A stretch of DNA of 64,000 bases from Pseudomonas oryzihabitans (lineage in GTDB: Bacteria; Pseudomonadota; Gammaproteobacteria; Pseudomonadales; Pseudomonadaceae), in NCBI RefSeq assembly GCF_014522265.1, contig NZ_CP017024.1, positions 3,508,001 through 3,572,000 of the forward strand, given 5' to 3'. The translations under genes were made by a program, and so were the position numbers. This document shows, in pieces, positions 1-64,000 of the stretch. Positions within the stretch are counted from its first letter, which is position 1. Every line of letters begins with the position of its first letter. The notes under the pieces are model-generated. The model worked only from the letters and a program-made list of their open reading frames with translations, had not been told where the DNA came from and made no database searches.

Positions 1-1332
1 GCCCAGTTGCTGGATCGCCTGGTTGTAGTCACCGGTCAGGGCGAAGTACTCGGCTCGTGCCTGGTGCACCCCGACTAGATCACCGGCCTGGCCGCGAACG
101 TCCGCCGCCTGATTCCACAGGTCCGGATCGATCGGCCGCTGCTTGATCAGTTTGTCGAGCAACTGGCTGGCGGCCTTGGCCTGCTTAGTGCGGCCGAGCA
201 TGTCCACCTGGGCCAGACTCACGGCCAGATCGTCCGGATAGAGGTCCATCAGCCGCTGCACGCGTTTCTGGGCGTCAGGCAGGCGATTGGCGGTGATGTC
301 CAGATCGACCTGGGCGAGGTTGTAGCTGATGTCGTCCGGGGCCTTGCGCAGCAGCGGCGCGAGGGTGTCGCGCGCCTCGTTGAGCTGGCCCTGCTTGGTC
401 AGTCCCATGGCCAGACCATAGCGCACCGGATCGTTGTCCGGCGCCTCCTGCAGCTGGGCGCGATAGCGCTTCACCAGCAGGCCGGCGGTCTCCTCGAAGT
501 ACATCTGGGTGCGCACCTTCATCAGCTGGAAGCGCTTGCTGTCCTCGACGCCGCCCTTGGGAAAACGCTCGGCGCGCGCCTGGGTATCGGCGATCCGGCT
601 GTCGGTGACCGGGTGGGTCAGCAGAAACTCCGGTGGGGTACGGTCATAGCGATACTGGCGGGCGAGCCGACCGAACATCTCCGGCATGGCGCGCGGATCG
701 TAGCCGGCGCGCTCAAGATTGACGATGCCGACGCGGTCAGCCTCCTGCTCGTTGAGGCGGGAAAAGCGCAACTGGCTCTGGATTGCCGCCGCCTGGGTCG
801 AGGCGATGGCGGCGATCCCCACGTCGCCACCGCCGGCCGCGGCCGCAACGATCCCGGCGAGCAGGGCCGCCATCAGCGGCAGCTGCATGCGTTGCTGGTT
901 TTCCACCCCGCGGGCGAAGTGGCGCTGGATAAGGTGACCCAGTTCGTGGGCCATGACCGCCGCGTACTCGGCTTCGGTTTCCGATTTGAGGAACAGCCCG
1001 CCATTCACCCCGATCACCCCACCGGGAGCGGCGAAGGCGTTGATCTCGGGATCCTTGATCAGGATGAAGACCAGGCGGTGGTCCTGCAGATCGCTGGTCT
1101 CGGCCAGCTTGTAGACGGTCTGTTCGACGAATTGCTTGAGCTGCGGATCGTTGATGGTCGGGACCTGGCCGCGGAGCATGCTCAGCCAGGCGCGGCCCAT
1201 CTGAAACTCCTGCTCGGGCGAGACGATCGAAGAGCTGGCATCGCCCAGCGACGGCAGATCGTTCGCCCCCTGCGCCAGAAAGGGCGCGGCGAGCAGCGCC
1301 AGGGACAGCAGGGCGGGGCGCAGGACGTTCAT
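1..1332 (-). CDS. bepA: BepA-type periplasmic M48 metalloprotease with TPR region (3' end outside window)
   Basis: Reads leftward from the ATG at 1330-1332 and runs off the window edge, leaving 444 codons of an expected 470-490. The N-terminus is a signal peptide (MNVLRPALLSLALL, then AQGAND). The zinc motif HELGH is at residues 129-133 and the downstream ExxxD ligand segment reads EQEAD (about 735-755). The C-terminal part has the alanine/leucine-rich repeat texture of TPRs. Family knowledge: BepA/YfgC degrades misassembled LptD and assists outer-membrane protein assembly with the BAM complex. It is divergent from the TusA-like gene at 1429. bamC at 3787 lies close by, which fits an envelope-assembly neighbourhood. 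Confidence in the family is high; the missing C-terminus cannot be judged. Confidence 0.93.
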   Translation of the reverse strand, partial: MNVLRPALLSLALLAAPFLAQGANDLPSLGDASSSIVSPEQEFQMGRAWLSMLRGQVPTINDPQLKQFVEQTVYKLAETSDLQDHRLVFILIKDPEINAFAAPGGVIGVNGGLFLKSETEAEYAAVMAHELGHLIQRHFARGVENQQRMQLPLMAALLAGIVAAAAGGGDVGIAAIASTQAAAIQSQLRFSRLNEQEADRVGIVNLERAGYDPRAMPEMFGRLARQYRYDRTPPEFLLTHPVTDSRIADTQARAERFPKGGVEDSKRFQLMKVRTQMYFEETAGLLVKRYRAQLQEAPDNDPVRYGLAMGLTKQGQLNEARDTLAPLLRKAPDDISYNLAQVDLDITANRLPDAQKRVQRLMDLYPDDLAVSLAQVDMLGRTKQAKAASQLLDKLIKQRPIDPDLWNQAADVRGQAGDLVGVHQARAEYFALTGDYNQAIQQLG

Positions 1333-1428
1333 GGCAAGACTCGTGGCCGCAAAAGCGCTACTTTAGCGGCCCGTCGTCTGGGTGCCTAGCAACCCCGGGC
1401 ACTGACGCAGCCCTCAATGGAGAATCCC

Positions 1429-1683
1429 ATGGCCGATCTGAGCCAACCCTACACCGGCGCCGTGACCGCCCAGCTGGACGCCAGCGGCCTGAGTTGCCCC
1501 ATGCCGCTGCTCAAGGCCAAGCTGGAACTCAATCGGCTGTCTTCCGGCGAGGTACTGGCCGTGGTGGCGACCGATGCCGGTTCGCAACGCGACTTCCGCA
1601 CCTTCGCCAAACTGTCGGGCCATGCTCTGGTGGGCGAAGAGGTGGCGGGGGAGACCTTTCGCTACTGGCTGCGCAAGGCCTGA
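1429..1683 (+). CDS. TusA/SirA-family sulfur-carrier protein
   Basis: An 84-residue protein with the hallmark Cys-Pro-x-Pro near the N-terminus (LSCPMPLLK; Cys23), the persulfide-carrying cysteine of TusA-like proteins. I chose the ATG at 1429 over the in-frame ATG at 1417 because GGAG at 1419-1422 lies six bases upstream of it. The C-terminal half (GDRCR-like strand, then F-RTFAKLSGH) matches the two-layer TusA fold. Pseudomonads encode several TusA paralogues. The copy next to bepA and bcp has, as I recall, been tied to molybdenum-enzyme homeostasis in P. aeruginosa, so a role in cofactor sulfuration is more likely than tRNA 2-thiolation. That assignment rests on position, not on this sequence. 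Its stop abuts the bcp stop (convergent). Confidence 0.9.
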   Translation: MADLSQPYTGAVTAQLDASGLSCPMPLLKAKLELNRLSSGEVLAVVATDAGSQRDFRTFAKLSGHALVGEEVAGETFRYWLRKA

Positions 1684-2157
1684 TCAGACCTGGTTGAGTG
1701 CCTGGGCGGCGGCCAGCACCTCGGCGACATGCCCGGGGACCTTCACGCCGCGCCAGATCTGGCGTACCACGCCTTCCCGGTCGATGAGGAAGGTACTGCG
1801 ATCCACGCCGATGTAGTCCTTGCCATAGAGCTTCTTCTGCCGCATCACGTCGAACAGCTGGCAGAGGGTCTCGTCCTTGTCGCTGATCAGCTCGAAGGGA
1901 AAGCCCTGCTTGGTGCGGAAATTCTCGTGGGTGCGCAGGCTGTCACGGCTGACGCCCAGGATCAGGGTATCGGCCGCCTGGAACTGCTCGTGCAGATCGC
2001 GAAAGCCCTGGCCCTGGGTGGTGCAGCCGGGGGTGTTGTCCTTGGGATAGAAGTACAGCACCGCCTGGCGACCGCGCAGGCTGGCGGGCGAGACCTCGAG
2101 GCCGCTGGTGGCCTGGGCCTGGAAATCCGGAAGCGGTTGGTCGAGGGTCACGCTCAT
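1684..2157 (-). CDS. bcp: Thioredoxin-dependent peroxiredoxin Bcp/PrxQ
   Basis: A 157-residue thioredoxin-fold peroxidase. The peroxidatic Cys45 sits in the family signature YPKDNTPGCTTQ. The usual resolving cysteine five residues on (C50 in E. coli Bcp) is replaced by Gln. The only other cysteine visible is Cys99 (DETLCQLF), so this enzyme either works as a 1-Cys type or uses a distal resolving cysteine. The role is reduction of hydroperoxides with thioredoxin as donor, in the cytoplasm. It is transcribed leftward, after gcvR with a 22-base gap, probably as one transcript. The start at 2157 gives the conserved MSVTLDQPLPDF N-terminus and has GGAG-type bases upstream. Confidence 0.95.
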   Translation of the reverse strand: MSVTLDQPLPDFQAQATSGLEVSPASLRGRQAVLYFYPKDNTPGCTTQGQGFRDLHEQFQAADTLILGVSRDSLRTHENFRTKQGFPFELISDKDETLCQLFDVMRQKKLYGKDYIGVDRSTFLIDREGVVRQIWRGVKVPGHVAEVLAAAQALNQV

Positions 2158-2179
2158 GGGCAGCTCCTTGCGGGTTCGG

Positions 2180-2740
2180 TCAGTTGCTCTGCGGCCGCCA
2201 GGGCTCGATCAGGGCATCCAGATTGAGGGCGTCGGCGAAATCCAGGAACTGATCGCGCAGCCAGCTGATCTGGGTGCCGGCGGGCAGGGTCACGGTGATG
2301 GTGGCGTTGAGCATGGTGCCGCCGGTCTGGGGCGCCTGGTAGGAATCGCAGACCAGATTCTCCACTTCGATCTTGTGGTCGGCGAAGAACTGGCAGAGTT
2401 CGTTGAGGATGTCCGGGCGATAGGCGGCGCTGACATAGACGACGTACGGCAGGGCCTGGGGACGATTCTCCAGGGCGGCGCTGCGGGTGACGCCGACGGT
2501 GAAGCCGTGGCGCTTGCCGAGGCCGGCGAGGCCGCCTTCGAGGCGCGCCAGGCCGTCCCAGTTGCCGGAGACCTGCAGGATCAGCGCGCTGTATTCCCCG
2601 TGCCGGCTCAGCCGGCTGCTGACCACCGCGCAGCGGTTGTCCATGCAGCTGCGGTAGAGCACGTTGGTCAGCTCCATGGGATTGGCGCCCAGCGCACTGA
2701 TGACGAGAAATTGTTCGCGAATCGGGGGGGTAGCGGACAT
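2180..2740 (-). CDS. gcvR: Glycine cleavage regulator GcvR-like tandem-ACT protein
   Basis: A 186-residue protein starting MSATPPIREQFLVISALG. Two ACT-like halves are recognisable: residues about 10-85 (ANPMELTNVLYRSCMDNRCAV, the typical GcvR/ACT N-terminal pattern) and about 95-175 (HHKIEVENLV-type strand-helix). The ATG at 2738-2740 is preferred over an upstream frame extension because AGGAACC lies just upstream and the residues before it are low-complexity. GcvR in E. coli binds glycine and antagonises GcvA; in Pseudomonas the target is less clear. It is divergent from dapA (153-base gap) and upstream of bcp. Confidence 0.88.
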   Translation of the reverse strand: MSATPPIREQFLVISALGANPMELTNVLYRSCMDNRCAVVSSRLSRHGEYSALILQVSGNWDGLARLEGGLAGLGKRHGFTVGVTRSAALENRPQALPYVVYVSAAYRPDILNELCQFFADHKIEVENLVCDSYQAPQTGGTMLNATITVTLPAGTQISWLRDQFLDFADALNLDALIEPWRPQSN

Positions 2741-2893
2741 TAGGGTTCCTGGCAGGGGGAGATACAGACTGGCAAAGGCGGAAGGGTAGCGAAAAGCGCT
2801 CGCGGGGGGAATGCCCGTTGGGGGCACGTTGCTTGTGCTGGCGCAGAGGCGTCAGTACCATTACCGCTCTCTTTTTCCGGCAGGAGCGGTTGC

Positions 2894-3772
2894 ATGATTG
2901 CGGGGAGCATGGTGGCGCTGGTCACCCCTATGGACGCCCAGGGGCGTATCGACTGGGACAACCTGACCAAGCTGGTGGACTTCCATCTCGCCGAAGGCAC
3001 CGACGCCATCGTCGCGGTGGGCACCTCGGGCGAATCCGCCACGGTCGACGTCGACGAGCACGTGGCCGTGATCCGTCATGTGGTCGAGCAGATCAAGGGC
3101 CGCATCCCGGTGATCGCCGGCACCGGCGGCAATTCCACCCGTGAGGCCATCGACCTGACCCGCGCCGCCAAGGACGCGGGCGCCGACGCCTGTCTGCTGG
3201 TCGTGCCCTATTACAACAAGCCGACCCAGGAAGGGCTGTATCAGCACTTCCGCATGATCGCCGAAACCGTCGCCATTCCGCAGATCCTCTACAACGTGCC
3301 CGGCCGCACCGCCTGCGACATGCTGGCCGAGACCGTCGAGCGGCTGGCCAAGGTGCCGAACATCATCGGCATCAAGGAAGCCACCGGCGACCTGGCGCGC
3401 GCACGCGACATTCTCTCCCGGGTCAGCAAGGACTTCCTGGTCTACTCGGGCGATGACGCCACCGCCGCCGAACTCATGCTGCTGGGCGGCAAGGGCAACA
3501 TCTCGGTGACCGCCAATGTCGCGCCGCGCGCCATGAGCGAACTCTGCGCCGCCGCCATGCGTGGCGATGCCGACACCGCACGCGCGCTCAACGAAAAGCT
3601 GATGCCGCTGCACAAGAATCTGTTCATCGAATCGAATCCGATCCCGGTGAAGTGGGCCCTGCATGAAATGGGCATGATCGACGCCGGTATCCGTCTGCCG
3701 CTGACCTGGCTCAGCTCGCGCTGCCACGAAGTGGTACGTCAGGCCCTGCGTCAGGCGGGAGTGCTGGCGTGA
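2894..3772 (+). CDS. dapA: 4-hydroxy-tetrahydrodipicolinate synthase
   Basis: A full-length 292-residue TIM-barrel aldolase. The Schiff-base Lys161 is in IGIKEATGD, the substrate-binding tyrosine is in LYNVPGRTA, and the N-terminal GTSGES loop is present. It condenses pyruvate and aspartate semialdehyde in the DAP/lysine branch, supplying lysine and peptidoglycan meso-DAP. GGAG-type ribosome-binding bases (CAGGAGCGGTTGC) precede the ATG. The following bamC starts 14 bases after the stop, and the dapA-bamC pairing is conserved in gammaproteobacteria, including E. coli (dapA-nlpB). Confidence 0.98.
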
Positions 3773-3786
3773 TTAGGAAGCAGTCG

Positions 3787-4971
3787 ATGAAACGTGTTCT
3801 GGGTTTGACGACGCTGGGTCTGGCCGTGGCCACCGCCAGTGGTTGCAGCTGGGTGTGGGGCGAGCATGGCTATTTCCGCGATCGCGGCAATGACTACCTC
3901 GAATCCCGCGAGACCGGCCCCATGCAGGTGCCGACGGATGTCCAGGCCAAGCCGATGGATCCGCTGTTGCCGATCCCGGCCAATGTGGCCGATACCCAGA
4001 ATCGCTCCTATGGCTTCGAAGTGCCGAAACCCCAGGCGCTGGCCGTCCAGGGGGGTGGCAACGAGCAGTTCAGCGTGCAGCGCAGCGGCAATGCCCGCTG
4101 GCTGGCCGCCCAGAAGGTCCCGGCCAATGTCTGGCCGGTGGCTCGTCAGTACCTGACCGACAATGGCTTCCGCATTGCCGAAGAGCGCCCGCAGACCGGT
4201 GAGATCATCACCGCCTGGCAGGCGCCCACCGAGCTGTCGACGCCGCTGGCGCGCAGCCTGAGCACCAACGGCCGCCTGCAACCGGGCAACGAGCTGCGGA
4301 CCCGCCTGCGCATCGAGCCGGGCGTACAGCCGGGCAGCAGCGAGATCTTCCTCCAGACCCAGACCCGCAGCCAGGGCAGCTCCAGCGAGCCGTCCTGGTC
4401 CAGCAGCCAGAACAGCTCCGCGCTCGATGACGCCCTGCTGAATCAGGTGCTGGCCGGCCTGGACCGCAGCGAGCAGGGCAGTGGCTCGGTCTCGCTGCTG
4501 GCCGCCGGTGGCTACGACACCCCGGAGCGCGTGACCTACGAGGTCGACGGCAGCGGCGTGCCCATGCTGGTGCTGGAAAGCGATCTGAATCGCGCCTGGT
4601 CCAGCGTGGGTCGCGCCATCGAAGGCGCCGACATCCGCGTCGACGACATGGATCGCAGCCTGGGCGTCTACTACGTGAACATCGCCGAAGGCGCGCAGAA
4701 GCCTGAAGAACGCAAGCCGGGCTTCTTCGGCCGCTTGTTCGGCAAGGGCGAGACCAAGGAAGAGGAAGACGCCCGCGCCCGGCGCTTCCAGGTGCGCCTC
4801 ACCTCGGTGGGCAACACCGTCCAGGTTACCCTGGACAAGACCATCAACACCGCAGCACCCCAGGACATCGCCGAAGGCGTGCTGAAAAAGCTTCAGACGA
4901 GCATGCAATATGCGCTTCGCAATCCTGGGCAGCGGCAGTCGGGGCAACTCGACCCTGGTGCACAGCCATAA
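3787..4971 (+). CDS. bamC: Outer-membrane protein assembly factor BamC (lipoprotein)
   Basis: A 394-residue lipoprotein with signal peptide and lipobox ending ATASGC (Cys20). It then has the extended region and two helix-grip domains typical of BamC/NlpB. It is part of the BAM complex on the periplasmic face of the outer membrane. The ATG at 3787 is chosen because it begins the signal peptide and has AGGA at 3775-3778; the upstream GTG at 3769 would put a charged stretch before it. The C-terminus runs 62 bases into the next gene in another frame, which may be a genuine overlap or read-through of an ancestral stop. The C-terminal tail (after LQTSMQ) is Gln/Gly/Pro-rich and probably disordered. 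Confidence 0.92.
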   Translation: MKRVLGLTTLGLAVATASGCSWVWGEHGYFRDRGNDYLESRETGPMQVPTDVQAKPMDPLLPIPANVADTQNRSYGFEVPKPQALAVQGGGNEQFSVQRSGNARWLAAQKVPANVWPVARQYLTDNGFRIAEERPQTGEIITAWQAPTELSTPLARSLSTNGRLQPGNELRTRLRIEPGVQPGSSEIFLQTQTRSQGSSSEPSWSSSQNSSALDDALLNQVLAGLDRSEQGSGSVSLLAAGGYDTPERVTYEVDGSGVPMLVLESDLNRAWSSVGRAIEGADIRVDDMDRSLGVYYVNIAEGAQKPEERKPGFFGRLFGKGETKEEEDARARRFQVRLTSVGNTVQVTLDKTINTAAPQDIAEGVLKKLQTSMQYALRNPGQRQSGQLDPGAQP

Positions 4972-5668
4972 CAGCTATGTGCTGATCGACTGCGGCTTCT
5001 CCCTGCGGGAAGCCGAACGTCGCCTGGCCCGGCTGGGTGTGGTACCTGCCCAGCTGGACGCCGTCCTGGTCACCCACGAACACTCCGATCACGTGCAGGG
5101 CGTCGAGCTGCTGGCGCGCAAGCACGGGGTGCCGGTCTATTACAGTGCCGGTACCGGGCGTGGCCTGCGCAAGCCGGTGGCGGCCCAGGGGCTGCTGGTG
5201 GACGGCGAACGGCTGGTACTGGATGCGCTGGAAGTGACGGTGGTGCAGGTGTCCCATGACGCCCTGGAGCCGACCCAGTTCGTCTTCGACGACGGCCGCA
5301 AGCGCCTGGGCGTGCTCACCGATCTCGGCGAGGCGACCCCAGGGGTGCTGGCGCATTACCGCGGCCTGGATGCCCTGGTGATCGAAGCCAACCACGACAG
5401 CAACATGCTCGCCGCGGGACCCTATCCCTATCACCTCAAGGCACGGGTCGGCGGGGTGCGCGGGCATCTCAACAACCGGCAATCGGCTGACCTGGTGATG
5501 GAGCTGGCCTGTCCGCGCCTGCAGCATCTGGTGCTCGCCCACCTGAGCGAGAAGAACAACAACCCCTGGCTTGCCCGCGCCTGCTTCACCAACGCGCTGG
5601 GCTGCGACGCGGACTGGCTGCAGATCGCCGATCAGCAGCAGGGTCTGGACTGGCAGGCCATCGCCTGA
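4910..5668 (+). CDS. WalJ/YycJ-like MBL-fold metallohydrolase
   Basis: A 252-residue metallo-beta-lactamase-fold protein starting MRFAILGSGSRGNS, the start seen across this family. The metal motif THEHSDH is at residues 55-61, and further ligands lie in VSHDA, LTDLGE and IEANHDSNML. The last motif is characteristic of the YycJ/WalJ branch, for which a 5'-3' exonuclease role has been proposed. The start overlaps the end of bamC by 62 bases (+1 frame), so it is probably translated from the dapA-bamC transcript. The substrate in pseudomonads is not established to my knowledge. Confidence 0.88.
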   Translation: MRFAILGSGSRGNSTLVHSHNSYVLIDCGFSLREAERRLARLGVVPAQLDAVLVTHEHSDHVQGVELLARKHGVPVYYSAGTGRGLRKPVAAQGLLVDGERLVLDALEVTVVQVSHDALEPTQFVFDDGRKRLGVLTDLGEATPGVLAHYRGLDALVIEANHDSNMLAAGPYPYHLKARVGGVRGHLNNRQSADLVMELACPRLQHLVLAHLSEKNNNPWLARACFTNALGCDADWLQIADQQQGLDWQAIA

Positions 5669-5826
5669 GGCGCTGACCCGGTTTTTCTTTGGCGGCCGGG
5701 TGCTGCTGCACGGCCAAAAGATCCACGATCCTATGTAAACTGCGCTTCCCGGCTGTACTCGTTCCGAACCGGTCGTCTCACCTGCGTTCGTCCACAGCCT
5801 GCAAGCCATTCGAACCGGAGTCCAAG

Positions 5827-6537
5827 ATGGAAAAACGCGCAGAACTCTACCGTGGCAAGGCCAAGTCGGTATTCACTACCGACGATCCCGATCGCCTGGT
5901 CCTGTTGTTCCGCAACGACACCTCTGCCTTCGATGGCGAGCGCATCGAGCAACTCGAGCGCAAGGGCATGGTGAACAACAAGTTCAATGCCTTCGTCATG
6001 CAGAAGCTCGAAGCCGCCGGCATCCCCACCCAGTTCGAGCAACTGCTGGGCGACAACGAATGCCTGGTCAAGAAGCTGGAGATGATTCCGGTGGAGTGCG
6101 TGGTGCGCAACTTCGCCGCCGGCAGCCTGGTGCGCCGTCTGGGCGTGGAAGAGGGCCTGGAGCTGACGCCGCCGACCTTCGAACTCTTCCTGAAGAACGA
6201 TGCGCTGCACGATCCGATGGTCAACGAAAGCCACGTCCAGGCCTTTGGCTGGGCGACCCTCGACCAGCTGGCCGAGATGAAGGCGCTGACCTTCCGCATC
6301 AACGACATCCTCAAGCAGCTGTTCGACGACGCCGGCCTGCTGCTGGTGGACTTCAAGCTGGAATTCGGCCTGTTCCATGGCAAGGTCGTGCTGGGCGACG
6401 AATTCAGCCCGGACGGCAGCCGCCTGTGGGACAAGGAAACCCGCAAGAAGATGGACAAGGATCGCTTCCGCCAGGGTCTGGGTGGGGTGATCGAGGCCTA
6501 CGAGGAGGTCGCCCAGCGCCTGGGCGTCCCACTCTAA
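5827..6537 (+). CDS. purC: Phosphoribosylaminoimidazole-succinocarboxamide synthase
   Basis: A 236-residue SAICAR synthetase with the family signature around [11 protein letters not shown] and the terminal [11 protein letters not shown] helix. It catalyses the ATP-dependent joining of CAIR and aspartate in de novo purine synthesis. The start at 5827 matches the conserved [14 protein letters not shown]-terminus and has GGAG at 5817-5820; the longer upstream frame is low-complexity and rejected. The 158-base gap after the MBL gene suggests its own promoter. Confidence 0.98.
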
Positions 6538-6601
6538 ACGCAAGCCGCTGATACCAGAGCTTTTTTTGCAATTGCTTGTTCGCTTTTGCCCGCATCGCTG
6601 G

Positions 6602-6607
6602 TATCAT
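6602..6607 (+). promoter_or_regulatory. Candidate -10 element for tRNA-Ser
   Basis: TATCAT lies 11 bases before the mature tRNA, followed by a GC-rich discriminator (GCGCCGCG). That layout is expected for a stringently controlled stable-RNA promoter. No clean -35 box at 17-base spacing is visible. GATACCAG at 6550-6557 and CTGGTATC at 6598-6605 form an inverted pair across this region. Confidence 0.35.
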
Positions 6608-6617
6608 GCGCCGCGTT

Positions 6618-6707
6618 GGAGAGATGCCGGAGTGGTCGAACGGGACGGATTCGAAATCCGTTGAGTCAGCAATGGCTCCTAGGGTTCAAATCCCTATCTC
6701 TCCGCCA
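6618..6707 (+). tRNA. tRNA-Ser (anticodon CGA)
   Basis: A 90-base class II tRNA. The seven-base acceptor stem GGAGAGA/TCTCTCC is perfect, the anticodon loop TTCGAAA gives CGA, a long variable arm follows, and the T-arm is TAGGG-TTCAAAT-CCCTA. Discriminator G and an encoded CCA are at 6704-6707. It reads UCG serine codons. Confidence 0.97.
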
Positions 6708-6713
6708 ATTACG

Positions 6714-6750
6714 AAAAACCCGAGTGTGCCAGGCACCTCGGGGTTTTTTT
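6714..6750 (+). terminator. Rho-independent terminator of tRNA-Ser
   Basis: A long hairpin pairs AAAAACCCGAG with CTCGGGG(T)n around an inner GTGCC-A-GGCAC stem, followed by seven T. It starts seven bases after the tRNA 3' end. Confidence 0.9.
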
Positions 6751-7063
6751 ATTGGCCGGATTTCGGCTCTGGATCGGAAGTTTGTCCCGGTCTGATGCGG
6801 ATTATTTACGAAGTGGGACCGCCGGCATCTGGTATCGACGCTGGACGAAGCTGCGGCTGGTTCGGCAGCCAACGCACCGCTGTCCATGGTCGCTGCATGC
6901 CGTCGGGCGGTAGTGATCGGCGTCTGGGAATGGCTGGACGCTTCGGGCAAATGGAGCGATGCTGGAAATGTACGCCACAGAGCGTGCGATCTCCGATGGC
7001 CGAGCAGCAGGCGGCAGCCGTTGGACGATGGCTTCGGCGCATAACAATAAGAGGAGTCGAGCG
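6751..7063. other. Non-coding stretch, nothing recognisable
   Basis: 313 bases between the tRNA terminator and the next gene. Open frames here have no ribosome-binding site and no family resemblance. The promoter of the gene at 7064 must lie here, but no clear boxes stand out. Confidence 0.5.
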
Positions 7064-7534
7064 ATGTTCTACAAGGTCAGCGTGTACTCACGGCCTGAAG
7101 ATCGTGGGCTGCTGGTGTGGCGGTGGAAGAAGCAGTTTCTCGGTGAGTGGGTGGAGTCGCGGCAGGAATTCGAGGATTGCGACCACTGCGTTCATCACGC
7201 CTTGCAGGATGCCAAGGGGCAGAGCGTTCACCTCGAAACCGATCGCTGCACCCTCTATCGTTACCGCTTCGAAAGCATGCTGCACCAATATGGCAGCTGC
7301 TATTGCCTGAGCGGCGGACGCTCGTCCGAAGCCGTTCTGGACCTCATCGCCCAGATCGAGGAGCGCCACAACGTGATCGTGCTGCGCAATGGCCAGCCGT
7401 TCTTCCCCCACTATCGTGCGGATCTGCAGGCCGAAGGGACGCTGGCTCCCGAACTCTGGCAGGGTGTGGAATGGCGGGGACTGGAGGGGCGCTTCGAGTA
7501 CGTACGCAATCGCCACTCGCCTTGGTCCAGGTAG
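7064..7534 (+). CDS. Hypothetical protein, 156 aa
   Basis: I do not recognise this family. The start at 7064 has AGGAG at 7051-7055, eight bases upstream, and gives MFYKVSVYSR. The protein is soluble and rich in aromatic and charged residues (WRWKKQFLGEW). It has a Cys/His-containing middle (DCDHCVHHAL), YGSCYCLSGG, and a C-terminal half with a helix that ends in EERHNVIVLRNG. No signal peptide or membrane segment is seen. It is convergent with the CsrA-like gene at 7557-7763, and only 22 bases separate the stops. Product is unknown; coding status is supported by the ribosome-binding site and codon usage. Confidence 0.7.
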   Translation: MFYKVSVYSRPEDRGLLVWRWKKQFLGEWVESRQEFEDCDHCVHHALQDAKGQSVHLETDRCTLYRYRFESMLHQYGSCYCLSGGRSSEAVLDLIAQIEERHNVIVLRNGQPFFPHYRADLQAEGTLAPELWQGVEWRGLEGRFEYVRNRHSPWSR

Positions 7535-7556
7535 CGCCTGGCGGTTACCGGCCGAC

Positions 7557-7763
7557 CTAGAAGGGCAGCAACTCCTGACGCATGATGCTGATGTCGGCAG
7601 GCGCCTGGACGCCTATCTGCACGCGGTCGCCCTGCACCTTGAGGATGCGGATGTTGATGCCGCCATTGAACAGCAGATCCAGCAGCTGTTCTTCATCAGC
7701 TCCCGGCTTGAGGGATAGATTGATGATTTCGTCGGTGCGACGGGTCAAGACCAGATAAGACAT
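7557..7763 (-). CDS. rsmN: CsrA/RsmA-family RNA-binding protein of RsmN (RsmF) type
   Basis: A 68-residue CsrA-family protein: LVLTRR at the N-terminus, then GVQAP and SIMRQEL at the C-terminal end. Unlike canonical CsrA, an insert of about 15 residues (residues 19-35, KPGADEEQLLDLLFNGG) separates the first strands. This is the rearranged architecture described for P. aeruginosa RsmN/RsmF. The RNA-contacting arginine falls at residue 62, the position I recall for RsmN (Arg44 in RsmA). AGGG lies six bases before the chosen ATG; the upstream ATGs at 7778 and 7769 are less well placed. Expected role: post-transcriptional repression by binding GGA-containing leaders. Family assignment is strong; targets are inference. 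Confidence 0.85.
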   Translation of the reverse strand: MSYLVLTRRTDEIINLSLKPGADEEQLLDLLFNGGINIRILKVQGDRVQIGVQAPADISIMRQELLPF

Positions 7764-7876
7764 GAGCATCCCTGCCATGATTTCAGGGCGCCGATGATAA
7801 ACAGTTCCGCCCTTTGTGAGAATCAGTAGGCAGATTGTTGGTGCTGCTCCAGGGGCTTGGCGCAGGTCCTAGACCG

Positions 7877-8113
7877 CTATCGACGTCCCAGTTGCCAGCG
7901 GCGTCCAACGAATCCCAGACCTCCCGAGACCATCACCAGCAGGTTGATGGTGTTGGTCGCCCCACTGCCGTGATAGCCCGCGATGACGGCGATCAGGGTG
8001 GCCAGGGCCCAGACGGAGATGGCGGCGGCCACGGCGGCGGCCATTTCATTGAAATCGGATTTCCGCGCCGGTCTCGCATAGGGACGGATATCGCTTTCGT
8101 ATTCTTCTGGCAT
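7877..8113 (-). CDS. Small two-TM membrane protein, hypothetical
   Basis: A 78-residue protein with a charged N-terminus (MPEEYESDIRPYARPARK). Two hydrophobic segments follow at about residues 27-45 and 54-68, the second followed by a basic tail (GRRWQLGRR). GGAG lies six bases before the ATG. No family is recognised. It probably sits in the inner membrane. Confidence 0.65.
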   Translation of the reverse strand: MPEEYESDIRPYARPARKSDFNEMAAAVAAAISVWALATLIAVIAGYHGSGATNTINLLVMVSGGLGFVGRRWQLGRR

Positions 8114-8552
8114 GGGAGGCTCCGGCTGCTGTTCTTGTTGGAGAGTATCGCCATGGATCTTATCGACTGCTGATGAACAGTCTGGATGGGATCGATAGCG
8201 CGATCAGCTTTTTTTTCCGCTGAACGGACAAGAGGTATTGGCTGAAGCCCTGGGTGGTCGGCGGGCGCGGTAGGGGGCGCCTTCTGATCTCAGGCCGGAT
8301 CGTTCGACGGCCGACAACTGTCGCGGCCAGGGTCGGTCGCCTTCGTATCCGACATGACCAGCCTGGAGACCATCACGAACGACGACGGGATCACCCTCAC
8401 GATCTGCCAGGATCATCCGGGAAGGGACAGGCGACGACATGGCTGAGCTTACCCGCGAGAGTGACGAGCGGGAGCTACAGTGAGGGAAGACACCCCTCCT
8501 GACCTTCGATCTGGGGCGACCCGGCGGACAGATCCGCCGGGGTCCTGCACGC
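8114..8552. other. Intergenic region without a convincing gene
   Basis: 439 bases between the small membrane protein and the RmlD-like gene. Frames present (for example 8204-8440 on the minus strand) lack ribosome-binding sites and look like high-GC shadows. A strong hairpin near the right edge is listed separately. Confidence 0.45.
8518..8544 (-). terminator. Hairpin downstream of the RmlD-like gene
   Basis: GACCCGGCGGA pairs with TCCGCCGGGGTC around CAGA, with one bulged base. It lies nine bases after the stop of the gene at 8553-9437. There is no T run, so it may act as an mRNA-stabilising hairpin or a weak terminator. Confidence 0.5.
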
Positions 8553-9437
8553 TCAGTTCAGCTGTCTGTCGCGCTCGAACAACGCCCAGCAGCGGTCGAA
8601 GTCGGCCTGCCAGTGTGGCAAGGCGGCCGGCAGGACCGCCTCGATCTTGCGGCAATCCAGGCAGGAATAGAGCGGTCGCGTGGCCGGCGTTGGGTAGTGT
8701 TCGGTTGTTGTCGGGTAGAGGCGGGCACGCAGCTCGCCGCGTTGCGCCAGGCGCTCGGCGATGGCGGCAGCGAAGCCGTACCAGGAGGTCTGGCCGGCAT
8801 TGGTCAGGTGATAGAGGCCGCCGACATCGCCCTGCTCCAGCAGGCGTTCGACCAGCTGGCGCGTGGTGGTGGCGATGGTGGGTGCCCAGGTGGGGGCGCC
8901 GAGCTGATCCTCGACTACATGGAGTTCGTCGCGCTCGGCCAGCAGCTGGCGCATGGTATTGAAGAAGCACTGGCCGTCATGGGAGTAGACCCAGGAGGTG
9001 CGCAGCACCAGTGCGCGACCTCCAGCTGCCAGCACCGCCTCTTCACCCGCCAGCTTGGAGCGACCATAGACGCTCAGGGGCGCCGGGTTGCAGGTCTCGG
9101 TATAGGGGTGGCGACGGCTGCCGTCGAAGACGTAATCGGACGAGTAGTGCACGAAGGGAATATCCCGTTCGCGTGCCAGCTCGGCCAGGATCTGCGGCGC
9201 GCGGGCGTTGATGGCCTCGGCGCGCTCGCTGTCCTCTTCAGCCTGATCCACGGCGGTATAGGCGGCGGCGTTGAGGATGAGGTCGGGTTCCAGGCGGTCG
9301 AAAGCTGCCCGCAGTCGTCCGGTCTGGGCGAGGTCCAGATCCGCTTGACCGAGCACGGTCAATTGATGGGTGCTACCGAACTCGCGCTGCAAGGCGCGCG
9401 AAACCTGGCCGGAGCGGCCAGTGATCACAATATTCAT
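8553..9437 (-). CDS. rmlD: dTDP-4-dehydrorhamnose reductase-like protein (RmlD/RfbD family)
   Basis: A 294-residue extended-SDR protein. It has the N-terminal TGRSGQV nucleotide-binding loop, the DLDLAQ and LNAAAYTAVDQAE segments typical of RmlD, the serine in HYSSDYVFDG, and the catalytic Tyr124-x3-Lys128 in YGRSK. The last glycine of the TGxxGQLG loop is serine here (GQVS), a departure from the family. RmlD reduces dTDP-4-keto-rhamnose to dTDP-L-rhamnose for O-antigen and other glycans. The gene stands alone, with no rmlA, B or C neighbours, so it is either a second copy or acts in another sugar pathway. Confidence 0.88.
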   Translation of the reverse strand: MNIVITGRSGQVSRALQREFGSTHQLTVLGQADLDLAQTGRLRAAFDRLEPDLILNAAAYTAVDQAEEDSERAEAINARAPQILAELARERDIPFVHYSSDYVFDGSRRHPYTETCNPAPLSVYGRSKLAGEEAVLAAGGRALVLRTSWVYSHDGQCFFNTMRQLLAERDELHVVEDQLGAPTWAPTIATTTRQLVERLLEQGDVGGLYHLTNAGQTSWYGFAAAIAERLAQRGELRARLYPTTTEHYPTPATRPLYSCLDCRKIEAVLPAALPHWQADFDRCWALFERDRQLN

Positions 9438-9451
9438 GAAACCATGCCTGA

Positions 9452-9471
9452 ACGCCTTCCGCTGAAGGCGT
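9452..9471. repeat. Perfect 8-bp hairpin in the 5' leader of the RmlD-like gene
   Basis: ACGCCTTC-CGCT-GAAGGCGT lies 15 bases before the start codon at 9437. It could be a leader hairpin or a remnant of a dispersed palindrome. Confidence 0.5.
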
Positions 9472-9553
9472 AATCCAAAGTAGTCGATTGCTGAAAAGCC
9501 GCGGGCTTTTCCTGCACGAACCGAAACCTGCCGCGCGAGGCGACAAATCGAGG

Positions 9554-9585
9554 TTTCTGGTCACCTTTACGAAGAAAGGTGGCAG
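9554..9585. repeat. Short hairpin in the 9438-9690 gap
   Basis: CACCTTT-ACGAAG-AAAGGTG (about 9562-9581) forms a stem-loop in the gap between the RmlD-like gene and the stop of the degenerate activator. A second weaker stem, AAAAGCC/GGCTTTT, lies near 9494-9510. Nothing coding is seen in this gap. Confidence 0.4.
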
Positions 9586-9690
9586 CCGCTGGCTATGGCG
9601 GAGTGAGCATCGACGGATTGGATAGGGCGGTCATGATAGGACTCGGGCAAAGTGGTATACGCGGCTAGGACTGCCGTCTGTCGGCGGAGT

Positions 9691-10536
9691 TCAGCGCGTC
9701 TTGGAAGACCAGGGCAGCAGCTTGCCAAGCTGGAGCCCTGACGTCGAGGCAGTCAGCAGGGCGGTATGGAGAACCTGTTCAAGTTCGCGGACGTTTCCTG
9801 GCCAGGGATAGGCGAGTAGCGCCGTTTCGTCCTCGGTGGTCAGCTCAGGCGCCCTGCGATCGAGGCGGTCGGCATGCTGCTGGATGAAATGCCGGGCCAG
9901 GGGTAGCAGGTCGGCCGGGCGCTCGCGCAGCGGCGGCACCGGCACCAGACCTGGCGCGAGGAGCGCCCAGAGACGCGCAGAGAAATTGCCAGCCCCGACC
10001 GCCTGTGCCAGGTCCACGCTGGAACCGGCAATCAGGCGGACATCCACGGGCGTGCGTACGCTACTGCCCAGACGCAGGATGCTGCCATCCAGTAGTACGG
10101 CCAGCAGCTCTTCCTGCAATTCGCCAGGCAGGTCGGCGATCTCGTCGAGATAGAGGCTGCCTCCATGGGCGGTACCGAACCAGCCCACGCGGCTGCCAGA
10201 GGTGCCGGCATAGGCTCGGGGAACATAGCCGAACAGTTCGGCAGCCCCATGGCGACGACTGAGCGAGGCGCAATTCAGGCTGCTGAACAGCCCGGTCCTG
10301 CCGCTGCGCTCGTGTAGCCGACGTGCCAGCAGCTCACGACCGGTTCCCCATTCGCCCACCAGCACTACGGGATGGGGTTGCGGCGCCCGCTCATCTAGGT
10401 GTTCGAGCAGCTCTCGGGAGCGCGGATCGGCGAAGGCCAGTGCCTTGGCGCGGATGGTCAGGGCGCTTTGCTGATCTGCAGGAACGATAAGAAGGTCGGG
10501 TGAGAGCGTGGGCATGGCGAAGTCATAGGCAGTCAA
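9691..10536 (-). CDS. Degenerate sigma-54 activator-like AAA+ protein without DNA-binding domain
   Basis: A 281-residue protein that aligns with the AAA+ core of sigma-54 activators and closely resembles SfnR in this window (FADPRSRELLEHL versus FADPKSRDLLAHL). Key residues are changed. Walker A reads GEWGTGRE (61-68), with the lysine replaced by arginine. The sigma-54-contacting GAFTGA loop is RAYAGT (107-112). Walker B (SLYLDE) is intact. The C-terminal Fis-type helix-turn-helix is missing; the protein ends shortly after WPGNVRELEQVL. The start is a TTG at 10534-10536, with AGGAT seven to eight bases upstream; the ATG at 10515 is the alternative. It is unlikely to activate sigma-54. It may be a decaying paralogue or a dominant-negative or scaffold form. 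Confidence 0.82.
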   Translation of the reverse strand: MTAYDFAMPTLSPDLLIVPADQQSALTIRAKALAFADPRSRELLEHLDERAPQPHPVVLVGEWGTGRELLARRLHERSGRTGLFSSLNCASLSRRHGAAELFGYVPRAYAGTSGSRVGWFGTAHGGSLYLDEIADLPGELQEELLAVLLDGSILRLGSSVRTPVDVRLIAGSSVDLAQAVGAGNFSARLWALLAPGLVPVPPLRERPADLLPLARHFIQQHADRLDRRAPELTTEDETALLAYPWPGNVRELEQVLHTALLTASTSGLQLGKLLPWSSKTR

Positions 10537-10760
10537 AGCACGATCCTATCCTCTGACCCGTTATGCCAAAAAATAAGCTTTCGCTATGCATCTAGAGTTT
10601 TTGGTTATTTTAAGTCGATTGATTTGGTTGTCGGCGGTAAGCCGAGGAATCAGGGCGTTGGTCCGAGGGTCTGCCAAAAGACTGGGCACAGCTGCCACTA
10701 TCGCCGGCATGAAGCGGCCGGAACGTCTCGGTCGCCCTGAAGAAGAGGAATCGAATTCAA

Positions 10761-11153
10761 ATGCCTTCCCTGCGTGCGCCTTGTCCCGCTGGCGTCTGCA
10801 CCTGCGAGCGTGAAGCCGTGCTGGCGGATCCCGCCGCTGATGCGCGGGCGCTCCTGCTCAATCGCAAGGAAGAGCAGCGGCTGCTGGAGCGACTGGAAAA
10901 CGTCGCCAGCGTTGCCGATCTGCAGCGGCTGCAGCAGCGCCTGCAGGAGCAGCTCGGCATCCGGCTGAACATCGAGCCGGGACCCGGAGAGGTGCGCAGC
11001 GCGCGTGGCATGCTCATTGAGCTGCAGTCACGACCGGGACTGTGTCGCAAGCTCCAGCAGTCGATACCGGCGGCCGTGCGCCGCGGCCTCAACCAGCGTC
11101 CGGAAGTGCTCTTCGCGCTGCTCAATGCCAACGACCTGCTGCGTGACGCCTGA
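10761..11153 (+). CDS. Hypothetical protein, 130 aa, with Cys-rich N-terminus
   Basis: Unrecognised. The start is at 10761, with AGAGGAA upstream. The N-terminus has CPAGVCTCER, a tight cluster of three cysteines. The rest is helical: a heptad-like Leu/Gln stretch (LLERLENVASVADLQRLQQRLQEQL), then a mixed region (GIRLNIEPGPGEVRSARG) and a Leu-rich C-terminus (FALLNANDLLRDA). The stop lies four bases from the xthA stop (convergent). A metal- or redox-sensing role for the cysteines is possible but unsupported by anything else. Confidence 0.7.
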   Translation: MPSLRAPCPAGVCTCEREAVLADPAADARALLLNRKEEQRLLERLENVASVADLQRLQQRLQEQLGIRLNIEPGPGEVRSARGMLIELQSRPGLCRKLQQSIPAAVRRGLNQRPEVLFALLNANDLLRDA

Positions 11154-11157
11154 ACGC

Positions 11158-11946
11158 TTAGCGAGGTGCCTTGAAGCGGATCCAGGTGGGGGCATGGTCG
11201 CTGGTCTTTTCCAGGTCGCGTACCCAGCGATGCACCCCGGCTTCCTGCAAGGCGTCCTGCAGCGTCGGACTCAACAACAGATGGTCGATGCGCAGACCTG
11301 AATTGCGCTGCCAGCGTTGGCGGAAGTAGTCCCAGTAGGTGTAGATCGCCTCGTCCGGATGGCAGGCCCGCAGGGCATCCAACCATCCCTGACCCAGCAG
11401 GCGTTCGAAACAGGCACGACTCTCGGGTTGCAGCAGGGCGTCCTTGCGCCAGGACTTGGGATCGTAGATGTCCCTATCGGTCGGCACCACGTTGTAGTCA
11501 CCCGCCAGCACTACGGGATGGCCACTTTCGCTCAGCCCCTGGGCATGCTGGATGAAGCGCTCGAACCAGGTCAGCTTGTAGTCGAATTTGGGACCCGGCC
11601 AGGGATTGCCGTTGGGTAGATAGAGGCTGGCCACCACCACGCCTTTCACCGCCGCCTCCAGGTAGCGGCGTTGCGGGTCGTCGGCCATTCCCGGCAGGCC
11701 CCGGCGAATCTCCAGTGGCTGGTCGTCGCGCGCCAGGATGGCGACCCCATTCCAGGAAGGCTGACCATCCCACAGCGCACCATACCCCGCAGCTTCCAGT
11801 TCCGCCCGCGGAAAGTCGACACACTTCGCCTTCAGTTCCTGCAGGCAGACGATGTCGGGCTGCTCCCGCTCCAGCCATTGCAGGAGGACGGGCAGCCGGG
11901 CACGAATGCCGTTGACGTTATAGGTCGCAAGGGTAAGGGAGGTCAT
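11158..11946 (-). CDS. xthA: Exodeoxyribonuclease III (AP endonuclease)
   Basis: A 262-residue endonuclease/exonuclease/phosphatase-fold protein. It has NVNGIRAR, the metal-binding Glu in LQELK, LYLPNGNP, the GDYN motif (catalytic Asp/Asn) and a C-terminal SDHAP with the catalytic histidine. Family role: base-excision repair, cutting 5' of AP sites and 3'-5' exonuclease. It does not have the changed active site of the related catabolite regulator Crc. It is a single-gene unit, convergent with the gene at 10761. Confidence 0.95.
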   Translation of the reverse strand: MTSLTLATYNVNGIRARLPVLLQWLEREQPDIVCLQELKAKCVDFPRAELEAAGYGALWDGQPSWNGVAILARDDQPLEIRRGLPGMADDPQRRYLEAAVKGVVVASLYLPNGNPWPGPKFDYKLTWFERFIQHAQGLSESGHPVVLAGDYNVVPTDRDIYDPKSWRKDALLQPESRACFERLLGQGWLDALRACHPDEAIYTYWDYFRQRWQRNSGLRIDHLLLSPTLQDALQEAGVHRWVRDLEKTSDHAPTWIRFKAPR

Positions 11947-12388
11947 GGAGTGCTCCGGAAGAGGTTATAGCCATGACTCGGGCAAGAGATGAGCAGTTCC
12001 TCAGTAATGATTATGTGATCTGTTTCACGTTAATTTGCGACTTACTTTTTTTGGCACCTTCGGGAACTTTTGGGCGGTTGTCTGATAGATGGAGAAATGA
12101 ATTTGACGGCGGACTGGAGTTGAAGCGCTGACAACTCTAGGTGAAAGGATTCATCTGTCGGCGGCGATGAGCGGTTATTTGAAAAAATCATTAAGAATCA
12201 ATTGTTTGTATTTGTTATTGATGATGTCTAAATAGTGGCCATAATCATTGGCTATGAAGTTGGCATGTGGCTTGTATAGGTCAGGGTGCCTGGAGGCAAC
12301 GTCGCGTCAGGCATGACTGCGCGACTCTTCTCTCACTTCATATCGGCCAGTGTTCAGGGAGCGCGCTGTCGATTTAGCGCAGTTGGTG
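11947..12388. other. AT-rich non-coding leader region upstream of the GH5 gene
   Basis: 442 bases with clearly lower GC than the surroundings, especially 12000-12260 (runs such as TTAAGAATCAATTGTTTGTATTTG). No gene is supported. It separates the divergent xthA and GH5 genes, so it must hold both promoters. The base composition suggests an H-NS/MvaT-bound or extensively regulated promoter, but no specific operator is identified. Confidence 0.5.
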
Positions 12389-15067
12389 ATGATGAATCCA
12401 TCCTTCCTGAAGTTTTCCCTCAGGGCCGCCCAGATGCTGCCCTTCGTTGCCGCCCTGACCCTGGCTACCGGTGCCAAGGCCGAGCAGGTCAATCTGGTCG
12501 GCCTCAATCTGTCCGGGGCCGGGTTCGCGGGCCAGGTACTGCCGGGCGTCAATGGCACCCACTACATCTTTCCCGTCGAGGCCTACTTCAAGCAGTGGAG
12601 TGGCAAGGGCATCAAGCTGATCCGCTTCCCGATCATCTGGGAGCGCCTGCAGCCGGTGCTGGGCGGTCCGCTGGACCCGACCTATGCGGCGCTGGTGGAC
12701 CAGACCTTCGCCAATGCGCAGAAGTACGGCATGCGCATCATCCTCGACCTGCACAACTACACCTTCTATCGCGGGTCGGTGATCGGCAGCGCGGCGGTGC
12801 CCTATGACCGCTACCAGGAGATCATGACCCGGATCGCGCAGCGCTGGAGCAGTCAGCCGTCGCTGTACGCCTACGACATCATGAACGAGCCCCACGACTC
12901 CATGGCCCAATGGCCGATCGCCGCCCAGTACGGCATCAACGGGGTTCGCGCGGTGGACAAGACCAAGCCCATCATGATCGAGGGCAATGGCTGGTCGGAG
13001 GCAACCCGTTGGCCGCTGTGGAACGACTCCCTGCTGGCGCTCAAGGATCCGTCCGATAACCTGATCTTCCAGGCGCATTCCTATTTCGACGAGAGCGCCG
13101 GCGGCAACTACACCGGCATCGATGTCGGCAAGCTGAGCCAGGACTACGGTGTGGAGCGTGTGCGCCCCTTCGTCGAGTGGCTGAAGAAGAACAGGAAGAA
13201 GGGCATGATCGGCGAATTCGGCGTGCCGGATAACGATCCCCGCTGGTTGCCGCTGATGGACCGGATGCTGGCCTATCTCAAACAGAACTGCATTCCTTCG
13301 ACCTACTGGGCGGCGGGTCCGGGCTGGGGCAACTACTTCCTGTCGGTGGAGCCCGTCAACGGTGCCGACCGACCGCAGTGGCCGACCCTGAAGAAATACA
13401 TCGATGACAGCAGCTGCACCGCCATCGGCCCGCTTGCCAGTGGCACCGGCAGTACGCCGGCCAGTGGCTCCGGAGCCACGGGCGGCTCCAGCGGCTCCAC
13501 GGGCAGCAGCGGTGGCTCCAGCAGCGGCAGCGGCGGTTCGAGCAGCGGTAGCAGCACGGGCACCGGTACCCCTGTGGGCACCGGCAATACTGGCGCCTCG
13601 ACCACGACCGGGGTGACCACTTCGATCAACGATTTCACCAACGAAGACTGGCTGCATGGCGTCTATCGCAAGTCGGCCGGCTTCTCCATTCCGGCGTCGG
13701 CCGCCAACGTGGGCGCCTTCAAGGTGGGCGCACAGCTCACGCCAGCCGATGGCAAGAGCTACAAGGTGACCTATGCCCAGGTCGTCGGCAGCAACATGAG
13801 CGTCTTCATCGAGAGCCCGCAGCTCGACGGCAATGCCTATGGCTATCCCAAGACCCTGAAGACTGGCACCACCACCTCCGGCACGCCGGCGACGGTGCCC
13901 GGGACCACGACGGGCAGTACGGGCAGCTCCAGCTCGGGCAGCAACTCCAGCAATAACTCCGGCAGCGCGACGCCGGCCGCGACGGCGCCGGTGGTCGAGG
14001 TGAAGCCTGCCACCGGAACCGGCAGCTCGGGATCCACGGGCTCTACCACGCCGGCAGCCGGTTCCGCGGCCGCGCCGACGGGATCGAGCGGTACGCCTGC
14101 CAACAGCGCCAAGCTCAATCTGCTGGGGCTGAACTTCTCGGGTGCCGCCTTTGCGCCTCAGACGCTGCCCGGGGTCCTCAACGTCAACTACATCATGCCG
14201 GGCGAGGCCAACTTTCAGCAGTGGAGCGCCAAGGGCGTGCGGCTGATCCGCTTTCCGGTGATCTGGGAACGTCTGCAGACACGTTTCTTCGGGAGCCTGG
14301 AAGGGGCGTACACCCAGCAGGTCACCCAGGTACTGGAGCTGGCCAAGAAGTACAACATGAAGGTGATCCTGGCGCTGGATAACGGCGGGCGCTACAAGGG
14401 CACCCTGATCGGCACCGGTACCGTCACCAACTTCAACTACTGGGATCTGATGTACCGTCTGGCCTACCAGTGGGGCAACCATGCCGCGCTCTATGGCTAT
14501 GACATCATGGGCAAGCCCAATGGCGCCGACAGCAGCTGGCCGGTGACGGCGCAGTCCGGCATCGACGGGGTGCGCACCATGGACCGCACCCACCCGGTGA
14601 TCGTCCAGGGCAATGCCTGGGGTAGCGCGGCCAACTGGCCGAGCGCGAGCAATGCCTTGCTCAATCTGAAGGATCCGGCCAACAACATCATCTACGCAGC
14701 CAACGTCTACCTCGATGAGGATGGCCGTGGCAGCTACGCCGCGCAAAACATGAACAACTTCGATCCGCAGGTAGGGGTCAATCGCGTCAAGCCCTTCGTC
14801 GAATGGCTCAAGCGCAACGGCAAGCGAGGCATGATCGCCGAGTTCGGCGTACCGGCTGGCGACAGCCGCTGGCTGACCGCCACCGACAATCTGCTGGCCT
14901 ATCTGCAGCAGAACTGCATGCCGCTGACCTACTGGGCGGCGGGTCCGGGTTGGGGAGCTGCCCCGCTGGCGGTGGAGCCGGTCAATGGCGTGGAGCGGCC
15001 GCAGTGGCCGACCCTGAAGAAGTATGTCGATGCCAGCAACGCCTGCACGGCGGTAGGCCCGCGCTAG
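12389..15067 (+). CDS. Secreted tandem GH5 protein: one active-type and one catalytically degenerate domain
   Basis: 892 residues from the ATG at 12389 (a second ATG follows immediately). A signal peptide ends near ATGAKA. Domain 1 (about 33-350) is a GH5 cellulase-type barrel: His122 (LDLHNY), acid/base Glu167 (MNEP), His230 (AHSY) and nucleophile Glu276 (GEFGVP). A Ser/Gly/Thr linker follows. Next is a module of about 75 residues (413-490, INDFTNEDW to YPKTL), probably beta-rich and possibly carbohydrate-binding, then a second Ser/Thr/Gly/Pro linker (490-575). Domain 2 (about 575-892) repeats the GH5 barrel, but NEP is GKP (Lys709 replaces the acid/base), the LDLHNY His is Asp664 and AHSY is ANVY. 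The nucleophile Glu818 is kept. Domain 2 therefore probably binds but does not hydrolyse glycan. The ribosome-binding site is weak. Confidence 0.9.
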   Translation: MMNPSFLKFSLRAAQMLPFVAALTLATGAKAEQVNLVGLNLSGAGFAGQVLPGVNGTHYIFPVEAYFKQWSGKGIKLIRFPIIWERLQPVLGGPLDPTYAALVDQTFANAQKYGMRIILDLHNYTFYRGSVIGSAAVPYDRYQEIMTRIAQRWSSQPSLYAYDIMNEPHDSMAQWPIAAQYGINGVRAVDKTKPIMIEGNGWSEATRWPLWNDSLLALKDPSDNLIFQAHSYFDESAGGNYTGIDVGKLSQDYGVERVRPFVEWLKKNRKKGMIGEFGVPDNDPRWLPLMDRMLAYLKQNCIPSTYWAAGPGWGNYFLSVEPVNGADRPQWPTLKKYIDDSSCTAIGPLASGTGSTPASGSGATGGSSGSTGSSGGSSSGSGGSSSGSSTGTGTPVGTGNTGASTTTGVTTSINDFTNEDWLHGVYRKSAGFSIPASAANVGAFKVGAQLTPADGKSYKVTYAQVVGSNMSVFIESPQLDGNAYGYPKTLKTGTTTSGTPATVPGTTTGSTGSSSSGSNSSNNSGSATPAATAPVVEVKPATGTGSSGSTGSTTPAAGSAAAPTGSSGTPANSAKLNLLGLNFSGAAFAPQTLPGVLNVNYIMPGEANFQQWSAKGVRLIRFPVIWERLQTRFFGSLEGAYTQQVTQVLELAKKYNMKVILALDNGGRYKGTLIGTGTVTNFNYWDLMYRLAYQWGNHAALYGYDIMGKPNGADSSWPVTAQSGIDGVRTMDRTHPVIVQGNAWGSAANWPSASNALLNLKDPANNIIYAANVYLDEDGRGSYAAQNMNNFDPQVGVNRVKPFVEWLKRNGKRGMIAEFGVPAGDSRWLTATDNLLAYLQQNCMPLTYWAAGPGWGAAPLAVEPVNGVERPQWPTLKKYVDASNACTAVGPR

Positions 15068-15088
15068 CTTTTCGCTGAGCCTGTCCTG

Positions 15089-15125
15089 AAGGCGACGAAC
15101 CTCTCGAGGTTCGTTGCCTTTTTTC
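15089..15125 (+). terminator. Rho-independent terminator of the GH5 gene
   Basis: AAGGCGACGAACCTC pairs with GAGGTTCGTTGCCTT around TC (one G:T pair), followed by T6. It lies 21 bases after the stop. Confidence 0.9.
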
Positions 15126-15291
15126 TTGACCGATCGGTAAGGAAAAACGCGCCTTTCACGCAGCACGGAAGTGCATCAACGATACGAAACGGCTCTGTGG
15201 CGCTAGTTTAGCGACGACGAACGGCTCTAGCTCGATTTGTCAGGGCACGGTTAGAGTCCGATTGACACCCCAAGCACAAGGAGTAGGTGCC

Positions 15292-15480
15292 ATGACGCAA
15301 ACCACCCAGCAGCGGCTGCAGACGCTCGAAGAGCAGATTCGCAGTCATCGACAGGATCTCGCCCGGAGCCGGCAGAGCTTTCAGGAGCAATTCGTCATCT
15401 ACACCCGTGAGTTTGCCCGGCTGAGCGTGCTCGAAGCCCAGCTCGAGCTGGTACGCCGGAATACCAAGGCACCGAACTGA
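15292..15480 (+). CDS. Small coiled-coil protein, hypothetical
   Basis: A 62-residue, highly charged helical protein (TLEEQIRSHRQDLARSRQSFQEQF). The start at 15292 has AAGGAG at 15278-15283. It has no signal peptide or cysteines. The function is unknown. It is convergent with the FKBP gene, 13 bases apart. Confidence 0.65.
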   Translation: MTQTTQQRLQTLEEQIRSHRQDLARSRQSFQEQFVIYTREFARLSVLEAQLELVRRNTKAPN

Positions 15481-15493
15481 AGTCGGCCAGGCC

Positions 15494-15835
15494 TCAATCG
15501 TCCCGCGTCAAGACTTCCAGCAATTCGATTTCAAAAGTCAGGCTGGAGTGCGGCTTGATCAGCGCACCGACCTGACGTTCGCCATAGGCGAGCGCCGCTG
15601 GTACCTCCAGGCGCCGCTTGCCGCCCACCCGCATGCCCATCAACCCCTGGTCCCAGCCCTTGATCACTCGGCCGGTGCCGATCACGCACTGGAAGGGCCG
15701 GCCCTTGGCGCGGGATGAATCGAACAGGGTGCCGTCGTCCAGCCAGCCCTCGTAGTGGGTGGTGATCAGGGCGCCCTTGACCACCGCCTTGCCGTCACCC
15801 ACTACCAGATCCTCGATCCGCAACTCGTCACTCAT
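15494..15835 (-). CDS. FKBP-type peptidyl-prolyl isomerase (cytoplasmic)
   Basis: 113 residues comprising a single FKBP domain with the family pattern THYEGWLDDGTLFDSS, then VIKGWDQGLMGMRVGGKRRL and LAYGE. It has no signal peptide, so it is a cytoplasmic prolyl isomerase. It is distinct from the FkpA-type lipoprotein at 62470-63243 in the same window. Confidence 0.93.
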   Translation of the reverse strand: MSDELRIEDLVVGDGKAVVKGALITTHYEGWLDDGTLFDSSRAKGRPFQCVIGTGRVIKGWDQGLMGMRVGGKRRLEVPAALAYGERQVGALIKPHSSLTFEIELLEVLTRDD

Positions 15836-15890
15836 GGCTGTGCTCCCGGCAAAAGCCGGATTCTAGCCTGAGCGCGATCCTGTGGCGGGC

Positions 15891-16751
15891 TCACTCCGGC
15901 ACGTCGCCGAACAGGCCCGCCTGGTAGTCGCGGATCGCCTGGCGGATCTCCTCGGCGCTGTTCATGACGAAGGGGCCGTGGGCGACGATGGGTTCGGCAA
16001 AGGGCACCGCATGCCCATAGAGCAGTACCGCGCCGTCGCGACTGGCGACTTCGAGGTGGTCGCCGTCATCGGCGAATTCGAACAGCTGCCAGGGGGCTTC
16101 GTCATGACCAGCGATCTGCAGGGTGCCGCGGACGCCGTAGCAGAACACCATGGCACCCGCGGGAGCGGGCAGGGTGGCGCGGCCGCCGGGGGCGATCTCG
16201 ACGGTCATCAGGGTGATGGGCGTCGGCGTCTGCACGGCGCCCTGGACACCCTGGTGAGTGCCGGAGGTGAGTCGGATACGCACCCGGCCTTCATCCTCTT
16301 CGATCAGCGGCATGGCCTCGGCAGTGACGCCCTGGTAGGCCGGAGGCGTGAACTTCAGACGGGCGGGCAGATTGACCCACAGCTGCAGGATCTCCAGGTC
16401 ACCGCCATCGCGCTTGAAGGCGGCGGGAGAGAGTTCGGCATGCACCAGCCCGCTGCCCGCGGTCATCCACTGGATGCCCCCGGCTTCGATGACGTTTTCG
16501 TGGCCGCCGCTGTCGCGGTGGGCCAGCGCACCGGCGAGGATGAAGGTCACCGTCTCGAAGCCGCGATGGGGATGAGGACCAAAGGGCAGGCCGGCATTGT
16601 GCGGCGGATAGACCTGGGGACCGTGGTGGTTGAGGAACAGGAAGGGATCCAGATGCGGCAGGCCGGGGCCCGGCAGCGGGCGGCGGGTCTGGAGGTCACC
16701 GATGTCGTCACGCCGGGCGGGATGGCGGTGCAGCAGGGTACGGGCGGTCAT
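15891..16751 (-). CDS. Pirin-family bicupin protein
   Basis: 286 residues starting MTARTLLHRHPARR. The metal-binding cupin motif HPHRGFETVT and the following HRDSGG and GSGLVHAE supply the His/His/His/Glu ligands of pirins. A second cupin half follows (GGRATLPAPAGA to LLYGHAVPF). The ATG at 16749-16751 has GAGG upstream and is preferred to the longer frame at 16790. Family role: quercetinase activity in some members, redox-linked interactions in others. The physiological function here is unknown. Confidence 0.9.
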   Translation of the reverse strand: MTARTLLHRHPARRDDIGDLQTRRPLPGPGLPHLDPFLFLNHHGPQVYPPHNAGLPFGPHPHRGFETVTFILAGALAHRDSGGHENVIEAGGIQWMTAGSGLVHAELSPAAFKRDGGDLEILQLWVNLPARLKFTPPAYQGVTAEAMPLIEEDEGRVRIRLTSGTHQGVQGAVQTPTPITLMTVEIAPGGRATLPAPAGAMVFCYGVRGTLQIAGHDEAPWQLFEFADDGDHLEVASRDGAVLLYGHAVPFAEPIVAHGPFVMNSAEEIRQAIRDYQAGLFGDVPE

Positions 16752-16827
16752 GCGGGGCCTCGCGGGGCAAAACCCCAGTGTAAGGGGCACCTCGGCAGGC
16801 GGGTACCCCAGGCGTGAAGAGCGCCCT

Positions 16828-17913
<1,086 letters not shown>

Positions 17914-17923
17914 CGCGGATTCC

Positions 17924-19090
17924 TCAGGAGTAGAAGCTGGGGGTGGGAAGGGTGTCGTTGAGGGCCCACTCGCCCAGCTCGTGCAACTTGTAGTCGACCG
18001 GATCGTGCAGGGTCTGGGTGCGCAGGTTGCGCCAGTAGCGATCCAGGCGCAGCGCACCGGCGGTGGCCCGGGCGCCGCCGACCTCGAACAGGCGGCTGGC
18101 GAGATCGAGGCCGTGCCGGCTGGCGGCGACCTTGGCCGTGGCGATGGCGACGGCCAGTTCGCCGCGTGCCGCTGGGGTGAGGGCCGTACCCTGTTGCCAC
18201 GCCTGGGCGAAGGCGCCGTTGGCGCGCTCCACCAGCAGCCGACTGCTCTCCAGGGCGACCCAGAACTCGCCGTAGTGGCGTAGGATGTAGGGGTCTTCGC
18301 TGGCGCTGGCGGCCGTTGACTTGAACCAGGGGCGCGCCTGGGTGGTGGTGTAGCGGCGCGCCTCGGCGAAGGCGCCTTCGGCCAGGCCGAGAAAGATGTT
18401 GGCGAAGATCAGCTGGGCCAGCAGCGGCCGCAGGCAGGCGAAAGGCGTGCTTAGCGGGCCGGGGTCGAGCAGCCATTCCTGCTGTTCGACGCGTACGCCG
18501 TCGAAGCGCGCGCTGCCGCTGTCGGTCTGGCGCTGGCCGTTGTTGTCCCAGTCGTCGAACAACTGGATGCCGGCGCGCCCGGTAGGCACCACGGCAATCA
18601 GCAGGCGTCCGCTGTCATCGTTCTCCAGCGCCGAGAGCAGCAACAGATCGGAGTCCAGGGCACCGCTGCAAAAGCTCTTCTGGCCATCCACCTGCCAGGC
18701 ATCGCCGTGGCGGCGGGCGAGGGTACGGCGATCCAGGGGGTTGAGCGCGTTCCCCCAGAACAGGGCATCGCGCGCGGTGCTCTCCAGCCAGGGTCGCCAT
18801 TGCGCAGGCTGGCCGAACAGCTGGGTGGTGGCGAGCAACAGATGATGGAAGCCGAAGACGTGGGCCAGGGAGCTGTCGACCCGGGCCAGCCGCCGCACTG
18901 CCTCCAGCGTCTGGTCCCAGGTGGCGCCGAGGCCGCCCAGTTCCGGGGGAATGCTCAGGGCCAGGAGACCGCTCTGGCGCAGGGCGTCACGCTCGGTCTT
19001 GGGCGTTCCGCCCTGACGATCGCGTTCGGCCGAGGTGGCGGCGAAGCGTTCCAGCAGGGGCGTGAGGGGATCCAGCAGGGCATCGGACAT
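17924..19090 (-). CDS. Acyl-CoA dehydrogenase-family flavoprotein, SfnB/DszC-like
   Basis: 388 residues with the acyl-CoA dehydrogenase fold. The N-terminal helical domain has LRQSGLLALSIPPELGGLGA, the middle beta domain has VDGQKSFCSGA and FDDWDNNGQRQTDSGSARFDGVRV, and the C-terminal helical domain ends in DRYWRNLRTQTLHDPVDYKLHELG. This C-terminus is the pattern of flavin-dependent monooxygenases related to DszC and SfnB rather than fatty-acid dehydrogenases. Operon position directly before sfnR points to organosulfur scavenging. The ribosome-binding site is weak. Its exact substrate is not deducible. Confidence 0.88.
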   Translation of the reverse strand: MSDALLDPLTPLLERFAATSAERDRQGGTPKTERDALRQSGLLALSIPPELGGLGATWDQTLEAVRRLARVDSSLAHVFGFHHLLLATTQLFGQPAQWRPWLESTARDALFWGNALNPLDRRTLARRHGDAWQVDGQKSFCSGALDSDLLLLSALENDDSGRLLIAVVPTGRAGIQLFDDWDNNGQRQTDSGSARFDGVRVEQQEWLLDPGPLSTPFACLRPLLAQLIFANIFLGLAEGAFAEARRYTTTQARPWFKSTAASASEDPYILRHYGEFWVALESSRLLVERANGAFAQAWQQGTALTPAARGELAVAIATAKVAASRHGLDLASRLFEVGGARATAGALRLDRYWRNLRTQTLHDPVDYKLHELGEWALNDTLPTPSFYS

Positions 19091-19240
19091 GAGGGACTCG
19101 TGCGGTGGAGGGGGTCGCAGGTGTTAGAACGTAATGCGAGCCAAACCCTTAGTTGAAATATTTTTTTGTTATTAGTTAATGGCGTGGCGCCACCCATCTT
19201 GCATTCCGACCGCCTGGTCATCTTTTTTTGCTATCTCATT

Positions 19241-19267
19241 TAAGCCCTGACTGTTGGCTGCCGACAC
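19241..19267 (+). promoter_or_regulatory. FliA (sigma-28)-like promoter upstream of the PAS-MCP gene
   Basis: TAAG-N15-GCCGACAC, against the sigma-28 pattern TAAA-N15-GCCGATAA. It lies 35 bases before the ATG at 19302. The -35 match is modest and the -10 match better. Confidence 0.45.
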
Positions 19268-19301
19268 TGAATTAACTCAATCTCCCGACCAGGGGCGTGT
19301 C

Positions 19302-20618
19302 ATGTTCAACAAAGGATTAAAACAAGAACTGCAGCGTCTCCGCGAGCAGGTGGATTCCTTCAAGCGACTGAAGGCCGAGCTCGACGTCGAGATGATTGGC
19401 CTGGAGCTGGACGGCCAGGGCCGCGTGACCGCGGTGAACGCCAATTTCGAACAGGAAATGGGCCTGCGCGCCGCGGATTTGCTGGGTCGTCCGCTCCTGG
19501 ATCTGGTGCCGGCGCATGTCAGAAACCAGGAGTACAACCGTCGCCTGCAGCAGTGCCTGAGCCGCGGCGAGCCCTATAGCGGGGCGCTGCATCTCCTGCG
19601 TGGCGATGGCCGGGAAGCCTGGCTGAGAGGCATCCTGCACCCGTTCCACGACAGCCAGGGCCAGGTGACGCGCTTCCGACTGTTCTGCAACAACCTGACG
19701 AGAACCATCGAGACCTCGCGCGAGCACGAAAGCCTGCTCAAGGCGCTGCGCCGTTCCACGGCGGTCATTGAATTCAACCTCGACGGCGAGGTGCTCGACG
19801 CCAACGACAGATTCCTGCAGGCCATGGGCTATTCCCTGGCGCAGATCAAGGGCAAGCACCACCGGCTGTTCTGCGAGCCGGCCGAGGCCAACTCCGAGGC
19901 CTATCAGCAATTCTGGGCGCGCCTGCGTCGCGGCGAATTCGTCGTGGATCGCTTCAAGCGCCTGGATGCCCATGGCCGCGATGTCTGGCTGGAAGCCTCC
20001 TACAACCCGGTGATCGACGCCCATGATCGCCTGTACAAGGTGGTCAAGTTCGCCACCGTGATCACCGATCAGGTCCAGCAGGAACAGGCGGTGTCCGAGG
20101 CCGCCAGCGTAGCCTTCGAGACCTCCCGGCATACCGACGACACCGCCCGCAAGGGTGCGGCGGTGGCGCAGCAGACGGTGGAGGTGATGCGCGCCCTGGC
20201 CACCCAGATGCAGGAGGCGGTGAAGGGCATCGAGGCGCTGGACAACCAGTCCCAGGTGATCGGCACCATCATCAAGACCATCAGCGGCATCGCCGAACAG
20301 ACCAACCTGCTGGCGCTCAATGCCGCCATCGAGGCGGCTCGGGCCGGCGAGCAGGGCCGCGGCTTCGCCGTGGTGGCCGACGAGGTCAGGCAACTGGCCT
20401 CGCGCACCAGCAAGGCGACCGAGGAGATCGTCGGGGTGGTGCAGCAGAACCAGCAACTGGCCGGCGAAGCCGTGACGGTGATCGAGAACGGCCGGCGTCA
20501 GGCCGAGCAGGGCCTGGAGCTGGCGGGGCAGGCCGGGCAGGTGATCGTGGAGATCCAGGATGGCGCCCAGCGGGTGGTCGGCGCCGTGGGGCGCTTCGCC
20601 CGCCAGCTGTCGAACTGA
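19302..20618 (+). CDS. bdlA: Soluble PAS-PAS methyl-accepting protein, BdlA-like
   Basis: 438 residues with no membrane segment. PAS1 spans about residues 25-125 ([26 protein letters not shown]) and PAS2 about 145-265 ([26 protein letters not shown]). An MCP signalling domain follows, with the conserved hairpin tip [19 protein letters not shown]. This order and length match P. aeruginosa BdlA, a cytoplasmic receptor-like protein controlling biofilm dispersion, and also Aer-type energy sensors. The start at 19302 follows the FliA-like promoter; the upstream frame from 19254 is rejected. The C-terminus is short and lacks a CheR pentapeptide. Confidence 0.85.
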
Positions 20619-20627
20619 TCCCGCACG

Positions 20628-20671
20628 CTGAATGCACAACGGCAACCCCAGGGTTGCCGTTGTGCATTCAG
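20628..20671. terminator. Bidirectional hairpin between convergent genes
   Basis: A perfect 21-bp inverted repeat (arms 20628-20648 and 20651-20671) with a two-base loop lies between the bdlA-like stop and the stop of the DszC-like gene. T runs are absent on both sides, but the stem is exceptionally stable. Confidence 0.75.
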
Positions 20672-20675
20672 GCGG

Positions 20676-21920
20676 TCAGCCCTGCTTGCTGCCGCCACCG
20701 ATCTGCCAGACGAAGGGCGGTTCGCTGCCGTCGATCTCCCGGGTGCCGACGATGCGTTCCTTGTAGATCAGCGGATTGTGCGAGGCCGCGGTGCGGGCAT
20801 TGCGCCAGTGGCGATCCAGGCCCTTGCGGCTGCTAGTGGCCGACGCGCCCAAGGCATTGAAGAGGTCACTGGTGGCCCGCAGCACCAGCTCGGCGACCGC
20901 CGATTGCGCCTGGGCCGATTCCAGTTCCGCCGCCACGTTGGCGGCGTGCCCGGCGGCGGCATCCCCGGCATAGCGGGCCTCGAAAGCGACCTGGGCCGCG
21001 GCGGCGGCTGCCAGGGTCGCGGCTTCGGCGGCATAGACGAAGGCCGAGGCCCTGCCCACCACCTGCTGCACCTGGGGATCGGCACTGGCCGCACTGGCGT
21101 TGCCATGGCTGTAGACCCGGGTGCGCCTCCGTACTTCGGCAGCGAATTCGCGCACGGCCGCCTGGCCGCTGCCGGTGATCACGGCCAGTAGCACCAGCTG
21201 GTAGAAGGCGGTCTGGTATTTGAAGCGGGTGGCGAAGTCGATGACATTTTCCGGCGCCACGCGCACGTTTTCGAACACCGAGGTGCCACTGGCGGTGGTG
21301 CGCTGGCCGAAGCCGTCCCAGTCGTCGGACTGGCGCACGCCGGGCTGGTCGGTGCGGATGGCGGCGATGACGTCGCCGCCGGTGTCGTCGCGCTGGGCGT
21401 AGACGTCGATCCAGTCGGCAAACAGGCTGCCGGTGCTGTAGTACTTGGTGCCGTTGAGACGCCACTCACCGTCCTGCTGGCTGACCCGGGTGATGACCTC
21501 GCCTAGCTTGACGGTACCGATCTCGGTCCAGGCGTTGCCCACCAGGTCACCGGCGACGAAGCGCTCGAACCAGACCTGTTGGGAAGCGCTGGCATGGGCG
21601 TTGAGGCGATCCTCGACAAAGGCGAAGTGGCCGCGCAGCGCCTGGGGCAGATTGCTGTCGGCGGCTGCCAGTTCGATCAGCAGCCGTACCAGTTGCGGCA
21701 GGCTGGCACCGCTGCCGCCGAACTCCACGGGCACCCGCACGGCGCCGAAGCCGGCGTCCTTGAGCCAGGCGACGGGCGCATAGGGCAGGGTGCGCTGGCG
21801 TTCGCGTTCCAGGGCGCCTTCGGCGATCCGGGCAAAAAGCGGCCGAAAGCGCGCGGCCAGCTGTTCGTAGTCGGGGCTGGGCGCAGGGGTGGGCGGCAGG
21901 TGGCGAGCGCGCAGGTTCAT
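20676..21920 (-). CDS. DszC-like acyl-CoA dehydrogenase-family monooxygenase
   Basis: 414 residues. The fold is as in the gene at 17924, with LKDAGFGAVRVPVEFGGSGASLPQLVRLL, LNGTKYYSTGS, DDWDGFGQRTTASGTSVFENVRV and C-terminal GLDRHWRNARTAASHNPLIYK. These are hallmarks of FMN-dependent desulfurising or sulfone monooxygenases. GAGGATCTCC precedes the ATG at 21918-21920. It is only distantly similar to the other copy, so this is not a recent duplication. Together with sfnR it suggests a sulfur-scavenging island interrupted by the bdlA-like gene. Confidence 0.88.
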   Translation of the reverse strand: MNLRARHLPPTPAPSPDYEQLAARFRPLFARIAEGALERERQRTLPYAPVAWLKDAGFGAVRVPVEFGGSGASLPQLVRLLIELAAADSNLPQALRGHFAFVEDRLNAHASASQQVWFERFVAGDLVGNAWTEIGTVKLGEVITRVSQQDGEWRLNGTKYYSTGSLFADWIDVYAQRDDTGGDVIAAIRTDQPGVRQSDDWDGFGQRTTASGTSVFENVRVAPENVIDFATRFKYQTAFYQLVLLAVITGSGQAAVREFAAEVRRRTRVYSHGNASAASADPQVQQVVGRASAFVYAAEAATLAAAAAAQVAFEARYAGDAAAGHAANVAAELESAQAQSAVAELVLRATSDLFNALGASATSSRKGLDRHWRNARTAASHNPLIYKERIVGTREIDGSEPPFVWQIGGGSKQG

Positions 21921-22106
21921 GGAGATCCTCAGCGTTTGGAAGGTCGACGCCAGAGGCTTTGCAAGAGCGTTGCCAGGACCTGAAAGGCCGCTTTTTCGGG
22001 GTTTGCCGGGCATGGACTGCCTGGCCGGCAGCAGGAGTGCCTGGCCGCTGTTGCCCGGGCGACAGCGAGTCGGCCACGCTAGACTGGCGTTTTGTCTGGA
22101 GTCCCC

Positions 22107-23110
22107 ATGGACCTCTTGTTTCTCGGCACCTCGGCCGGGGTGCCGACCCGGCGGCGCAACGTCTCGGCCCTTGCCCTGATCGAGGACCAGGGCAAGGGCT
22201 GGTTTCTCGTCGATTGCGGCGAGGCCACCCAGCACCAGCTGCTGCGCACCCCGCTGTCGGCGGCGGATCTGCGCGCCATCTGCATCACCCATGTCCACGG
22301 CGACCACTGCTATGGTTTGCCAGGGCTGCTGGCCAGTGCCGCCATGACCGGACGCCGCCAGCCACTGCTGCTGATCGCACCCCAGGCGGTCCATGACTGG
22401 CTCGCCGCCACCCGGATGCTGACCGCGCTGCACCTGCCTTTCGAGCTGCGCTTCCATGCCTTGGAGGGTTTTACCGGCGTTGCCGTGGGCGCCTGGGATA
22501 TCGACGCCTTCGCGCTCTCCCACCGGGTGCCCAGCCATGCCTTTCGCTTCCGCGAGACCCGTCGGCCGCAGCGCCTCGATCCTGCGGCCCTGGCGGCGGC
22601 CCAGGTGCCGCGGGGGCCGCTGTGGGGCGGCTGCATGGCGGCGAGGACGTGCTGCACGAAGGCCGCCTGCTGCGCAGCGCCGACTTCCTGCAGGCGGCCC
22701 ATGGCGAGCGGCGGTTGGTGGTGGCGGGAGACAACGACGATCCCGCCTTGCTGACGGAGGCCTGCCGGGGCGCTCAGCTGCTGGTCCATGAAGCCACCTA
22801 CGCCCAGGCGCAGATCGACAAGACCGGGCAGAGCTGGGGCCACAGCAGCGCGGCCGGCGTCGCTCGTTTCGCCGAGGCGCAGGCGCTGCCGGCGCTGTTG
22901 CTCACCCATTTCAGTCCGCGCTATCAGGCCGAGGCGGGGCGTTCGCCGTGCATCGACGAGCTGCGCCGGGAGGCCGCGGCCTGCTATGGCGGCCACCTGC
23001 AGCTGGCCGAGGATTTCGCGCGCTTTCGCCTGGATCGTCAGGGCCGGCTGAAAGCCCTGGACCAGAGCGGCGGGGCAGGGGATGGCGACCCGCAGCAGGA
23101 AAGAGGCTGA
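22107..23110 (+). pseudogene. rnz: Ribonuclease Z (MBL fold), one-base frameshift at a G run
   Basis: The reading frame from 22107 gives [18 protein letters not shown], the zinc motif [13 protein letters not shown] and SHRVPSHAF. After PRGPLWG it loses homology. The rest ([34 protein letters not shown]) continues in another frame to 23110. Inserting one G in the run at 22624-22627 restores a single frame of about 334 residues. RNase Z matures tRNA 3' ends; in species whose tRNAs encode CCA, as here, it is not essential. The defect may be a real mutation or a sequencing error in a homopolymer. GGAG lies six bases before the ATG. Confidence 0.88.
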
Positions 23111-23212
23111 AACGCTTCGGTCTTGTCTGACCTGTTCTCCTTGGGCATAGTGCGAACGTTTATCATTTCAGGATCCTTTCGATCCCTCGCACCTCGTCCC
23201 TAGGAGAAGCAA

Positions 23213-24334
23213 ATGGCGGTGTCTTTCAACAAGGTCTCGACGCTGGGCGCCATGGCGCTACTGTCCCTGGCAGTGGCAGCCTGTTCCAGCCGCCCGGAGG
23301 CACCGATGCCACCGCCGCCCGCGCCGGCGCCTGTCGCCGCGCAGCCCGCCGCGCCTCAGGCGCCGGCCGAACTCAAGCGCATCGAGCTGGGCTACGGCGT
23401 CTACGAGCTGGCCTACAGCCCGGCCAAGCAGTCGGTCTATGCGGCGACTGCCCAGTTGACCAAGGGCGTCACCGGCGGGGTGATCTACCAGCTGGATCCG
23501 GCCACCCTGGCCATCACTGGCCAGATCCACACCGACCTGAAGAACTTCGCCCTGACCACCGATGCCAGCGGCGAGACGCTATTCGTCACCAACTCCCTGG
23601 ACGGCGGCCTCAGCCGCATCGACCTGCGTACCGGCAAGGTGGAGAAACGGCTGAAATTCAACGAGATGGGTCGTGACGGCCATCCGGTCAATCCGCGCCA
23701 GGTCATCCTGCATGACGGCCTGCTGTATGTCGGCGGTGTCGGCGATCCGGGGGTGATCTGGGTGGTGGACGCCAAGACGCTGACCCTCAAGGCGCGCATT
23801 CCCAATGCCGGCAAGTGGGTGACCGGCCTGCTGTATTCCGAGGACACCGGGCGCCTCTATGCGGCCAACGGCAGTGGGGAAGTGCTGGTGATCAATCCGC
23901 GCACCCGCAAGATCGAACACCGCTGGACCCCGGGTGACGGTGGCAAGTACCTGCTGCTGAACCTGGCCGAGGATCGCGCGAACCACCAGCTGTTCGTCAC
24001 CGACAATTCCGAGGCCAAGACCGTGCTGGTCTTCGATATCCGCAGCGGCAAGGTAATCAAGCGCCTGCCGGTGGGTGACGCCCTGGCCATCAAGCTCAAT
24101 ACCAAACGCAATGAGCTGTACATCACCCAGCGCGAGACCGGTCGGCTGCTGATCCTCGACGCCACCACCTACGCCGAGAAAAAGGCCTACGACCTCAAGC
24201 CCAATCCCAACAGCCTGCTGGTCAGCCCGGATGGCCAGACGCTGTATGCGACGGTGAAGACGCCCTTCGACAAGGAATACATGAACACCGCACCGGAAAG
24301 CGTGGTGCGCATCGACCTCTCCGCGGTGAAGTAA
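23213..24334 (+). CDS. YncE-like beta-propeller lipoprotein
   Basis: 373 residues. Signal peptide with lipobox LAVAAC (Cys24), a Pro/Ala-rich tether of about 30 residues (PPPPAPAPVAAQPAAP), then repeated beta-propeller blades. Typical blade phrases are VYAATAQLT, LFVTNSLDGGLSRIDLRTGKV, RLYAANGSGEVLVINPRTRKI and LYITQRETGRLLILDATT. It is similar to YncE-type seven-bladed propellers. AGGAG precedes the ATG. It is probably periplasmic, anchored to the outer membrane. A ligand is not predictable. It is a single-gene unit. Confidence 0.85.
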   Translation: MAVSFNKVSTLGAMALLSLAVAACSSRPEAPMPPPPAPAPVAAQPAAPQAPAELKRIELGYGVYELAYSPAKQSVYAATAQLTKGVTGGVIYQLDPATLAITGQIHTDLKNFALTTDASGETLFVTNSLDGGLSRIDLRTGKVEKRLKFNEMGRDGHPVNPRQVILHDGLLYVGGVGDPGVIWVVDAKTLTLKARIPNAGKWVTGLLYSEDTGRLYAANGSGEVLVINPRTRKIEHRWTPGDGGKYLLLNLAEDRANHQLFVTDNSEAKTVLVFDIRSGKVIKRLPVGDALAIKLNTKRNELYITQRETGRLLILDATTYAEKKAYDLKPNPNSLLVSPDGQTLYATVKTPFDKEYMNTAPESVVRIDLSAVK

Positions 24335-24442
24335 ACCACGCCGCCCTGGCTGCTGCAGCGTCCTGCTGCGGTGGCCCCGGGCTTCCCAAGCCCGCCGGCT
24401 TGCTCTTGAATGCGTGGGTACCACCACCCAGGAGCCGCCACC

Positions 24443-24913
24443 TTGTCCGCGACCGATCTCAGCCTGCTTCCGCTGCTGGAAGCCTCTTATCGTCACTGGC
24501 TCGGCCAGCCGCTGCCGCGTCCTGCGGGATTACTTGCGGCCGACGTTCCTGCCTGGCTGCATGAGCGGGCACCCTATGCCCTGCTGGCGCACGGTACCGA
24601 AGCCGATCCGCTGTTCTGCTATGCCAACCGGCAGGCCTTAAGCTGCTTCGGCTATCCCCGCGCCGAATTCATCGGCATGCCCTCCAGGTTCAGCGCCTCA
24701 CCCAAGGACCGGGACGAGCGCCAGCGCCTGATGGAAGCGGTGGGGCGCCAGGGTTATGCCTGTGGCTATGAGGGCTGGCGGGTCGATCGAGACGGTGAGG
24801 CCTTCCAGATCCATGCCGGCGTGGTGTGGAATCTGCTTGATGTCGACGGACAGCGATTGGGGCAGGCGGCGTTGTTCTGGCCGGACCCGCAGCGGATTGG
24901 GCAACTGGAGTGA
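24443..24913 (+). CDS. MEKHLA-domain (PAS-like) protein
   Basis: 156 residues with a MEKHLA domain (a PAS-related sensor fold): APYALLAHGTEADPLFCYANRQALSCFGYPRAEFIGMPSRFSA, then ERQRLMEAVGRQGYACGYEG. I take the TTG at 24443 as start because AGGAG at 24430-24434 is eight bases upstream. The in-frame ATG at 24410 has no ribosome-binding site. It has no output domain, so it is a stand-alone sensor or binding module. Function in bacteria is unknown. Confidence 0.82.
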   Translation: MSATDLSLLPLLEASYRHWLGQPLPRPAGLLAADVPAWLHERAPYALLAHGTEADPLFCYANRQALSCFGYPRAEFIGMPSRFSASPKDRDERQRLMEAVGRQGYACGYEGWRVDRDGEAFQIHAGVVWNLLDVDGQRLGQAALFWPDPQRIGQLE

Positions 24914-24977
24914 GGCAAAGATCGTTGGGCTCGGCTGCGCTCGGAAGATCGGCGAATTCGGGGACAAGGCTGCGCCG

Positions 24978-25038
24978 TTGTCCACCCTACGCCTAGTCTG
25001 ACGTCGTAGGGTGGAAAACCGCGCAGCGTTTTCCACGC
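24978..25038. repeat. Compound palindromic repeat between convergent genes
   Basis: Two linked inverted repeats. TCCACCCTACG pairs with CGTAGGGTGGA, and GTGGAAAA-N10-TTTTCCAC spans 25011-25036. The second motif recurs at 54942-54967, so it is a dispersed unit. It sits between the MEKHLA and lutC stops and may end both transcripts. Confidence 0.7.
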
Positions 25039-25081
25039 GAGGGTAATGCCAGGCTATCCCGACTCATCCCGGTCGGATGCT

Positions 25082-25750
25082 TCACTTGTCCTCGACGATC
25101 AGCACCACCAGATCCTTGGGCCCGTGGGCGCCATAGGCCAGTACCTGCTCGATGTCGGCGGTCTTGGACGGCCCGGAGATCAGCAGGGCATTGGTCGGCA
25201 TGCCGTCCTGCCAGCGGTGCTGTTGCTGCAACTCGTAGAAGTTGTCCACCACGGTGCTGGCCCTGAGCAGGGCGATATGCAGCGGGGGCACCAGGCTCAT
25301 CAGGCGCGGTTCCTGACGATCCGGCCAGAGCACCAGGCTGCCAGTGGAGGCCAGGGCGCCAAGGGTGCCGGTGAGGCTGGCCGGGGTGTCGTTGAACAGT
25401 TCGGCCTTCCACTCTTCCACGGGGCGATCGTAGGCCTTCCAGCGCGGTGAGCCGTCGCCCTGCCAGCGCTCCACCAGGCGCGCACCGTGGGGCGTGCCGG
25501 GAGCGATCAATAGCTGATCCAGACCCCGTTCGGCGAGGACGCGCTCGACCAGCGCCGGCCAGTCCGCCGCGGTGGTCAGGTGGGTTTCGGTATGCACCGT
25601 CTCCATCAGGGTGCGCAGGCGGGCGACGCGCTCCGCAGGTGGATAGCGCCAGGGTTCGGTCACCAGGGCTTCATCGAAGGTGTCCGCCAGCGGCTGAGTG
25701 CCCTGCAGACTGCCGCGCAGCTTGGCGAGGATGTTGTCGCGGGCGCTCAT
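25082..25750 (-). CDS. lutC: Lactate utilization protein LutC
   Basis: 222 residues, LUD-domain protein (WPALVERVLAERGLDQLLIAPGTPHG, then GTLGALASTGSLVLWPDRQEPRLMSLVPPLHIALLRAS, ending ISGPSKTADIEQVLAYGAHGPKDLVVLIVE). It is part of the LutABC (LldEFG) iron-sulfur complex that oxidises L-lactate to pyruvate. Its start overlaps the lutB stop by four bases (TCAT on the plus strand), indicating translational coupling. It is the last gene of the lactate operon. Confidence 0.93.
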   Translation of the reverse strand: MSARDNILAKLRGSLQGTQPLADTFDEALVTEPWRYPPAERVARLRTLMETVHTETHLTTAADWPALVERVLAERGLDQLLIAPGTPHGARLVERWQGDGSPRWKAYDRPVEEWKAELFNDTPASLTGTLGALASTGSLVLWPDRQEPRLMSLVPPLHIALLRASTVVDNFYELQQQHRWQDGMPTNALLISGPSKTADIEQVLAYGAHGPKDLVVLIVEDK

Positions 25751-27201
25751 GGGCGTTTCTCCAGGTGGTCGCGGGCCAGTTCGTGCAGCGAGCGCGATGC
25801 CGGCCTGGGCGCGCTGTGGTGCTCCGTCCAGGGGCCGAGCTGGCCGGGGGCGAAGCGGCCGAAGCGGGTGGCCAGGTAGCTGAAGCCGCGATAGAGCAGC
25901 GGCGAGGTGTAGAGATTCTGCCAGGCATGCCAGGTCCAGCGCTCCCGGGCGGAGAACTTGCTGCCCTGGCCGCGCAGCAGGTGCGGCTCGGCATTGGGCG
26001 CCTTGACGTTCTCTTCGCGCAGGCGCCGCAAGAGCGCCGGAATCGGGATCTTGACCGGGCAGACTTCACCACAGGCGCCACACAGCGAGGAGGCGCTGGG
26101 GTGGTCGGGCGCCTGCTCCAGGCCGACCAGGTGGGGGGTGATGATGGCGCCGATGGGGCCGGGATAGACCTCACCATAGGCATGGCCGCCGATGCGGGTA
26201 TAGACCGGGCAGTGATTCATGCAGGCGCCGCAGCGGATGCAGTTGAGGGTCTGGCGCAATTCGCTGTCGGCGAAGGCCTGGCTGCGGCCGTTGTCCAGCA
26301 GCACCAGGTGCACCTCGCGCGGTCCGTCCAGCTCCTCGGCCTTGCGCGGCCCGGAGATCATGTTGACGTAGGTGGTGATCGGCTGGCCCAGGGCCGAACG
26401 GGTCAGCAGCGATAGCAGCGGTACCACGTCGCGCAGGTTCTCCACCACCTTTTCGATACCGGTCACGGCGATGTGCACCGGCGGTACCGTGGTGGACATC
26501 CGCCCGTTGCCCTCGTTTTCCACCAGCAGCAGGGTACCGGTCTCGGCCACGGCGAAGTTGACCCCGGAGATGCCGATGTCGGCCTCGAAGAATTTCTGCC
26601 GCAGCACCCGCCGACCGGTCTGGATGAGTTCGTCGACGTCGGTGGTGTAGGGCTCGGCGAGGTGCTCGTGGAAGAGGGTACCCACCTGCTGCCGGTTGAG
26701 GTGGATGGCCGGCATGATGATGTGCGAGGGCTTCTCGCCGGCGAGCTGGATGATGTACTCGCCCATGTCCGATTCCAGGCAGTCGATGCCCTGGGCGCCG
26801 AGCACGTGGTTCATGTCCATTTCTTCGCTGACCATGGACTTGCCCTTGATCAGCAGTTTGGCCGCATGGCGCTCGGCGATCTGCTGGACGATGGCGTTGG
26901 CCTCGGCCGTGGTCTCGGCCCAGTGCACCTGGACGCCATTGCGCTTGAGGTTGGCTTCCAGGCGCTCCAGCAGCTCCGGCAGCTTGGACAGCGCCCGGGC
27001 GCGGGTGCGATTGCCCAGTTCGCGCAGGCGCTCGCGCTCGTCGGCATCGCTCATGCTGGCCAGGCGCTTGGTCATCAGCGAATCCATGGCCGTGCGGAAG
27101 TTGCGTCTGAGCTGGTCGTCGCCCAGGGCCTGGCGGGCGCGCGTCTTGAAGGGGGGCGCCGCGCTGATGTCGGTGAGGGGGATCTTCAGCATCTCGTTCA
27201 T
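25747..27201 (-). CDS. lutB: Lactate utilization iron-sulfur protein LutB
   Basis: 484 residues starting MNEMLKIPLTDISAAPPF. An LUD domain (about 70-300) includes IKGKSMVSEEMDMNHVL and GITGVNFAVAETGT-like strands. Two ferredoxin-type clusters follow, CIRCGACMNHCPVY and CGACGEVCPVKIP, and a long C-terminal tail. The ATG at 27199-27201 overlaps lutA by four bases. The longer upstream frame (to 27423) is out of keeping with family length and overlaps lutA. It acts in the cytoplasm, passing electrons from lactate to the quinone pool. Confidence 0.94.
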   Translation of the reverse strand: MNEMLKIPLTDISAAPPFKTRARQALGDDQLRRNFRTAMDSLMTKRLASMSDADERERLRELGNRTRARALSKLPELLERLEANLKRNGVQVHWAETTAEANAIVQQIAERHAAKLLIKGKSMVSEEMDMNHVLGAQGIDCLESDMGEYIIQLAGEKPSHIIMPAIHLNRQQVGTLFHEHLAEPYTTDVDELIQTGRRVLRQKFFEADIGISGVNFAVAETGTLLLVENEGNGRMSTTVPPVHIAVTGIEKVVENLRDVVPLLSLLTRSALGQPITTYVNMISGPRKAEELDGPREVHLVLLDNGRSQAFADSELRQTLNCIRCGACMNHCPVYTRIGGHAYGEVYPGPIGAIITPHLVGLEQAPDHPSASSLCGACGEVCPVKIPIPALLRRLREENVKAPNAEPHLLRGQGSKFSARERWTWHAWQNLYTSPLLYRGFSYLATRFGRFAPGQLGPWTEHHSAPRPASRSLHELARDHLEKRP

Positions 27202-28022
27202 ACGGCACCTCCGATACGGCGCCAGAGAAAGCTCGCCAGGTGTTCGCCACGCAGGGCGGCGCGCTGTTTTTCCAGGGCGCCGTTGATGTTCATCAGGCAA
27301 CCGCAGTCGGCGGTGAGCACCTGGGCCGCACCGCTGTCCTGCAGGGCACGGGTCTTGTCCGCCACCATGGCGCCGGAGATGTCCGGCATGCGTACCGAGA
27401 AGGTGCCGCCAAAACCGCAGCATTCGCTCTCGTGGTCATGGTCGACGCGCTCCACGGCCTGCAGCTGGCCGAGCAGGGCGCGGCCGTGCAGGTGGGTCTG
27501 CATCTCGCGGCGGGCGCTGCAGGAGGTGTGCAGCGCCACCTTGGTCGGGGCGCCGCGATCCTGGTAGTCGACCTGGCAGACGTGCAGCAGGAATTCCGCC
27601 AGTTCGTAGGTGCGCTCGGCCAGATCCCTTACCTGCCGCAGGGTGTCAGGCTCGTCGGCGAACAGCTCGGCGTAGTGATGGCGCAGCATCCCGGCGCAGG
27701 AGCCGGAGGGCACCACCACCGGCCAGGGCTCGGCGAACAGCGCCAGCTGGGTGCGGGCCACGGCACGGGCTTCCTCGGTGTAGCCCGAGGTGTAGGCGGG
27801 CTGACCACAGCAGCTCTGCGCCTGGGGGAAATGCACGCGGATGCCTTCGCGCTCCAGCAGGCGGATGCTGTCCATGCCGGCTTCGGGATAGAAGAGGTCC
27901 ACCACGCAGGTGCCGAACAGATAGACCTGGGTCGGTTTCTGCGGCGGATAGGTCCGCGGCGGCGCCAGCGGTGGCGCGGTGCGGGTGGCGTTGGGGGCGG
28001 CGTTGTGGAAGAGGTCGTTCAT
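27198..28022 (-). CDS. lutA: Lactate utilization protein LutA (CCG-domain)
   Basis: 274 residues with two cysteine-rich CCG domains: QAQSCCGQPAYTSGY and SECCGFGGTFSVRMPDIS. These ligate a noncubane iron-sulfur cluster, as in heterodisulfide-reductase subunit B and glycolate oxidase GlcF relatives. An Ala/Pro-rich N-terminal tail of about 28 residues precedes the first domain (PTQVYLFGTCVVDLFYP). It is translationally coupled to lutB. The 215-base gap to lldP holds a nested inverted repeat but no terminator with a T run, so cotranscription from the lldP promoter is possible. Confidence 0.94.
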   Translation of the reverse strand: MNDLFHNAAPNATRTAPPLAPPRTYPPQKPTQVYLFGTCVVDLFYPEAGMDSIRLLEREGIRVHFPQAQSCCGQPAYTSGYTEEARAVARTQLALFAEPWPVVVPSGSCAGMLRHHYAELFADEPDTLRQVRDLAERTYELAEFLLHVCQVDYQDRGAPTKVALHTSCSARREMQTHLHGRALLGQLQAVERVDHDHESECCGFGGTFSVRMPDISGAMVADKTRALQDSGAAQVLTADCGCLMNINGALEKQRAALRGEHLASFLWRRIGGAV

Positions 28023-28053
28023 TAGGCTACTCCGGGTTGGCCCGGTTAAAAGA

Positions 28054-28193
28054 GAGCCTTTTCATGATCTGCTGCGCGTCGGCCAAACCGCGTTGAAAAG
28101 GCCTTCGGAATGCTCATTTACCACTCGTAAACTCCGCTTCCTCAGGCCTTTTCGCCTTGTTTGTCTCTAGCTCGCGAGATCATGAAAAGGCTC
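28054..28193. repeat. Nested inverted repeat between lldP and lutA
   Basis: Outer arms are perfect over 16 bases: GAGCCTTTTCATGATC at 28054-28069 and its complement at 28178-28193. Inside are AAAAGGCC (28096-28103) with GGCCTTTT (28145-28152), and a central TTTAC...GTAAA. The whole can fold into one long interrupted stem. It looks like a dispersed intergenic palindrome. Position between lldP and lutA could dampen expression of the downstream lut genes. Confidence 0.75.
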
Positions 28194-28237
28194 CAGAAGA
28201 CCGGCGGCGACCTGGGTCGCCGCCGGGAAACGCACGA

Positions 28238-29932
28238 TCAGTGCACCAGCATGCCGGTGAACACATAGGCCTGCGCCAGGGTGATCAAGCCGACCAGCAC
28301 GGCGAAGCCGATGCTGTGCCGTACGGTGAAACGGAACAGGTCGGACTCCTTGCCCACCATGCCGGTGGCGGCGCAGGCCACGGCGATGGATTGCGGCGAG
28401 ATCATCTTGCCGGTCACGCCGCCGGAGCTGTTGGCCGCCACCAGCAGGGTGTCGGAAACGCCGATCTGGTGCGCGGTGGTCGCCTGCAGCGAGCCGAACA
28501 GGGCATTGGACGAGGTATCCGAACCGGTCAGGAATACCCCTAGCCAGCCCAGCAGCGGCGAGAAGAAGGGGAACAGCGCGCCGGTACCGGCCAGCAGCAG
28601 GGCCAGGGTGGTGGACATGCCCGAGTAGTTGACGACGAAGGCGAAGGCCAGCACCAGGCCGATCGACAGGATCGGCTTGCGCAACTCCACCAGGGTTTCC
28701 CTGAACACGCCCAGGGCGGTCGAGGGCTTGATGCGGAAGATGGCCATGGAGATCAGCGCCGAGATCAGGATGGCGGTGCCCGACGCCGACAGCAGGTCGA
28801 GCTTGTAGACCGCCGGCATTGGCGTCGGCGTGGCCACGATCGGCAGCGTCTTGAGCACCAGCTTGTCCAGGTAGGGCACCGGTACGTTGATCACCAGGGC
28901 ATAGAGGGCACCGCCGGTGGCGAACAGCGCCTTGAAGGCCTTGGTGGTCCAGATCGTGACGACCACGGTCAGGATCAGGAACGGCGACCAGGCCTTGATC
29001 ACGGTACCCAGGGGATGCTCAGGAGGCAGCCGGCCGCCGCCGCCGAAGCCGGTCCCGCCACCCAGCATGGCGGCGCCGCCGCCACTGACCACGGCAGTGG
29101 CGCCTGCGGTGGCCTGCTGCGGCTGGCGCAGCTTGAGGTAGGCGGTGAGGGCGATCATGGCGGCCAGCGACGAGGTGATGTCGGGCAGTTCCGGGCCGAT
29201 GAAGTTGGAGGTCAGGTACTGGAACACGGCGAAGGTGCCGCCGCAGATCAGCGCCGGCTTCCAGGTTTCCCGCAGCCCGCGCATGCCGTCCATCATGAAC
29301 ATCAGCCACAGCGGCACCAGCAGCGACAGCAGCGGCAGCTGGCGACCGGTCATGGCGCCGATCTTGAAGGCGTCGATACCGGTCACCTGCCCGGCGACGA
29401 TGGTCGGGATGCCCAGGGCGCCAAAGGCCACCGGCGCAGTGTTGGCGATCAGGCAGAGCCCGGCCGCCTTCAGCGGATTGTGGCCGAGGCCCACCAGCAG
29501 GGCGGCGGTGATGGCCACCGGTGCGCCGAAGCCGGCCGCACCCTCCAGGAAGGCGCCAAAGCAGAAGCCGATCAGCAGCACCTGCAGGCGCTGGTCGTCG
29601 GTGATGGACAGCACCGAGCTGCGGATGATGTCGAACTGCCCGCACTTGACCGTCAGCTTGTAGAGGAACACCGCCGTGACGATGATCCAGGCGATGGGCC
29701 AGAGGCCATAGAGGAAACCGTAGCCGGCCGAGGCCAGCGCCTTGTCCACCGGCATGCGATAGACGAACAGCGCGATGAGCAGGGCGATCGCCAGGGTGAT
29801 GGCGCCCGCCACATGGCCCTTGAGCCTCAGACCGGCGAGCGCGACGAAGAAGAACAGAATGGGCAGGGCGGCGACGAAGGCCGAAAGGCCCAGGCTGCCC
29901 AGGGGGAGATAGATCTGTTGCCAGGTATCCAT
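28238..29932 (-). CDS. lldP: L-lactate permease
   Basis: 564 residues, polytopic (about 12-14 hydrophobic segments) with family phrases [32 protein letters not shown] and [14 protein letters not shown]. It is a lactate/proton symporter of the LctP/GlcA family in the inner membrane. AAGGAG lies just upstream of the ATG at 29930-29932. A Gly-rich cytoplasmic insert ([18 protein letters not shown]) is present near residue 300. It is divergent from lldR. Confidence 0.95.
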
Positions 29933-30002
29933 CGGGTGCTCCTTGATTGTTTTTGTAGGGAGGCGGCAGGACGGGGTTGCACAAGATCGCGACCTGTGGC
30001 AG

Positions 30003-30021
30003 AAATTGGTAATACCAATTT
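30003..30021. promoter_or_regulatory. LldR operator palindrome
   Basis: AAATTGGTAATACCAATTT: a perfect nine-base inverted repeat around one central base. It matches the TTGGT-n-ACCAA pattern bound by the FadR-subgroup GntR regulators LldR and PdhR. It lies between lldP (start 29932) and lldR (start 30154) and could control both. Confidence 0.85.
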
Positions 30022-30153
30022 ACAAGAGCGACTTCACGCACGTTAAGCGGGGTCTTTGCCTCTGTCAAACCCCTTGATGTGCGACTTTCGTCGGCCAGTA
30101 CCGCCCGGCTGGCGGACGTCCGCCATCGTCCGCGGCATTTTTCGAGGTTTTTC

Positions 30154-30921
30154 ATGGGGTTCGAACCGGTCAAGCAACGTCGTCTGTCGGACGACATCGT
30201 CAAGCACCTGGAGGCGCTGATCGCCGAAGGCTCTCTGCGACCTGGCGAGCGCCTGCCGGCCGAGCGGGTGCTGGCCGAGCGCTTCGGGGTATCGCGACCC
30301 TCGCTGCGCGAAGCCATCCAGAAGCTGATCGCGCGCGGCCTGCTGCTCAGCCGGCAGGGCGGTGGCACCTATGTCACCGAGGCGCTCAACAGTGCCTTCA
30401 CCGATCCCCTGCTACCGTTGCTGGAAAGCCGCGAGGAAACCCGCCGCGATCTGCTGGAGTTTCGCCACACCCTGGAAAGCGCCTGTGCCTATTACGCCGC
30501 CCAGCGCGCCACCGAGCCGGACCTGGCGCGGCTGACCCTGGCCTGGGAACGCCTGGAAGACTGCTACCGGCGGCGCGAGACCCTGACCCGGGAAGAGGAG
30601 GGCGAGGCCGATGCGGCCTTTCACCTGGCCATCGCCGAGGCCAGTCACAACGCCGTCTACCTGCACAGCATCCGCAGCCTGTTCGAATTGCTGCGCCATC
30701 ACATGGTGACCAATATCGGCGGCATGCAGGCGCAGCGGGGCGAAACCCGCGAGCGCCTGCTGGAACAGCACCGGTCGCTCTACCAGGCGATTGTCGCGGG
30801 TGAAGCGGAAACGGCGCGCGAGGCCGCGAGTCGTCATCTGGGCTATGTGCGGGAGGTTCTGGAGGAGGCCGGCGCCATGGCAGGCCGTCTAGCACGGGCC
30901 AAACGGCGAGATGAGCTCTAG
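30154..30921 (+). CDS. lldR: GntR-family lactate-responsive regulator LldR
   Basis: 255 residues. The N-terminal winged helix is GERLPAERVLAERFGVSRPSLREAIQKLIARGLL, followed by an all-helical FCD ligand domain (LLEFRHTLESACAYYAAQRA, with the metal-binding His residues in DAAFHLAIAEASHN, LFELLRHHMV and LLEQHRSLYQAI). The ATG at 30154 has GAGG upstream; the earlier frame start at 30079 lies inside the promoter region. It represses lldP-lut in the absence of lactate, by family analogy. Confidence 0.92.
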   Translation: MGFEPVKQRRLSDDIVKHLEALIAEGSLRPGERLPAERVLAERFGVSRPSLREAIQKLIARGLLLSRQGGGTYVTEALNSAFTDPLLPLLESREETRRDLLEFRHTLESACAYYAAQRATEPDLARLTLAWERLEDCYRRRETLTREEEGEADAAFHLAIAEASHNAVYLHSIRSLFELLRHHMVTNIGGMQAQRGETRERLLEQHRSLYQAIVAGEAETAREAASRHLGYVREVLEEAGAMAGRLARAKRRDEL

Positions 30922-30984
30922 AAAAATCTGGCGGAAAACATCATGATGTCATTATGCTAGTAGCATAAGTTGAGCGTCCGCGGC

Positions 30985-31011
30985 TAAAGTTTAGCGTTCC
31001 AGAGCTGATAA
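30985..31011 (+). promoter_or_regulatory. FliA (sigma-28) promoter of the chemotaxis operon
   Basis: TAAAGTTT-N11-GCTGATAA, against the sigma-28 consensus TAAAGTTT-N11-GCCGATAA: one mismatch and exact spacing. It ends 49 bases before the first gene. This ties the operon to the flagellar hierarchy. Confidence 0.85.
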
Positions 31012-31060
31012 CCCGGTCACACCTTCCCGCCTTCGCTGGCGTCTAGACCGGTACCCTCCT

Positions 31061-32236
31061 GTGGAACACGCCTCTTCTTCGCCCTCGCTCGTCGACTTTA
31101 CCTTCACCCCTGCATTGCTCGGTGCCTGCGGTACCGGCGCGATCCTGTTCGTGGGCGGCGTGACGCCGACCACCCTGGCGCTGAGTGCCACCCAGGTGGT
31201 GCTTGCCGCCGGTCTGGGCTTCTGGCAGCTGCGTCGCGCCCAGGCGCGCCACGCCGAGCGCGCCGCCGACCAGGCCGTGAGCCAGAGCCCGGCCAGCGGT
31301 CGGGACGAGGCACTCGAAGCCCTCTGCGTGGCGGTACTGCCGGTATGGTCCGAGCAGATCGAAGCGGCGCGGGCCCACACCGAGCAGGAAATCGTCAGCC
31401 TGACCAGTCGCTTCGCCGAACTGGCCGACCGCATCCACAGCGTCGCCGGCGCCGATCATGGCGGTGGCGATCGCCTGGTCAATCTCATGGCCAGCAGCCA
31501 GAACCAGCTCGACGGCATCCTGCACTCGCTGCGCGAGGCGCTGTCGAGCAAGGGCGCGCTGCTGGACGAGGTCAACGGCCTGGCCGGTCTGACCGAACAA
31601 CTCAAGAGCATGGCCAAGGACGTCGGCGACGTGGCGCGCCAGACCAACCTGCTGGCCCTCAACGCCGCCATCGAAGCCGCCCGGGCCGGCGAAGCCGGGC
31701 GCGGTTTCGCGGTGGTCGCCGACGAGGTGCGCAAGCTCTCCACCCTGTCCGGCGATACCGGACAGAAGATCGGCGAAACCGTGGAAACGGTGAATGGCGC
31801 CATTGCCCGCACCCTGGAACTGTCGCAGCTCCACGCCGAACGCGACACTGGCACCCTGAACCAGTCCGGCGAGACCATCGAGCAGGTCATCGGCGCCTTT
31901 GGCGGCACCACCCGTGACGTGGTCGAGCGCAGCGATGCCCTGGCCGACAACGCCGCGGCCGTGGGCGGCGCCATTGCCGAGGTGCTGGTCGCCCTGCAGT
32001 TCCAGGATCGCGTCAGCCAGATGCTCGGCCACATCCGTGACGACCAGGCGCGCCTCGAGCGCCTGGTGATCGACCGTCGCACCCTGGCTGCCAGCGGTCA
32101 GCCGCTGCCGACCCTCGACACCCGTGGCTGGCTCGCCGAGCTGGCCCGCACCTACACCATGGCCGAGCAGGTCGCCGTGCACCACGGCAAGCGACCGGCC
32201 GCCGCCGCTGCCGAATCCGATATCACGTTCTTTTAA
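31061..32236 (+). CDS. Membrane-anchored MCP-like protein with CheZ-like motif
   Basis: 391 residues from a GTG at 31061; no clear ribosome-binding site. Two hydrophobic segments (about 12-33 and 38-56) anchor it with almost no periplasmic loop. A receptor-type signalling hairpin follows (about 130-280) with tip [20 protein letters not shown]. Behind it comes [15 protein letters not shown]: Asp316-x3-Gln320 matches the catalytic Asp-x3-Gln of CheZ (FQDLTGQ). A flexible Ala-rich tail ends in ESDITFF, which resembles the acidic/hydrophobic CheY-docking peptide at the CheZ C-terminus. It has no ligand domain or HAMP. It is the first gene of the operon, 11 bases before cheY. Reading it as a receptor-linked CheY phosphatase is inference; annotation pipelines would call it an MCP. 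Confidence 0.8.
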
Positions 32237-32247
32237 GGAAAGCTGTC

Positions 32248-32619
32248 ATGAGCAACAAGACCATTCTGATCGTCGACGACTCCATCTCCATCCGCCAGGT
32301 GGTGTCCATGACCCTGAAAAGCGCGGGCTATGACGTCATCGAAGGCTGCGACGGCCGCGATGCCCTGACCAAGCTGGACGGTCGCAAGGTGCACCTGATC
32401 ATCAGCGACGTGAACATGCCCAACATGGACGGCATCACCTTCGTCACCGCGGCCAAGAAGCTGCCGGCCTACCGGTTCACCCCGGTGATCATGCTCACCA
32501 CCGAATCCGATGCCGCCAAGAAGGCCGCCGGCCAGGCCGCCGGTGCCAAGGCCTGGATGGTCAAGCCGTTCCAGCCGGCGCAGATGCTGGCGGCGGTTTC
32601 CAAGCTGATCATGCCCTGA
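32248..32619 (+). CDS. cheY: Chemotaxis response regulator CheY
   Basis: 123 residues, a single receiver domain: acidic pair in LIVDDS, phospho-acceptor Asp54 (ISDVNMPNMDG), conserved Thr in MLTTES and Lys in VKPF. There is no output domain, so it acts by binding the flagellar switch or serves as a phosphate sink. AAGGAAA precedes the ATG. It sits between the MCP/CheZ-like gene and the STAS gene. Confidence 0.96.
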   Translation: MSNKTILIVDDSISIRQVVSMTLKSAGYDVIEGCDGRDALTKLDGRKVHLIISDVNMPNMDGITFVTAAKKLPAYRFTPVIMLTTESDAAKKAAGQAAGAKAWMVKPFQPAQMLAAVSKLIMP

Positions 32620-32639
32620 TGGCCCTGGAGGCTGCCCCC

Positions 32640-32945
32640 ATGAACGATGCCGTTCGTACCCGCTTGCCCATTACCGGGCCGCTGACCATCTACACCGCGG
32701 CCGACAGCAAGCCGCTGCTGATGGAGCCCCTGACCGCCGGGGTCACCGTGGCGCTGGAACTGGCCGAGGTCGATGAATTCGATTCGGCCGGGCTGCAGTT
32801 GCTGCTGCTGGCCCACCGGGAGGCGCAGCGTTTGGGCGGCAGCCTGGAGCTGGTCGATCCCAGCCCCGCCGTCACCGAACTGCTGGAGCTGGCAGGTCTT
32901 GCCGACTTCTTTACCGCGGCCGCCGCGGAAGGTGTTGCCGCATGA
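32640..32945 (+). CDS. STAS-domain protein of the chemotaxis operon
   Basis: 101 residues, STAS fold (anti-anti-sigma-like): ITGPLTIYTAADSKPLL, VALELAEVDEFDSAGLQLLLLA, GGSLELVDPSPAVTELLELAGLADFF. Ser49 in the DSAG motif corresponds to the phosphorylated serine of SpoIIAA (DSSG), so a phospho-switch is possible. No RsbW-type kinase is in the window. The start at 32640 has GGAGG at 32627-32631, preferred over the ATG at 32619. It overlaps cheA by four bases. Similar small STAS proteins occur in some alternative che operons; their role is unclear. Confidence 0.9.
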   Translation: MNDAVRTRLPITGPLTIYTAADSKPLLMEPLTAGVTVALELAEVDEFDSAGLQLLLLAHREAQRLGGSLELVDPSPAVTELLELAGLADFFTAAAAEGVAA

Positions 32946-35113
32946 ACATGGACGAGATTCTCAAGACCTTCATCGCCGAGAGCGAGGAATTGCTGCAGCA
33001 GATGGAAGCCGCGCTGCTGCAGATCGAGCAGGCACCGGATGATGTCGAGCTGATCAATGCCATCTTCCGCGCCGCCCACACCATCAAGGGTTCGGCCGGT
33101 CTGTTCGGTCTGGACCATGTGGTGGCCTTCACCCATGTCGCCGAAAGCGTGCTCGACCGGATCCGCAGCAACGAGCTGGCCTTCGACGAGACCCTGTCGG
33201 CGCTGTTCCTTGAGGTCTGCGACCACCTCAACGGCCTGATCGCCCGGGTGTCGTCCGGCAGCGAGCCGGAGCCCGACTTCCAGGCCGCCGGCGCCGTGCT
33301 GGTGCAGCGCCTGGAGCACTATCTGCAGCCGAGCGCCAAGGCGGCCCAGCCGGTCGCTGCCGCCCGTACCCTGGCGGCACCGGTCGATGGCGTGGCCGCC
33401 GGCCACTGGCACCTGTCGCTGCGCTTCGGTCCGGACATGCTGCGCAACGGCATGGATCCGCTGGCCTTCGTCCGCTACCTCAACAGCTTTGGCCGCATCG
33501 TCAACATCGTCACCCTGACCGATGCCATCCCGGCCGCAGCGGACATGGATCCGGAGACCTGCTACCTGGGCTTCGAGGTCGCCTTCGACAGCGACGCCGA
33601 CAAGGCGACCATCGAGGCGGCCTTCGAATTCGTCCGCGAAGACAGCCAGATCCGCATCCTGCCGCCGCACAGCCGCAGCAGCGACTACTGCCAGCTGATC
33701 GACGACCTGGCCGAGGAAGACCTGCGCCTGGGCGAGATCCTGGTGCGCTGCGGCACCCTGACCGCCACCGAGCTGGACGAGGTGCTGCGCCGCCAGGCCG
33801 ATCCGGCCACCCCGCGCCAGCCTATTGGCGAAGCCCTGGTGGAAGCCCAGCTGGTCAATCCGCCGGTGGTGGATGCGGCCCTGAACAAGCAGCGCAAGAT
33901 CAAGGAGCAGCGCGCGCCGGCGGGCGAAGGCCAGTTGATCCGCATCGACGCCACCAAACTCGACCAACTGATCGACCTCATCGGTGAGCTGATCATCGCC
34001 GGTGCCGGGACCCAGCTGATCGCCCAGCAGAGCGGCCTGGCGGCCCTGGTGGAATCCACCGGGGTGCTGTCGCGCCTGGTGGAAGAGGTGCGGGATACCG
34101 CCCTGACCCTGCGCATGGTGCAGATCGGTACCACCTTCAACCGCTTCCAGCGGGTGGTCCGCGACGTCTCCAAGGAAATCGGCAAGGACATTGCCCTGCG
34201 CATCAGCGGTGGCGAGACCGAACTGGACAAGACCGTGGTGGAAAAGATCGGTGATCCGCTGACCCACCTGATCCGCAACGCCATGGACCACGGCATCGAA
34301 TCCGCCGAGCTGCGCCTGGCGCGTGGCAAGCCGGCCCAGGGCACCGTGGGGCTGAACGCCTATCACGAGGCCAGCAGCATCGTCATCCAGGTCACCGACG
34401 ACGGTGGCGGTCTGTCGCGCGAGCGCATCCTGCGCAAGGCGACCGAGCGCGGCCTGATCGCCGAAGGCCAGGTGCTGGCCGACAAGGACGTGTTCAACCT
34501 GATCTTCGAACCGGGTTTCTCCACCGCCGAGCAGATCAGCAACCTGTCCGGTCGCGGCGTCGGCATGGACGTGGTGAAAAAGAACATCACCGCCCTGCGC
34601 GGCAGCGTCGACCTCACCAGCGAGGAGGGCCGCGGCACCACGGTGACCATCCGCCTGCCGCTGACCCTGGCGATCATCGACGGCTTCCTCATCGGCGTCG
34701 GCAAGGCCACCTACGTGGTGCCCCTGGAAGCGGTGGAGGAGTGCATCGAGCTGACCGAGGCGGCCAGTGTCCAGGCCAACGGCAACGACTACCTCGACCT
34801 GCGCGGCGAGGTGCTGCCGGTGCTGCGCCTGCGTCAGCTGTTCACCATCGAGGAAGCCCCGCCGCGGCGGCAGAACGTGGTGGTGGTGCGCTATGCCGGC
34901 CAGCGCGCCGGCCTGGTGGTCGATCAGCTGCTCGGCGAATTCCAGACCGTGATCAAGCCGCTCGGTCCGCTGTTCGGCCACAACCGCAGCCTCGGTGGTT
35001 TCACCATCCTGGGTACCGGTGCCGTGGCGCTGATCCTCAACGTGCCCGGCCTGATTGGCGAAGCCGCGTCCACCGGCACCGCTGCTCCAGTCCTCGCACC
35101 CGTGCTGGCCTAA
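32942..35113 (+). CDS. cheA: Chemotaxis histidine kinase CheA
   Basis: 723 residues. P1 Hpt domain with phospho-accepting His46 ([10 protein letters not shown]); a P2-like CheY-binding region (about 155-245). Then an unusual segment (about 262-320) holds two related motifs, [20 protein letters not shown] and [21 protein letters not shown]3 dimerisation starts near 330, followed by P4 kinase (N box [14 protein letters not shown]1 DDGGG, G2 GRGVGMDVV) and P5 CheW-like (about 590-700). The start ATG overlaps the STAS stop (ATGA). The inserted repeats resemble the two-helix LGEIL-type module seen at the N-termini of GspE/PilB-like ATPases; that comparison is from memory. Confidence 0.95.
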
Positions 35114-35157
35114 CTGAACCGACCCGACTTGACCTGACCGACAAGGATTTAGAGTCC

Positions 35158-37593
35158 ATGACCGTTACCAAACGCATGTCCCTGCTGGTCCTCTCTGCGC
35201 TGCTGGGGATCATTCTCCTGGCAGGGCTGGCCTACTACCAATTGCACCAGGTCTTCGAACGGGCCAATTTCGGCAACAACGATACCGTGCCGGCCATTCT
35301 GGGCATCGACGCCGTCGACGCCCATTCCGCCGATGTCATCACCAACATCTATCGCCATCTCGCCGCCGACGGTGATGCCGCCACCCAGAAGGCCGAAAAG
35401 GAACTCAGCGAATCGCAGCGGCTGACCGATGAGGCGCTCAAGGCTTACGAGGGGCAGATCTCCGACGACACCGACAAGCGTCTATGGGAAGACGACAGGC
35501 AGGCGATCGCCGCGCTCAACCAGCTCGCGGCCAAGGTGATCCCGCTGTCGCGCGCCAGCCAGGATGACGAGGTCAAGCGGCTGCTGGGCGAAAACCAGGA
35601 GATCATCACCCACGTGGGTGATGTTCTCGACGCCCATCGCCTCTATAACCAGAAGCTGGGAACCGAGCAGTCCAACCTGGCGGAGGGCACGCTCAATCAG
35701 GCCACGCTGCTGTCGGTCGGCATCTCCGTGGCCACCCTGCTACTGATCGGCCTGCTCGGCTTCTTCATCACCCGCAACCTGCTGCGTCAGCTCGGCGGCG
35801 AGCCGGCCGAGGTGGCCAAGGTCGCCAACCGCACCGCCGCGGGCGACCTGCCCGACGATCTGCAGCTGCGCGCCGGCGACGATTCCAGCCTGATGGCCGC
35901 CATGCAGCGCATGGTGGTGACCCTGCGCGGTCTGGTGCAGGAGATGAGCACCATGGCCAGCGAGCATGATCGCGGCGAGACCGACAAACGCATCCCGCTG
36001 GAGCGCTTCCAGGGCACCTTCCGCAACGTCGCCGAAGGCGTCAACGCCATGGTCGCCGGTCACCTGAGCGATTCGGCCAAGGCCATGGCCTGCGTCAAAA
36101 GCTTCGGCGAAGGCGATCTGGCCGCGCCGCTGGAGCGTTTCCCCGGCAGGAAGGCGGTGATCAACGACAACCTTGAGCAGGTGCGCGACAACATCCAGCT
36201 TCTGGTCGCGGAGATGGTGCAGCTGTCCGCCGCCCATGATCGCGGCGAGACCGATGCCCGCATTCCCGTCGAGCGCTTCCAGGGCACCTTCCGCGGCATG
36301 GCCGAAGGCGTCAACGCCATGGTCGCCGGCCACCTGAGCGATTCGGCAAAGGCCATGGCCTGCGTCAAGCGCTTCGGCGAAGGCGATCTGTCGGTGGCGC
36401 TGGAACGCTTCCCCGGCCAGAAGGCGGTGATCAACGACAACCTCGAACAGGTCCGCGGCAACATCCAGCGCCTGGTCGAAGACGCCAATCTGCTGAGCCA
36501 GGCGGCCATGGCCGGTCGTCTCGACACCCGCGCCGATGCCAGTGCCCACCAGGGCGATTTCCGCCGCATCGTCGCCGGCATCAATGGCACCCTCGACGCC
36601 ATCGTGGCGCCGGTCAACGAAGCCATGGGCGTGATGGCCGGGCTCTCCCAGGGCGACCTGAGCCGCACCGTACGCGGTGACTACCAGGGGCAGTTGCTGG
36701 AGCTCAAGGAGTCGATCAACGGCACCGTGGGCAAGCTGAACCAGATCATCGGCGACGTGCGCCTGTCGGCCGACTCCCTGGCCAGCGCCTCGGAAGAGAT
36801 CTCCGCCACCGCCCAGAGCATGAGCCAGGCCAGCACCGAACAGGCGGCCTCGGTCGAGGAGACCAGCGCCAGCGTCGAGCAGATGTCGGCCTCCATCACC
36901 CAGAACACCGAGAACGCCAAGGTCACTGACGGCATGGCCGGCAAGGCCGCGCGGGAAGCCGGGGAGGGCGGTCAGGCGGTCGGCGAGACCCTGGTGGCCA
37001 TGAAGACCATCGCCGACAAGATCGGCATCGTCGACGACATCGCCTACCAGACCAACCTGCTGGCGCTCAACGCCGCCATCGAAGCGGCCCGTGCCGGCGA
37101 GCACGGCAAGGGCTTCGCCGTGGTGGCTGCAGAGGTCCGCAAGCTGGCCGAACGCAGCCAGGTCGCCGCCCAGGAAATCGGCACCGTGGCCAAGAGCAGC
37201 GTGGCCCTGGCCGAACGCGCCGGCACCCTGCTGGAGCAGATGGTGCCGTCCATCAGCAAGACCTCCGACCTGGTGCAGGAAATCGCCTCGGCCAGCGAAG
37301 AACAGAGCAGCGGGGTGAGCCAGATCAACGGCGCCATGCTGCAACTGAGCCAGATCACCCAGCAGAACGCCTCGGCGTCCGAAGAACTGGCTGCCACCGC
37401 CGAGGAAATGAGTACCCAGGCCGAGCAGCTGCAACGCCTGATGGGCTTCTTCAATACCGGCGAAGGCCGGGTGGTACAGGACCTGGAACGCGCGCTGGAG
37501 GCCTCGCGGCCCAAGGCCATGCAGGTCCCGGGCAAGGCCCTGCGTACGGGTACCTCGGGCGTGCCTGACGGCTACGTCTCCTTCGAATCCTGA
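35158..37593 (+). CDS. Methyl-accepting chemotaxis protein with tandem HAMP-like repeats
   Basis: 811 residues. TM1 is about 7-26, the periplasmic helical ligand domain about 27-183 and TM2 about 184-206. A HAMP follows, then two near-identical units of about 85-100 residues ([21 protein letters not shown], [28 protein letters not shown]). A further HAMP-like stretch precedes the signalling hairpin (tip [22 protein letters not shown]). The C-terminus ends GYVSFES, a CheR/CheB-type pentapeptide. DNA at 36430-36845 is identical to 38643-39058 in the next receptor. The chosen start gives a normal TM1; the much longer open frame from 34741 runs over cheA and is not real. No ligand is assignable. 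Confidence 0.94.
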
Positions 37594-37605
37594 CCCCTAT
37601 CCAAC

Positions 37606-37628
37606 GGCCACCTGCAGGTGGCCTTTTT
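37606..37628 (+). terminator. Intra-operon Rho-independent terminator
   Basis: The perfect palindrome GGCCACCTGCAGGTGGCC is followed by T5. It lies 12 bases after the first receptor and 12 bases before the next gene, inside an otherwise continuous operon. It is expected to lower expression of downstream genes. Confidence 0.85.
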
Positions 37629-37640
37629 GAGACCATCGAC

Positions 37641-39815
37641 ATGACCGTCATCAAGAAAATGCTGCTGCTGGTGCTGTCCGCATTATTGGGCATCCTGGTG
37701 CTGGCCGGCACCGGGCAATACGAAATCGACCAGGTGTTCCAGGCAGCCAACTACGGCAACGACAACACCGTTCCCAGCCTCAAGGCGCTCGGCGAGGTCA
37801 ACGACAGCCGCTCCGACTACGTGGTGGGCATCTATCGCCACGTGCTGTCGACCAGCGCCGAAACCATGACCACCGTCGAGCAGGACCTGGCCGCGGCCAA
37901 GGAGCGCATCGGCCAGAATCTCGGCAAGTACGAGACGCTGGTCTCGGACGACCGCGACCGTGGCCTGCTGGTCGCCGATCGCGCCGCCTTTACGGCGCTG
38001 TTCAGCCTCGGCGACCAGGTCATCGCCCTGTCGCGGCAAAATCGCAACGAAGACGCCCAGGCCCTGATGCGCAGCCGCACCGACGTGATGCTGGCGATCA
38101 ACAAGGCCCTCGACGAGCACGTAGGCTACAACCAGACCCTGGCGCTGCAAGGTGTGCAGGTCGCCCAGAAGACCAAGGTCGAGGCCACCTGGCTGGCCCT
38201 GGGCATTGCCCTGGCGACCCTGCTGGCGGTGGCCCTGCTGGGCTTCTTCATCACCCGCAATCTGCTGCGTCAGCTGGGCGGTGAGCCCGCGGCGGTGGCG
38301 ACCCTGGCCGGCTGCGTGGCCGCCGGCGATCTGCCGGACGACATCAAGCTGCGCGACGACGACAAGACCAGCCTGATGGCGGCCATGCAGAACATGGTCA
38401 CCACCCTGCGCAGCCTGATCAGCGAAATGAGCAGTATGTCGGCTGCCCATGACCGCGGCGAAACCGTGGTGCGCATTCCGGCCGAGCGCTTCCAGGGCGC
38501 CTATCGCAACATGGCCGAAGGGGTCAACGGCATGGTCGCCGGCCACCTGAGCGATTCGGCAAAGGCCATGGCCTGCGTCAAGAGCTTCGGCGAAGGCGAT
38601 CTGTCGGTGGCGCTGGAGCGCTTCCCCGGGCAGAAGGCGGTCATCAACGACAACCTCGAACAGGTCCGCGGCAACATCCAGCGCCTGGTCGAAGACGCCA
38701 ATCTGCTGAGCCAGGCGGCCATGGCCGGTCGTCTCGACACCCGCGCCGATGCCAGTGCCCACCAGGGCGATTTCCGCCGCATCGTCGCCGGCATCAATGG
38801 CACCCTCGACGCCATCGTGGCGCCGGTCAACGAAGCCATGGGCGTGATGGCCGGGCTCTCCCAGGGCGACCTGAGCCGCACCGTACGCGGTGACTACCAG
38901 GGGCAGTTGCTGGAGCTCAAGGAGTCGATCAACGGCACCGTGGGCAAGCTGAACCAGATCATCGGCGACGTGCGCCTGTCGGCCGACTCCCTGGCCAGCG
39001 CCTCGGAAGAGATCTCCGCCACCGCCCAGAGCATGAGCCAGGCCAGCACCGAACAGGCCGCCTCGGTCGAGGAGACCAGCGCCAGCGTAGAGCAGATGTC
39101 GGCCTCCATCGCCCAGAACACCGAGAACGCCAAGGTCACCGACGGCATGGCCGGCAAGGCCGCGCGCGAGGCCAACGAAGGTGGCGAAGCGGTGGGTGAG
39201 ACGCTGGTGGCCATGAAGACCATCGCCGAGAAGATCGGCATCGTCGACGACATCGCCTACCAGACCAACCTGCTGGCGCTCAACGCCGCCATCGAAGCCG
39301 CCCGCGCCGGCGAGCACGGCAAAGGCTTCGCCGTGGTGGCCGCCGAGGTGCGCAAGCTGGCCGAACGCAGCCAGGTCGCCGCCCAGGAAATCGGCACCGT
39401 GGCCAAGAGCAGTGTGGCCCTGGCCGAGCGCGCCGGGTCACTGCTCGACGAAATGGTACCGTCCATCAGCAAGACCTCCGATCTGGTACAGGAAATCGCC
39501 GCGGCGTCCGAAGAACAGAGTAGCGGAGTCACTCAGATCAATAGCGCCATGCTGCAACTCAACCAGATCACCCAACAGAACGCCTCGGCCTCGGAAGAGC
39601 TGGCCGCGACCGCCGAAGAAATGAGCGGTCAGGCCGAGCAGCTGCAGCGCCTGATGGGCTTCTTCCACACCGGCGATGGTCGTGCGGTCCAGGACCTGGA
39701 GCGTGCCATCGAGCAGACGCGCCCGGCCGCGAGCCGTACGGCCCAGCCGACCCTGCGTCGTCCCCAGATGGCCGCGGGCGGCCTGCCGGACGGTTACGTC
39801 CGCTTCCCGGAGTAA
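37641..39815 (+). CDS. Methyl-accepting chemotaxis protein, second receptor
   Basis: 724 residues. The build is as in the previous receptor but with one copy of the HAMP-like unit instead of two. TM1 is about 7-25, the ligand region is helical (4-helix-bundle texture, unrelated in sequence to the first receptor) and TM2 is about 181-205. The signalling hairpin is nearly identical to its neighbours. It ends GYVRFPE. It shares 416 identical bases with receptor 1 and 239 identical bases (39198-39436) with receptor 3 (41435-41673). The ribosome-binding site is weak and the gene lies just after the intra-operon terminator. Confidence 0.94.
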
Positions 39816-39822
39816 TGGCTTC

Positions 39823-40326
39823 ATGACTGCCCTGACCCTTGGCGACATCGCCCACGAACACCTTGGCCATCAGCACCTGACCTTCGTGGTCGACGGTGAG
39901 ACCTATGCGGTGGATACCCTCGCGGTGCGCGAGATCATCGAGTTCGGCCAACTGACCCAGGTCCCGCTGATGCCGGCCTGCATTCGTGGGGTGATCAATC
40001 TGCGCGGCGCGGTGGTCCCGGTGGTGGATCTGGAGGCCCGCTTCGGCGGCCGACCGACCCGGGTCGGCCCGCGGACCTGCATCGTGATCTTGGAAGTGTG
40101 CGCCGACGAAGACACCCAGGTGCTGGGCGTGGTGGTGGATGCGGTGAGCGAGGTGCTGGAAATCGCCGCGGCGGACATCCGTCCGGCGCCGGCCTTTGGC
40201 AGTCGCCTGGCGCCGCACTTCATCGCCGGCATGGTCAAGTCCGAAGACGGCTTCCTGACCCTGCTCGACGTGGCCCAGGTCCTCGACGTACAGGAACTGG
40301 CGAACCTGGCCCAGGCCGCCAGCTGA
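39823..40326 (+). CDS. cheW: Chemotaxis coupling protein CheW (first copy)
   Basis: 167 residues, CheW fold: [24 protein letters not shown], then [24 protein letters not shown] and [12 protein letters not shown]. It couples receptors to CheA. The ATG at 39823 lies seven bases after the receptor stop. The ribosome-binding GGAG overlaps the end of the receptor gene. Confidence 0.95.
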
Positions 40327-40408
40327 AAGACCCCGCATTGCCATGGGCGACGGTAACCGGCGCCTCTTAAACGAAGCAGTTTCAATCGGCGCCGGAGGCG
40401 CTTCCACC

Positions 40409-42064
40409 ATGCTGAACACACTTCGCGTCTCGACCAAGCTGGCGATCGGCTTCGGGGCTGCCATCCTGATGCTGCTGCTGGTCATGGGTGTCGCCCTGCT
40501 GAACATGGGCACCATGAAGGACTCGGCCGACAACATGTCGAAATTCCGTTTCCCCATGACCGTCCAGGCCAACACCCTGGTGCGTAACACCCTGGACAGC
40601 GGCCGCCTGATGCGCAACCTGCTGCTGCTGGACGATGAGCGCGCCCTGGCCAAGACCAAGGAAGACATCGCCAAGGTCCGCTCCGGCAACGCAGAGATAC
40701 TCGCCGATCTGCAAAAGAAGATCGTCAGTGAGGATGGCAAGCAGAAGCTGGCCGCTGCCACGGACGCGCGTCAGCGCCTGCAGGACAAGTACGGCGAATT
40801 CTTTCGCCTGCTCGACACCGACCGTGGCCAGGCCCGGGACTATCTGCTGAATGTCTTCGCGCCCAACAACAACGAGCTGGTCGCCGCCCTCGGCGCCCTG
40901 AACGATCTGCAGGCCCAGCGCATGCAGGAAGCCGGTGAAGCGGCGACCGACGCCTACGTCGATGCCCGCAACCTGATGCTGGTGATTGGCGCGGTGGCGA
41001 CCCTGATCGCCGTCCTGCTCGGCTATCTGATCACCCGCAGCCTGATCCGGCAGCTGGGTGGCGAACCGGCCTATGCCGCCGAGGTGGTGCAGCGCGTCGC
41101 CCGCGGCGATCTGAGCGTCGAGGTGGCGACCCGCGAAGGCGACACCACCAGCATGCTGGCCTCCGTGCGTACCATGACCACCACCCTGGCGCAGATCATC
41201 AGCGACGTGCGCAGCTCGGCCGATGGCCTGGCCAGCGCCTCGGAAGAGGTCTCGGCCACTGCCCAGAGCATGAGCCAGGCCAGCACCGAGCAGGCCGCCT
41301 CCGTCGAGGAGACCAGCGCCAGCATCGAGGAGATGTCGGCTTCCATCGCCCAGAACACCGAGAACGCCAAGGTCACCGACGGCATGGCCGGCAAGGCCGC
41401 GCGTGAAGCGGACGAGGGCGGCCAGGCCGTGCGCGAGACGCTGGTGGCCATGAAGACCATCGCCGAGAAGATCGGCATCGTCGACGACATCGCCTACCAG
41501 ACCAACCTGCTGGCGCTCAACGCCGCCATCGAAGCCGCCCGCGCCGGCGAGCACGGCAAAGGCTTCGCCGTGGTGGCCGCCGAGGTGCGCAAGCTGGCCG
41601 AACGCAGCCAGGTCGCCGCCCAGGAAATCGGCACCGTGGCCAAGAGCAGTGTGGCCCTGGCCGAGCGCGCCGGATCGCTGCTGGCCGAGATGGTGCCCTC
41701 CATCAACAAGACCTCCGACCTGGTGCAGGAAATCACCGCGGCCTCCGAAGAGCAGAGCGCCGGGGTCGAGCAGATCAATGGCGCCATGCTGCAACTGAGC
41801 CAGATCACCCAGCAGAACGCCTCGGCGTCCGAAGAGCTGGCCGCCACCGCGGAGGAGATGAGCGGCCAGGCCGAGCAGCTCCAGCAGATGATGGAATACT
41901 TCACCCTGAGCGGTTCGCCGGTGGCCCAGCAGGTCGCCCGTCCCGGCGCCAAGCGCTCGGGGTCGAGCCTGGCCGAGCGCGCCTCGGCGCTGATCGACTC
42001 GCCCCGTCGCGCGCCCCGTGGCAGCGTGCCGGCCGGTTTCGCCCGTTTCGAGGAGCAAGCCTGA
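40409..42064 (+). CDS. Methyl-accepting chemotaxis protein, third receptor
   Basis: 551 residues with a conventional layout. TM1 is about 10-32. A 4HB-type periplasmic domain (about 33-188) follows, rich in charged helices ([29 protein letters not shown]). TM2 is about 190-212. One HAMP precedes the signalling hairpin, and the tail ends [14 protein letters not shown] at 40394-40398 supports the ATG at 40409. The stop TGA overlaps the start of the next cheW by one base. Confidence 0.94.
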
Positions 42065-42534
42065 TGCTATTGCGCCAGTTTCTGACCTTTCAGCTCGCCG
42101 GTGACCTCTACGGCGTGAACACCGGCTGCGTGCGGGAGATCATCGAGTACGGCGCGGTCACCACGGTGCCCATGCTGCCGCCGGCCATCCGTGGCGTCAT
42201 CAACCTGCGCGGCGCCGCCGTGCCGGTCATGGACCTCGGCGTGCGCTTTCGCAACGAGGTGACCGAGACCTCCCGCCGCAGCTGCATCGTGGTGCTGGAG
42301 ATCCAGGTCGACGGTGGCCCCCAGGTGTTCGGCATCGTGGTGGACGCGGTCTGCGAGGTGCTGGAGATCGGCGCCGACGGCATCGAGCCGGCGCCGCGCT
42401 TCGGCGCTTCGATCCGCACCGATTTCATCCTCGGCATGGCCAAGCAGGGTGCCGGTTTCGTCATCCTGCTCGACATGGATCGGGTGCTGGGCGCAGACGA
42501 TCTCGCCCAGCTCGCCGCCATGACGGCTGCCTGA
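42064..42534 (+). CDS. cheW: Chemotaxis coupling protein CheW (second copy)
   Basis: 156 residues, CheW fold ([57 protein letters not shown]). The start overlaps the receptor stop (TGATG). It is clearly related to the first copy but diverged, so the two may serve different receptors or array positions. Confidence 0.95.
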   Translation: MLLRQFLTFQLAGDLYGVNTGCVREIIEYGAVTTVPMLPPAIRGVINLRGAAVPVMDLGVRFRNEVTETSRRSCIVVLEIQVDGGPQVFGIVVDAVCEVLEIGADGIEPAPRFGASIRTDFILGMAKQGAGFVILLDMDRVLGADDLAQLAAMTAA

Positions 42535-42544
42535 GTCGCGAACC

Positions 42545-43348
42545 ATGGAACTCCCCGCGCTGACCGACAGCGAATTCCGCCAGTTTCGCAGCTTCATCTT
42601 CCGGGTCGCCGGCATCAGCATGTCCGATGCCAAGCGCCCGCTGGTGAGCGGTCGCCTGGCCAAGCGCGTGCGCCAGCGCGGCACGCCCAGCTACGACGCC
42701 TATTTCCAGCTGATCCAGCGCGACCAGGCGGAATGCCAGATGGCGGTCGATCTGCTGACCACCAACGAAACCTATTTCTTTCGGGAGCCCAAGCACTTCG
42801 ACTTCCTGCGCGAGCAGGTGCTGCCGAACTGGGAAAGGCGCCAGCCGCTGCGGCTGTGGAGCGGCGCCTGCTCCTCGGGCGAGGAGCCCTATACGCTGGC
42901 CATGACTCTGGCCGAAGGACTGGGCGAGCGGCCCTGGGAAATCGTCGCCTCCGACCTCAGCACCCGGGTGCTGGCCAAGGCGCGCAATGCCCAGTATCCG
43001 CTCGCCGAAGCCGAGAACATCCCGCCGGCGCTGTTGCGGCGCTACTGCTTCAAGGGCGTGGGCGACAACGACGGCACCTTTCTGGTGGATCCGCGCCTGA
43101 CCGCGCGGATCGCCTTTCGCCAGATCAATCTGAACAATTCGCTGCCGGAGCTGGGCACCTTCGACATCATCTTCCTGCGCAACGTGATGATCTACTTCGA
43201 CGTGCCCACCAAGCGCCAGGTGGTGGCCCGCCTGGTCCGCCACCTGCGACCCGGGGGCTACTTCTTCGTCAGTCATTCCGAGAGCCTCAATGGGGTGACC
43301 GACGCCCTGAAAATGGTCAGTCCTTCCATCTATCAACGTCCGCTCTAG
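42545..43348 (+). CDS. cheR: Chemotaxis methyltransferase CheR
   Basis: 267 residues. The N-terminal helical domain (FRQFRSFIFRVAGISMSDAKRPLVSGRLAKRVR) is followed by a SAM-binding domain with LWSGACSSGEEPYTLAM and FDIIFLRNVMIYFD, and TNETYFFREPKHF. It methylates receptor glutamates. The receptors of this operon carry C-terminal aromatic pentapeptides that could tether it. Confidence 0.96.
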   Translation: MELPALTDSEFRQFRSFIFRVAGISMSDAKRPLVSGRLAKRVRQRGTPSYDAYFQLIQRDQAECQMAVDLLTTNETYFFREPKHFDFLREQVLPNWERRQPLRLWSGACSSGEEPYTLAMTLAEGLGERPWEIVASDLSTRVLAKARNAQYPLAEAENIPPALLRRYCFKGVGDNDGTFLVDPRLTARIAFRQINLNNSLPELGTFDIIFLRNVMIYFDVPTKRQVVARLVRHLRPGGYFFVSHSESLNGVTDALKMVSPSIYQRPL

Positions 43349-43350
43349 CC

Positions 43351-43860
43351 ATGGCAGCCGCGCCGGAGCTGTTTCTGCGTCCAGGCGAATGGTATTTCGG
43401 CCAGGGCGAGGTGCGGATCCGGACCATCCTGGGCTCCTGCGTGTCCTTCGTCTTCTGGCACCCGCGGCGCCGTCTCGGCGGCATGACCCATGCGCTGTTG
43501 CCCACGCGCCAGCGCGCCGTGCCCGGCGCGCCCGCCGACGGTCACTATGTCGACGAATCCCTGCAGCTGCTGCTGGGGGCGATCGCCCGCCACGGCGGTG
43601 ATCTGCCCGGTTACCAGGTGCACCTCTACGGCGGCGGCAACATGTTTCCCCAGCTCCTGCGCGATCGCGTCCGCAGCATCGGCGACGTCAACGTCGAGGC
43701 GGCGCTGGCGCAGCTGGCCCAGGCCGGTATCCATTCGGTGCGGACCCATGTCCGCGGCGCCGGCCATCGCAAACTGTCCCTGGACCTCGTCGACGGCCGG
43801 GTGCTCATGCAACAGGTGGAGCTACCCTATGTTCCGCCGCTTACGAGAATTACTCCATGA
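43351..43860 (+). CDS. cheD: Chemoreceptor deamidase CheD
   Basis: 169 residues with catalytic Cys30 in TILGSCVSF, His47 in GGMTHALLP and a conserved YGGGNMF segment. It converts receptor glutamines to glutamates and can stimulate CheC-type phosphatases in other bacteria. It starts two bases after cheR and overlaps cheB by four bases (ATGA). Confidence 0.94.
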
Positions 43861-44926
43861 ACAAGATCAAGGTCCTTATCGTCGACGACTCCGCCGTGGT
43901 GCGGCAGGTGCTCGCCCAGAGTCTCGCGGAGGATCCGGCCATCGAGGTGCTGGGGGCGCCGCCGACCCGGTGTTCGCCCAGGACAAGATGCGCAAGCAGT
44001 GGCCCGACGTCATCGTGCTGGACGTGGAGATGCCACGCATGGACGGCATCACCTTTCTCAAGAAGATCATGGCCGAGCGTCCGACCCCGGTGGTGATCTG
44101 CTCGACCCTGACCGAGAAGGGCGCCGCCACCACCCTGCAGGCCATGGCCGCCGGGGCGGTCAGCATCGTCACCAAGCCCCAGGCCAATCTCAAGCAGTTC
44201 CTCAAGGACGCCTCGGACGACCTCACCAGCGCGGTCAAGGCCGCCGCCCGGGCCAATCTCAAGCGCCTGGCGCCCCGTGGCGTGCCGGTGGTGCCGACGC
44301 CCAAGCTCAGCGCCGACGCCATCCTGCCGGCCGGCGGCAGCCCGGCCATGGCGCGCACCACCGAGCGCATCGTCGCCCTGGGTACCTCCACCGGCGGGAC
44401 CCAGGCCCTGGAAGCGGTGCTGACCTCACTGCCACGGGTCTGCCCGGGCATCGTCGTGGTCCAGCACATGCCCGAGCGCTTCACCGCCGCCTTCGCCGAG
44501 CGCCTGGATCGCCTCTGCGAGCTGGAGGTGCGCGAAGCCCGGCATGGCGATCGGGTCCTGCCGGGGCGGGTGCTGATCGCCCCGGGCGGTCGCCACATGC
44601 TGCTCAAGCGCAGTGGTGCCCAGTATCAGGTGGACGTGGTCGACGGTCCGCCGGTGAGTCGCCATCGCCCCTCGGTGGATGTGCTGTTCCGCTCGGTGGC
44701 GCGGGCCGCCGGCAGCAATGCCCTGGGTATCATCATGACCGGCATGGGCGATGACGGCGCCCGCGGCCTCAAGGAGCTGCGTGACGTCGGCGGCCGGACC
44801 CTCGGCCAGGACGAAGACAGTTGCGTGGTCTACGGCATGCCCAAGGAAGCCATGAAGCTCGGCGCGGTGGAGCAGGAAATCGGCCTCGGCCAGATCGCCG
44901 CCGCCATTCTCAAAGGTGGGGTCTAG
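43857..44926 (+). pseudogene. cheB: CheB methylesterase, one-base frameshift in receiver domain
   Basis: The frame from the ATG at 43857 reads [31 protein letters not shown] and then loses homology. The rest ([28 protein letters not shown] through the catalytic esterase domain, [31 protein letters not shown]) continues in another frame to 44926. Changing the length of the G run at 43952-43956 rejoins the two parts into about 356 residues. As given, the protein would end near 44096. Either the strain has lost CheB in this pathway or the run length is a sequencing error. Confidence 0.88.
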
Positions 44927-44979
44927 ACGAACTTGCGGGGCAGGCGGGACTCCAAGCGCGAGCACGCGAGGAGAGCCCC

Positions 44980-45555
44980 ATGTTCGACATCTGCCAATGG
45001 ATCAATGAACCCGAGACCTGGCTGGCCGAGCCCGAGCGGCTGCGGGTCATCACCGATCGCCACAGTGACTTCTGGCGTCAGACCCACGACGGCGCCGAGC
45101 GCCACAGCGGACACTTCTTCGGCGCCCGGGTCACCAGTGGCTTCACCGCCCAGCTGCGGGTGGCGGCGCGCTGCAAGAACCAGGGCGACCACGCCGGGCT
45201 GATGGTGCGGATCGATGAGCAGCAGTGGCTGCGCGTCGGCATCGGCTACTTCGACGATACCCCCCAGCTGCTCAGCGTCCTGACCCTGGGACGCTCGGAT
45301 CTGGCCGTGGGCGCGCCCCTGGGGGAGCGCGAGGAGGTGTGGCTGAGGGTTACCCTGACCCAGGGCACCCTGCGGGTCCAGGCCTCGTTCGACGGTCAGC
45401 GCTGGCCGTTGCTGCGCCTGGCCAGCCTGCCAGCCGCCGCGGAATACCGGGTCGGCCCGGTCTGTGGCACCCCGGAGCGCGGCGGCATGGAAGTGGCGTT
45501 CAGCGAGTTCAGTCTGCAAACCCCGCTGCAACGAGGCCTGGCCGATCTGAGTTGA
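44980..45555 (+). CDS. DUF1349-family protein at the end of the che operon
   Basis: 191 residues, concanavalin-like beta-sandwich family: TDRHSDFWRQTHDG, HFFGARVTSGFTAQLRVAARCKNQGDHAGLMVRIDEQQWLRVGIGYFDD, LRVQASFDGQRWPLLRLASLP. GAGGAG precedes the ATG at 44980. DUF1349 proteins are usually stand-alone carbohydrate-binding-like proteins. A chemotaxis role is not evident, but the 53-base gap allows cotranscription. It is convergent with the MaoC gene. Confidence 0.88.
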   Translation: MFDICQWINEPETWLAEPERLRVITDRHSDFWRQTHDGAERHSGHFFGARVTSGFTAQLRVAARCKNQGDHAGLMVRIDEQQWLRVGIGYFDDTPQLLSVLTLGRSDLAVGAPLGEREEVWLRVTLTQGTLRVQASFDGQRWPLLRLASLPAAAEYRVGPVCGTPERGGMEVAFSEFSLQTPLQRGLADLS

Positions 45556-45571
45556 AGCGGGGAGGGGTGGT

Positions 45572-46042
45572 TCAGCCGACGGTGACGGGGGGCAGTTCCA
45601 CCTGTTGCACCTGCACCGGCTTGCGCGGCGCAACCACCTTGGCGACGCCGTCGACGACCTTGTCCCCATGCTGGTTGAACACCCGGGTAGCCAGGTTCAC
45701 GCGAAACTTCGGCAGCTTTTCCAGCACCTCGATTTCCACCGTCAGGGTATCGCCCAGCTTGACCGGCTTTTCGAAGGTCATGGTCTGGTCGACATAGAGG
45801 GTGCCCGGTCCCGGCAGGTTGCAGGCCACTGCGGCGCTGATCAGGGCGCCACTGAGCATGCCGTGGGCGATGGGCTCGCGAAACAGCGTCTTGGCGGCGA
45901 ATTCGGGGTCCAGGTGCAGCGGGTTGCAGTCGCCGGAGACGGCGGCGAACAGCAGCACGTCGCGCTCCTCGATGGTGCGGGTCACGGTCACCTTCTGGCC
46001 GATTTCGAGGGCTTCATAAGGGATGTTTTCGGTCAGGCTCAT
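45572..46042 (-). CDS. MaoC-type (R)-specific enoyl-CoA hydratase
   Basis: 156 residues, hot-dog fold with the hydratase-2 motif GDCNPLHLDPEFA followed by IAHGMLSGALISAAV. It resembles PhaJ-type enzymes that hydrate trans-2-enoyl-CoA to (R)-3-hydroxyacyl-CoA, linking beta-oxidation to PHA synthesis. The start at 46042 has GGAG upstream; the longer frame to 46093 is rejected. It is divergent from fadD across a shared palindrome. Confidence 0.88.
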   Translation of the reverse strand: MSLTENIPYEALEIGQKVTVTRTIEERDVLLFAAVSGDCNPLHLDPEFAAKTLFREPIAHGMLSGALISAAVACNLPGPGTLYVDQTMTFEKPVKLGDTLTVEIEVLEKLPKFRVNLATRVFNQHGDKVVDGVAKVVAPRKPVQVQQVELPPVTVG

Positions 46043-46160
46043 GAAGCGCTCCGGCAGCTGTGACAGGGCGGCGGACGCCGCGAAGCCGGGCATTCTACCC
46101 AGCCTCGCCGCCGGAGGCTAATCACCTCCCGGAAAAGCCGGCAGAGAGCGTGACCGTAAT

Positions 46161-46174
46161 TGACCATATGGTCA
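46161..46174. promoter_or_regulatory. Operator-like palindrome between the MaoC gene and fadD
   Basis: TGACCATATGGTCA is a perfect 14-base palindrome in the 259-base divergent gap. It is of the size bound by TetR-type fatty-acid regulators. It does not match the PsrA motif I remember (GAAAC-N4-GTTTC). Confidence 0.55.
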
Positions 46175-46301
46175 TTAGGTGACGTTAAGGGCGGATATTG
46201 ATGCTGTTGCGGGCTAGGCAAAGCTGCTAGGCTCGCAGGGCCGGTTCAGCGCTGATCACGGCACGCCAACGAACAATAACCATAGAGCGGGAGCGGGCTG
46301 C

Positions 46302-47981
46302 ATGATGCCGAATTTCTGGAGTGACAAATATCCCGAGGGCATCCAGACAGACATAGACCTGGACCGTTATCGCAATGTCCTGGCGGTATTTCGCGAGGCC
46401 TGCCAGACCTACGCCGAGCGCCCGGCGTTCAGCAATCTGGGACGGACGCTGAGCTACCGCGAACTCTATGAATTGTCCGGCCAGTTCGCCGCCTATCTGC
46501 AAAAGCACACCGACCTGCAACCCGGCGATCGCATCGCCGTGCAGATGCCCAACGTGCTGCAGTACCCGGTGGTGGTCTTTGGCGCCATGCGCGCCGGCCT
46601 GGTGGTGGTCAACACCAACCCCCTCTATACCGCCCGCGAGATGCAGCACCAGTTCAAGGATTCCGGCGCCCGGGCGCTGGTCTGCCTGGCCAACATGGCG
46701 CACCTGGCCGAACAGGTGCTGCCGCAGACCGATATCCGCCACGTCATCATCACCGAGGTTGGTGACCTGCTGCCGACCTTCAAGCGCCTGCTGGTTAACG
46801 CCGTGGTCCGCCATGTCAAGAAGATGGTGCCGGCCTATCGCATTCCCCATTCCATCCGCTTCGTCGATGCCATGACCAAGGGCGAGCACGTCGATTTCGT
46901 CGACGCCGACCCGGCGGCGGAGGACGTCGCCGTGCTGCAGTACACCGGCGGCACCACCGGCATCGCCAAGGGCGCCATGCTGACCCACCGCAATCTGGTG
47001 GCCAACATGCTGCAGTGCCAGGTGCTGATGACCAAGTACCTGGGCGGCGGTGCCCAGGTCATGATCGCGCCGCTGCCGCTCTACCACATCTATGCCTTCA
47101 CCATTCACTGCATGGCCATGCTGATCCAGGGGAACCACAACGTCCTGATCACCAATCCGCGCGACCTGCCGGCGCTGGTCAAGGAACTCAGGCAGTGGCG
47201 CTTCAACGGCTTCGTCGGTCTCAACACCCTGTTCGCCGCCCTGTGCAACAGCGAGGATTTCCGCCAGCTGGATTTCTCCCAGCTCAAGGTGACCTTTTCC
47301 GGTGGCATGGCGCTGCAGCAATCCGTGGCCCTGCGCTGGGAAGAGGTCACCGGCTGCGGCATCTGCGAAGGCTACGGCATGACCGAGACCAGTCCGGTGG
47401 TGAGCTTCAATCCGCTGGAGCGTCGCCGGCTGGGCACCATCGGCATGCCGGTGCCGGGCACCGACTGCAAGGTGGTGGATGCCGATGGCGTGGCCCAGGG
47501 CTTCGACACCCCCGGCGAGTTGTGCGTCAAGGGCCCCCAGGTTATGAAGGGCTACTGGCTGAGACCCGAGGCCACTGCCGAGGTGCTGGATGCCGAGGGC
47601 TGGCTGCGTACCGGCGACATCGCCGTGATCGAGCCGGATGGTTACCTGCGCATTGTCGACCGCAAGAAGGACATGATTCTGGTGTCCGGCTTCAACGTCT
47701 ATCCCAACGAGCTGGAAGAGGTGCTCTCCCAGCTGCCCGGGGTGATGCAGTGCGCGGCCATCGGCATTCCCGACGAGGTGGCGGGGGAGAAGATCAAGGT
47801 GTTCGTGGTGCCCAAGCCCGGTGCGTCCCTGACCACCGAGCAGGTGCTCAAGCACATGCACGACAACGTCACCGGCTACAAGCGACCCAAGCTGGTGGAA
47901 TTCCGCGACAGCCTGCCGACCACCAACGTCGGCAAGATCCTGCGTCGCGAACTGCGTGACGCCGAACTCAAGAAGGCGTAA
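46302..47981 (+). CDS. fadD: Long-chain fatty-acid-CoA ligase FadD
   Basis: 559 residues, ANL superfamily: P-loop-like YTGGTTGIAKGA, GYGMTETSP, TGDIAVIEPDGYLRIVDRKKDMI and the C-terminal lysine in TNVGKILRRELR. The N-terminus (MMPNFWSDKYPEGI) matches Pseudomonas FadD1. It activates exogenous long-chain fatty acids at the inner membrane. Pseudomonas usually carries fadD1 and fadD2 adjacent; here no second copy follows. Confidence 0.96.
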   Translation: MMPNFWSDKYPEGIQTDIDLDRYRNVLAVFREACQTYAERPAFSNLGRTLSYRELYELSGQFAAYLQKHTDLQPGDRIAVQMPNVLQYPVVVFGAMRAGLVVVNTNPLYTAREMQHQFKDSGARALVCLANMAHLAEQVLPQTDIRHVIITEVGDLLPTFKRLLVNAVVRHVKKMVPAYRIPHSIRFVDAMTKGEHVDFVDADPAAEDVAVLQYTGGTTGIAKGAMLTHRNLVANMLQCQVLMTKYLGGGAQVMIAPLPLYHIYAFTIHCMAMLIQGNHNVLITNPRDLPALVKELRQWRFNGFVGLNTLFAALCNSEDFRQLDFSQLKVTFSGGMALQQSVALRWEEVTGCGICEGYGMTETSPVVSFNPLERRRLGTIGMPVPGTDCKVVDADGVAQGFDTPGELCVKGPQVMKGYWLRPEATAEVLDAEGWLRTGDIAVIEPDGYLRIVDRKKDMILVSGFNVYPNELEEVLSQLPGVMQCAAIGIPDEVAGEKIKVFVVPKPGASLTTEQVLKHMHDNVTGYKRPKLVEFRDSLPTTNVGKILRRELRDAELKKA

Positions 47982-48005
47982 CAGGACGCCACTACGTCCC
48001 CTGCG

Positions 48006-48032
48006 CCGCTACCTCTCGTCGACTGGTAGCGG
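48006..48032 (+). terminator. Hairpin downstream of fadD
   Basis: CCGCTACC pairs with GGTAGCGG around an 11-base loop, 24 bases after the fadD stop. There is no T run, so termination strength is uncertain. Confidence 0.5.
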
Positions 48033-48133
48033 TGCTGCTGGTTTCCAAGCATGGTTTTCGCAAGAGGTTCGGGTATAAACCGCAGGCGGCATTTTGCCGT
48101 CATCTCTCCGACCTCTTTCCTTGAGGACACACC

Positions 48134-48913
48134 ATGCGAATTAGCGTACGCCAGGCCTTGCTGGGCCTCTTCCTGCTGGGCTCCAGCGTGCTCGGTCAGG
48201 TCCAGGCCGGTGAACCCATCCGCGTCCTGTTCGTGGGCAACAGCTACACCTTCGTCAACGATCTGCCGGCAATGGTCCGTCAAATGTCCGTCGAGGCCGG
48301 TCAGTCGCGTCCGCTGGACGTCAAGCATGTGACCTTCAGCGGCGCCAGCCTCGAGGAACACTGGAAGCGCCACGACGTGCAGGACGAGCTGGCCAAGGCC
48401 AACTACGACTACGTGGTGATCCAGGATCACAGCATGATGCCGGTGAAGAATCCGGACCTCACCCGTCAGTACGTACGCCTGATCGCCGATCTGGCGCGCA
48501 AGGACGGCGCCCAGCCGATCCTGTACCTGACCTGGGCCCGGCAGAACAACCCGACCATGCAGGCGCAGCTGGACAGCGTCTATACCCCCCTGGCCAAGGA
48601 GACCGGCGCGCTGCTGGCCCCGGTGGGCCAGGCCTGGCAGAAGGCCCTGGGCGATCAGCCGCAGCCGGGGCTGTTCCTGCCTGACGGCAGCCATCCGTCC
48701 TTTACCGGCACCTACCTGACCGCCTCGGTCTTCTATGCGCTGATCTACGGCACCCGTCCGCCGCTGCCGGCCGCCGGCGAAAAGATCAAGTTCGATCACG
48801 CCGATCCCGCCGATCTGCAACAGGACGCCTGGAAGGCCCTGCAGTCCCTGGACATGGCCCTGCGCACGCCGCCGGCCAAGCTGAACGTGGCCAGCGTCCA
48901 GGCCAAGCGCTAA
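48134..48913 (+). CDS. Secreted SGNH-hydrolase-like protein
   Basis: 259 residues with a signal peptide (MRISVRQALLGLFLLGSSVLGQVQA). The first block VLFVGNSYTFVNDLP carries Gly-Asn-Ser in the position of the SGNH nucleophile block. The C-terminal LPDGSHPSFTGTYLTA supplies the Asp-x2-His pair of the SGNH/GDSL fold. It is probably a periplasmic esterase or acetylhydrolase. The substrate is unknown. GAGGACACACC precedes the ATG. Confidence 0.8.
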   Translation: MRISVRQALLGLFLLGSSVLGQVQAGEPIRVLFVGNSYTFVNDLPAMVRQMSVEAGQSRPLDVKHVTFSGASLEEHWKRHDVQDELAKANYDYVVIQDHSMMPVKNPDLTRQYVRLIADLARKDGAQPILYLTWARQNNPTMQAQLDSVYTPLAKETGALLAPVGQAWQKALGDQPQPGLFLPDGSHPSFTGTYLTASVFYALIYGTRPPLPAAGEKIKFDHADPADLQQDAWKALQSLDMALRTPPAKLNVASVQAKR

Positions 48914-48922
48914 TGCGCTACC

Positions 48923-48953
48923 GCCCCTGCGCGACCAGGCGTCGCGCAGGGGC
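48923..48953 (+). terminator. Strong hairpin after the SGNH-like gene
   Basis: A 13-bp perfect GC-rich stem (GCCCCTGCGCGAC with its complement) around CAGGC, ten bases after the stop. No T run follows. Confidence 0.6.
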
Positions 48954-49056
48954 CGGCAACCCGGCGGTTTTCCACCCGCCGTTCTTGTAAAGCCCCGCCG
49001 CACCCCCCAACTCTTTTACACTTACCGGTCCAAGCGACCGCCGTCGAAAGAGTTTC

Positions 49057-52000
49057 ATGACCGATACCCCCTCCGTTGCCCGTCTCGCCGCCAACCTGGA
49101 TCAGGCCTTCAACGCCGATCGCCATCGCCTGCGGCGCCAGCTCCAGGCCCTGCAGAAACAACCCGATCCGGCCCGCGAAGCCCAGTGGCTTGAGCGTTTC
49201 CAGGCGTCCTGTGCCAAGGTCGAGGCGCGGCGTGCCAGCGTGCCGCGCATCCGCTACGACGACGCCCTGCCGATCGCCGCCAAGCGCGAGGAGATCAAGC
49301 GCGCCATCGCCGCCCATCAGGTGGTGGTGATCGCCGGCGAGACCGGTTCGGGCAAGACCACCCAGCTGCCCAAGATCTGTCTGGAACTGGGCAGGGGTGT
49401 GCAGGGACTGATCGGCCACACTCAGCCGCGCCGGCTGGCGGCGCGCAGTGTGGGCGCCCGGGTGGCGGAGGAACTGGGTTCGCCGCTGGGCGAACTGGTC
49501 GGCTATCAGGTGCGGTTCGAGGATCAGAGCACCGATGCCACCCTGATCAAGCTGATGACCGATGGCATCCTACTGGCCGAAACCCAGCACGACCGCTTTC
49601 TCGAGCGCTACGACACGATCATCGTCGACGAGGCCCACGAGCGCAGTCTCAACATCGACTTCCTGCTGGGCTTTCTCAAGACCCTGCTGCCGCGTCGTCC
49701 CGATCTCAAGCTGATCATCACCTCGGCCACCATCGATCTGGAGCGCTTCTCCAGGCACTTCGACGGCGCACCCATCGTCGAGGTGTCCGGGCGGACCTAT
49801 CCCGTGGAGACCTGGTACCGCCCGCTCAGCGCCGAGGTGGATGAAGACGGCGAACGGCTGGTGGACGATCTCTCGGTGGACCAGGGCATCCTCCAGGCGC
49901 TGGACGAGATCGAGGCCCACGAGCGCAGCGTCGGTCAGCGCCCGGGCGATGTGCTGGTGTTTCTCCCCGGCGAGCGCGAGATCCGCGACTGCGCCGAGGT
50001 CCTGCGCAAGGCCCAGCTGAAATTCACCGAGGTGCTGCCGCTCTATGCGCGACTGACGCCGGCCGAGCAGCAGAAGATCTTCCAGCCGCGTCCCGGGCGC
50101 AAGATCGTGCTGGCCACCAACGTCGCCGAGACCTCGCTGACCGTGCCGGGCATCCGCTACGTGATCGACAGCGGTACCGCGCGCATCAGTCGCTACAGCT
50201 ATAGAGCCAAGGTCCAGCGACTACCCATCGAAGCCATCTCCCAGGCCAGCGCCAACCAGCGCAAGGGTCGTTGCGGCCGGGTCGAGCCAGGCATCTGCAT
50301 CCGCCTCTTCAGCGAAGAGGACTTCCTCGGTCGCCCGACCTTCACCGATCCGGAAATCCTGCGCACCAACCTGGCGGCGGTGATCCTGCAGATGCTGCAT
50401 CTGCGCCTGGGTCGCATCGAAGATTTCCCCTTCATCGAGCCGCCGGATGGCAAGGCGATCAAGGACGGCTTCACCCTGTTGCAGGAACTTTCGGCGGTCG
50501 ATGTCGAAGGCCGCCTGCTGCCCCTGGGTCGGCAACTGGCGCGCCTGCCCGTCGATCCGCGGCTGGGGCGCATGCTGCTGGAGGCGACCGAGCAGGGCAG
50601 TCTCGCCGAGGTGCTGATCGTCACCAGCGCGCTGTCCGTGCAGGACCCGCGCGAGCGCCCGGCGGACCGCCAGACCCAGGCCGATCAGGCCCACGCTCAG
50701 TGGAAGGACCCGGATTCGGATTTCGCCGCCCTGGTCAATCTCTGGCACGGTTTCGAAGAGCAGCGCCAGGCGCTGGGTTCCAACGCCCTGCGCAGCTGGT
50801 GCCGCAAGCACTTCCTCAACTACCTGCGGCTGCGCGAGTGGCGCGATGCCCATCGCCAGCTGACCCTGCTGTGCCGCGAACTGGGGCTCCAGGTGCGCAA
50901 GGCCGAAAGTCCAGCGCCAGCAGCCGCGGAGGGCACCCACAAACCCGCGCCGACCACCGACAAGCACGTCAACGCCAAGGCCCAGCAACAGGCCGAAGCC
51001 AGCGAGGCGGCGGTACGCGCCCGTGGTTACGCGGCGCTGCACAAGGCCATTCTCGCCGGTCTGCTCAGCCAGATTGGCCAGAAGAGCGAGGATGGCGACT
51101 ACCTGGGCGCGCGCCAGCGGCGCTTCTGGATCCATCCCAGCAGCGTCATCGGCCGCAAGAAACCCACCTGGATCATGGCCGCGGAGCTGGTGGAGACCAC
51201 CAAGCTGTTCGCCCGCATGGTGGCCAAGATCGAACCGGACTGGATCGAGCCGGTGGCGGGGCACCTGGTCAAGAAGACCCACCTCGAACCCCACTGGGAG
51301 AAGAAGCGGGGCCAGGTGGTGGCCTATGAGCAGGTCACCCTCTATGGCCTGATCGTGGTCGGTCGTCGCCCGGTGCACTTCGGCCCCGTAGATCCGCCCG
51401 CTGCCCGCGAGTTGTTCATCCGCGAGGGCCTGGTGCGCGGCGAGATCAACAGTCGCGCCAAGTGCCTGGCCGCCAACCGGGCGCTGCTGGAGCGGCTGGA
51501 CGAACTGGAAGCCAAGGCCCGCCGCCGCGACATCCTCGCCGACGAGGAAACCCTGTTCGACTACTATGCCGCGCGGCTGCCGGCGGACGTCTACCAGACT
51601 GCCACCTTCGACAGCTGGTATCGCCGCGAAAGCGCCAAGCAGCCCGATCTGCTGATCATGCGCGAGGAAGACGTCCTTGCCCGCGAAGCCAGCGAGGTCA
51701 CCGCCGCCCAGTATCCGGACACCCTGCGCCTGGGCGAGTTGACCCTGCCGCTGTCCTACGAATTCGACCCGACCCATCCGCGTGACGGCGTCACTCTGCG
51801 GGTGCCGGCGCCACTGTTGCCACAGCTGCCGCCCCAGCGCCTCGACTGGCTGGTGCCAGGGTTGCTCTATGACCGCTGCGTGGCCCTGGTGCGCAACCTG
51901 CCCAAGGCCCTGCGCAAGAACTTCGTCCCGGTACCGGATTTCGTTCGCGCGGCGCTGGACAAGATCCCCTTCGGCGAGGGCTCGCTGCACGAGGCGCTGG

Positions 52001-53082
52001 GACGCGAATTGCAGCGCATGACCGGTGCCCGCATCCCCGACGACGCCTGGCCGGAGGCCGAAGCCGGCCTGGATCCGCACCTGCGCATGAATCTCGAGGT
52101 GGTCGATGCCCAGGGCAAGCCGCTGGGCGAGGGCCGCGACCTGGCCGAGGTGACGGCGCGCTTCGCTCAGGAAAGCCAGGCGGCCCTGGCGCTGCCGACG
52201 CAGAAGCGCCAGGAGCAGCGCCCGGTGGAGGCCAAGGCCTTCGCCGAGGTGGCGGCCAAGACCCAGCAGCAGGTGGCCGGCCTTTCCATGACGGTCTATC
52301 CGGCGCTGGTGGACGAGCAGGGCACGGTGCGCGAAGGCCGCTTCGCCACCCAGGCCGAAGCCCGCTACCAGCACCGCCGCGCCCTGCAGCGACTGCTGCT
52401 GCAGCAACTGGCGGAACAGGCCAAGTTCCTGCGCGGCAAGTTGCCCGGGCTCACCGAGCTGGGCCTGCTGCACCGCGAACTGGGCCGGCCGGAGGCCCTG
52501 GTGGAAGACATCCTGCTGGCCAGCCTGGACGCCACCATCCTCGCCGACGACGCCGAGCTGCCCCGCGATGGCGCCGGCCTGGCCTCGCTGGCCGAACGGC
52601 GCAAGGCGGGCTGGACCGAGCAGGCCGAACGCATCGCGCGCCTGACCCTGGAGATCCTCAAGCTCTGGCATGGCCTGCAGAAGAAATTCAAGGGTCGCAT
52701 CGACCTGGCCCAGGCGGTGGCCCTCAACGACATCAAGGCGCAGCTGGGTAGCCTGGTCTATCCCGGGTTCGTCCGCGATACGCCGCTGGAATGGCTCAAG
52801 GAGTATCCACGCTACCTGAAGGCCATCGAGCAGCGCTTCGACAAGCTCGGCGGCCAGGTGCAGCGCGATCGCGTCTGGAGCGGCGAGCTGGCCGGACTCT
52901 GGGAGCAGTATCGCGCCCGCGCCGCCAAGCATGGTCAGGAGGGCAAGCGCGACGCCAACCTAGAGCTCTATCGCTGGATGCTGGAAGAGTATCGGGTGTC
53001 GCTCTGGGCCCAGCAGCTGGGCACGCGGATGCCGGTGTCGGACAAGCGGCTGAACAAGCAGTGGAGCCAGGTGGAGGCCTAG
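49057..53082 (+). CDS. hrpA: DEAH-box RNA helicase HrpA
   Basis: 1341 residues. Motif I GETGSGKT is at 94-101, DEAH at 191-194 (VDEAHERSLN), SAT in TSATID, and the C-terminal RecA motifs TNVAETSLTVPG and QRKGRCGRVEPG. HA2 and OB-fold regions follow, then a long HrpA-specific C-terminal part (DUF3418, about 750-1320). In E. coli HrpA acts on fimbrial mRNA and rescues stalled ribosomes. It is a single gene with a short leader. Lys/Ala/Gln-rich residues about 625-655 form a probable disordered linker. Confidence 0.97.
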   Translation: MTDTPSVARLAANLDQAFNADRHRLRRQLQALQKQPDPAREAQWLERFQASCAKVEARRASVPRIRYDDALPIAAKREEIKRAIAAHQVVVIAGETGSGKTTQLPKICLELGRGVQGLIGHTQPRRLAARSVGARVAEELGSPLGELVGYQVRFEDQSTDATLIKLMTDGILLAETQHDRFLERYDTIIVDEAHERSLNIDFLLGFLKTLLPRRPDLKLIITSATIDLERFSRHFDGAPIVEVSGRTYPVETWYRPLSAEVDEDGERLVDDLSVDQGILQALDEIEAHERSVGQRPGDVLVFLPGEREIRDCAEVLRKAQLKFTEVLPLYARLTPAEQQKIFQPRPGRKIVLATNVAETSLTVPGIRYVIDSGTARISRYSYRAKVQRLPIEAISQASANQRKGRCGRVEPGICIRLFSEEDFLGRPTFTDPEILRTNLAAVILQMLHLRLGRIEDFPFIEPPDGKAIKDGFTLLQELSAVDVEGRLLPLGRQLARLPVDPRLGRMLLEATEQGSLAEVLIVTSALSVQDPRERPADRQTQADQAHAQWKDPDSDFAALVNLWHGFEEQRQALGSNALRSWCRKHFLNYLRLREWRDAHRQLTLLCRELGLQVRKAESPAPAAAEGTHKPAPTTDKHVNAKAQQQAEASEAAVRARGYAALHKAILAGLLSQIGQKSEDGDYLGARQRRFWIHPSSVIGRKKPTWIMAAELVETTKLFARMVAKIEPDWIEPVAGHLVKKTHLEPHWEKKRGQVVAYEQVTLYGLIVVGRRPVHFGPVDPPAARELFIREGLVRGEINSRAKCLAANRALLERLDELEAKARRRDILADEETLFDYYAARLPADVYQTATFDSWYRRESAKQPDLLIMREEDVLAREASEVTAAQYPDTLRLGELTLPLSYEFDPTHPRDGVTLRVPAPLLPQLPPQRLDWLVPGLLYDRCVALVRNLPKALRKNFVPVPDFVRAALDKIPFGEGSLHEALGRELQRMTGARIPDDAWPEAEAGLDPHLRMNLEVVDAQGKPLGEGRDLAEVTARFAQESQAALALPTQKRQEQRPVEAKAFAEVAAKTQQQVAGLSMTVYPALVDEQGTVREGRFATQAEARYQHRRALQRLLLQQLAEQAKFLRGKLPGLTELGLLHRELGRPEALVEDILLASLDATILADDAELPRDGAGLASLAERRKAGWTEQAERIARLTLEILKLWHGLQKKFKGRIDLAQAVALNDIKAQLGSLVYPGFVRDTPLEWLKEYPRYLKAIEQRFDKLGGQVQRDRVWSGELAGLWEQYRARAAKHGQEGKRDANLELYRWMLEEYRVSLWAQQLGTRMPVSDKRLNKQWSQVEA

Positions 53083-53317
53083 CGGTCCTCCATCGGCGGC
53101 GCCGCTCGGAAGATGTTCGAGCGATCATCCGTAGATCTCTGAGCCGCGCTGTCTGGGCGGCAACCTGGTGGTACGGCTGGCCGCGTGGCGGAGCGTCTCC
53201 CGGCATGGGTTGGCGCCCGCCGCCCGTCTTTCGCTCACTGTCCGGACGACTACTAGATGCTCTGGACGGACAGCCACCCAGCCACTGGCCCGCGATGTAT
53301 GAACGTCTGGTGCGGGC

Positions 53318-54151
53318 CTAGCGTGGCAGCACCTGGCGCAGCGAGCCGCCCACATCCGGCAGGTCCATCTCGATACGCCGCCACCAGGCTTCCGCGAAGC
53401 TGTAGAAGGCAAAGGCAATCAGGCCCAGGCCTACCACCGACAGCACCAGTCCGCCGAAGGGCAGATTCTGCAGGCCGTTCAGGGCGTCCTTCATGCCCGG
53501 CGGATGCAGCGCCTGGTAGCGCGAACCGCTGACCACCAGCAGGACGGCGATCTCGACGAAAGCCACGCCCCGAGCGATCAGGCCGAAGCGACCGATGGGC
53601 CGAATCATGCGCAGCTGTTCGGGACTGGCTTCGAGATAACGCTCGAAGCTGGCCTTCCAGCCCTTCACGAAATGGGCGAGGCCCACCCCCAGGGGGATCA
53701 GTGCGGCGACGTAGACCAGCAGATTGGAATAGCGCCAGCCGAGGATCATCTGCAGCAGGTCGTTGGTTTCCCCACCCGAACCACCGCTCTGGCGCAGACC
53801 GCTGATCAGCAGGCCCAGGGCGAAGAAGGCCAGTGCGCCATAGGTGATGCCGCCCACCAGCAGGCCGGCGCGGATCACCAGGCCCTTGGGCTTGCTGCCA
53901 TGGTCATCGACATCGCGGATGGCCTGGAGAATACGCCAGGCCGCGAAGGCGATCAGACCGACCACCACCAGGCCGACCAGAAAGTGCCCGAAGGGCTGGG
54001 CGAGCAGGGCTTCCAGGCTGTCGTGGCTGTCCGCCGGCTTGCCGGAGCCGCGTGCGGCGAGCAGCGCCAGGACGCCGATGATGAGATAGACGAGGCCACG
54101 AGCGGCGTAGCCGCCGCGAGCCAGCAAGGTAAGTCCGGTACGAGTGTGCAT
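53318..54151 (-). CDS. DUF1206 membrane protein
   Basis: 277 residues with six hydrophobic segments in three pairs, each starting with a Gly/Arg-rich pattern (LARGGYAARGLVYLIIGVLAL; PKGLVIRAGLLVGGITYGALAFFAL; IGRFGLIARGVAFVEIAVLLVV), which is the DUF1206 triple repeat. It lies in the inner membrane. Its function is unknown. The gap 53083-53317 behind it shows nothing recognisable. Confidence 0.88.
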   Translation of the reverse strand: MHTRTGLTLLARGGYAARGLVYLIIGVLALLAARGSGKPADSHDSLEALLAQPFGHFLVGLVVVGLIAFAAWRILQAIRDVDDHGSKPKGLVIRAGLLVGGITYGALAFFALGLLISGLRQSGGSGGETNDLLQMILGWRYSNLLVYVAALIPLGVGLAHFVKGWKASFERYLEASPEQLRMIRPIGRFGLIARGVAFVEIAVLLVVSGSRYQALHPPGMKDALNGLQNLPFGGLVLSVVGLGLIAFAFYSFAEAWWRRIEMDLPDVGGSLRQVLPR

Positions 54152-54292
54152 CTGTTATGCCCTGTTACATTCTGCCTTGTACTGACCGGTGGCCCGCGTG
54201 CGGGTTCTAATGGCCGGACGGACGTTCTCCGGGGACTGGCAGCGAGCGGGTTTTGGCCTTAGGCTCGCACCCTTTGCTCCGGCGACCGGTTC

Positions 54293-54766
54293 ATGGACAA
54301 AGCGCGACTGCTTCCCCTCATTCTTCAGGCCCTGGAAGCCGACCGCGAGGTCATCAGCCAGCAACTGGCGGCCAGTCACGAGGCGGCCACCCACAGCGAA
54401 AGCAAGGCTGAGAACAAGTACGACACCCGCGGTCTGGAAGCGGCCTATCTGGCGGATGGCCAACGCCGTCGCCTGCACGAGATCGAGCTGGCCCTGGCGG
54501 CCTACCGGGCGCTGACACCCGTGGCCATGAACGACGGCATTCGCGTCGGTGCCCTGGTCGAGTTGACCACCGCGACGGCCAGCCGCTGGATGTTCCTCGG
54601 CCCGGATGCAGCGGGACTCAAGGTCAGGCTGGATGGCCACGATGTCCTGGTGATCTCGCCCCACGCACCCTTGGGTCAGGCATTGCTGGGGCGGGAGGAG
54701 GGCGATGAGGTGGCGGTGACGGTGGAAGGCAAGGTGCACCGGCAGGAGATCCTGGCGGTGTATTAA
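54293..54766 (+). CDS. GreA/GreB-family transcript-cleavage-like factor
   Basis: 157 residues. An N-terminal coiled coil (about 1-75) has a tip region SESKAENKYDTRGLEAAYLADGQ that keeps acidic residues near the GreA/B catalytic tip. An FKBP-like C-terminal domain follows (VGALVELTTATASRWMFLGPDAAGLKV to ISPHAPLGQALLGREEGDEVAV). It is shorter and more divergent than GreA or GreB; many pseudomonads carry such a third member. It probably binds the RNA polymerase secondary channel. Whether it cleaves transcripts cannot be judged. Confidence 0.85.
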   Translation: MDKARLLPLILQALEADREVISQQLAASHEAATHSESKAENKYDTRGLEAAYLADGQRRRLHEIELALAAYRALTPVAMNDGIRVGALVELTTATASRWMFLGPDAAGLKVRLDGHDVLVISPHAPLGQALLGREEGDEVAVTVEGKVHRQEILAVY

Positions 54767-54885
54767 CGTAGGACAGAGGTAACGTCCTGTCTCCATCGTG
54801 GCCTTGGCCCGCGCCTGTGGACTGGGCAATGGCGGCGGATCGCGAGCGTGCCGGTGCCGATGGAGATGAATGCCCGCCCGGATAG

Positions 54886-54923
54886 CTCCCTCTCCCCTCG
54901 GGAGAGTGTTGGGGTGAGGGTGC
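54886..54923. repeat. Dispersed CTCTCCC/GGGGTGAGGG-type element
   Basis: CTCCCTCTCCCCTCGGGAGA followed by GTGTTGGGGTGAGGGTGCC, a hairpin-forming intergenic element of a kind I recall from many proteobacterial genomes. Confidence 0.6.
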
Positions 54924-54941
54924 CTTCGCCACGAAGCCCCG

Positions 54942-54967
54942 GTGGAAAAGGCTACGCCGTTTTCCAC
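54942..54967. repeat. GTGGAAAA palindrome, second copy
   Basis: GTGGAAAA-N10-TTTTCCAC has the same arms and loop length as the copy at 25011-25036. Confidence 0.75.
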
Positions 54968-54998
54968 GCTACGATCCCATGTGGTGCCGTTGATGGTA

Positions 54999-55024
54999 AT
55001 CGCGGCCATGGGCCGCTCCTACAG
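54999..55024 (-). repeat. REP element (inverted copy)
   Basis: ATCGCGGCCATGGGCCGCTC then CTACAG, the Pseudomonas-type REP core (GTAGGAGCGGCC...GGCCGCGA) in minus orientation. Confidence 0.8.
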
Positions 55025-55087
55025 ACCTCGCTTAGGGGCGTCGACCATGTTGTGCGATTAGGGCAGTGCTCCAACCCTTCAGGTTAG

Positions 55088-55129
55088 CTGTAGGAGCGGC
55101 CGCATCGGCGGACCGCCATGGCCGCGATC
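55088..55129 (+). repeat. REP element (direct copy)
   Basis: CTGTAGGAGCGGCC, loop, then CCATGGCCGCGAT. It is the mate of the element at 54999-55024; the pair in opposite orientation is typical of a REPIN. Confidence 0.8.
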
Positions 55130-55184
55130 AAGAGACGTTGAGGTCCGCCGTGATTCCAGGATTGCCGCCAGGGCGATCCCTCTC

Positions 55185-55472
55185 TCAGGTCTCCACTCCC
55201 TCCACCGGCCGGTTGGCCCTGGGCGGTGCCGCCTCTTCCTTTTCCGACTTCGGCCGATGCTGATCCAGCCAGGCGCGGCCCTGATTCTGGGCCTCGTCGA
55301 CCTTCTTGTTCAGCTTGTCGAGGGTCCCACCGAGGGTTTCCCGCGCCTGTTCGCGAGCGGCTTCCTCCACCTTGGTGGCGAAGCTGTCCGCGGCCTTCTC
55401 GGCACTGTCGCAACCGCCGAGACCAAGTAGCAGGAGAATGCCGGCGAGTCCGAGGATGGCTCTGGTAGTCAT
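55185..55472 (-). CDS. Small lipoprotein with helical body
   Basis: 95 residues. The lipobox LGLGGC has Cys21. A charged amphipathic helix follows (KAADSFATKVEEAAREQARETLGGTLDKLNKKVDEAQNQ), then a Pro/Glu-rich tail. The start at 55472 has AAGGAG upstream. The family is not recognised. It ends near the REP repeats and follows terC closely on the same strand. Confidence 0.78.
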   Translation of the reverse strand: MTTRAILGLAGILLLLGLGGCDSAEKAADSFATKVEEAAREQARETLGGTLDKLNKKVDEAQNQGRAWLDQHRPKSEKEEAAPPRANRPVEGVET

Positions 55473-55486
55473 GGTCGTCCGCTCCT

Positions 55487-56512
55487 TCACGAAGGCCTGT
55501 TCAGGGAGTCGCGCGGCTCATGACCGGCAGCGGTGGGCTTGGCCTCGCTGCGGGTCTTGTACAGCGACACCAGCACGCCACCGGCCAGCAGGCCCAGGGT
55601 CACGCTCAGGGAGATCGCCGGGGGGATCTTGCCGATGATGCCCACCAGGAAGATCTTGCAGCCGATGAACACCAGCACCAGCGCCAGGGCGTACTTGAGA
55701 TAGGCGAAGCGATGGATCATCGCCGCCAGGGCGAAGTACAGGGCGCGCAGGCCAAGGATGGCGAAGACGTTGGAGGTGTAGACGATGAAGGGATCCTGGG
55801 TGATGGCGAAGATCGCCGGCACGCTGTCCACCGCGAACACCAGGTCGGCGCACTCGATCACGATCAGCGCCAGGAACATCGGCGTCACCCAGAGCACCGT
55901 CTTGCCGCTGGCATCGGGCTGGCGCACGAAGAAATGCTGGCCGTGCAGCTCGTCGGTCACGCGCAGCTTCTTGCGCAGGAATTTGATGAAGAAGTTGTCG
56001 TCGAGCTTGGGCTCTTCGTCCACCTTGGCGAACAGCATCTTGACCCCGGTGATCACCAGGAAGGCGCCAAAGACGTAGAGGATCCAGTCGAACTGGTGGA
56101 TCAGGGCGGCGCCCAGGCCGATCATGATGGCGCGCAGCACGATCACCCCGAGGATGCCCCAGAACAGCACCCGGTGCTGGTATTCCCGCGGGATGGCGAA
56201 GAAGCCGAAGATCACCGCCATGAGGAAGACGTTGTCCATGGACAGCGACTTCTCGATCAGGAACCCGGTGACGTAGTCGAGGCTGGCATCGGCGCCCTTG
56301 AGCTGCCAGACGAAGAGGGCGAACAGCAGGCCCGCGGTGATGTAGCCCGCGGACAGCAGCAGGCTTTCCTTGACCTCGATGGGCTTGTTCTCCTTGTGGA
56401 GGACACCCAGGTCGAAGGCCAGCAGGGCGATGACGACGGCGAAGAAGGTCAGCCACATCCAGGTGGCGGTGCCGAGGAAGTCGGCGAAGAGGAATGCATG
56501 CAGGGCGTTCAT
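55487..56512 (-). CDS. TerC/Alx-family integral membrane protein
   Basis: 341 residues, about nine hydrophobic segments, with conserved acidic membrane motifs FDLGVLHKE, EKSLSMDNVF and ECADLVFAVDSVPAIFA. TerC/Alx proteins export manganese or support metalation of exported proteins. AAGGAGGGGCTC precedes the ATG at 56510-56512. I looked for a yybP-ykoY manganese riboswitch in the 140 bases upstream and saw no convincing match. Confidence 0.92.
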   Translation of the reverse strand: MNALHAFLFADFLGTATWMWLTFFAVVIALLAFDLGVLHKENKPIEVKESLLLSAGYITAGLLFALFVWQLKGADASLDYVTGFLIEKSLSMDNVFLMAVIFGFFAIPREYQHRVLFWGILGVIVLRAIMIGLGAALIHQFDWILYVFGAFLVITGVKMLFAKVDEEPKLDDNFFIKFLRKKLRVTDELHGQHFFVRQPDASGKTVLWVTPMFLALIVIECADLVFAVDSVPAIFAITQDPFIVYTSNVFAILGLRALYFALAAMIHRFAYLKYALALVLVFIGCKIFLVGIIGKIPPAISLSVTLGLLAGGVLVSLYKTRSEAKPTAAGHEPRDSLNRPS

Positions 56513-56655
56513 GAGCCCCTCCTTAGTCAAGTTTCAAGACTATGACTCGACATGGCGGCACATACCGTCAGAGGGGCCCGGGTCACCAGGACAGGATTTC
56601 GAACTCGCGCACATTCGGCAAGGCTTGCAGTTTTACAAAATGCAACCGCTCTGGA

Positions 56656-57087
56656 TCAGGCCTCTCGGGAGGAATGGTGGCCGGTGATCAGCCAGCGGCC
56701 GTCGATCTGCTCGAAGGTGAAGAGAAAGCGTGCGGGCACACTGATGACCTGCTCGCCATCGCGATAGTGGAAGACATAGAGGCCGCCGACCACCACGGTG
56801 CTGAGTTTGCTGCTGACCCTCTTCTTGAAGATCTCCACGTCGCACACCAGCCCCTCATTGGCGAGGAAATTGCGGAAATATTCCCGCCGGCTGTCCTCGC
56901 AGTCCCGCACCTCGTTGGAAAGCGTCGGCACCAGGATGGCGTCGGGCGCATAGAGCGCAAGAATGGCTTCCACATCGCGGGTGGCGACGGTCGCCGCCCA
57001 GGTGTGCAGAGCAGCCTTGGCGCCGGCGAGGCAGGCGATCTCTTCGTTGGAGCGAGCAGGCGCGTGGGCAGGACTGGCAACGGACAC
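56656..57087 (-). CDS. SnoaL-like/CaMKII-association-domain protein
   Basis: 143 residues from a GTG at 57085-57087, with GAGGATAACGCC upstream. NTF2-like fold: ALHTWAATVATRDVEAILALYAPDAILVPTLSN, RREYFRNFLAN, and C-terminal RFLFTFEQIDGRWLITGHHSS. These small proteins are binding or isomerase-like domains. No substrate is evident. The longer frame to 57201 crosses the palindromic promoter region and is rejected. Confidence 0.82.
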   Translation of the reverse strand: MSVASPAHAPARSNEEIACLAGAKAALHTWAATVATRDVEAILALYAPDAILVPTLSNEVRDCEDSRREYFRNFLANEGLVCDVEIFKKRVSSKLSTVVVGGLYVFHYRDGEQVISVPARFLFTFEQIDGRWLITGHHSSREA

Positions 57088-57112
57088 GGCGTTATCCTCA
57101 GGTGAACTTGAA

Positions 57113-57131
57113 ATTGTTATAATATAACAAT
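57113..57131. promoter_or_regulatory. Perfect AT-rich palindrome upstream of the SnoaL-like gene
   Basis: ATTGTTATAATATAACAAT has nine-base arms around one central base and lies 26 bases before the GTG. It also contains -10-like TATAAT bases, so it could be an operator overlapping the promoter. Confidence 0.6.
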
Positions 57132-57250
57132 TGGTACTGAGCGAGTACGTGCCATGGCCAGATCGTTGGAAGATGACACCGGTCGGGGAGATCCGGGTCA
57201 TGACGGGGCGGCGTCGCCGTCGGTAGCCGGCGACGGCGGAGGAGTGCGGC

Positions 57251-57562
57251 TCAGCGATTCTCGATCTTCGAGCGCAGCGGGATCTCTTCGCGGGAATCGG
57301 TCTCGCTCACCGGCTGGCCGACCATCTCTTCATAGACCGCTGGCTGGGCGATGAACAGGCGCACCTCCTTGACGTCGTCGAGGATACGCCGGGCTTCTTC
57401 CACCGAGGCCACGTGCAGGGTCGCGCCCTTGTCATCGGCGACCGGTACCGAGGTGCCTTCCACCAAGGCATGGATGACGTAGGAGCCGCCTTCCATGGAC
57501 ACCAGGTTGACTTCCTTGACCGCGCCGGCCTTGACCTGCTGATTCAGCTCTTTGATATTCAT
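57251..57562 (-). CDS. DUF6482-like small protein
   Basis: 103 residues, soluble, starting MNIKELNQQVKAGAVKEVNLVSMEGGSYVIHALVEG. A helix-rich C-terminal half follows (SVEEARRILDDVKEVRLFIAQPAVYEEMVGQP). GAGG lies seven bases before the ATG at 57560-57562. Such proteins are common in Pseudomonas. Their function is unknown. Confidence 0.78.
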   Translation of the reverse strand: MNIKELNQQVKAGAVKEVNLVSMEGGSYVIHALVEGTSVPVADDKGATLHVASVEEARRILDDVKEVRLFIAQPAVYEEMVGQPVSETDSREEIPLRSKIENR

Positions 57563-57687
57563 CGACACACCTCGGTTATCACGCTAACGAGCCCTCCGCG
57601 GCGGCAGGGGGAGTTAGGGATTCGAGGCGAGGGCAGGGCTGGGAGTTCCGATGCGAGAGGCGGCCAGGGCGCGTTTTGCGGCTTTTT

Positions 57688-58740
57688 TCAGTACCCCGTC
57701 ATTTCCAGATAGCCCACCCCCTTGGCGCTGCCCTCCACCCTGACCGGACCTTCCCAGTAGGGCGTGCCCAGGGCCATCCAGGCATCGGGGTTGACCGCCG
57801 CGATATGCAGATCGAGCTGCCGCCCCGGCAGGGTGATGGACCAGCGTACCGGCACCTCGCGTCCGGCGACCCTGTGGGTGGACTCCGGCGCCAGGCGGAT
57901 ATCGCCGGGATGCAGGGGCTGGTTGTGGCCGTCGGCACCGATCAGGTTGCCGAACAGATAGTGCTGGCCGTCGGCCTGGCGCAAGCGATAGAGCATCAGT
58001 TGCCGACCGTCGTCCAGGTGCAGGGAAAACCAGTCCCAGCCGAGCTGGTCCGCGGCCAGGTGCTGGCTGCTCCATTCGCGATCCAGCCAGGCCAGGCCCT
58101 TGACCGGCACGCGCCGGCCTTCGATCTCCAATTCGCCCTGGGCCTGGAAGAACGGCTGGCTGTAGTAGTAGGACGCCTGGCCGCTGGCGGATTTGCGACT
58201 CACCCCGCCTACGCCCTGGAGCACCAGCGGGCCGCTGGCGGCGAGATTCAGCCGGTAGGCGAAGCCCGGACCCTGGGTCCGAACCTCGGCGCGTCCGTTC
58301 AGGTCTCCGCTCAGCCGCCAGTCGTCGATCCAGGCGGAAAAGGGCGCGGCGGTCACCCCGGCCTGGCCGATGCCGCCGCGACCCTGGGTCTGGGCGGAAA
58401 ACTGGCGGGTCTCGCTGGTAAGACCGGCATGGCCCAGCCAGAGGTTGCCGTTGCTCCAGCCGGGCTGGTCGGCGCCGGGGCGCAGGGCGCTGCGGAACAG
58501 CGTCCATTGCACGCCGTATTGATGGCCCTCGGCATCGCTGAGGTTGGCCGTGACGTACCACCATTCGATGCGGAAATCCGGGTGGGCGCCGTGATCGGCC
58601 GGAAAGCTGAAGACCTTGCCCGGCACTACCGGGGCGAAGTTCTCGCTGCCCTGGCCGAGGCCGGCGAAGCCTGCGGACGGCGGCTGCTCGTCGCAACCGG
58701 TGAGCAGCAGGAATGCGACCAGCAGGACCCTAGCGTTCAT
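57688..58740 (-). CDS. AttH-like lipocalin-domain lipoprotein
   Basis: 350 residues. Lipobox LLLTGC has Cys16, then the AttH/CrtC-like lipocalin pattern: DHGAHPDFRIEWWYVTANLSD, GVQWTLFRSAL, LAWLDREWSSQHLAADQLGWDWFSLHLDDGRQLMLYRLR. The start overlaps the end of the permease gene by 11 bases. It is part of an AttEFGH-type ABC system that is widespread but poorly characterised. The protein is probably tethered in the periplasm. Confidence 0.88.
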   Translation of the reverse strand: MNARVLLVAFLLLTGCDEQPPSAGFAGLGQGSENFAPVVPGKVFSFPADHGAHPDFRIEWWYVTANLSDAEGHQYGVQWTLFRSALRPGADQPGWSNGNLWLGHAGLTSETRQFSAQTQGRGGIGQAGVTAAPFSAWIDDWRLSGDLNGRAEVRTQGPGFAYRLNLAASGPLVLQGVGGVSRKSASGQASYYYSQPFFQAQGELEIEGRRVPVKGLAWLDREWSSQHLAADQLGWDWFSLHLDDGRQLMLYRLRQADGQHYLFGNLIGADGHNQPLHPGDIRLAPESTHRVAGREVPVRWSITLPGRQLDLHIAAVNPDAWMALGTPYWEGPVRVEGSAKGVGYLEMTGY

Positions 58741-61189
58741 TACCGAGTTCTCGCAGCAGATCCAGCGGTTGACTGCGCTGCAGCCGAAGCAGGGGCCAGG
58801 CGGCCGCCAGCAGGGTCGCCAGCAGGGCAATGGCGGAGAGCGCCAGCAACTGGCCCGGAAAGACCTGCAGCGGCAATCGCCAGCCAAAGGCCTGGACGTT
58901 CACCACCGCCACCAGGCACCAGGCGAGCAGGATGCCCAATGGGATGGCCAGCGCCAGGGTCAGCAGGGCGAGCCCCAGCAACTGGCCCAGACTGAGCAGG
59001 ATCAGCCGCGGACGCTCGATGCCCAGCGCCCAGAGTGGCGCGAGCTGGCCGAGACGGCGCTGCGCCTGGCCGAGCAGGGCGATGAACAGGGCGAGACCGG
59101 CCACTGCCAAGGTCAGGGCATTGAGCGCCGCGGTGGCGCTGAAGGTGCGCTCGAAGACCTGGTCGGCATAGCGCCGCAGCTGACCCTGGTCGATGGAATG
59201 ACTGGCGTCCAGTGCGAAGCGCTGCTGCAGCTCGCTGCGCAGGGCCTCCACCTGCGCCGGCGCCATGCGGACGACGATGCGCACCAGGGCGGCATCCGGC
59301 CACAGCGCCCGCAGCCGGGCCTGGGGTAGCAGCAGGTGGCCACGCGGATTGCCATAGTCGGCATAGGTGGCGAGCACCGGGGCGGACCAGCGACCCTGGC
59401 TGCCCTGCAGCTCCAGCCGTTGCCCCTTGACCACCCCCAGGCGGCGGGCCAGTTGCTCGCTGAGCATCAGGCCATCACCGGCGAAGAACGGCGTCCAGGC
59501 CTCGTCGCCGGCATCGAGCAGCGGCCAGTGTCGCCGATAGAGATCGGCGTCGAGGATACCGCTCAGGGTAGATGGCTGGCCTTGAATACCCGTCTCCCGT
59601 TCGTACACCGGCAGTACCGCGCGCACGCTGGATTGGCGGGGCAGCCAGTCGAGCAGGGTCGCCGCCTGGGCAGCGTCCTGCGGGCGCAGATAGAGTTCGG
59701 CGGCCAGGCGCTGGTCGAGCCAGCCATCGAAGGTGCGGCGAAAACCCTCGGTCATGCTGCCGGCGCCGACATTGGCCGCCAGGGCCAGCAACAACGCCAT
59801 CAGCGCCTGGGACAGTCCGGGCAACTGTTGTCGGGCGTCGGCCAGGAACCAGCGCGAAAGTGGCCGCCGTGCCCGCTTCAGCAGGAGATCCAGCAGAGCG
59901 CTCAGCAGCGGCGGCAACGCCAGCGCGGCAGCCAGCAGGAGGCAACCCAGCAGGGCCAGGCCGCTGGCCAGGCTGTTGCCGCCCAGCCAGAGGACCAGCG
60001 CCGCCAGGCCCACCAGCAGGGCACCCAGCGCCTGGCGACGCAGCCAGCGGCCATGGGCAGCGCGCCAGGCCTCGCCCTGGGCCAGGGCCAGCAGCGGTAG
60101 CCGCGCCGCGCGCCACAGACCATCGGCACCGGCCAGCAGGGCTCCACCCAGGCTGAGGCCGAGGCCGGCCAGCCACCAGGCCGGACTCAGGGTCAGGCTG
60201 CCGGCGATTTCGGCGCCGTAGAGGCCGCGCAGGCTGGCCGCCACATCGGGTAGCAACAGCGCCGCCAGAAGGTACCCGCTGGCAACCCCCAGGGCGCCCG
60301 CCACCAGGGCGATCAGCGCCAGCTCCAGGGTCAGCGCCAGTACCAGGGTCGCGGCCGACAGGCCACAGGCGCGCAGGGTACGCAGTAGGGCCCGGCGCTG
60401 TTCCAGCGCCAGACCGGTCGCGGCATGGACAATGAACAGGCCGACGGCAAAGGCCAGCAGGCCGAGTGCCAGCAGGTTGAGGTGGAAGCTGTCGGTCAGG
60501 CGGTCCAGTTCGGCGCCCTGGTCATTCTCCACCCGTTGCAGGCTGACCCCGTCCAGGGTGGGCAGGGCACGTTGGAAGGTCTTTGGCAGGATCAGCCGGG
60601 AAAGCTGGTCTGGCGCGTCCAGCAGGCGCTGAGCCTGGCCGATGTCCATTACCAGGGTACCGGGCGCCAGGCCGGGGCGCGGCTGCAACGGTGGCAGCAC
60701 CAGGCCATCGGCGCGATGCAGCACCGCGCCGGCCTGCAGCCGCCATTCACGCAGCGTCTCTGGCGCGATCCAGGTGGTCCCGGTCGGACCGAGGAAGTCG
60801 AACAGGGCCTCTGGCGGTGCGCTGGCCGTCACGCCGCGATCGCTGGGCAGACTGACTGGTTCGATGCCCAGCAGTGGCAGGGCGCCCTCGCGCTCGGCCA
60901 GGGTCAGGCGCCCCTGTAGGACGGGCGACACCGGCCAGCCCTGGCGGCGCAGTTCGACGAACAGCGCCTGGGGCAAGCGCTTGCCGTCGGGGGCTTCAAG
61001 ACTCGACTGGTCGGCGCCGAAGAGGGCGCTGGCCTGGGCATAGCTCTGGCGGGCCTGGGCGTTGAGCGCCAGCACTCCGGTCAGCAGTGCGGTCGCCAGC
61101 CACAGGCCGGCGACCAGGCCGGCGAGTTGCAGGGGATGCCGCCGCCAGTGACTGACCAGGCTGTGCAGACTCCAGTAGAGCAGCCTCAT
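58730..61189 (-). CDS. ABC transporter permease with duplicated FtsX-type domains
   Basis: 819 residues. The N-terminal TM is followed by a large periplasmic MacB-like domain (about 40-235). Three TMs (about 240-345) form the first FtsX unit, then come further TMs, a second periplasmic region (about 485-680) and a terminal set of three TMs. This is the fused AttF/AttG type (predicted permease with two FtsX halves). The start overlaps the ATPase stop by four bases. It ends in QPLDLLRELGNER, inside the next gene's start. Confidence 0.9.
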   Translation of the reverse strand: MRLLYWSLHSLVSHWRRHPLQLAGLVAGLWLATALLTGVLALNAQARQSYAQASALFGADQSSLEAPDGKRLPQALFVELRRQGWPVSPVLQGRLTLAEREGALPLLGIEPVSLPSDRGVTASAPPEALFDFLGPTGTTWIAPETLREWRLQAGAVLHRADGLVLPPLQPRPGLAPGTLVMDIGQAQRLLDAPDQLSRLILPKTFQRALPTLDGVSLQRVENDQGAELDRLTDSFHLNLLALGLLAFAVGLFIVHAATGLALEQRRALLRTLRACGLSAATLVLALTLELALIALVAGALGVASGYLLAALLLPDVAASLRGLYGAEIAGSLTLSPAWWLAGLGLSLGGALLAGADGLWRAARLPLLALAQGEAWRAAHGRWLRRQALGALLVGLAALVLWLGGNSLASGLALLGCLLLAAALALPPLLSALLDLLLKRARRPLSRWFLADARQQLPGLSQALMALLLALAANVGAGSMTEGFRRTFDGWLDQRLAAELYLRPQDAAQAATLLDWLPRQSSVRAVLPVYERETGIQGQPSTLSGILDADLYRRHWPLLDAGDEAWTPFFAGDGLMLSEQLARRLGVVKGQRLELQGSQGRWSAPVLATYADYGNPRGHLLLPQARLRALWPDAALVRIVVRMAPAQVEALRSELQQRFALDASHSIDQGQLRRYADQVFERTFSATAALNALTLAVAGLALFIALLGQAQRRLGQLAPLWALGIERPRLILLSLGQLLGLALLTLALAIPLGILLAWCLVAVVNVQAFGWRLPLQVFPGQLLALSAIALLATLLAAAWPLLRLQRSQPLDLLRELGNER

Positions 61190-61860
61190 GATGGGCCCAC
61201 GGCTGCGCCGCCGAGACGTCCGCGTTCCAGTTGCAGGGTGCGATCGAGATGACTGGCGATACGCGCGCTGTGGGTCACCATCAGCAGGCTGCTGCCGGTC
61301 TCGGCCACCAGTTCCAGCAACAGGGCGAGGGCCTGGTTGCCACTGGCTTCGTCGAGATTGCCGGTGGGTTCATCGGCGAGCAGCAGGGGTGGCCGGGAGG
61401 CGAGCGCCCGCCCCAGGGCCACGCGCTGCTGCTGGCCGCCGGAGAGCTGTTCCGGATAGCGTTCCAGCAGGGTGGCCAGGCCCAGGCGTTCGGCCAGCTC
61501 GGCTTGCCAGCGCGGATCATGGCGGCCGGCCAGCCGGGCCTGGAAGGCGAGATTGTCGGCCACGGTCAGACTGGCGATCAGATTGAATTGCTGGAAGATC
61601 AGCCCGATGCCCTCGCGGCGCCAGGTGGCCAGACCACGCTCGTTGAGGCTGGCGAGTGCCTGGCCGGCGGCCTGGATCTGGCCGCGGTCAGGTCGGTCGA
61701 GACCGGCGACCAGGTGCAGCAGGGTGCTCTTGCCACTGCCGGATTCGCCCATGAGCGCCAGACTCGCGCCCCGCGCCAGGCTCAGGTCCACGCCGCGCAG
61801 GACCGGCAGCGGCCCCTGGGGCGTGGGATAACTCTTGTGCAGATCGGTGATGGTCAGCAT
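61186..61860 (-). CDS. ABC transporter ATP-binding protein (LolD/MacB type)
   Basis: 224 residues with Walker A GESGSGKST, signature LSGGQQQRVALGRAL, Walker B LLLADEPTGNLD and H-loop MVTHS. The start at 61860 has GGAGG upstream; the residues before it in the open frame are rejected. It pairs with the FtsX-type permease, so it probably drives a mechanotransmission or lipoprotein-type process at the periplasmic side rather than classical transport. Confidence 0.93.
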   Translation of the reverse strand: MLTITDLHKSYPTPQGPLPVLRGVDLSLARGASLALMGESGSGKSTLLHLVAGLDRPDRGQIQAAGQALASLNERGLATWRREGIGLIFQQFNLIASLTVADNLAFQARLAGRHDPRWQAELAERLGLATLLERYPEQLSGGQQQRVALGRALASRPPLLLADEPTGNLDEASGNQALALLLELVAETGSSLLMVTHSARIASHLDRTLQLERGRLGGAAVGPS

Positions 61861-61923
61861 CGCGCCTCCAGCGCCGGTCGTGGTCTGCAATCGACCGGGC
61901 GCGGGCGGTGACGTTCAGCGCGG

Positions 61924-62214
61924 TCAGCGGCGCTTGGCCTTGCCCTTGCCAGCTTTTTCGTCTTCCTCGCGCTGCAGGCGTTCGCACTTGCGCACCATGT
62001 TCAGGTAGTACACGGCGCTGCCGGCGAACAGGATGATGGGCAGCGCCAGGGACATTTCCAGCAGGCTGCCGGGGAAGGCGCTGGGCACCCAGTGGTGATA
62101 GAGCAGGATGCCGATCGCCAGCAGCACCGAGTACAGCAGGCCGTAGCCGCCGGCCTTGCGCGATTCGCGGGCGAGGTCGAGGGGCGGGCGATTCAGATCG
62201 TTGGGCTCGAACAT
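61924..62214 (-). CDS. Small two-TM membrane protein, hypothetical
   Basis: 96 residues. Two hydrophobic segments (about 24-43 and 55-70) are followed by a basic, Lys/Arg-rich tail (KCERLQREEDEKAGKGKAKRR). It is unrecognised. It lies just upstream of the ABC operon on the same strand and may be its first gene. Confidence 0.72.
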   Translation of the reverse strand: MFEPNDLNRPPLDLARESRKAGGYGLLYSVLLAIGILLYHHWVPSAFPGSLLEMSLALPIILFAGSAVYYLNMVRKCERLQREEDEKAGKGKAKRR

Positions 62215-62469
62215 GGAGGTCTCTAGCAGGCACTGAAGAAGGCGCTAGTCTAGCGCCTGGACTCGCGCCGGTCGCCACTGCTCGGGCACCCCGGACAAGA
62301 CGTCGCAGGGATTGCCCGCCCCTCGTTCACGCGATGTTCAGGCAGACCTAAGCTTGAAATCTTATCCTTTGCAGCCATTTAGAGGCCTGACGATGGCAAG
62401 CGAGCAGGTCTCCTTGTAAGCTCGATCAGTTATTTGAACGCGCACAATGCGCACGGATAAGGAATCAAC

Positions 62470-63243
62470 ATGAAACAGTATCGGTTGGCAGCAGCGGTGG
62501 CCCTGGTGGGTCTGGTTCTGAGCGGCTGCGACTCCAAGCCCAAGGTCGAGCTGGAAAGCCCGGCCCAGAAGGCGTCCTACGGCATCGGCCTGAACATGGG
62601 CAAGAGCCTGGCCCAGGAAGGTATCGATGACCTGGATCCCAAGGCCGTCGCCCTGGGTATCGAGGACGCCGTTGGCAAGAAGGACCAGAAGCTGACCGAT
62701 CAGCAGCTGACCGAAGCCTTCGCCGCCCTGCAGAAGCGTGCCGAAGAGAAGATGACCAAGGTCAGCGAAGACAACGCCAAGGCCGGCAAGAAGTTTCTTG
62801 AAGAGAACGGCAAGAAGCCTGGTGTGATCACCACCGCCTCCGGCCTGCAGTACGAAGTGGTCAAGAAGGCCGACGGCCCGCAGCCCAAGCCCACCGACGT
62901 GGTCACCGTGCACTACGAGGGCAAGCTGGTCGACGGTACCGTGTTCGACAGCTCCATCAAGCGTGGCACCCCGATCGACCTGCCGGTCAACGGCGTGATT
63001 CCGGGTTGGGTCGAGGCGCTGCAACTGATGCATGTCGGCGAGAAGATCAAGCTGTACATCCCCTCCGAGCTGGCCTACGGCGCCCAGAGCCCGAGCCCGG
63101 CGATCCCGGCCAACTCGGTGCTGGTGTTCGACCTGGAACTGCTCGGCATCAAGGACGCCGCTGCTGCCGACGCCGAAGACGCCCCGGTCGCTCCGGCTGC
63201 CGATGCGCCGGCCGCTGCCGAAAAGGCCCCGGCCAAGAAGTAA
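62470..63243 (+). CDS. fkpA: FkpA/Mip-type FKBP prolyl isomerase lipoprotein
   Basis: 257 residues. Lipobox LVLSGC has Cys20. An N-terminal helical dimerisation domain (about 28-120, KASYGIGLNMGKSLAQEGIDDLDPKAVALGI) precedes the C-terminal FKBP domain (VTVHYEGKLVDGTVFDSS, VNGVIPGWVEAL, IPSELAYG). The tail is Ala/Pro-rich. It is a periplasmic chaperone and prolyl isomerase. GATAAGGAATCAAC precedes the ATG. Confidence 0.95.
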   Translation: MKQYRLAAAVALVGLVLSGCDSKPKVELESPAQKASYGIGLNMGKSLAQEGIDDLDPKAVALGIEDAVGKKDQKLTDQQLTEAFAALQKRAEEKMTKVSEDNAKAGKKFLEENGKKPGVITTASGLQYEVVKKADGPQPKPTDVVTVHYEGKLVDGTVFDSSIKRGTPIDLPVNGVIPGWVEALQLMHVGEKIKLYIPSELAYGAQSPSPAIPANSVLVFDLELLGIKDAAAADAEDAPVAPAADAPAAAEKAPAKK

Positions 63244-63262
63244 GCCGCGCCTGCTGTATCAG

Positions 63263-63286
63263 ACGCCCTGCCTTGCAGGGCGTTTT
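63263..63286 (+). terminator. Rho-independent terminator of fkpA
   Basis: ACGCCCTGC-CTT-GCAGGGCGT followed by TTT, 19 bases after the stop. Confidence 0.88.
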
Positions 63287-63393
63287 ACGTTGGGCGGCGG
63301 GAAACCCTGACGCAGCGGTGCGATCAAAGCTGGGGTGCAAAGCCCTGCGCCAAAGGGGTTGCTGCCCTCCGTTCTCCATTGCTCGAGGTGTCC

Positions 63394-63858
63394 ATGAAGC
63401 CGCCGAAGAATTTTGATCGCTATCTGGGTATCGCCCAGCGCCTGCTGATCCGTGGCCGCCTGCCGGCGCTGCTGCTCGGCGTCGCGCGCAAGACCAGCAA
63501 GCGTGGACTCAAGCTGGGCGAGGCCCGTGAGACCCTGGGACTATTCCATCAGTTGCTGCTGGCCTGGTGGCGCGGCGAGTATCGCGGGGTCAGCCGCAAG
63601 ACGCTGCTGACCGTAGCCGGCGGCTTGGTCTATTTCCTGCTGCCCATCGACCTCATTCCCGACTGGGTGCCCATGTTCGGTCTGCTCGACGACCTCGCCG
63701 TGCTGGCCTGGGTCGGCAAGGCCTGCAGCGACGAGCTGGATGGCTTCCGAGCCTGGCGCGCCAACCGTACCGCAAGTCAGCAGGCGGCCCTGGCCGCGCT
63801 GCCCGACCGGCACGAACGGCCGGCGGCAGGTGTCGCCCTCGATCAGCTGCGGGACTGA
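63394..63858 (+). CDS. YkvA-family (DUF1232) membrane protein
   Basis: 154 residues with the family core VYFLLPIDLIPDWVPMFGLLDDLAVLAW (about 75-105) in one hydrophobic segment and an Arg/Lys-rich N-terminal half. The start at 63394 has GAGG upstream. It is of unknown function, often small and membrane-associated. Confidence 0.88.
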   Translation: MKPPKNFDRYLGIAQRLLIRGRLPALLLGVARKTSKRGLKLGEARETLGLFHQLLLAWWRGEYRGVSRKTLLTVAGGLVYFLLPIDLIPDWVPMFGLLDDLAVLAWVGKACSDELDGFRAWRANRTASQQAALAALPDRHERPAAGVALDQLRD

Positions 63859-63863
63859 ATGGC

Positions 63864-64000
63864 TTGAGCGTACGCATCAGTCGCCAGCACTGGCTGGCCT
63901 TGCTGGATGAACTGGAAAGTGCGCGGCGCAGCCGCAGCCTGCTGACCTATCGCTCGGTGATCGAGCGGCTGGGGCTGCCCCAGCCGGCGATGGTGACTCT
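63864..64000 (+). CDS. Start of a hypothetical helical protein (cut by window end)
   Basis: The open frame from a TTG at 63864, five bases after the ykvA-like stop, continues to the window edge. It reads VRISRQHWLALLDELESARR, then SLLTYRSVIERLGLPQPAMVT. The last part has the look of a helix-turn-helix helix pair. Too little is visible to name it; close spacing suggests cotranscription with the YkvA gene. Confidence 0.6.
   Translation, partial: MSVRISRQHWLALLDELESARRSRSLLTYRSVIERLGLPQPAMVT

Follow-up and report, generated by a model that had tools for sequence, protein, structure and literature searches.

Within the window, by which we mean the whole 64-kb stretch of DNA that was analysed, a gene with a GTG start on the + strand (31061..32236) encodes a receptor-like protein of 391 residues that carries a CheZ-type motif and is referred to here as MCPZ. 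After a gap of 11 bases comes cheY, a single receiver domain (PF00072; 32248..32619), then a gene for a STAS domain protein (PF13466; 32619..32945) and cheA (32942..35113), with Hpt, H-kinase_dim, HATPase and CheW domains, both of these genes overlapping the one upstream and all three lying on the + strand. The + strand genes further downstream were named from sequence: three ordinary receptors (open reading frame bounds rather than starts, 34741-37593, 37641-39815 and 40343-42064), cheW (39676-40326), a second cheW (42064-42534), cheR (42545-43348), cheD (about 43351-43860) and cheB (about 43857-44926). The cheB frame is broken near 43960, its first ~30 codons lying in a different frame, reflecting either an assembly error or a pseudogene. 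Elsewhere in the window, at about 20163-20633 (G000:C1:3528163-3528633), a receptor gene has a TGA inside its MCP-domain frame.

No cheZ was found in the 64-kb window, where the best tblastn match had an E of 3.6. The genome is one 5.05 Mb contig with 59 matches to the receptor domain, and it holds one canonical CheZ (4970129-4970767) beside another cheY, 1.4 Mb from the window. We therefore rejected the idea of an organism without CheZ; it is from this operon only that cheZ is missing. The preliminary description of an operon without cheZ stands in so far as MCPZ heads a cheZ-less cheY-STAS-cheA operon, but it does not extend to the genome as a whole. Pfam domain searches found neither CheC nor CheX in this genome or in MCPZ. 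Chemosensory class F8 is recognised by class-specific CheA, CheB and CheR models and 34H receptors, and the window cluster may belong to class F7 or F8. A class F8 system has been described in Pseudomonas syringae (PMC11253619).

The MCPZ protein and the placement of its motif

Hydropathy places two membrane helices at residues about 13-33 and 36-57 (31097..31231, + strand), and the structure model has helices at 13-32 and 36-74. Because the membrane helices lie only a few residues apart by both methods, MCPZ has no periplasmic sensor domain. Beyond the MCP signalling domain, Pfam places no ligand-binding or other sensor domain over cut-off in MCPZ; such a domain is not universal among receptors. 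The signalling domain (PF00015) scores 88.9 bits against a cut-off of 34.6, and the chemoreceptor hairpin occupies residues 132-291 (31454..31933, + strand) with its tip near residues 204-212, so that MCPZ belongs with the receptors both by the signalling-domain profile and by the hairpin fold. Two membrane segments and an MCP-like hairpin had been proposed from the letters of the sequence, and hydropathy, PF00015 and the model bear them out.

In the structure model a break at residues 288-294 is followed by a further helix, residues 295-344 (31943..32092, + strand), which carries the motif FQDRVSQ (32000..32020, + strand), with D316 at 32006-32008, R317 at 32009-32011 and Q320 at 32018-32020. 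The protein closes with the tail ESDITFF (32213..32233, + strand). Motif, catalytic-type residues and tail are all present in the open reading frame as first described, and the flexibility ascribed to the tail agrees with its disorder in the monomer model (pLDDT <50). Mean pLDDT in that model, whose pTM is 0.44, is 49 for residues 291-300, 73 for 311-320 and 91 for 331-340. Structure prediction of the protein alone locates the motif outside the receptor hairpin, on a helix that follows it. A helical-wheel calculation sets Q313, R317 and Q320 opposite the hydrophobic face and D316 at its flank only (96-122 degrees). With a period of 3.5 residues the angles from the hydrophobic face are 148 degrees for Q313, -161 for R317, 148 for Q320 and 96 for D316; with a period of 3.6 they are -178, -138, 162 and 122 degrees respectively.

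Conservation of the motif, the tail and the gene neighbourhood

The nearest named relative of MCPZ among the matches listed is L044 (Pseudomonas sp. 102515), which is 93% identical to it in alignment A2 and 97% over the C-terminal part; the remaining rows of that alignment are 32-55% identical. A scan seeded on LQFQDR[VAT][SDV]Q gave 80 loci from 572 confirmed relatives, among the matches listed. Because the seed is the motif, these loci are unfit to test it and were used for neighbourhoods and for other columns. Among the matches listed, cheY follows the gene immediately in 80/80 loci, cheA is present in 80/80 and STAS in 68/80. A single CheZ used as tblastn query (E<=1e-4) matched in 0/80 of the loci listed, which span 4.8-16.5 kb, and 45 of the 46 genomes examined through seeded loci, among the matches listed, have a CheZ over cut-off elsewhere. 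The CheZ elsewhere in the genome might also serve this CheY. A 98 kb plasmid of Aeromonas (L228, 5947-13158), non-mobilizable by its type, shows the same gene order, namely receptor-like protein, response regulator, STAS, cheA, receptor, cheW and receptor.

Relatives were also collected by three other routes. With the whole protein, motif included and not demanded, a search of 145 genomes from the order found 10 with a relative at E<=1e-30, and a hairpin model of residues 85-300 only gave 15 places in 13 of 299 genomes, own genome included in both. Selection by cheA gave 39 of 276 genomes and, besides our own, 29 loci: 14 with an MCPZ relative by tblastn, one (L217) with the tail only, and 14 without the protein within 1.5 kb. 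Among the last 14, seven have cheY, L220 is cut at cheY and six have no cheY match; the seven with cheY and no MCPZ relative are L212, where the cluster bears a sister protein, and the more distant L222-L227.

The hairpin and cheA routes make up a motif-blind set of 28 relatives, and all three routes together give 36, the query copy being excluded. D316, R317 and Q320 are each retained in 27/28 motif-blind relatives and the FF end in 26/28. Over the full 36, which are 27-49% identical to the query, D316, R317 and Q320 each stand in 35, Q313 in all 36, F314 and F391 in 35 each and the FF end in 34; L210 ends in IIMF. The final FF holds while I388 (21/36) and T389 (23/36) give way. In a set of 90 that is mostly motif-seeded (80/90), D, R and Q occur in 90/90 among the matches listed, and I388 and T389, which lie outside the seed, in 85/90 each, again among the matches listed. 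In MCPZ the conserved QF(Q)DR..Q patch is followed by a small helical part of the C-terminal region, itself conserved, by a linker that varies and by a hydrophobic end that is again conserved and nearly always FF. Neither burial of the motif in the signalling coiled coil nor its lack of conservation in orthologues, against which the preliminary description had set its reading, is seen in the sequences and the monomer model.

One relative (L183/L190, genome G428) keeps the hairpin with motif and tail both absent; at L190 (9831-10979) it sits in a remnant cluster retaining cheR and cheD. The 19 kb around L183 have no match to cheY, STAS or cheA, with only cheR and cheD being found. Genome G428 comprises 1.9 Mb, is listed as 100% complete, and searched as a whole gave no CheA or CheY of this cluster's type: its best matches are a single CheA, which aligns with part of the query at 38% identity and adjoins that genome's CheZ, and CheY at <=35%. 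In G037, the positive control, where the system is present, the figures were 51% for CheA and 73% for CheY. Single case though it is, this exception links the occurrence of motif and tail to that of this cheY and cheA.

Likeness to CheZ and the sister clade

The CheZ-wide signature has AXXF(Y)Q adjoining DXXXQ (PMC7750401). In MCPZ the DXXXQ pair is preceded by F(Y)Q as in CheZ, and the signature position A is A or S in 70/90 family members, among the matches listed. The pattern [FY]QDxxxQ occurs in 89/90 members among the matches listed and in 14/15 members (own copy in both), in 6/7 sister proteins and in 0/45 ordinary receptors. The latter control comprises L014-L043 from our own genome, 11 further receptor loci and the three window receptors, that is 45 rows of which 44 are distinct.

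We built a CheZ profile from 17 CheZ proteins, excluding the divergent L140-L143 and the G174 copy L144. It matches 88/90 family members, among the matches listed, with a median of 6.6 bits and a best score of all of 18.7 (L184). In motif-spanning alignments D-x3-Q falls on D-x3-Q in all 103 first-clade cases (90 + 13), in 4/5 sister-clade cases and in 0/1, the one spanning alignment from the 45 ordinary receptors. Unconstrained hhalign of the two profiles gave the same register (E 0.0068, probability 5.6%); with the motif stretch removed it gave E 0.072 and a different register. Among the window's open reading frames the profile's best score, 3.8 bits, is that of MCPZ itself, next to unrelated frames at 3.7 and 3.5.

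The Pfam CheZ model gave 11 matches at E<=1e-3 below cut-off in 65 genomes, and ten of these, assigned by contig position and open reading frame length, are family or sister proteins; the eleventh is a protein of 917 aa in G261. Against the PF04344 cut-off of 30.7 bits MCPZ gave no match and its best relative 25.5 bits, and the Pfam CheZ match that ranks second in the MCPZ genome (E 0.015) belongs to an ordinary receptor rather than to MCPZ. CheZ does not occur among the 50 VIA-align rows listed for MCPZ. Given the 3.8 bits, the hhalign probability of 5.6% and a receptor as second-best match, homology to CheZ is not established. The comparison of profiles proposed at the outset has delivered D-x3-Q in the CheZ register, but weakly and with a score far below the family cut-off. 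MCPZ may work like CheZ but, judged by its sequence, falls outside the CheZ family.

Divergent second CheZ proteins were seen at G160:C11 (L142), G178:C4 (L143) and G168:C28:144358-144918; each of the genomes concerned has a strong CheZ match as well. We considered whether two CheZ-less genomes, G296 and G261, depend on sister-like proteins and rejected this, as both have CheC and CheX.

A second clade of receptor-like proteins, consisting of P0002 (L145/L195; L195 5684-6967), L191-L194 and L197, carries QFQD[IV][IT]RQ and tails ending in IELF, VELF or IILF; L155 ends in IELF and has a degenerate motif. In L191, L192, L193 and L195 the gene comes immediately after a CheY match, and in L196, a putative member, a CheY lies about 1.2 kb upstream; none was seen beside the gene in L194 and L197. 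A tree of 73 hairpin regions, based on few columns, gives no order of the two clades: it groups the first-clade L011 with ordinary receptors, sets the three window receptors with the second clade on a very long branch, and leaves L183 among first-clade members at an unresolved fork.

A candidate CheY phosphatase and its place among known systems

Taken together, the sequences and the monomer model make MCPZ a candidate, in our judgement probably correctly so, for a membrane-anchored CheZ-type phosphatase of the adjoining CheY, built on a receptor scaffold. The reading in the preliminary description is partly supported: conservation of motif and tail, the CheZ register, predicted exposure and a modelled place outside the hairpin speak for it. 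The tail, which on that reading might dock on CheY helix 4, is [DE][IV]TFF-like and does not resemble the DDLLxSLGF type of CheY-binding peptide that CheZ has, and the profile score keeps MCPZ out of the CheZ family.

On the side of the partner, D54, N56, E86 and K106 are invariant in 81/81 CheY sequences, among the matches listed. The acid of CheZ pairs with the active-site lysine of CheY (PMC3035606), and we dropped a salt bridge between the motif acid and CheY Lys92 because that source names the active-site lysine. In P. syringae CheY2 bound FliM and CheY1, from another chemosensory cluster, did not (PMC11253619). CheY1 may be the CheY of the F8 cluster there. The mechanism we envisage, with equivalences of numbering between MCPZ and CheZ and in CheY that are our own assignment, would run as follows. 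The receptor hairpin, which could in principle join a CheA/CheW array, would hold MCPZ there. The flexible tail would first capture CheY-P, the active site of which would then dock on the motif helix, where D316 would pair with K106 of CheY, as D143 does in CheZ, and Q320 would orient the attacking water, as Q147 does. With MCPZ beside the kinase, termination of the signal would be local and possibly set by receptor state.

The main rival is binding without dephosphorylation: helix patch and tail would form a docking or sequestration site that keeps CheY, or CheY-P, at the array. We think this unlikely, but conservation, cheY adjacency and absence of the motif from a genome that has no such cheY require CheY binding only, and an acid at CheY 88-90, present as D or E in 79/81 sequences among the matches listed and possibly opposite R317 (a hint from the sequence), could pair with that arginine. 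Against it, the conserved residues are the catalytic pair, with F-Q before D as in CheZ, and pure docking should allow other residues at 320, where the Q of 35/36 relatives stands. We regard it as highly improbable that D-x3-Q, as part of a coiled coil, resembles the CheZ motif merely by accident. A bare D-x3-Q is no evidence because every one of the 45 ordinary receptors has one, at a mean of 3.8 each, and we rejected it as such; its fixed place in 35/36 relatives of such low identity, however, exceeds chance, and none of the 45 has the longer [FY]QDxxxQ.

MCPZ could also be an unusual array receptor, with its C-terminal helix serving packing or contacts with CheA, CheW, CheR, CheB or CheD and its tail a tether for adaptation enzymes. 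The full receptor hairpin speaks for this, as does the tethering of CheR in some receptors by an NWETF-like pentapeptide at the C-terminus (PMC2577667). NWETF has an aromatic second residue. The last five residues of MCPZ, however, lack the aromatic second residue, while the three window receptors carry GYVSF, GYVRF and GFARF at their C-termini. Q313, R317 and Q320 lie on the face opposite the hydrophobic one, and L190 has neither motif nor tail even though cheR and cheD adjoin. With these points against it, we consider the unusual receptor distinctly improbable.

If the phosphatase reading is right, it would concern bacteria with this second chemosensory system, in which the cluster has its own CheY and CheA and no recognised CheY phosphatase. 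MCPZ would be the missing off-switch, placed next to the kinase at the membrane, and the output, not the kinase, would be what a receptor-shaped molecule acts on. Counts of receptors would wrongly include such proteins, because both plasmid copies seen carry no annotation other than 'methyl-accepting chemotaxis protein'. A wider and more tentative idea, which we hold as a possibility rather than an expectation, is that receptor-built CheY phosphatases form a widespread overlooked class that ends signalling inside the arrays of cheZ-less clusters. This class may comprise at least two clades, with TFF-like and ELF-like tails and hundreds of first-clade loci, and the array may be a push-pull device if the activity is set by receptors. 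CheZ may descend from such a receptor helix or share an ancestor with it, and if this is true the origin of CheZ becomes a testable question. In the titles and abstract openings listed from the open-licence literature we found no description of a receptor-like protein with a CheZ motif, and we do not claim its absence from print. What would be new in this candidate phosphatase, as suggested by sequence and model, is the scaffold, on which a catalytic device that is already known would not have been expected.

With CheZ (PF04344) MCPZ shares F/Y-Q-D-x3-Q in a helix, a partner CheY encoded next door, and a linker followed by a short hydrophobic C-terminal end with a final F. It differs in its membrane anchor, its receptor hairpin and R317 after the catalytic D, all of which CheZ lacks, and in a [DE][IV]TFF-like tail in place of DDLLxSLGF. 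CheZ itself forms a dimeric four-helix bundle and speeds the dephosphorylation of CheY-P. Like chemoreceptors (MCP, PF00015) it has a hairpin with a conserved tip, a membrane anchor and a chemosensory operon, but it lacks a ligand-binding domain, adds a further conserved helix C-terminal to the hairpin and has a tail unlike the receptor pentapeptide. CheC, CheX and FliY likewise insert an acid and an amide side chain into the response-regulator site (PMC3035606), a device that MCPZ would share from within another protein family. A precedent in arrangement may be CheA3 of Rhodobacter, which belongs to its cluster and includes a phosphatase domain (PMC6829392, PMC2924250): there too a CheY phosphatase forms part of a component of the chemosensory cluster, of CheA type in Rhodobacter and, as we propose, receptor-like here.
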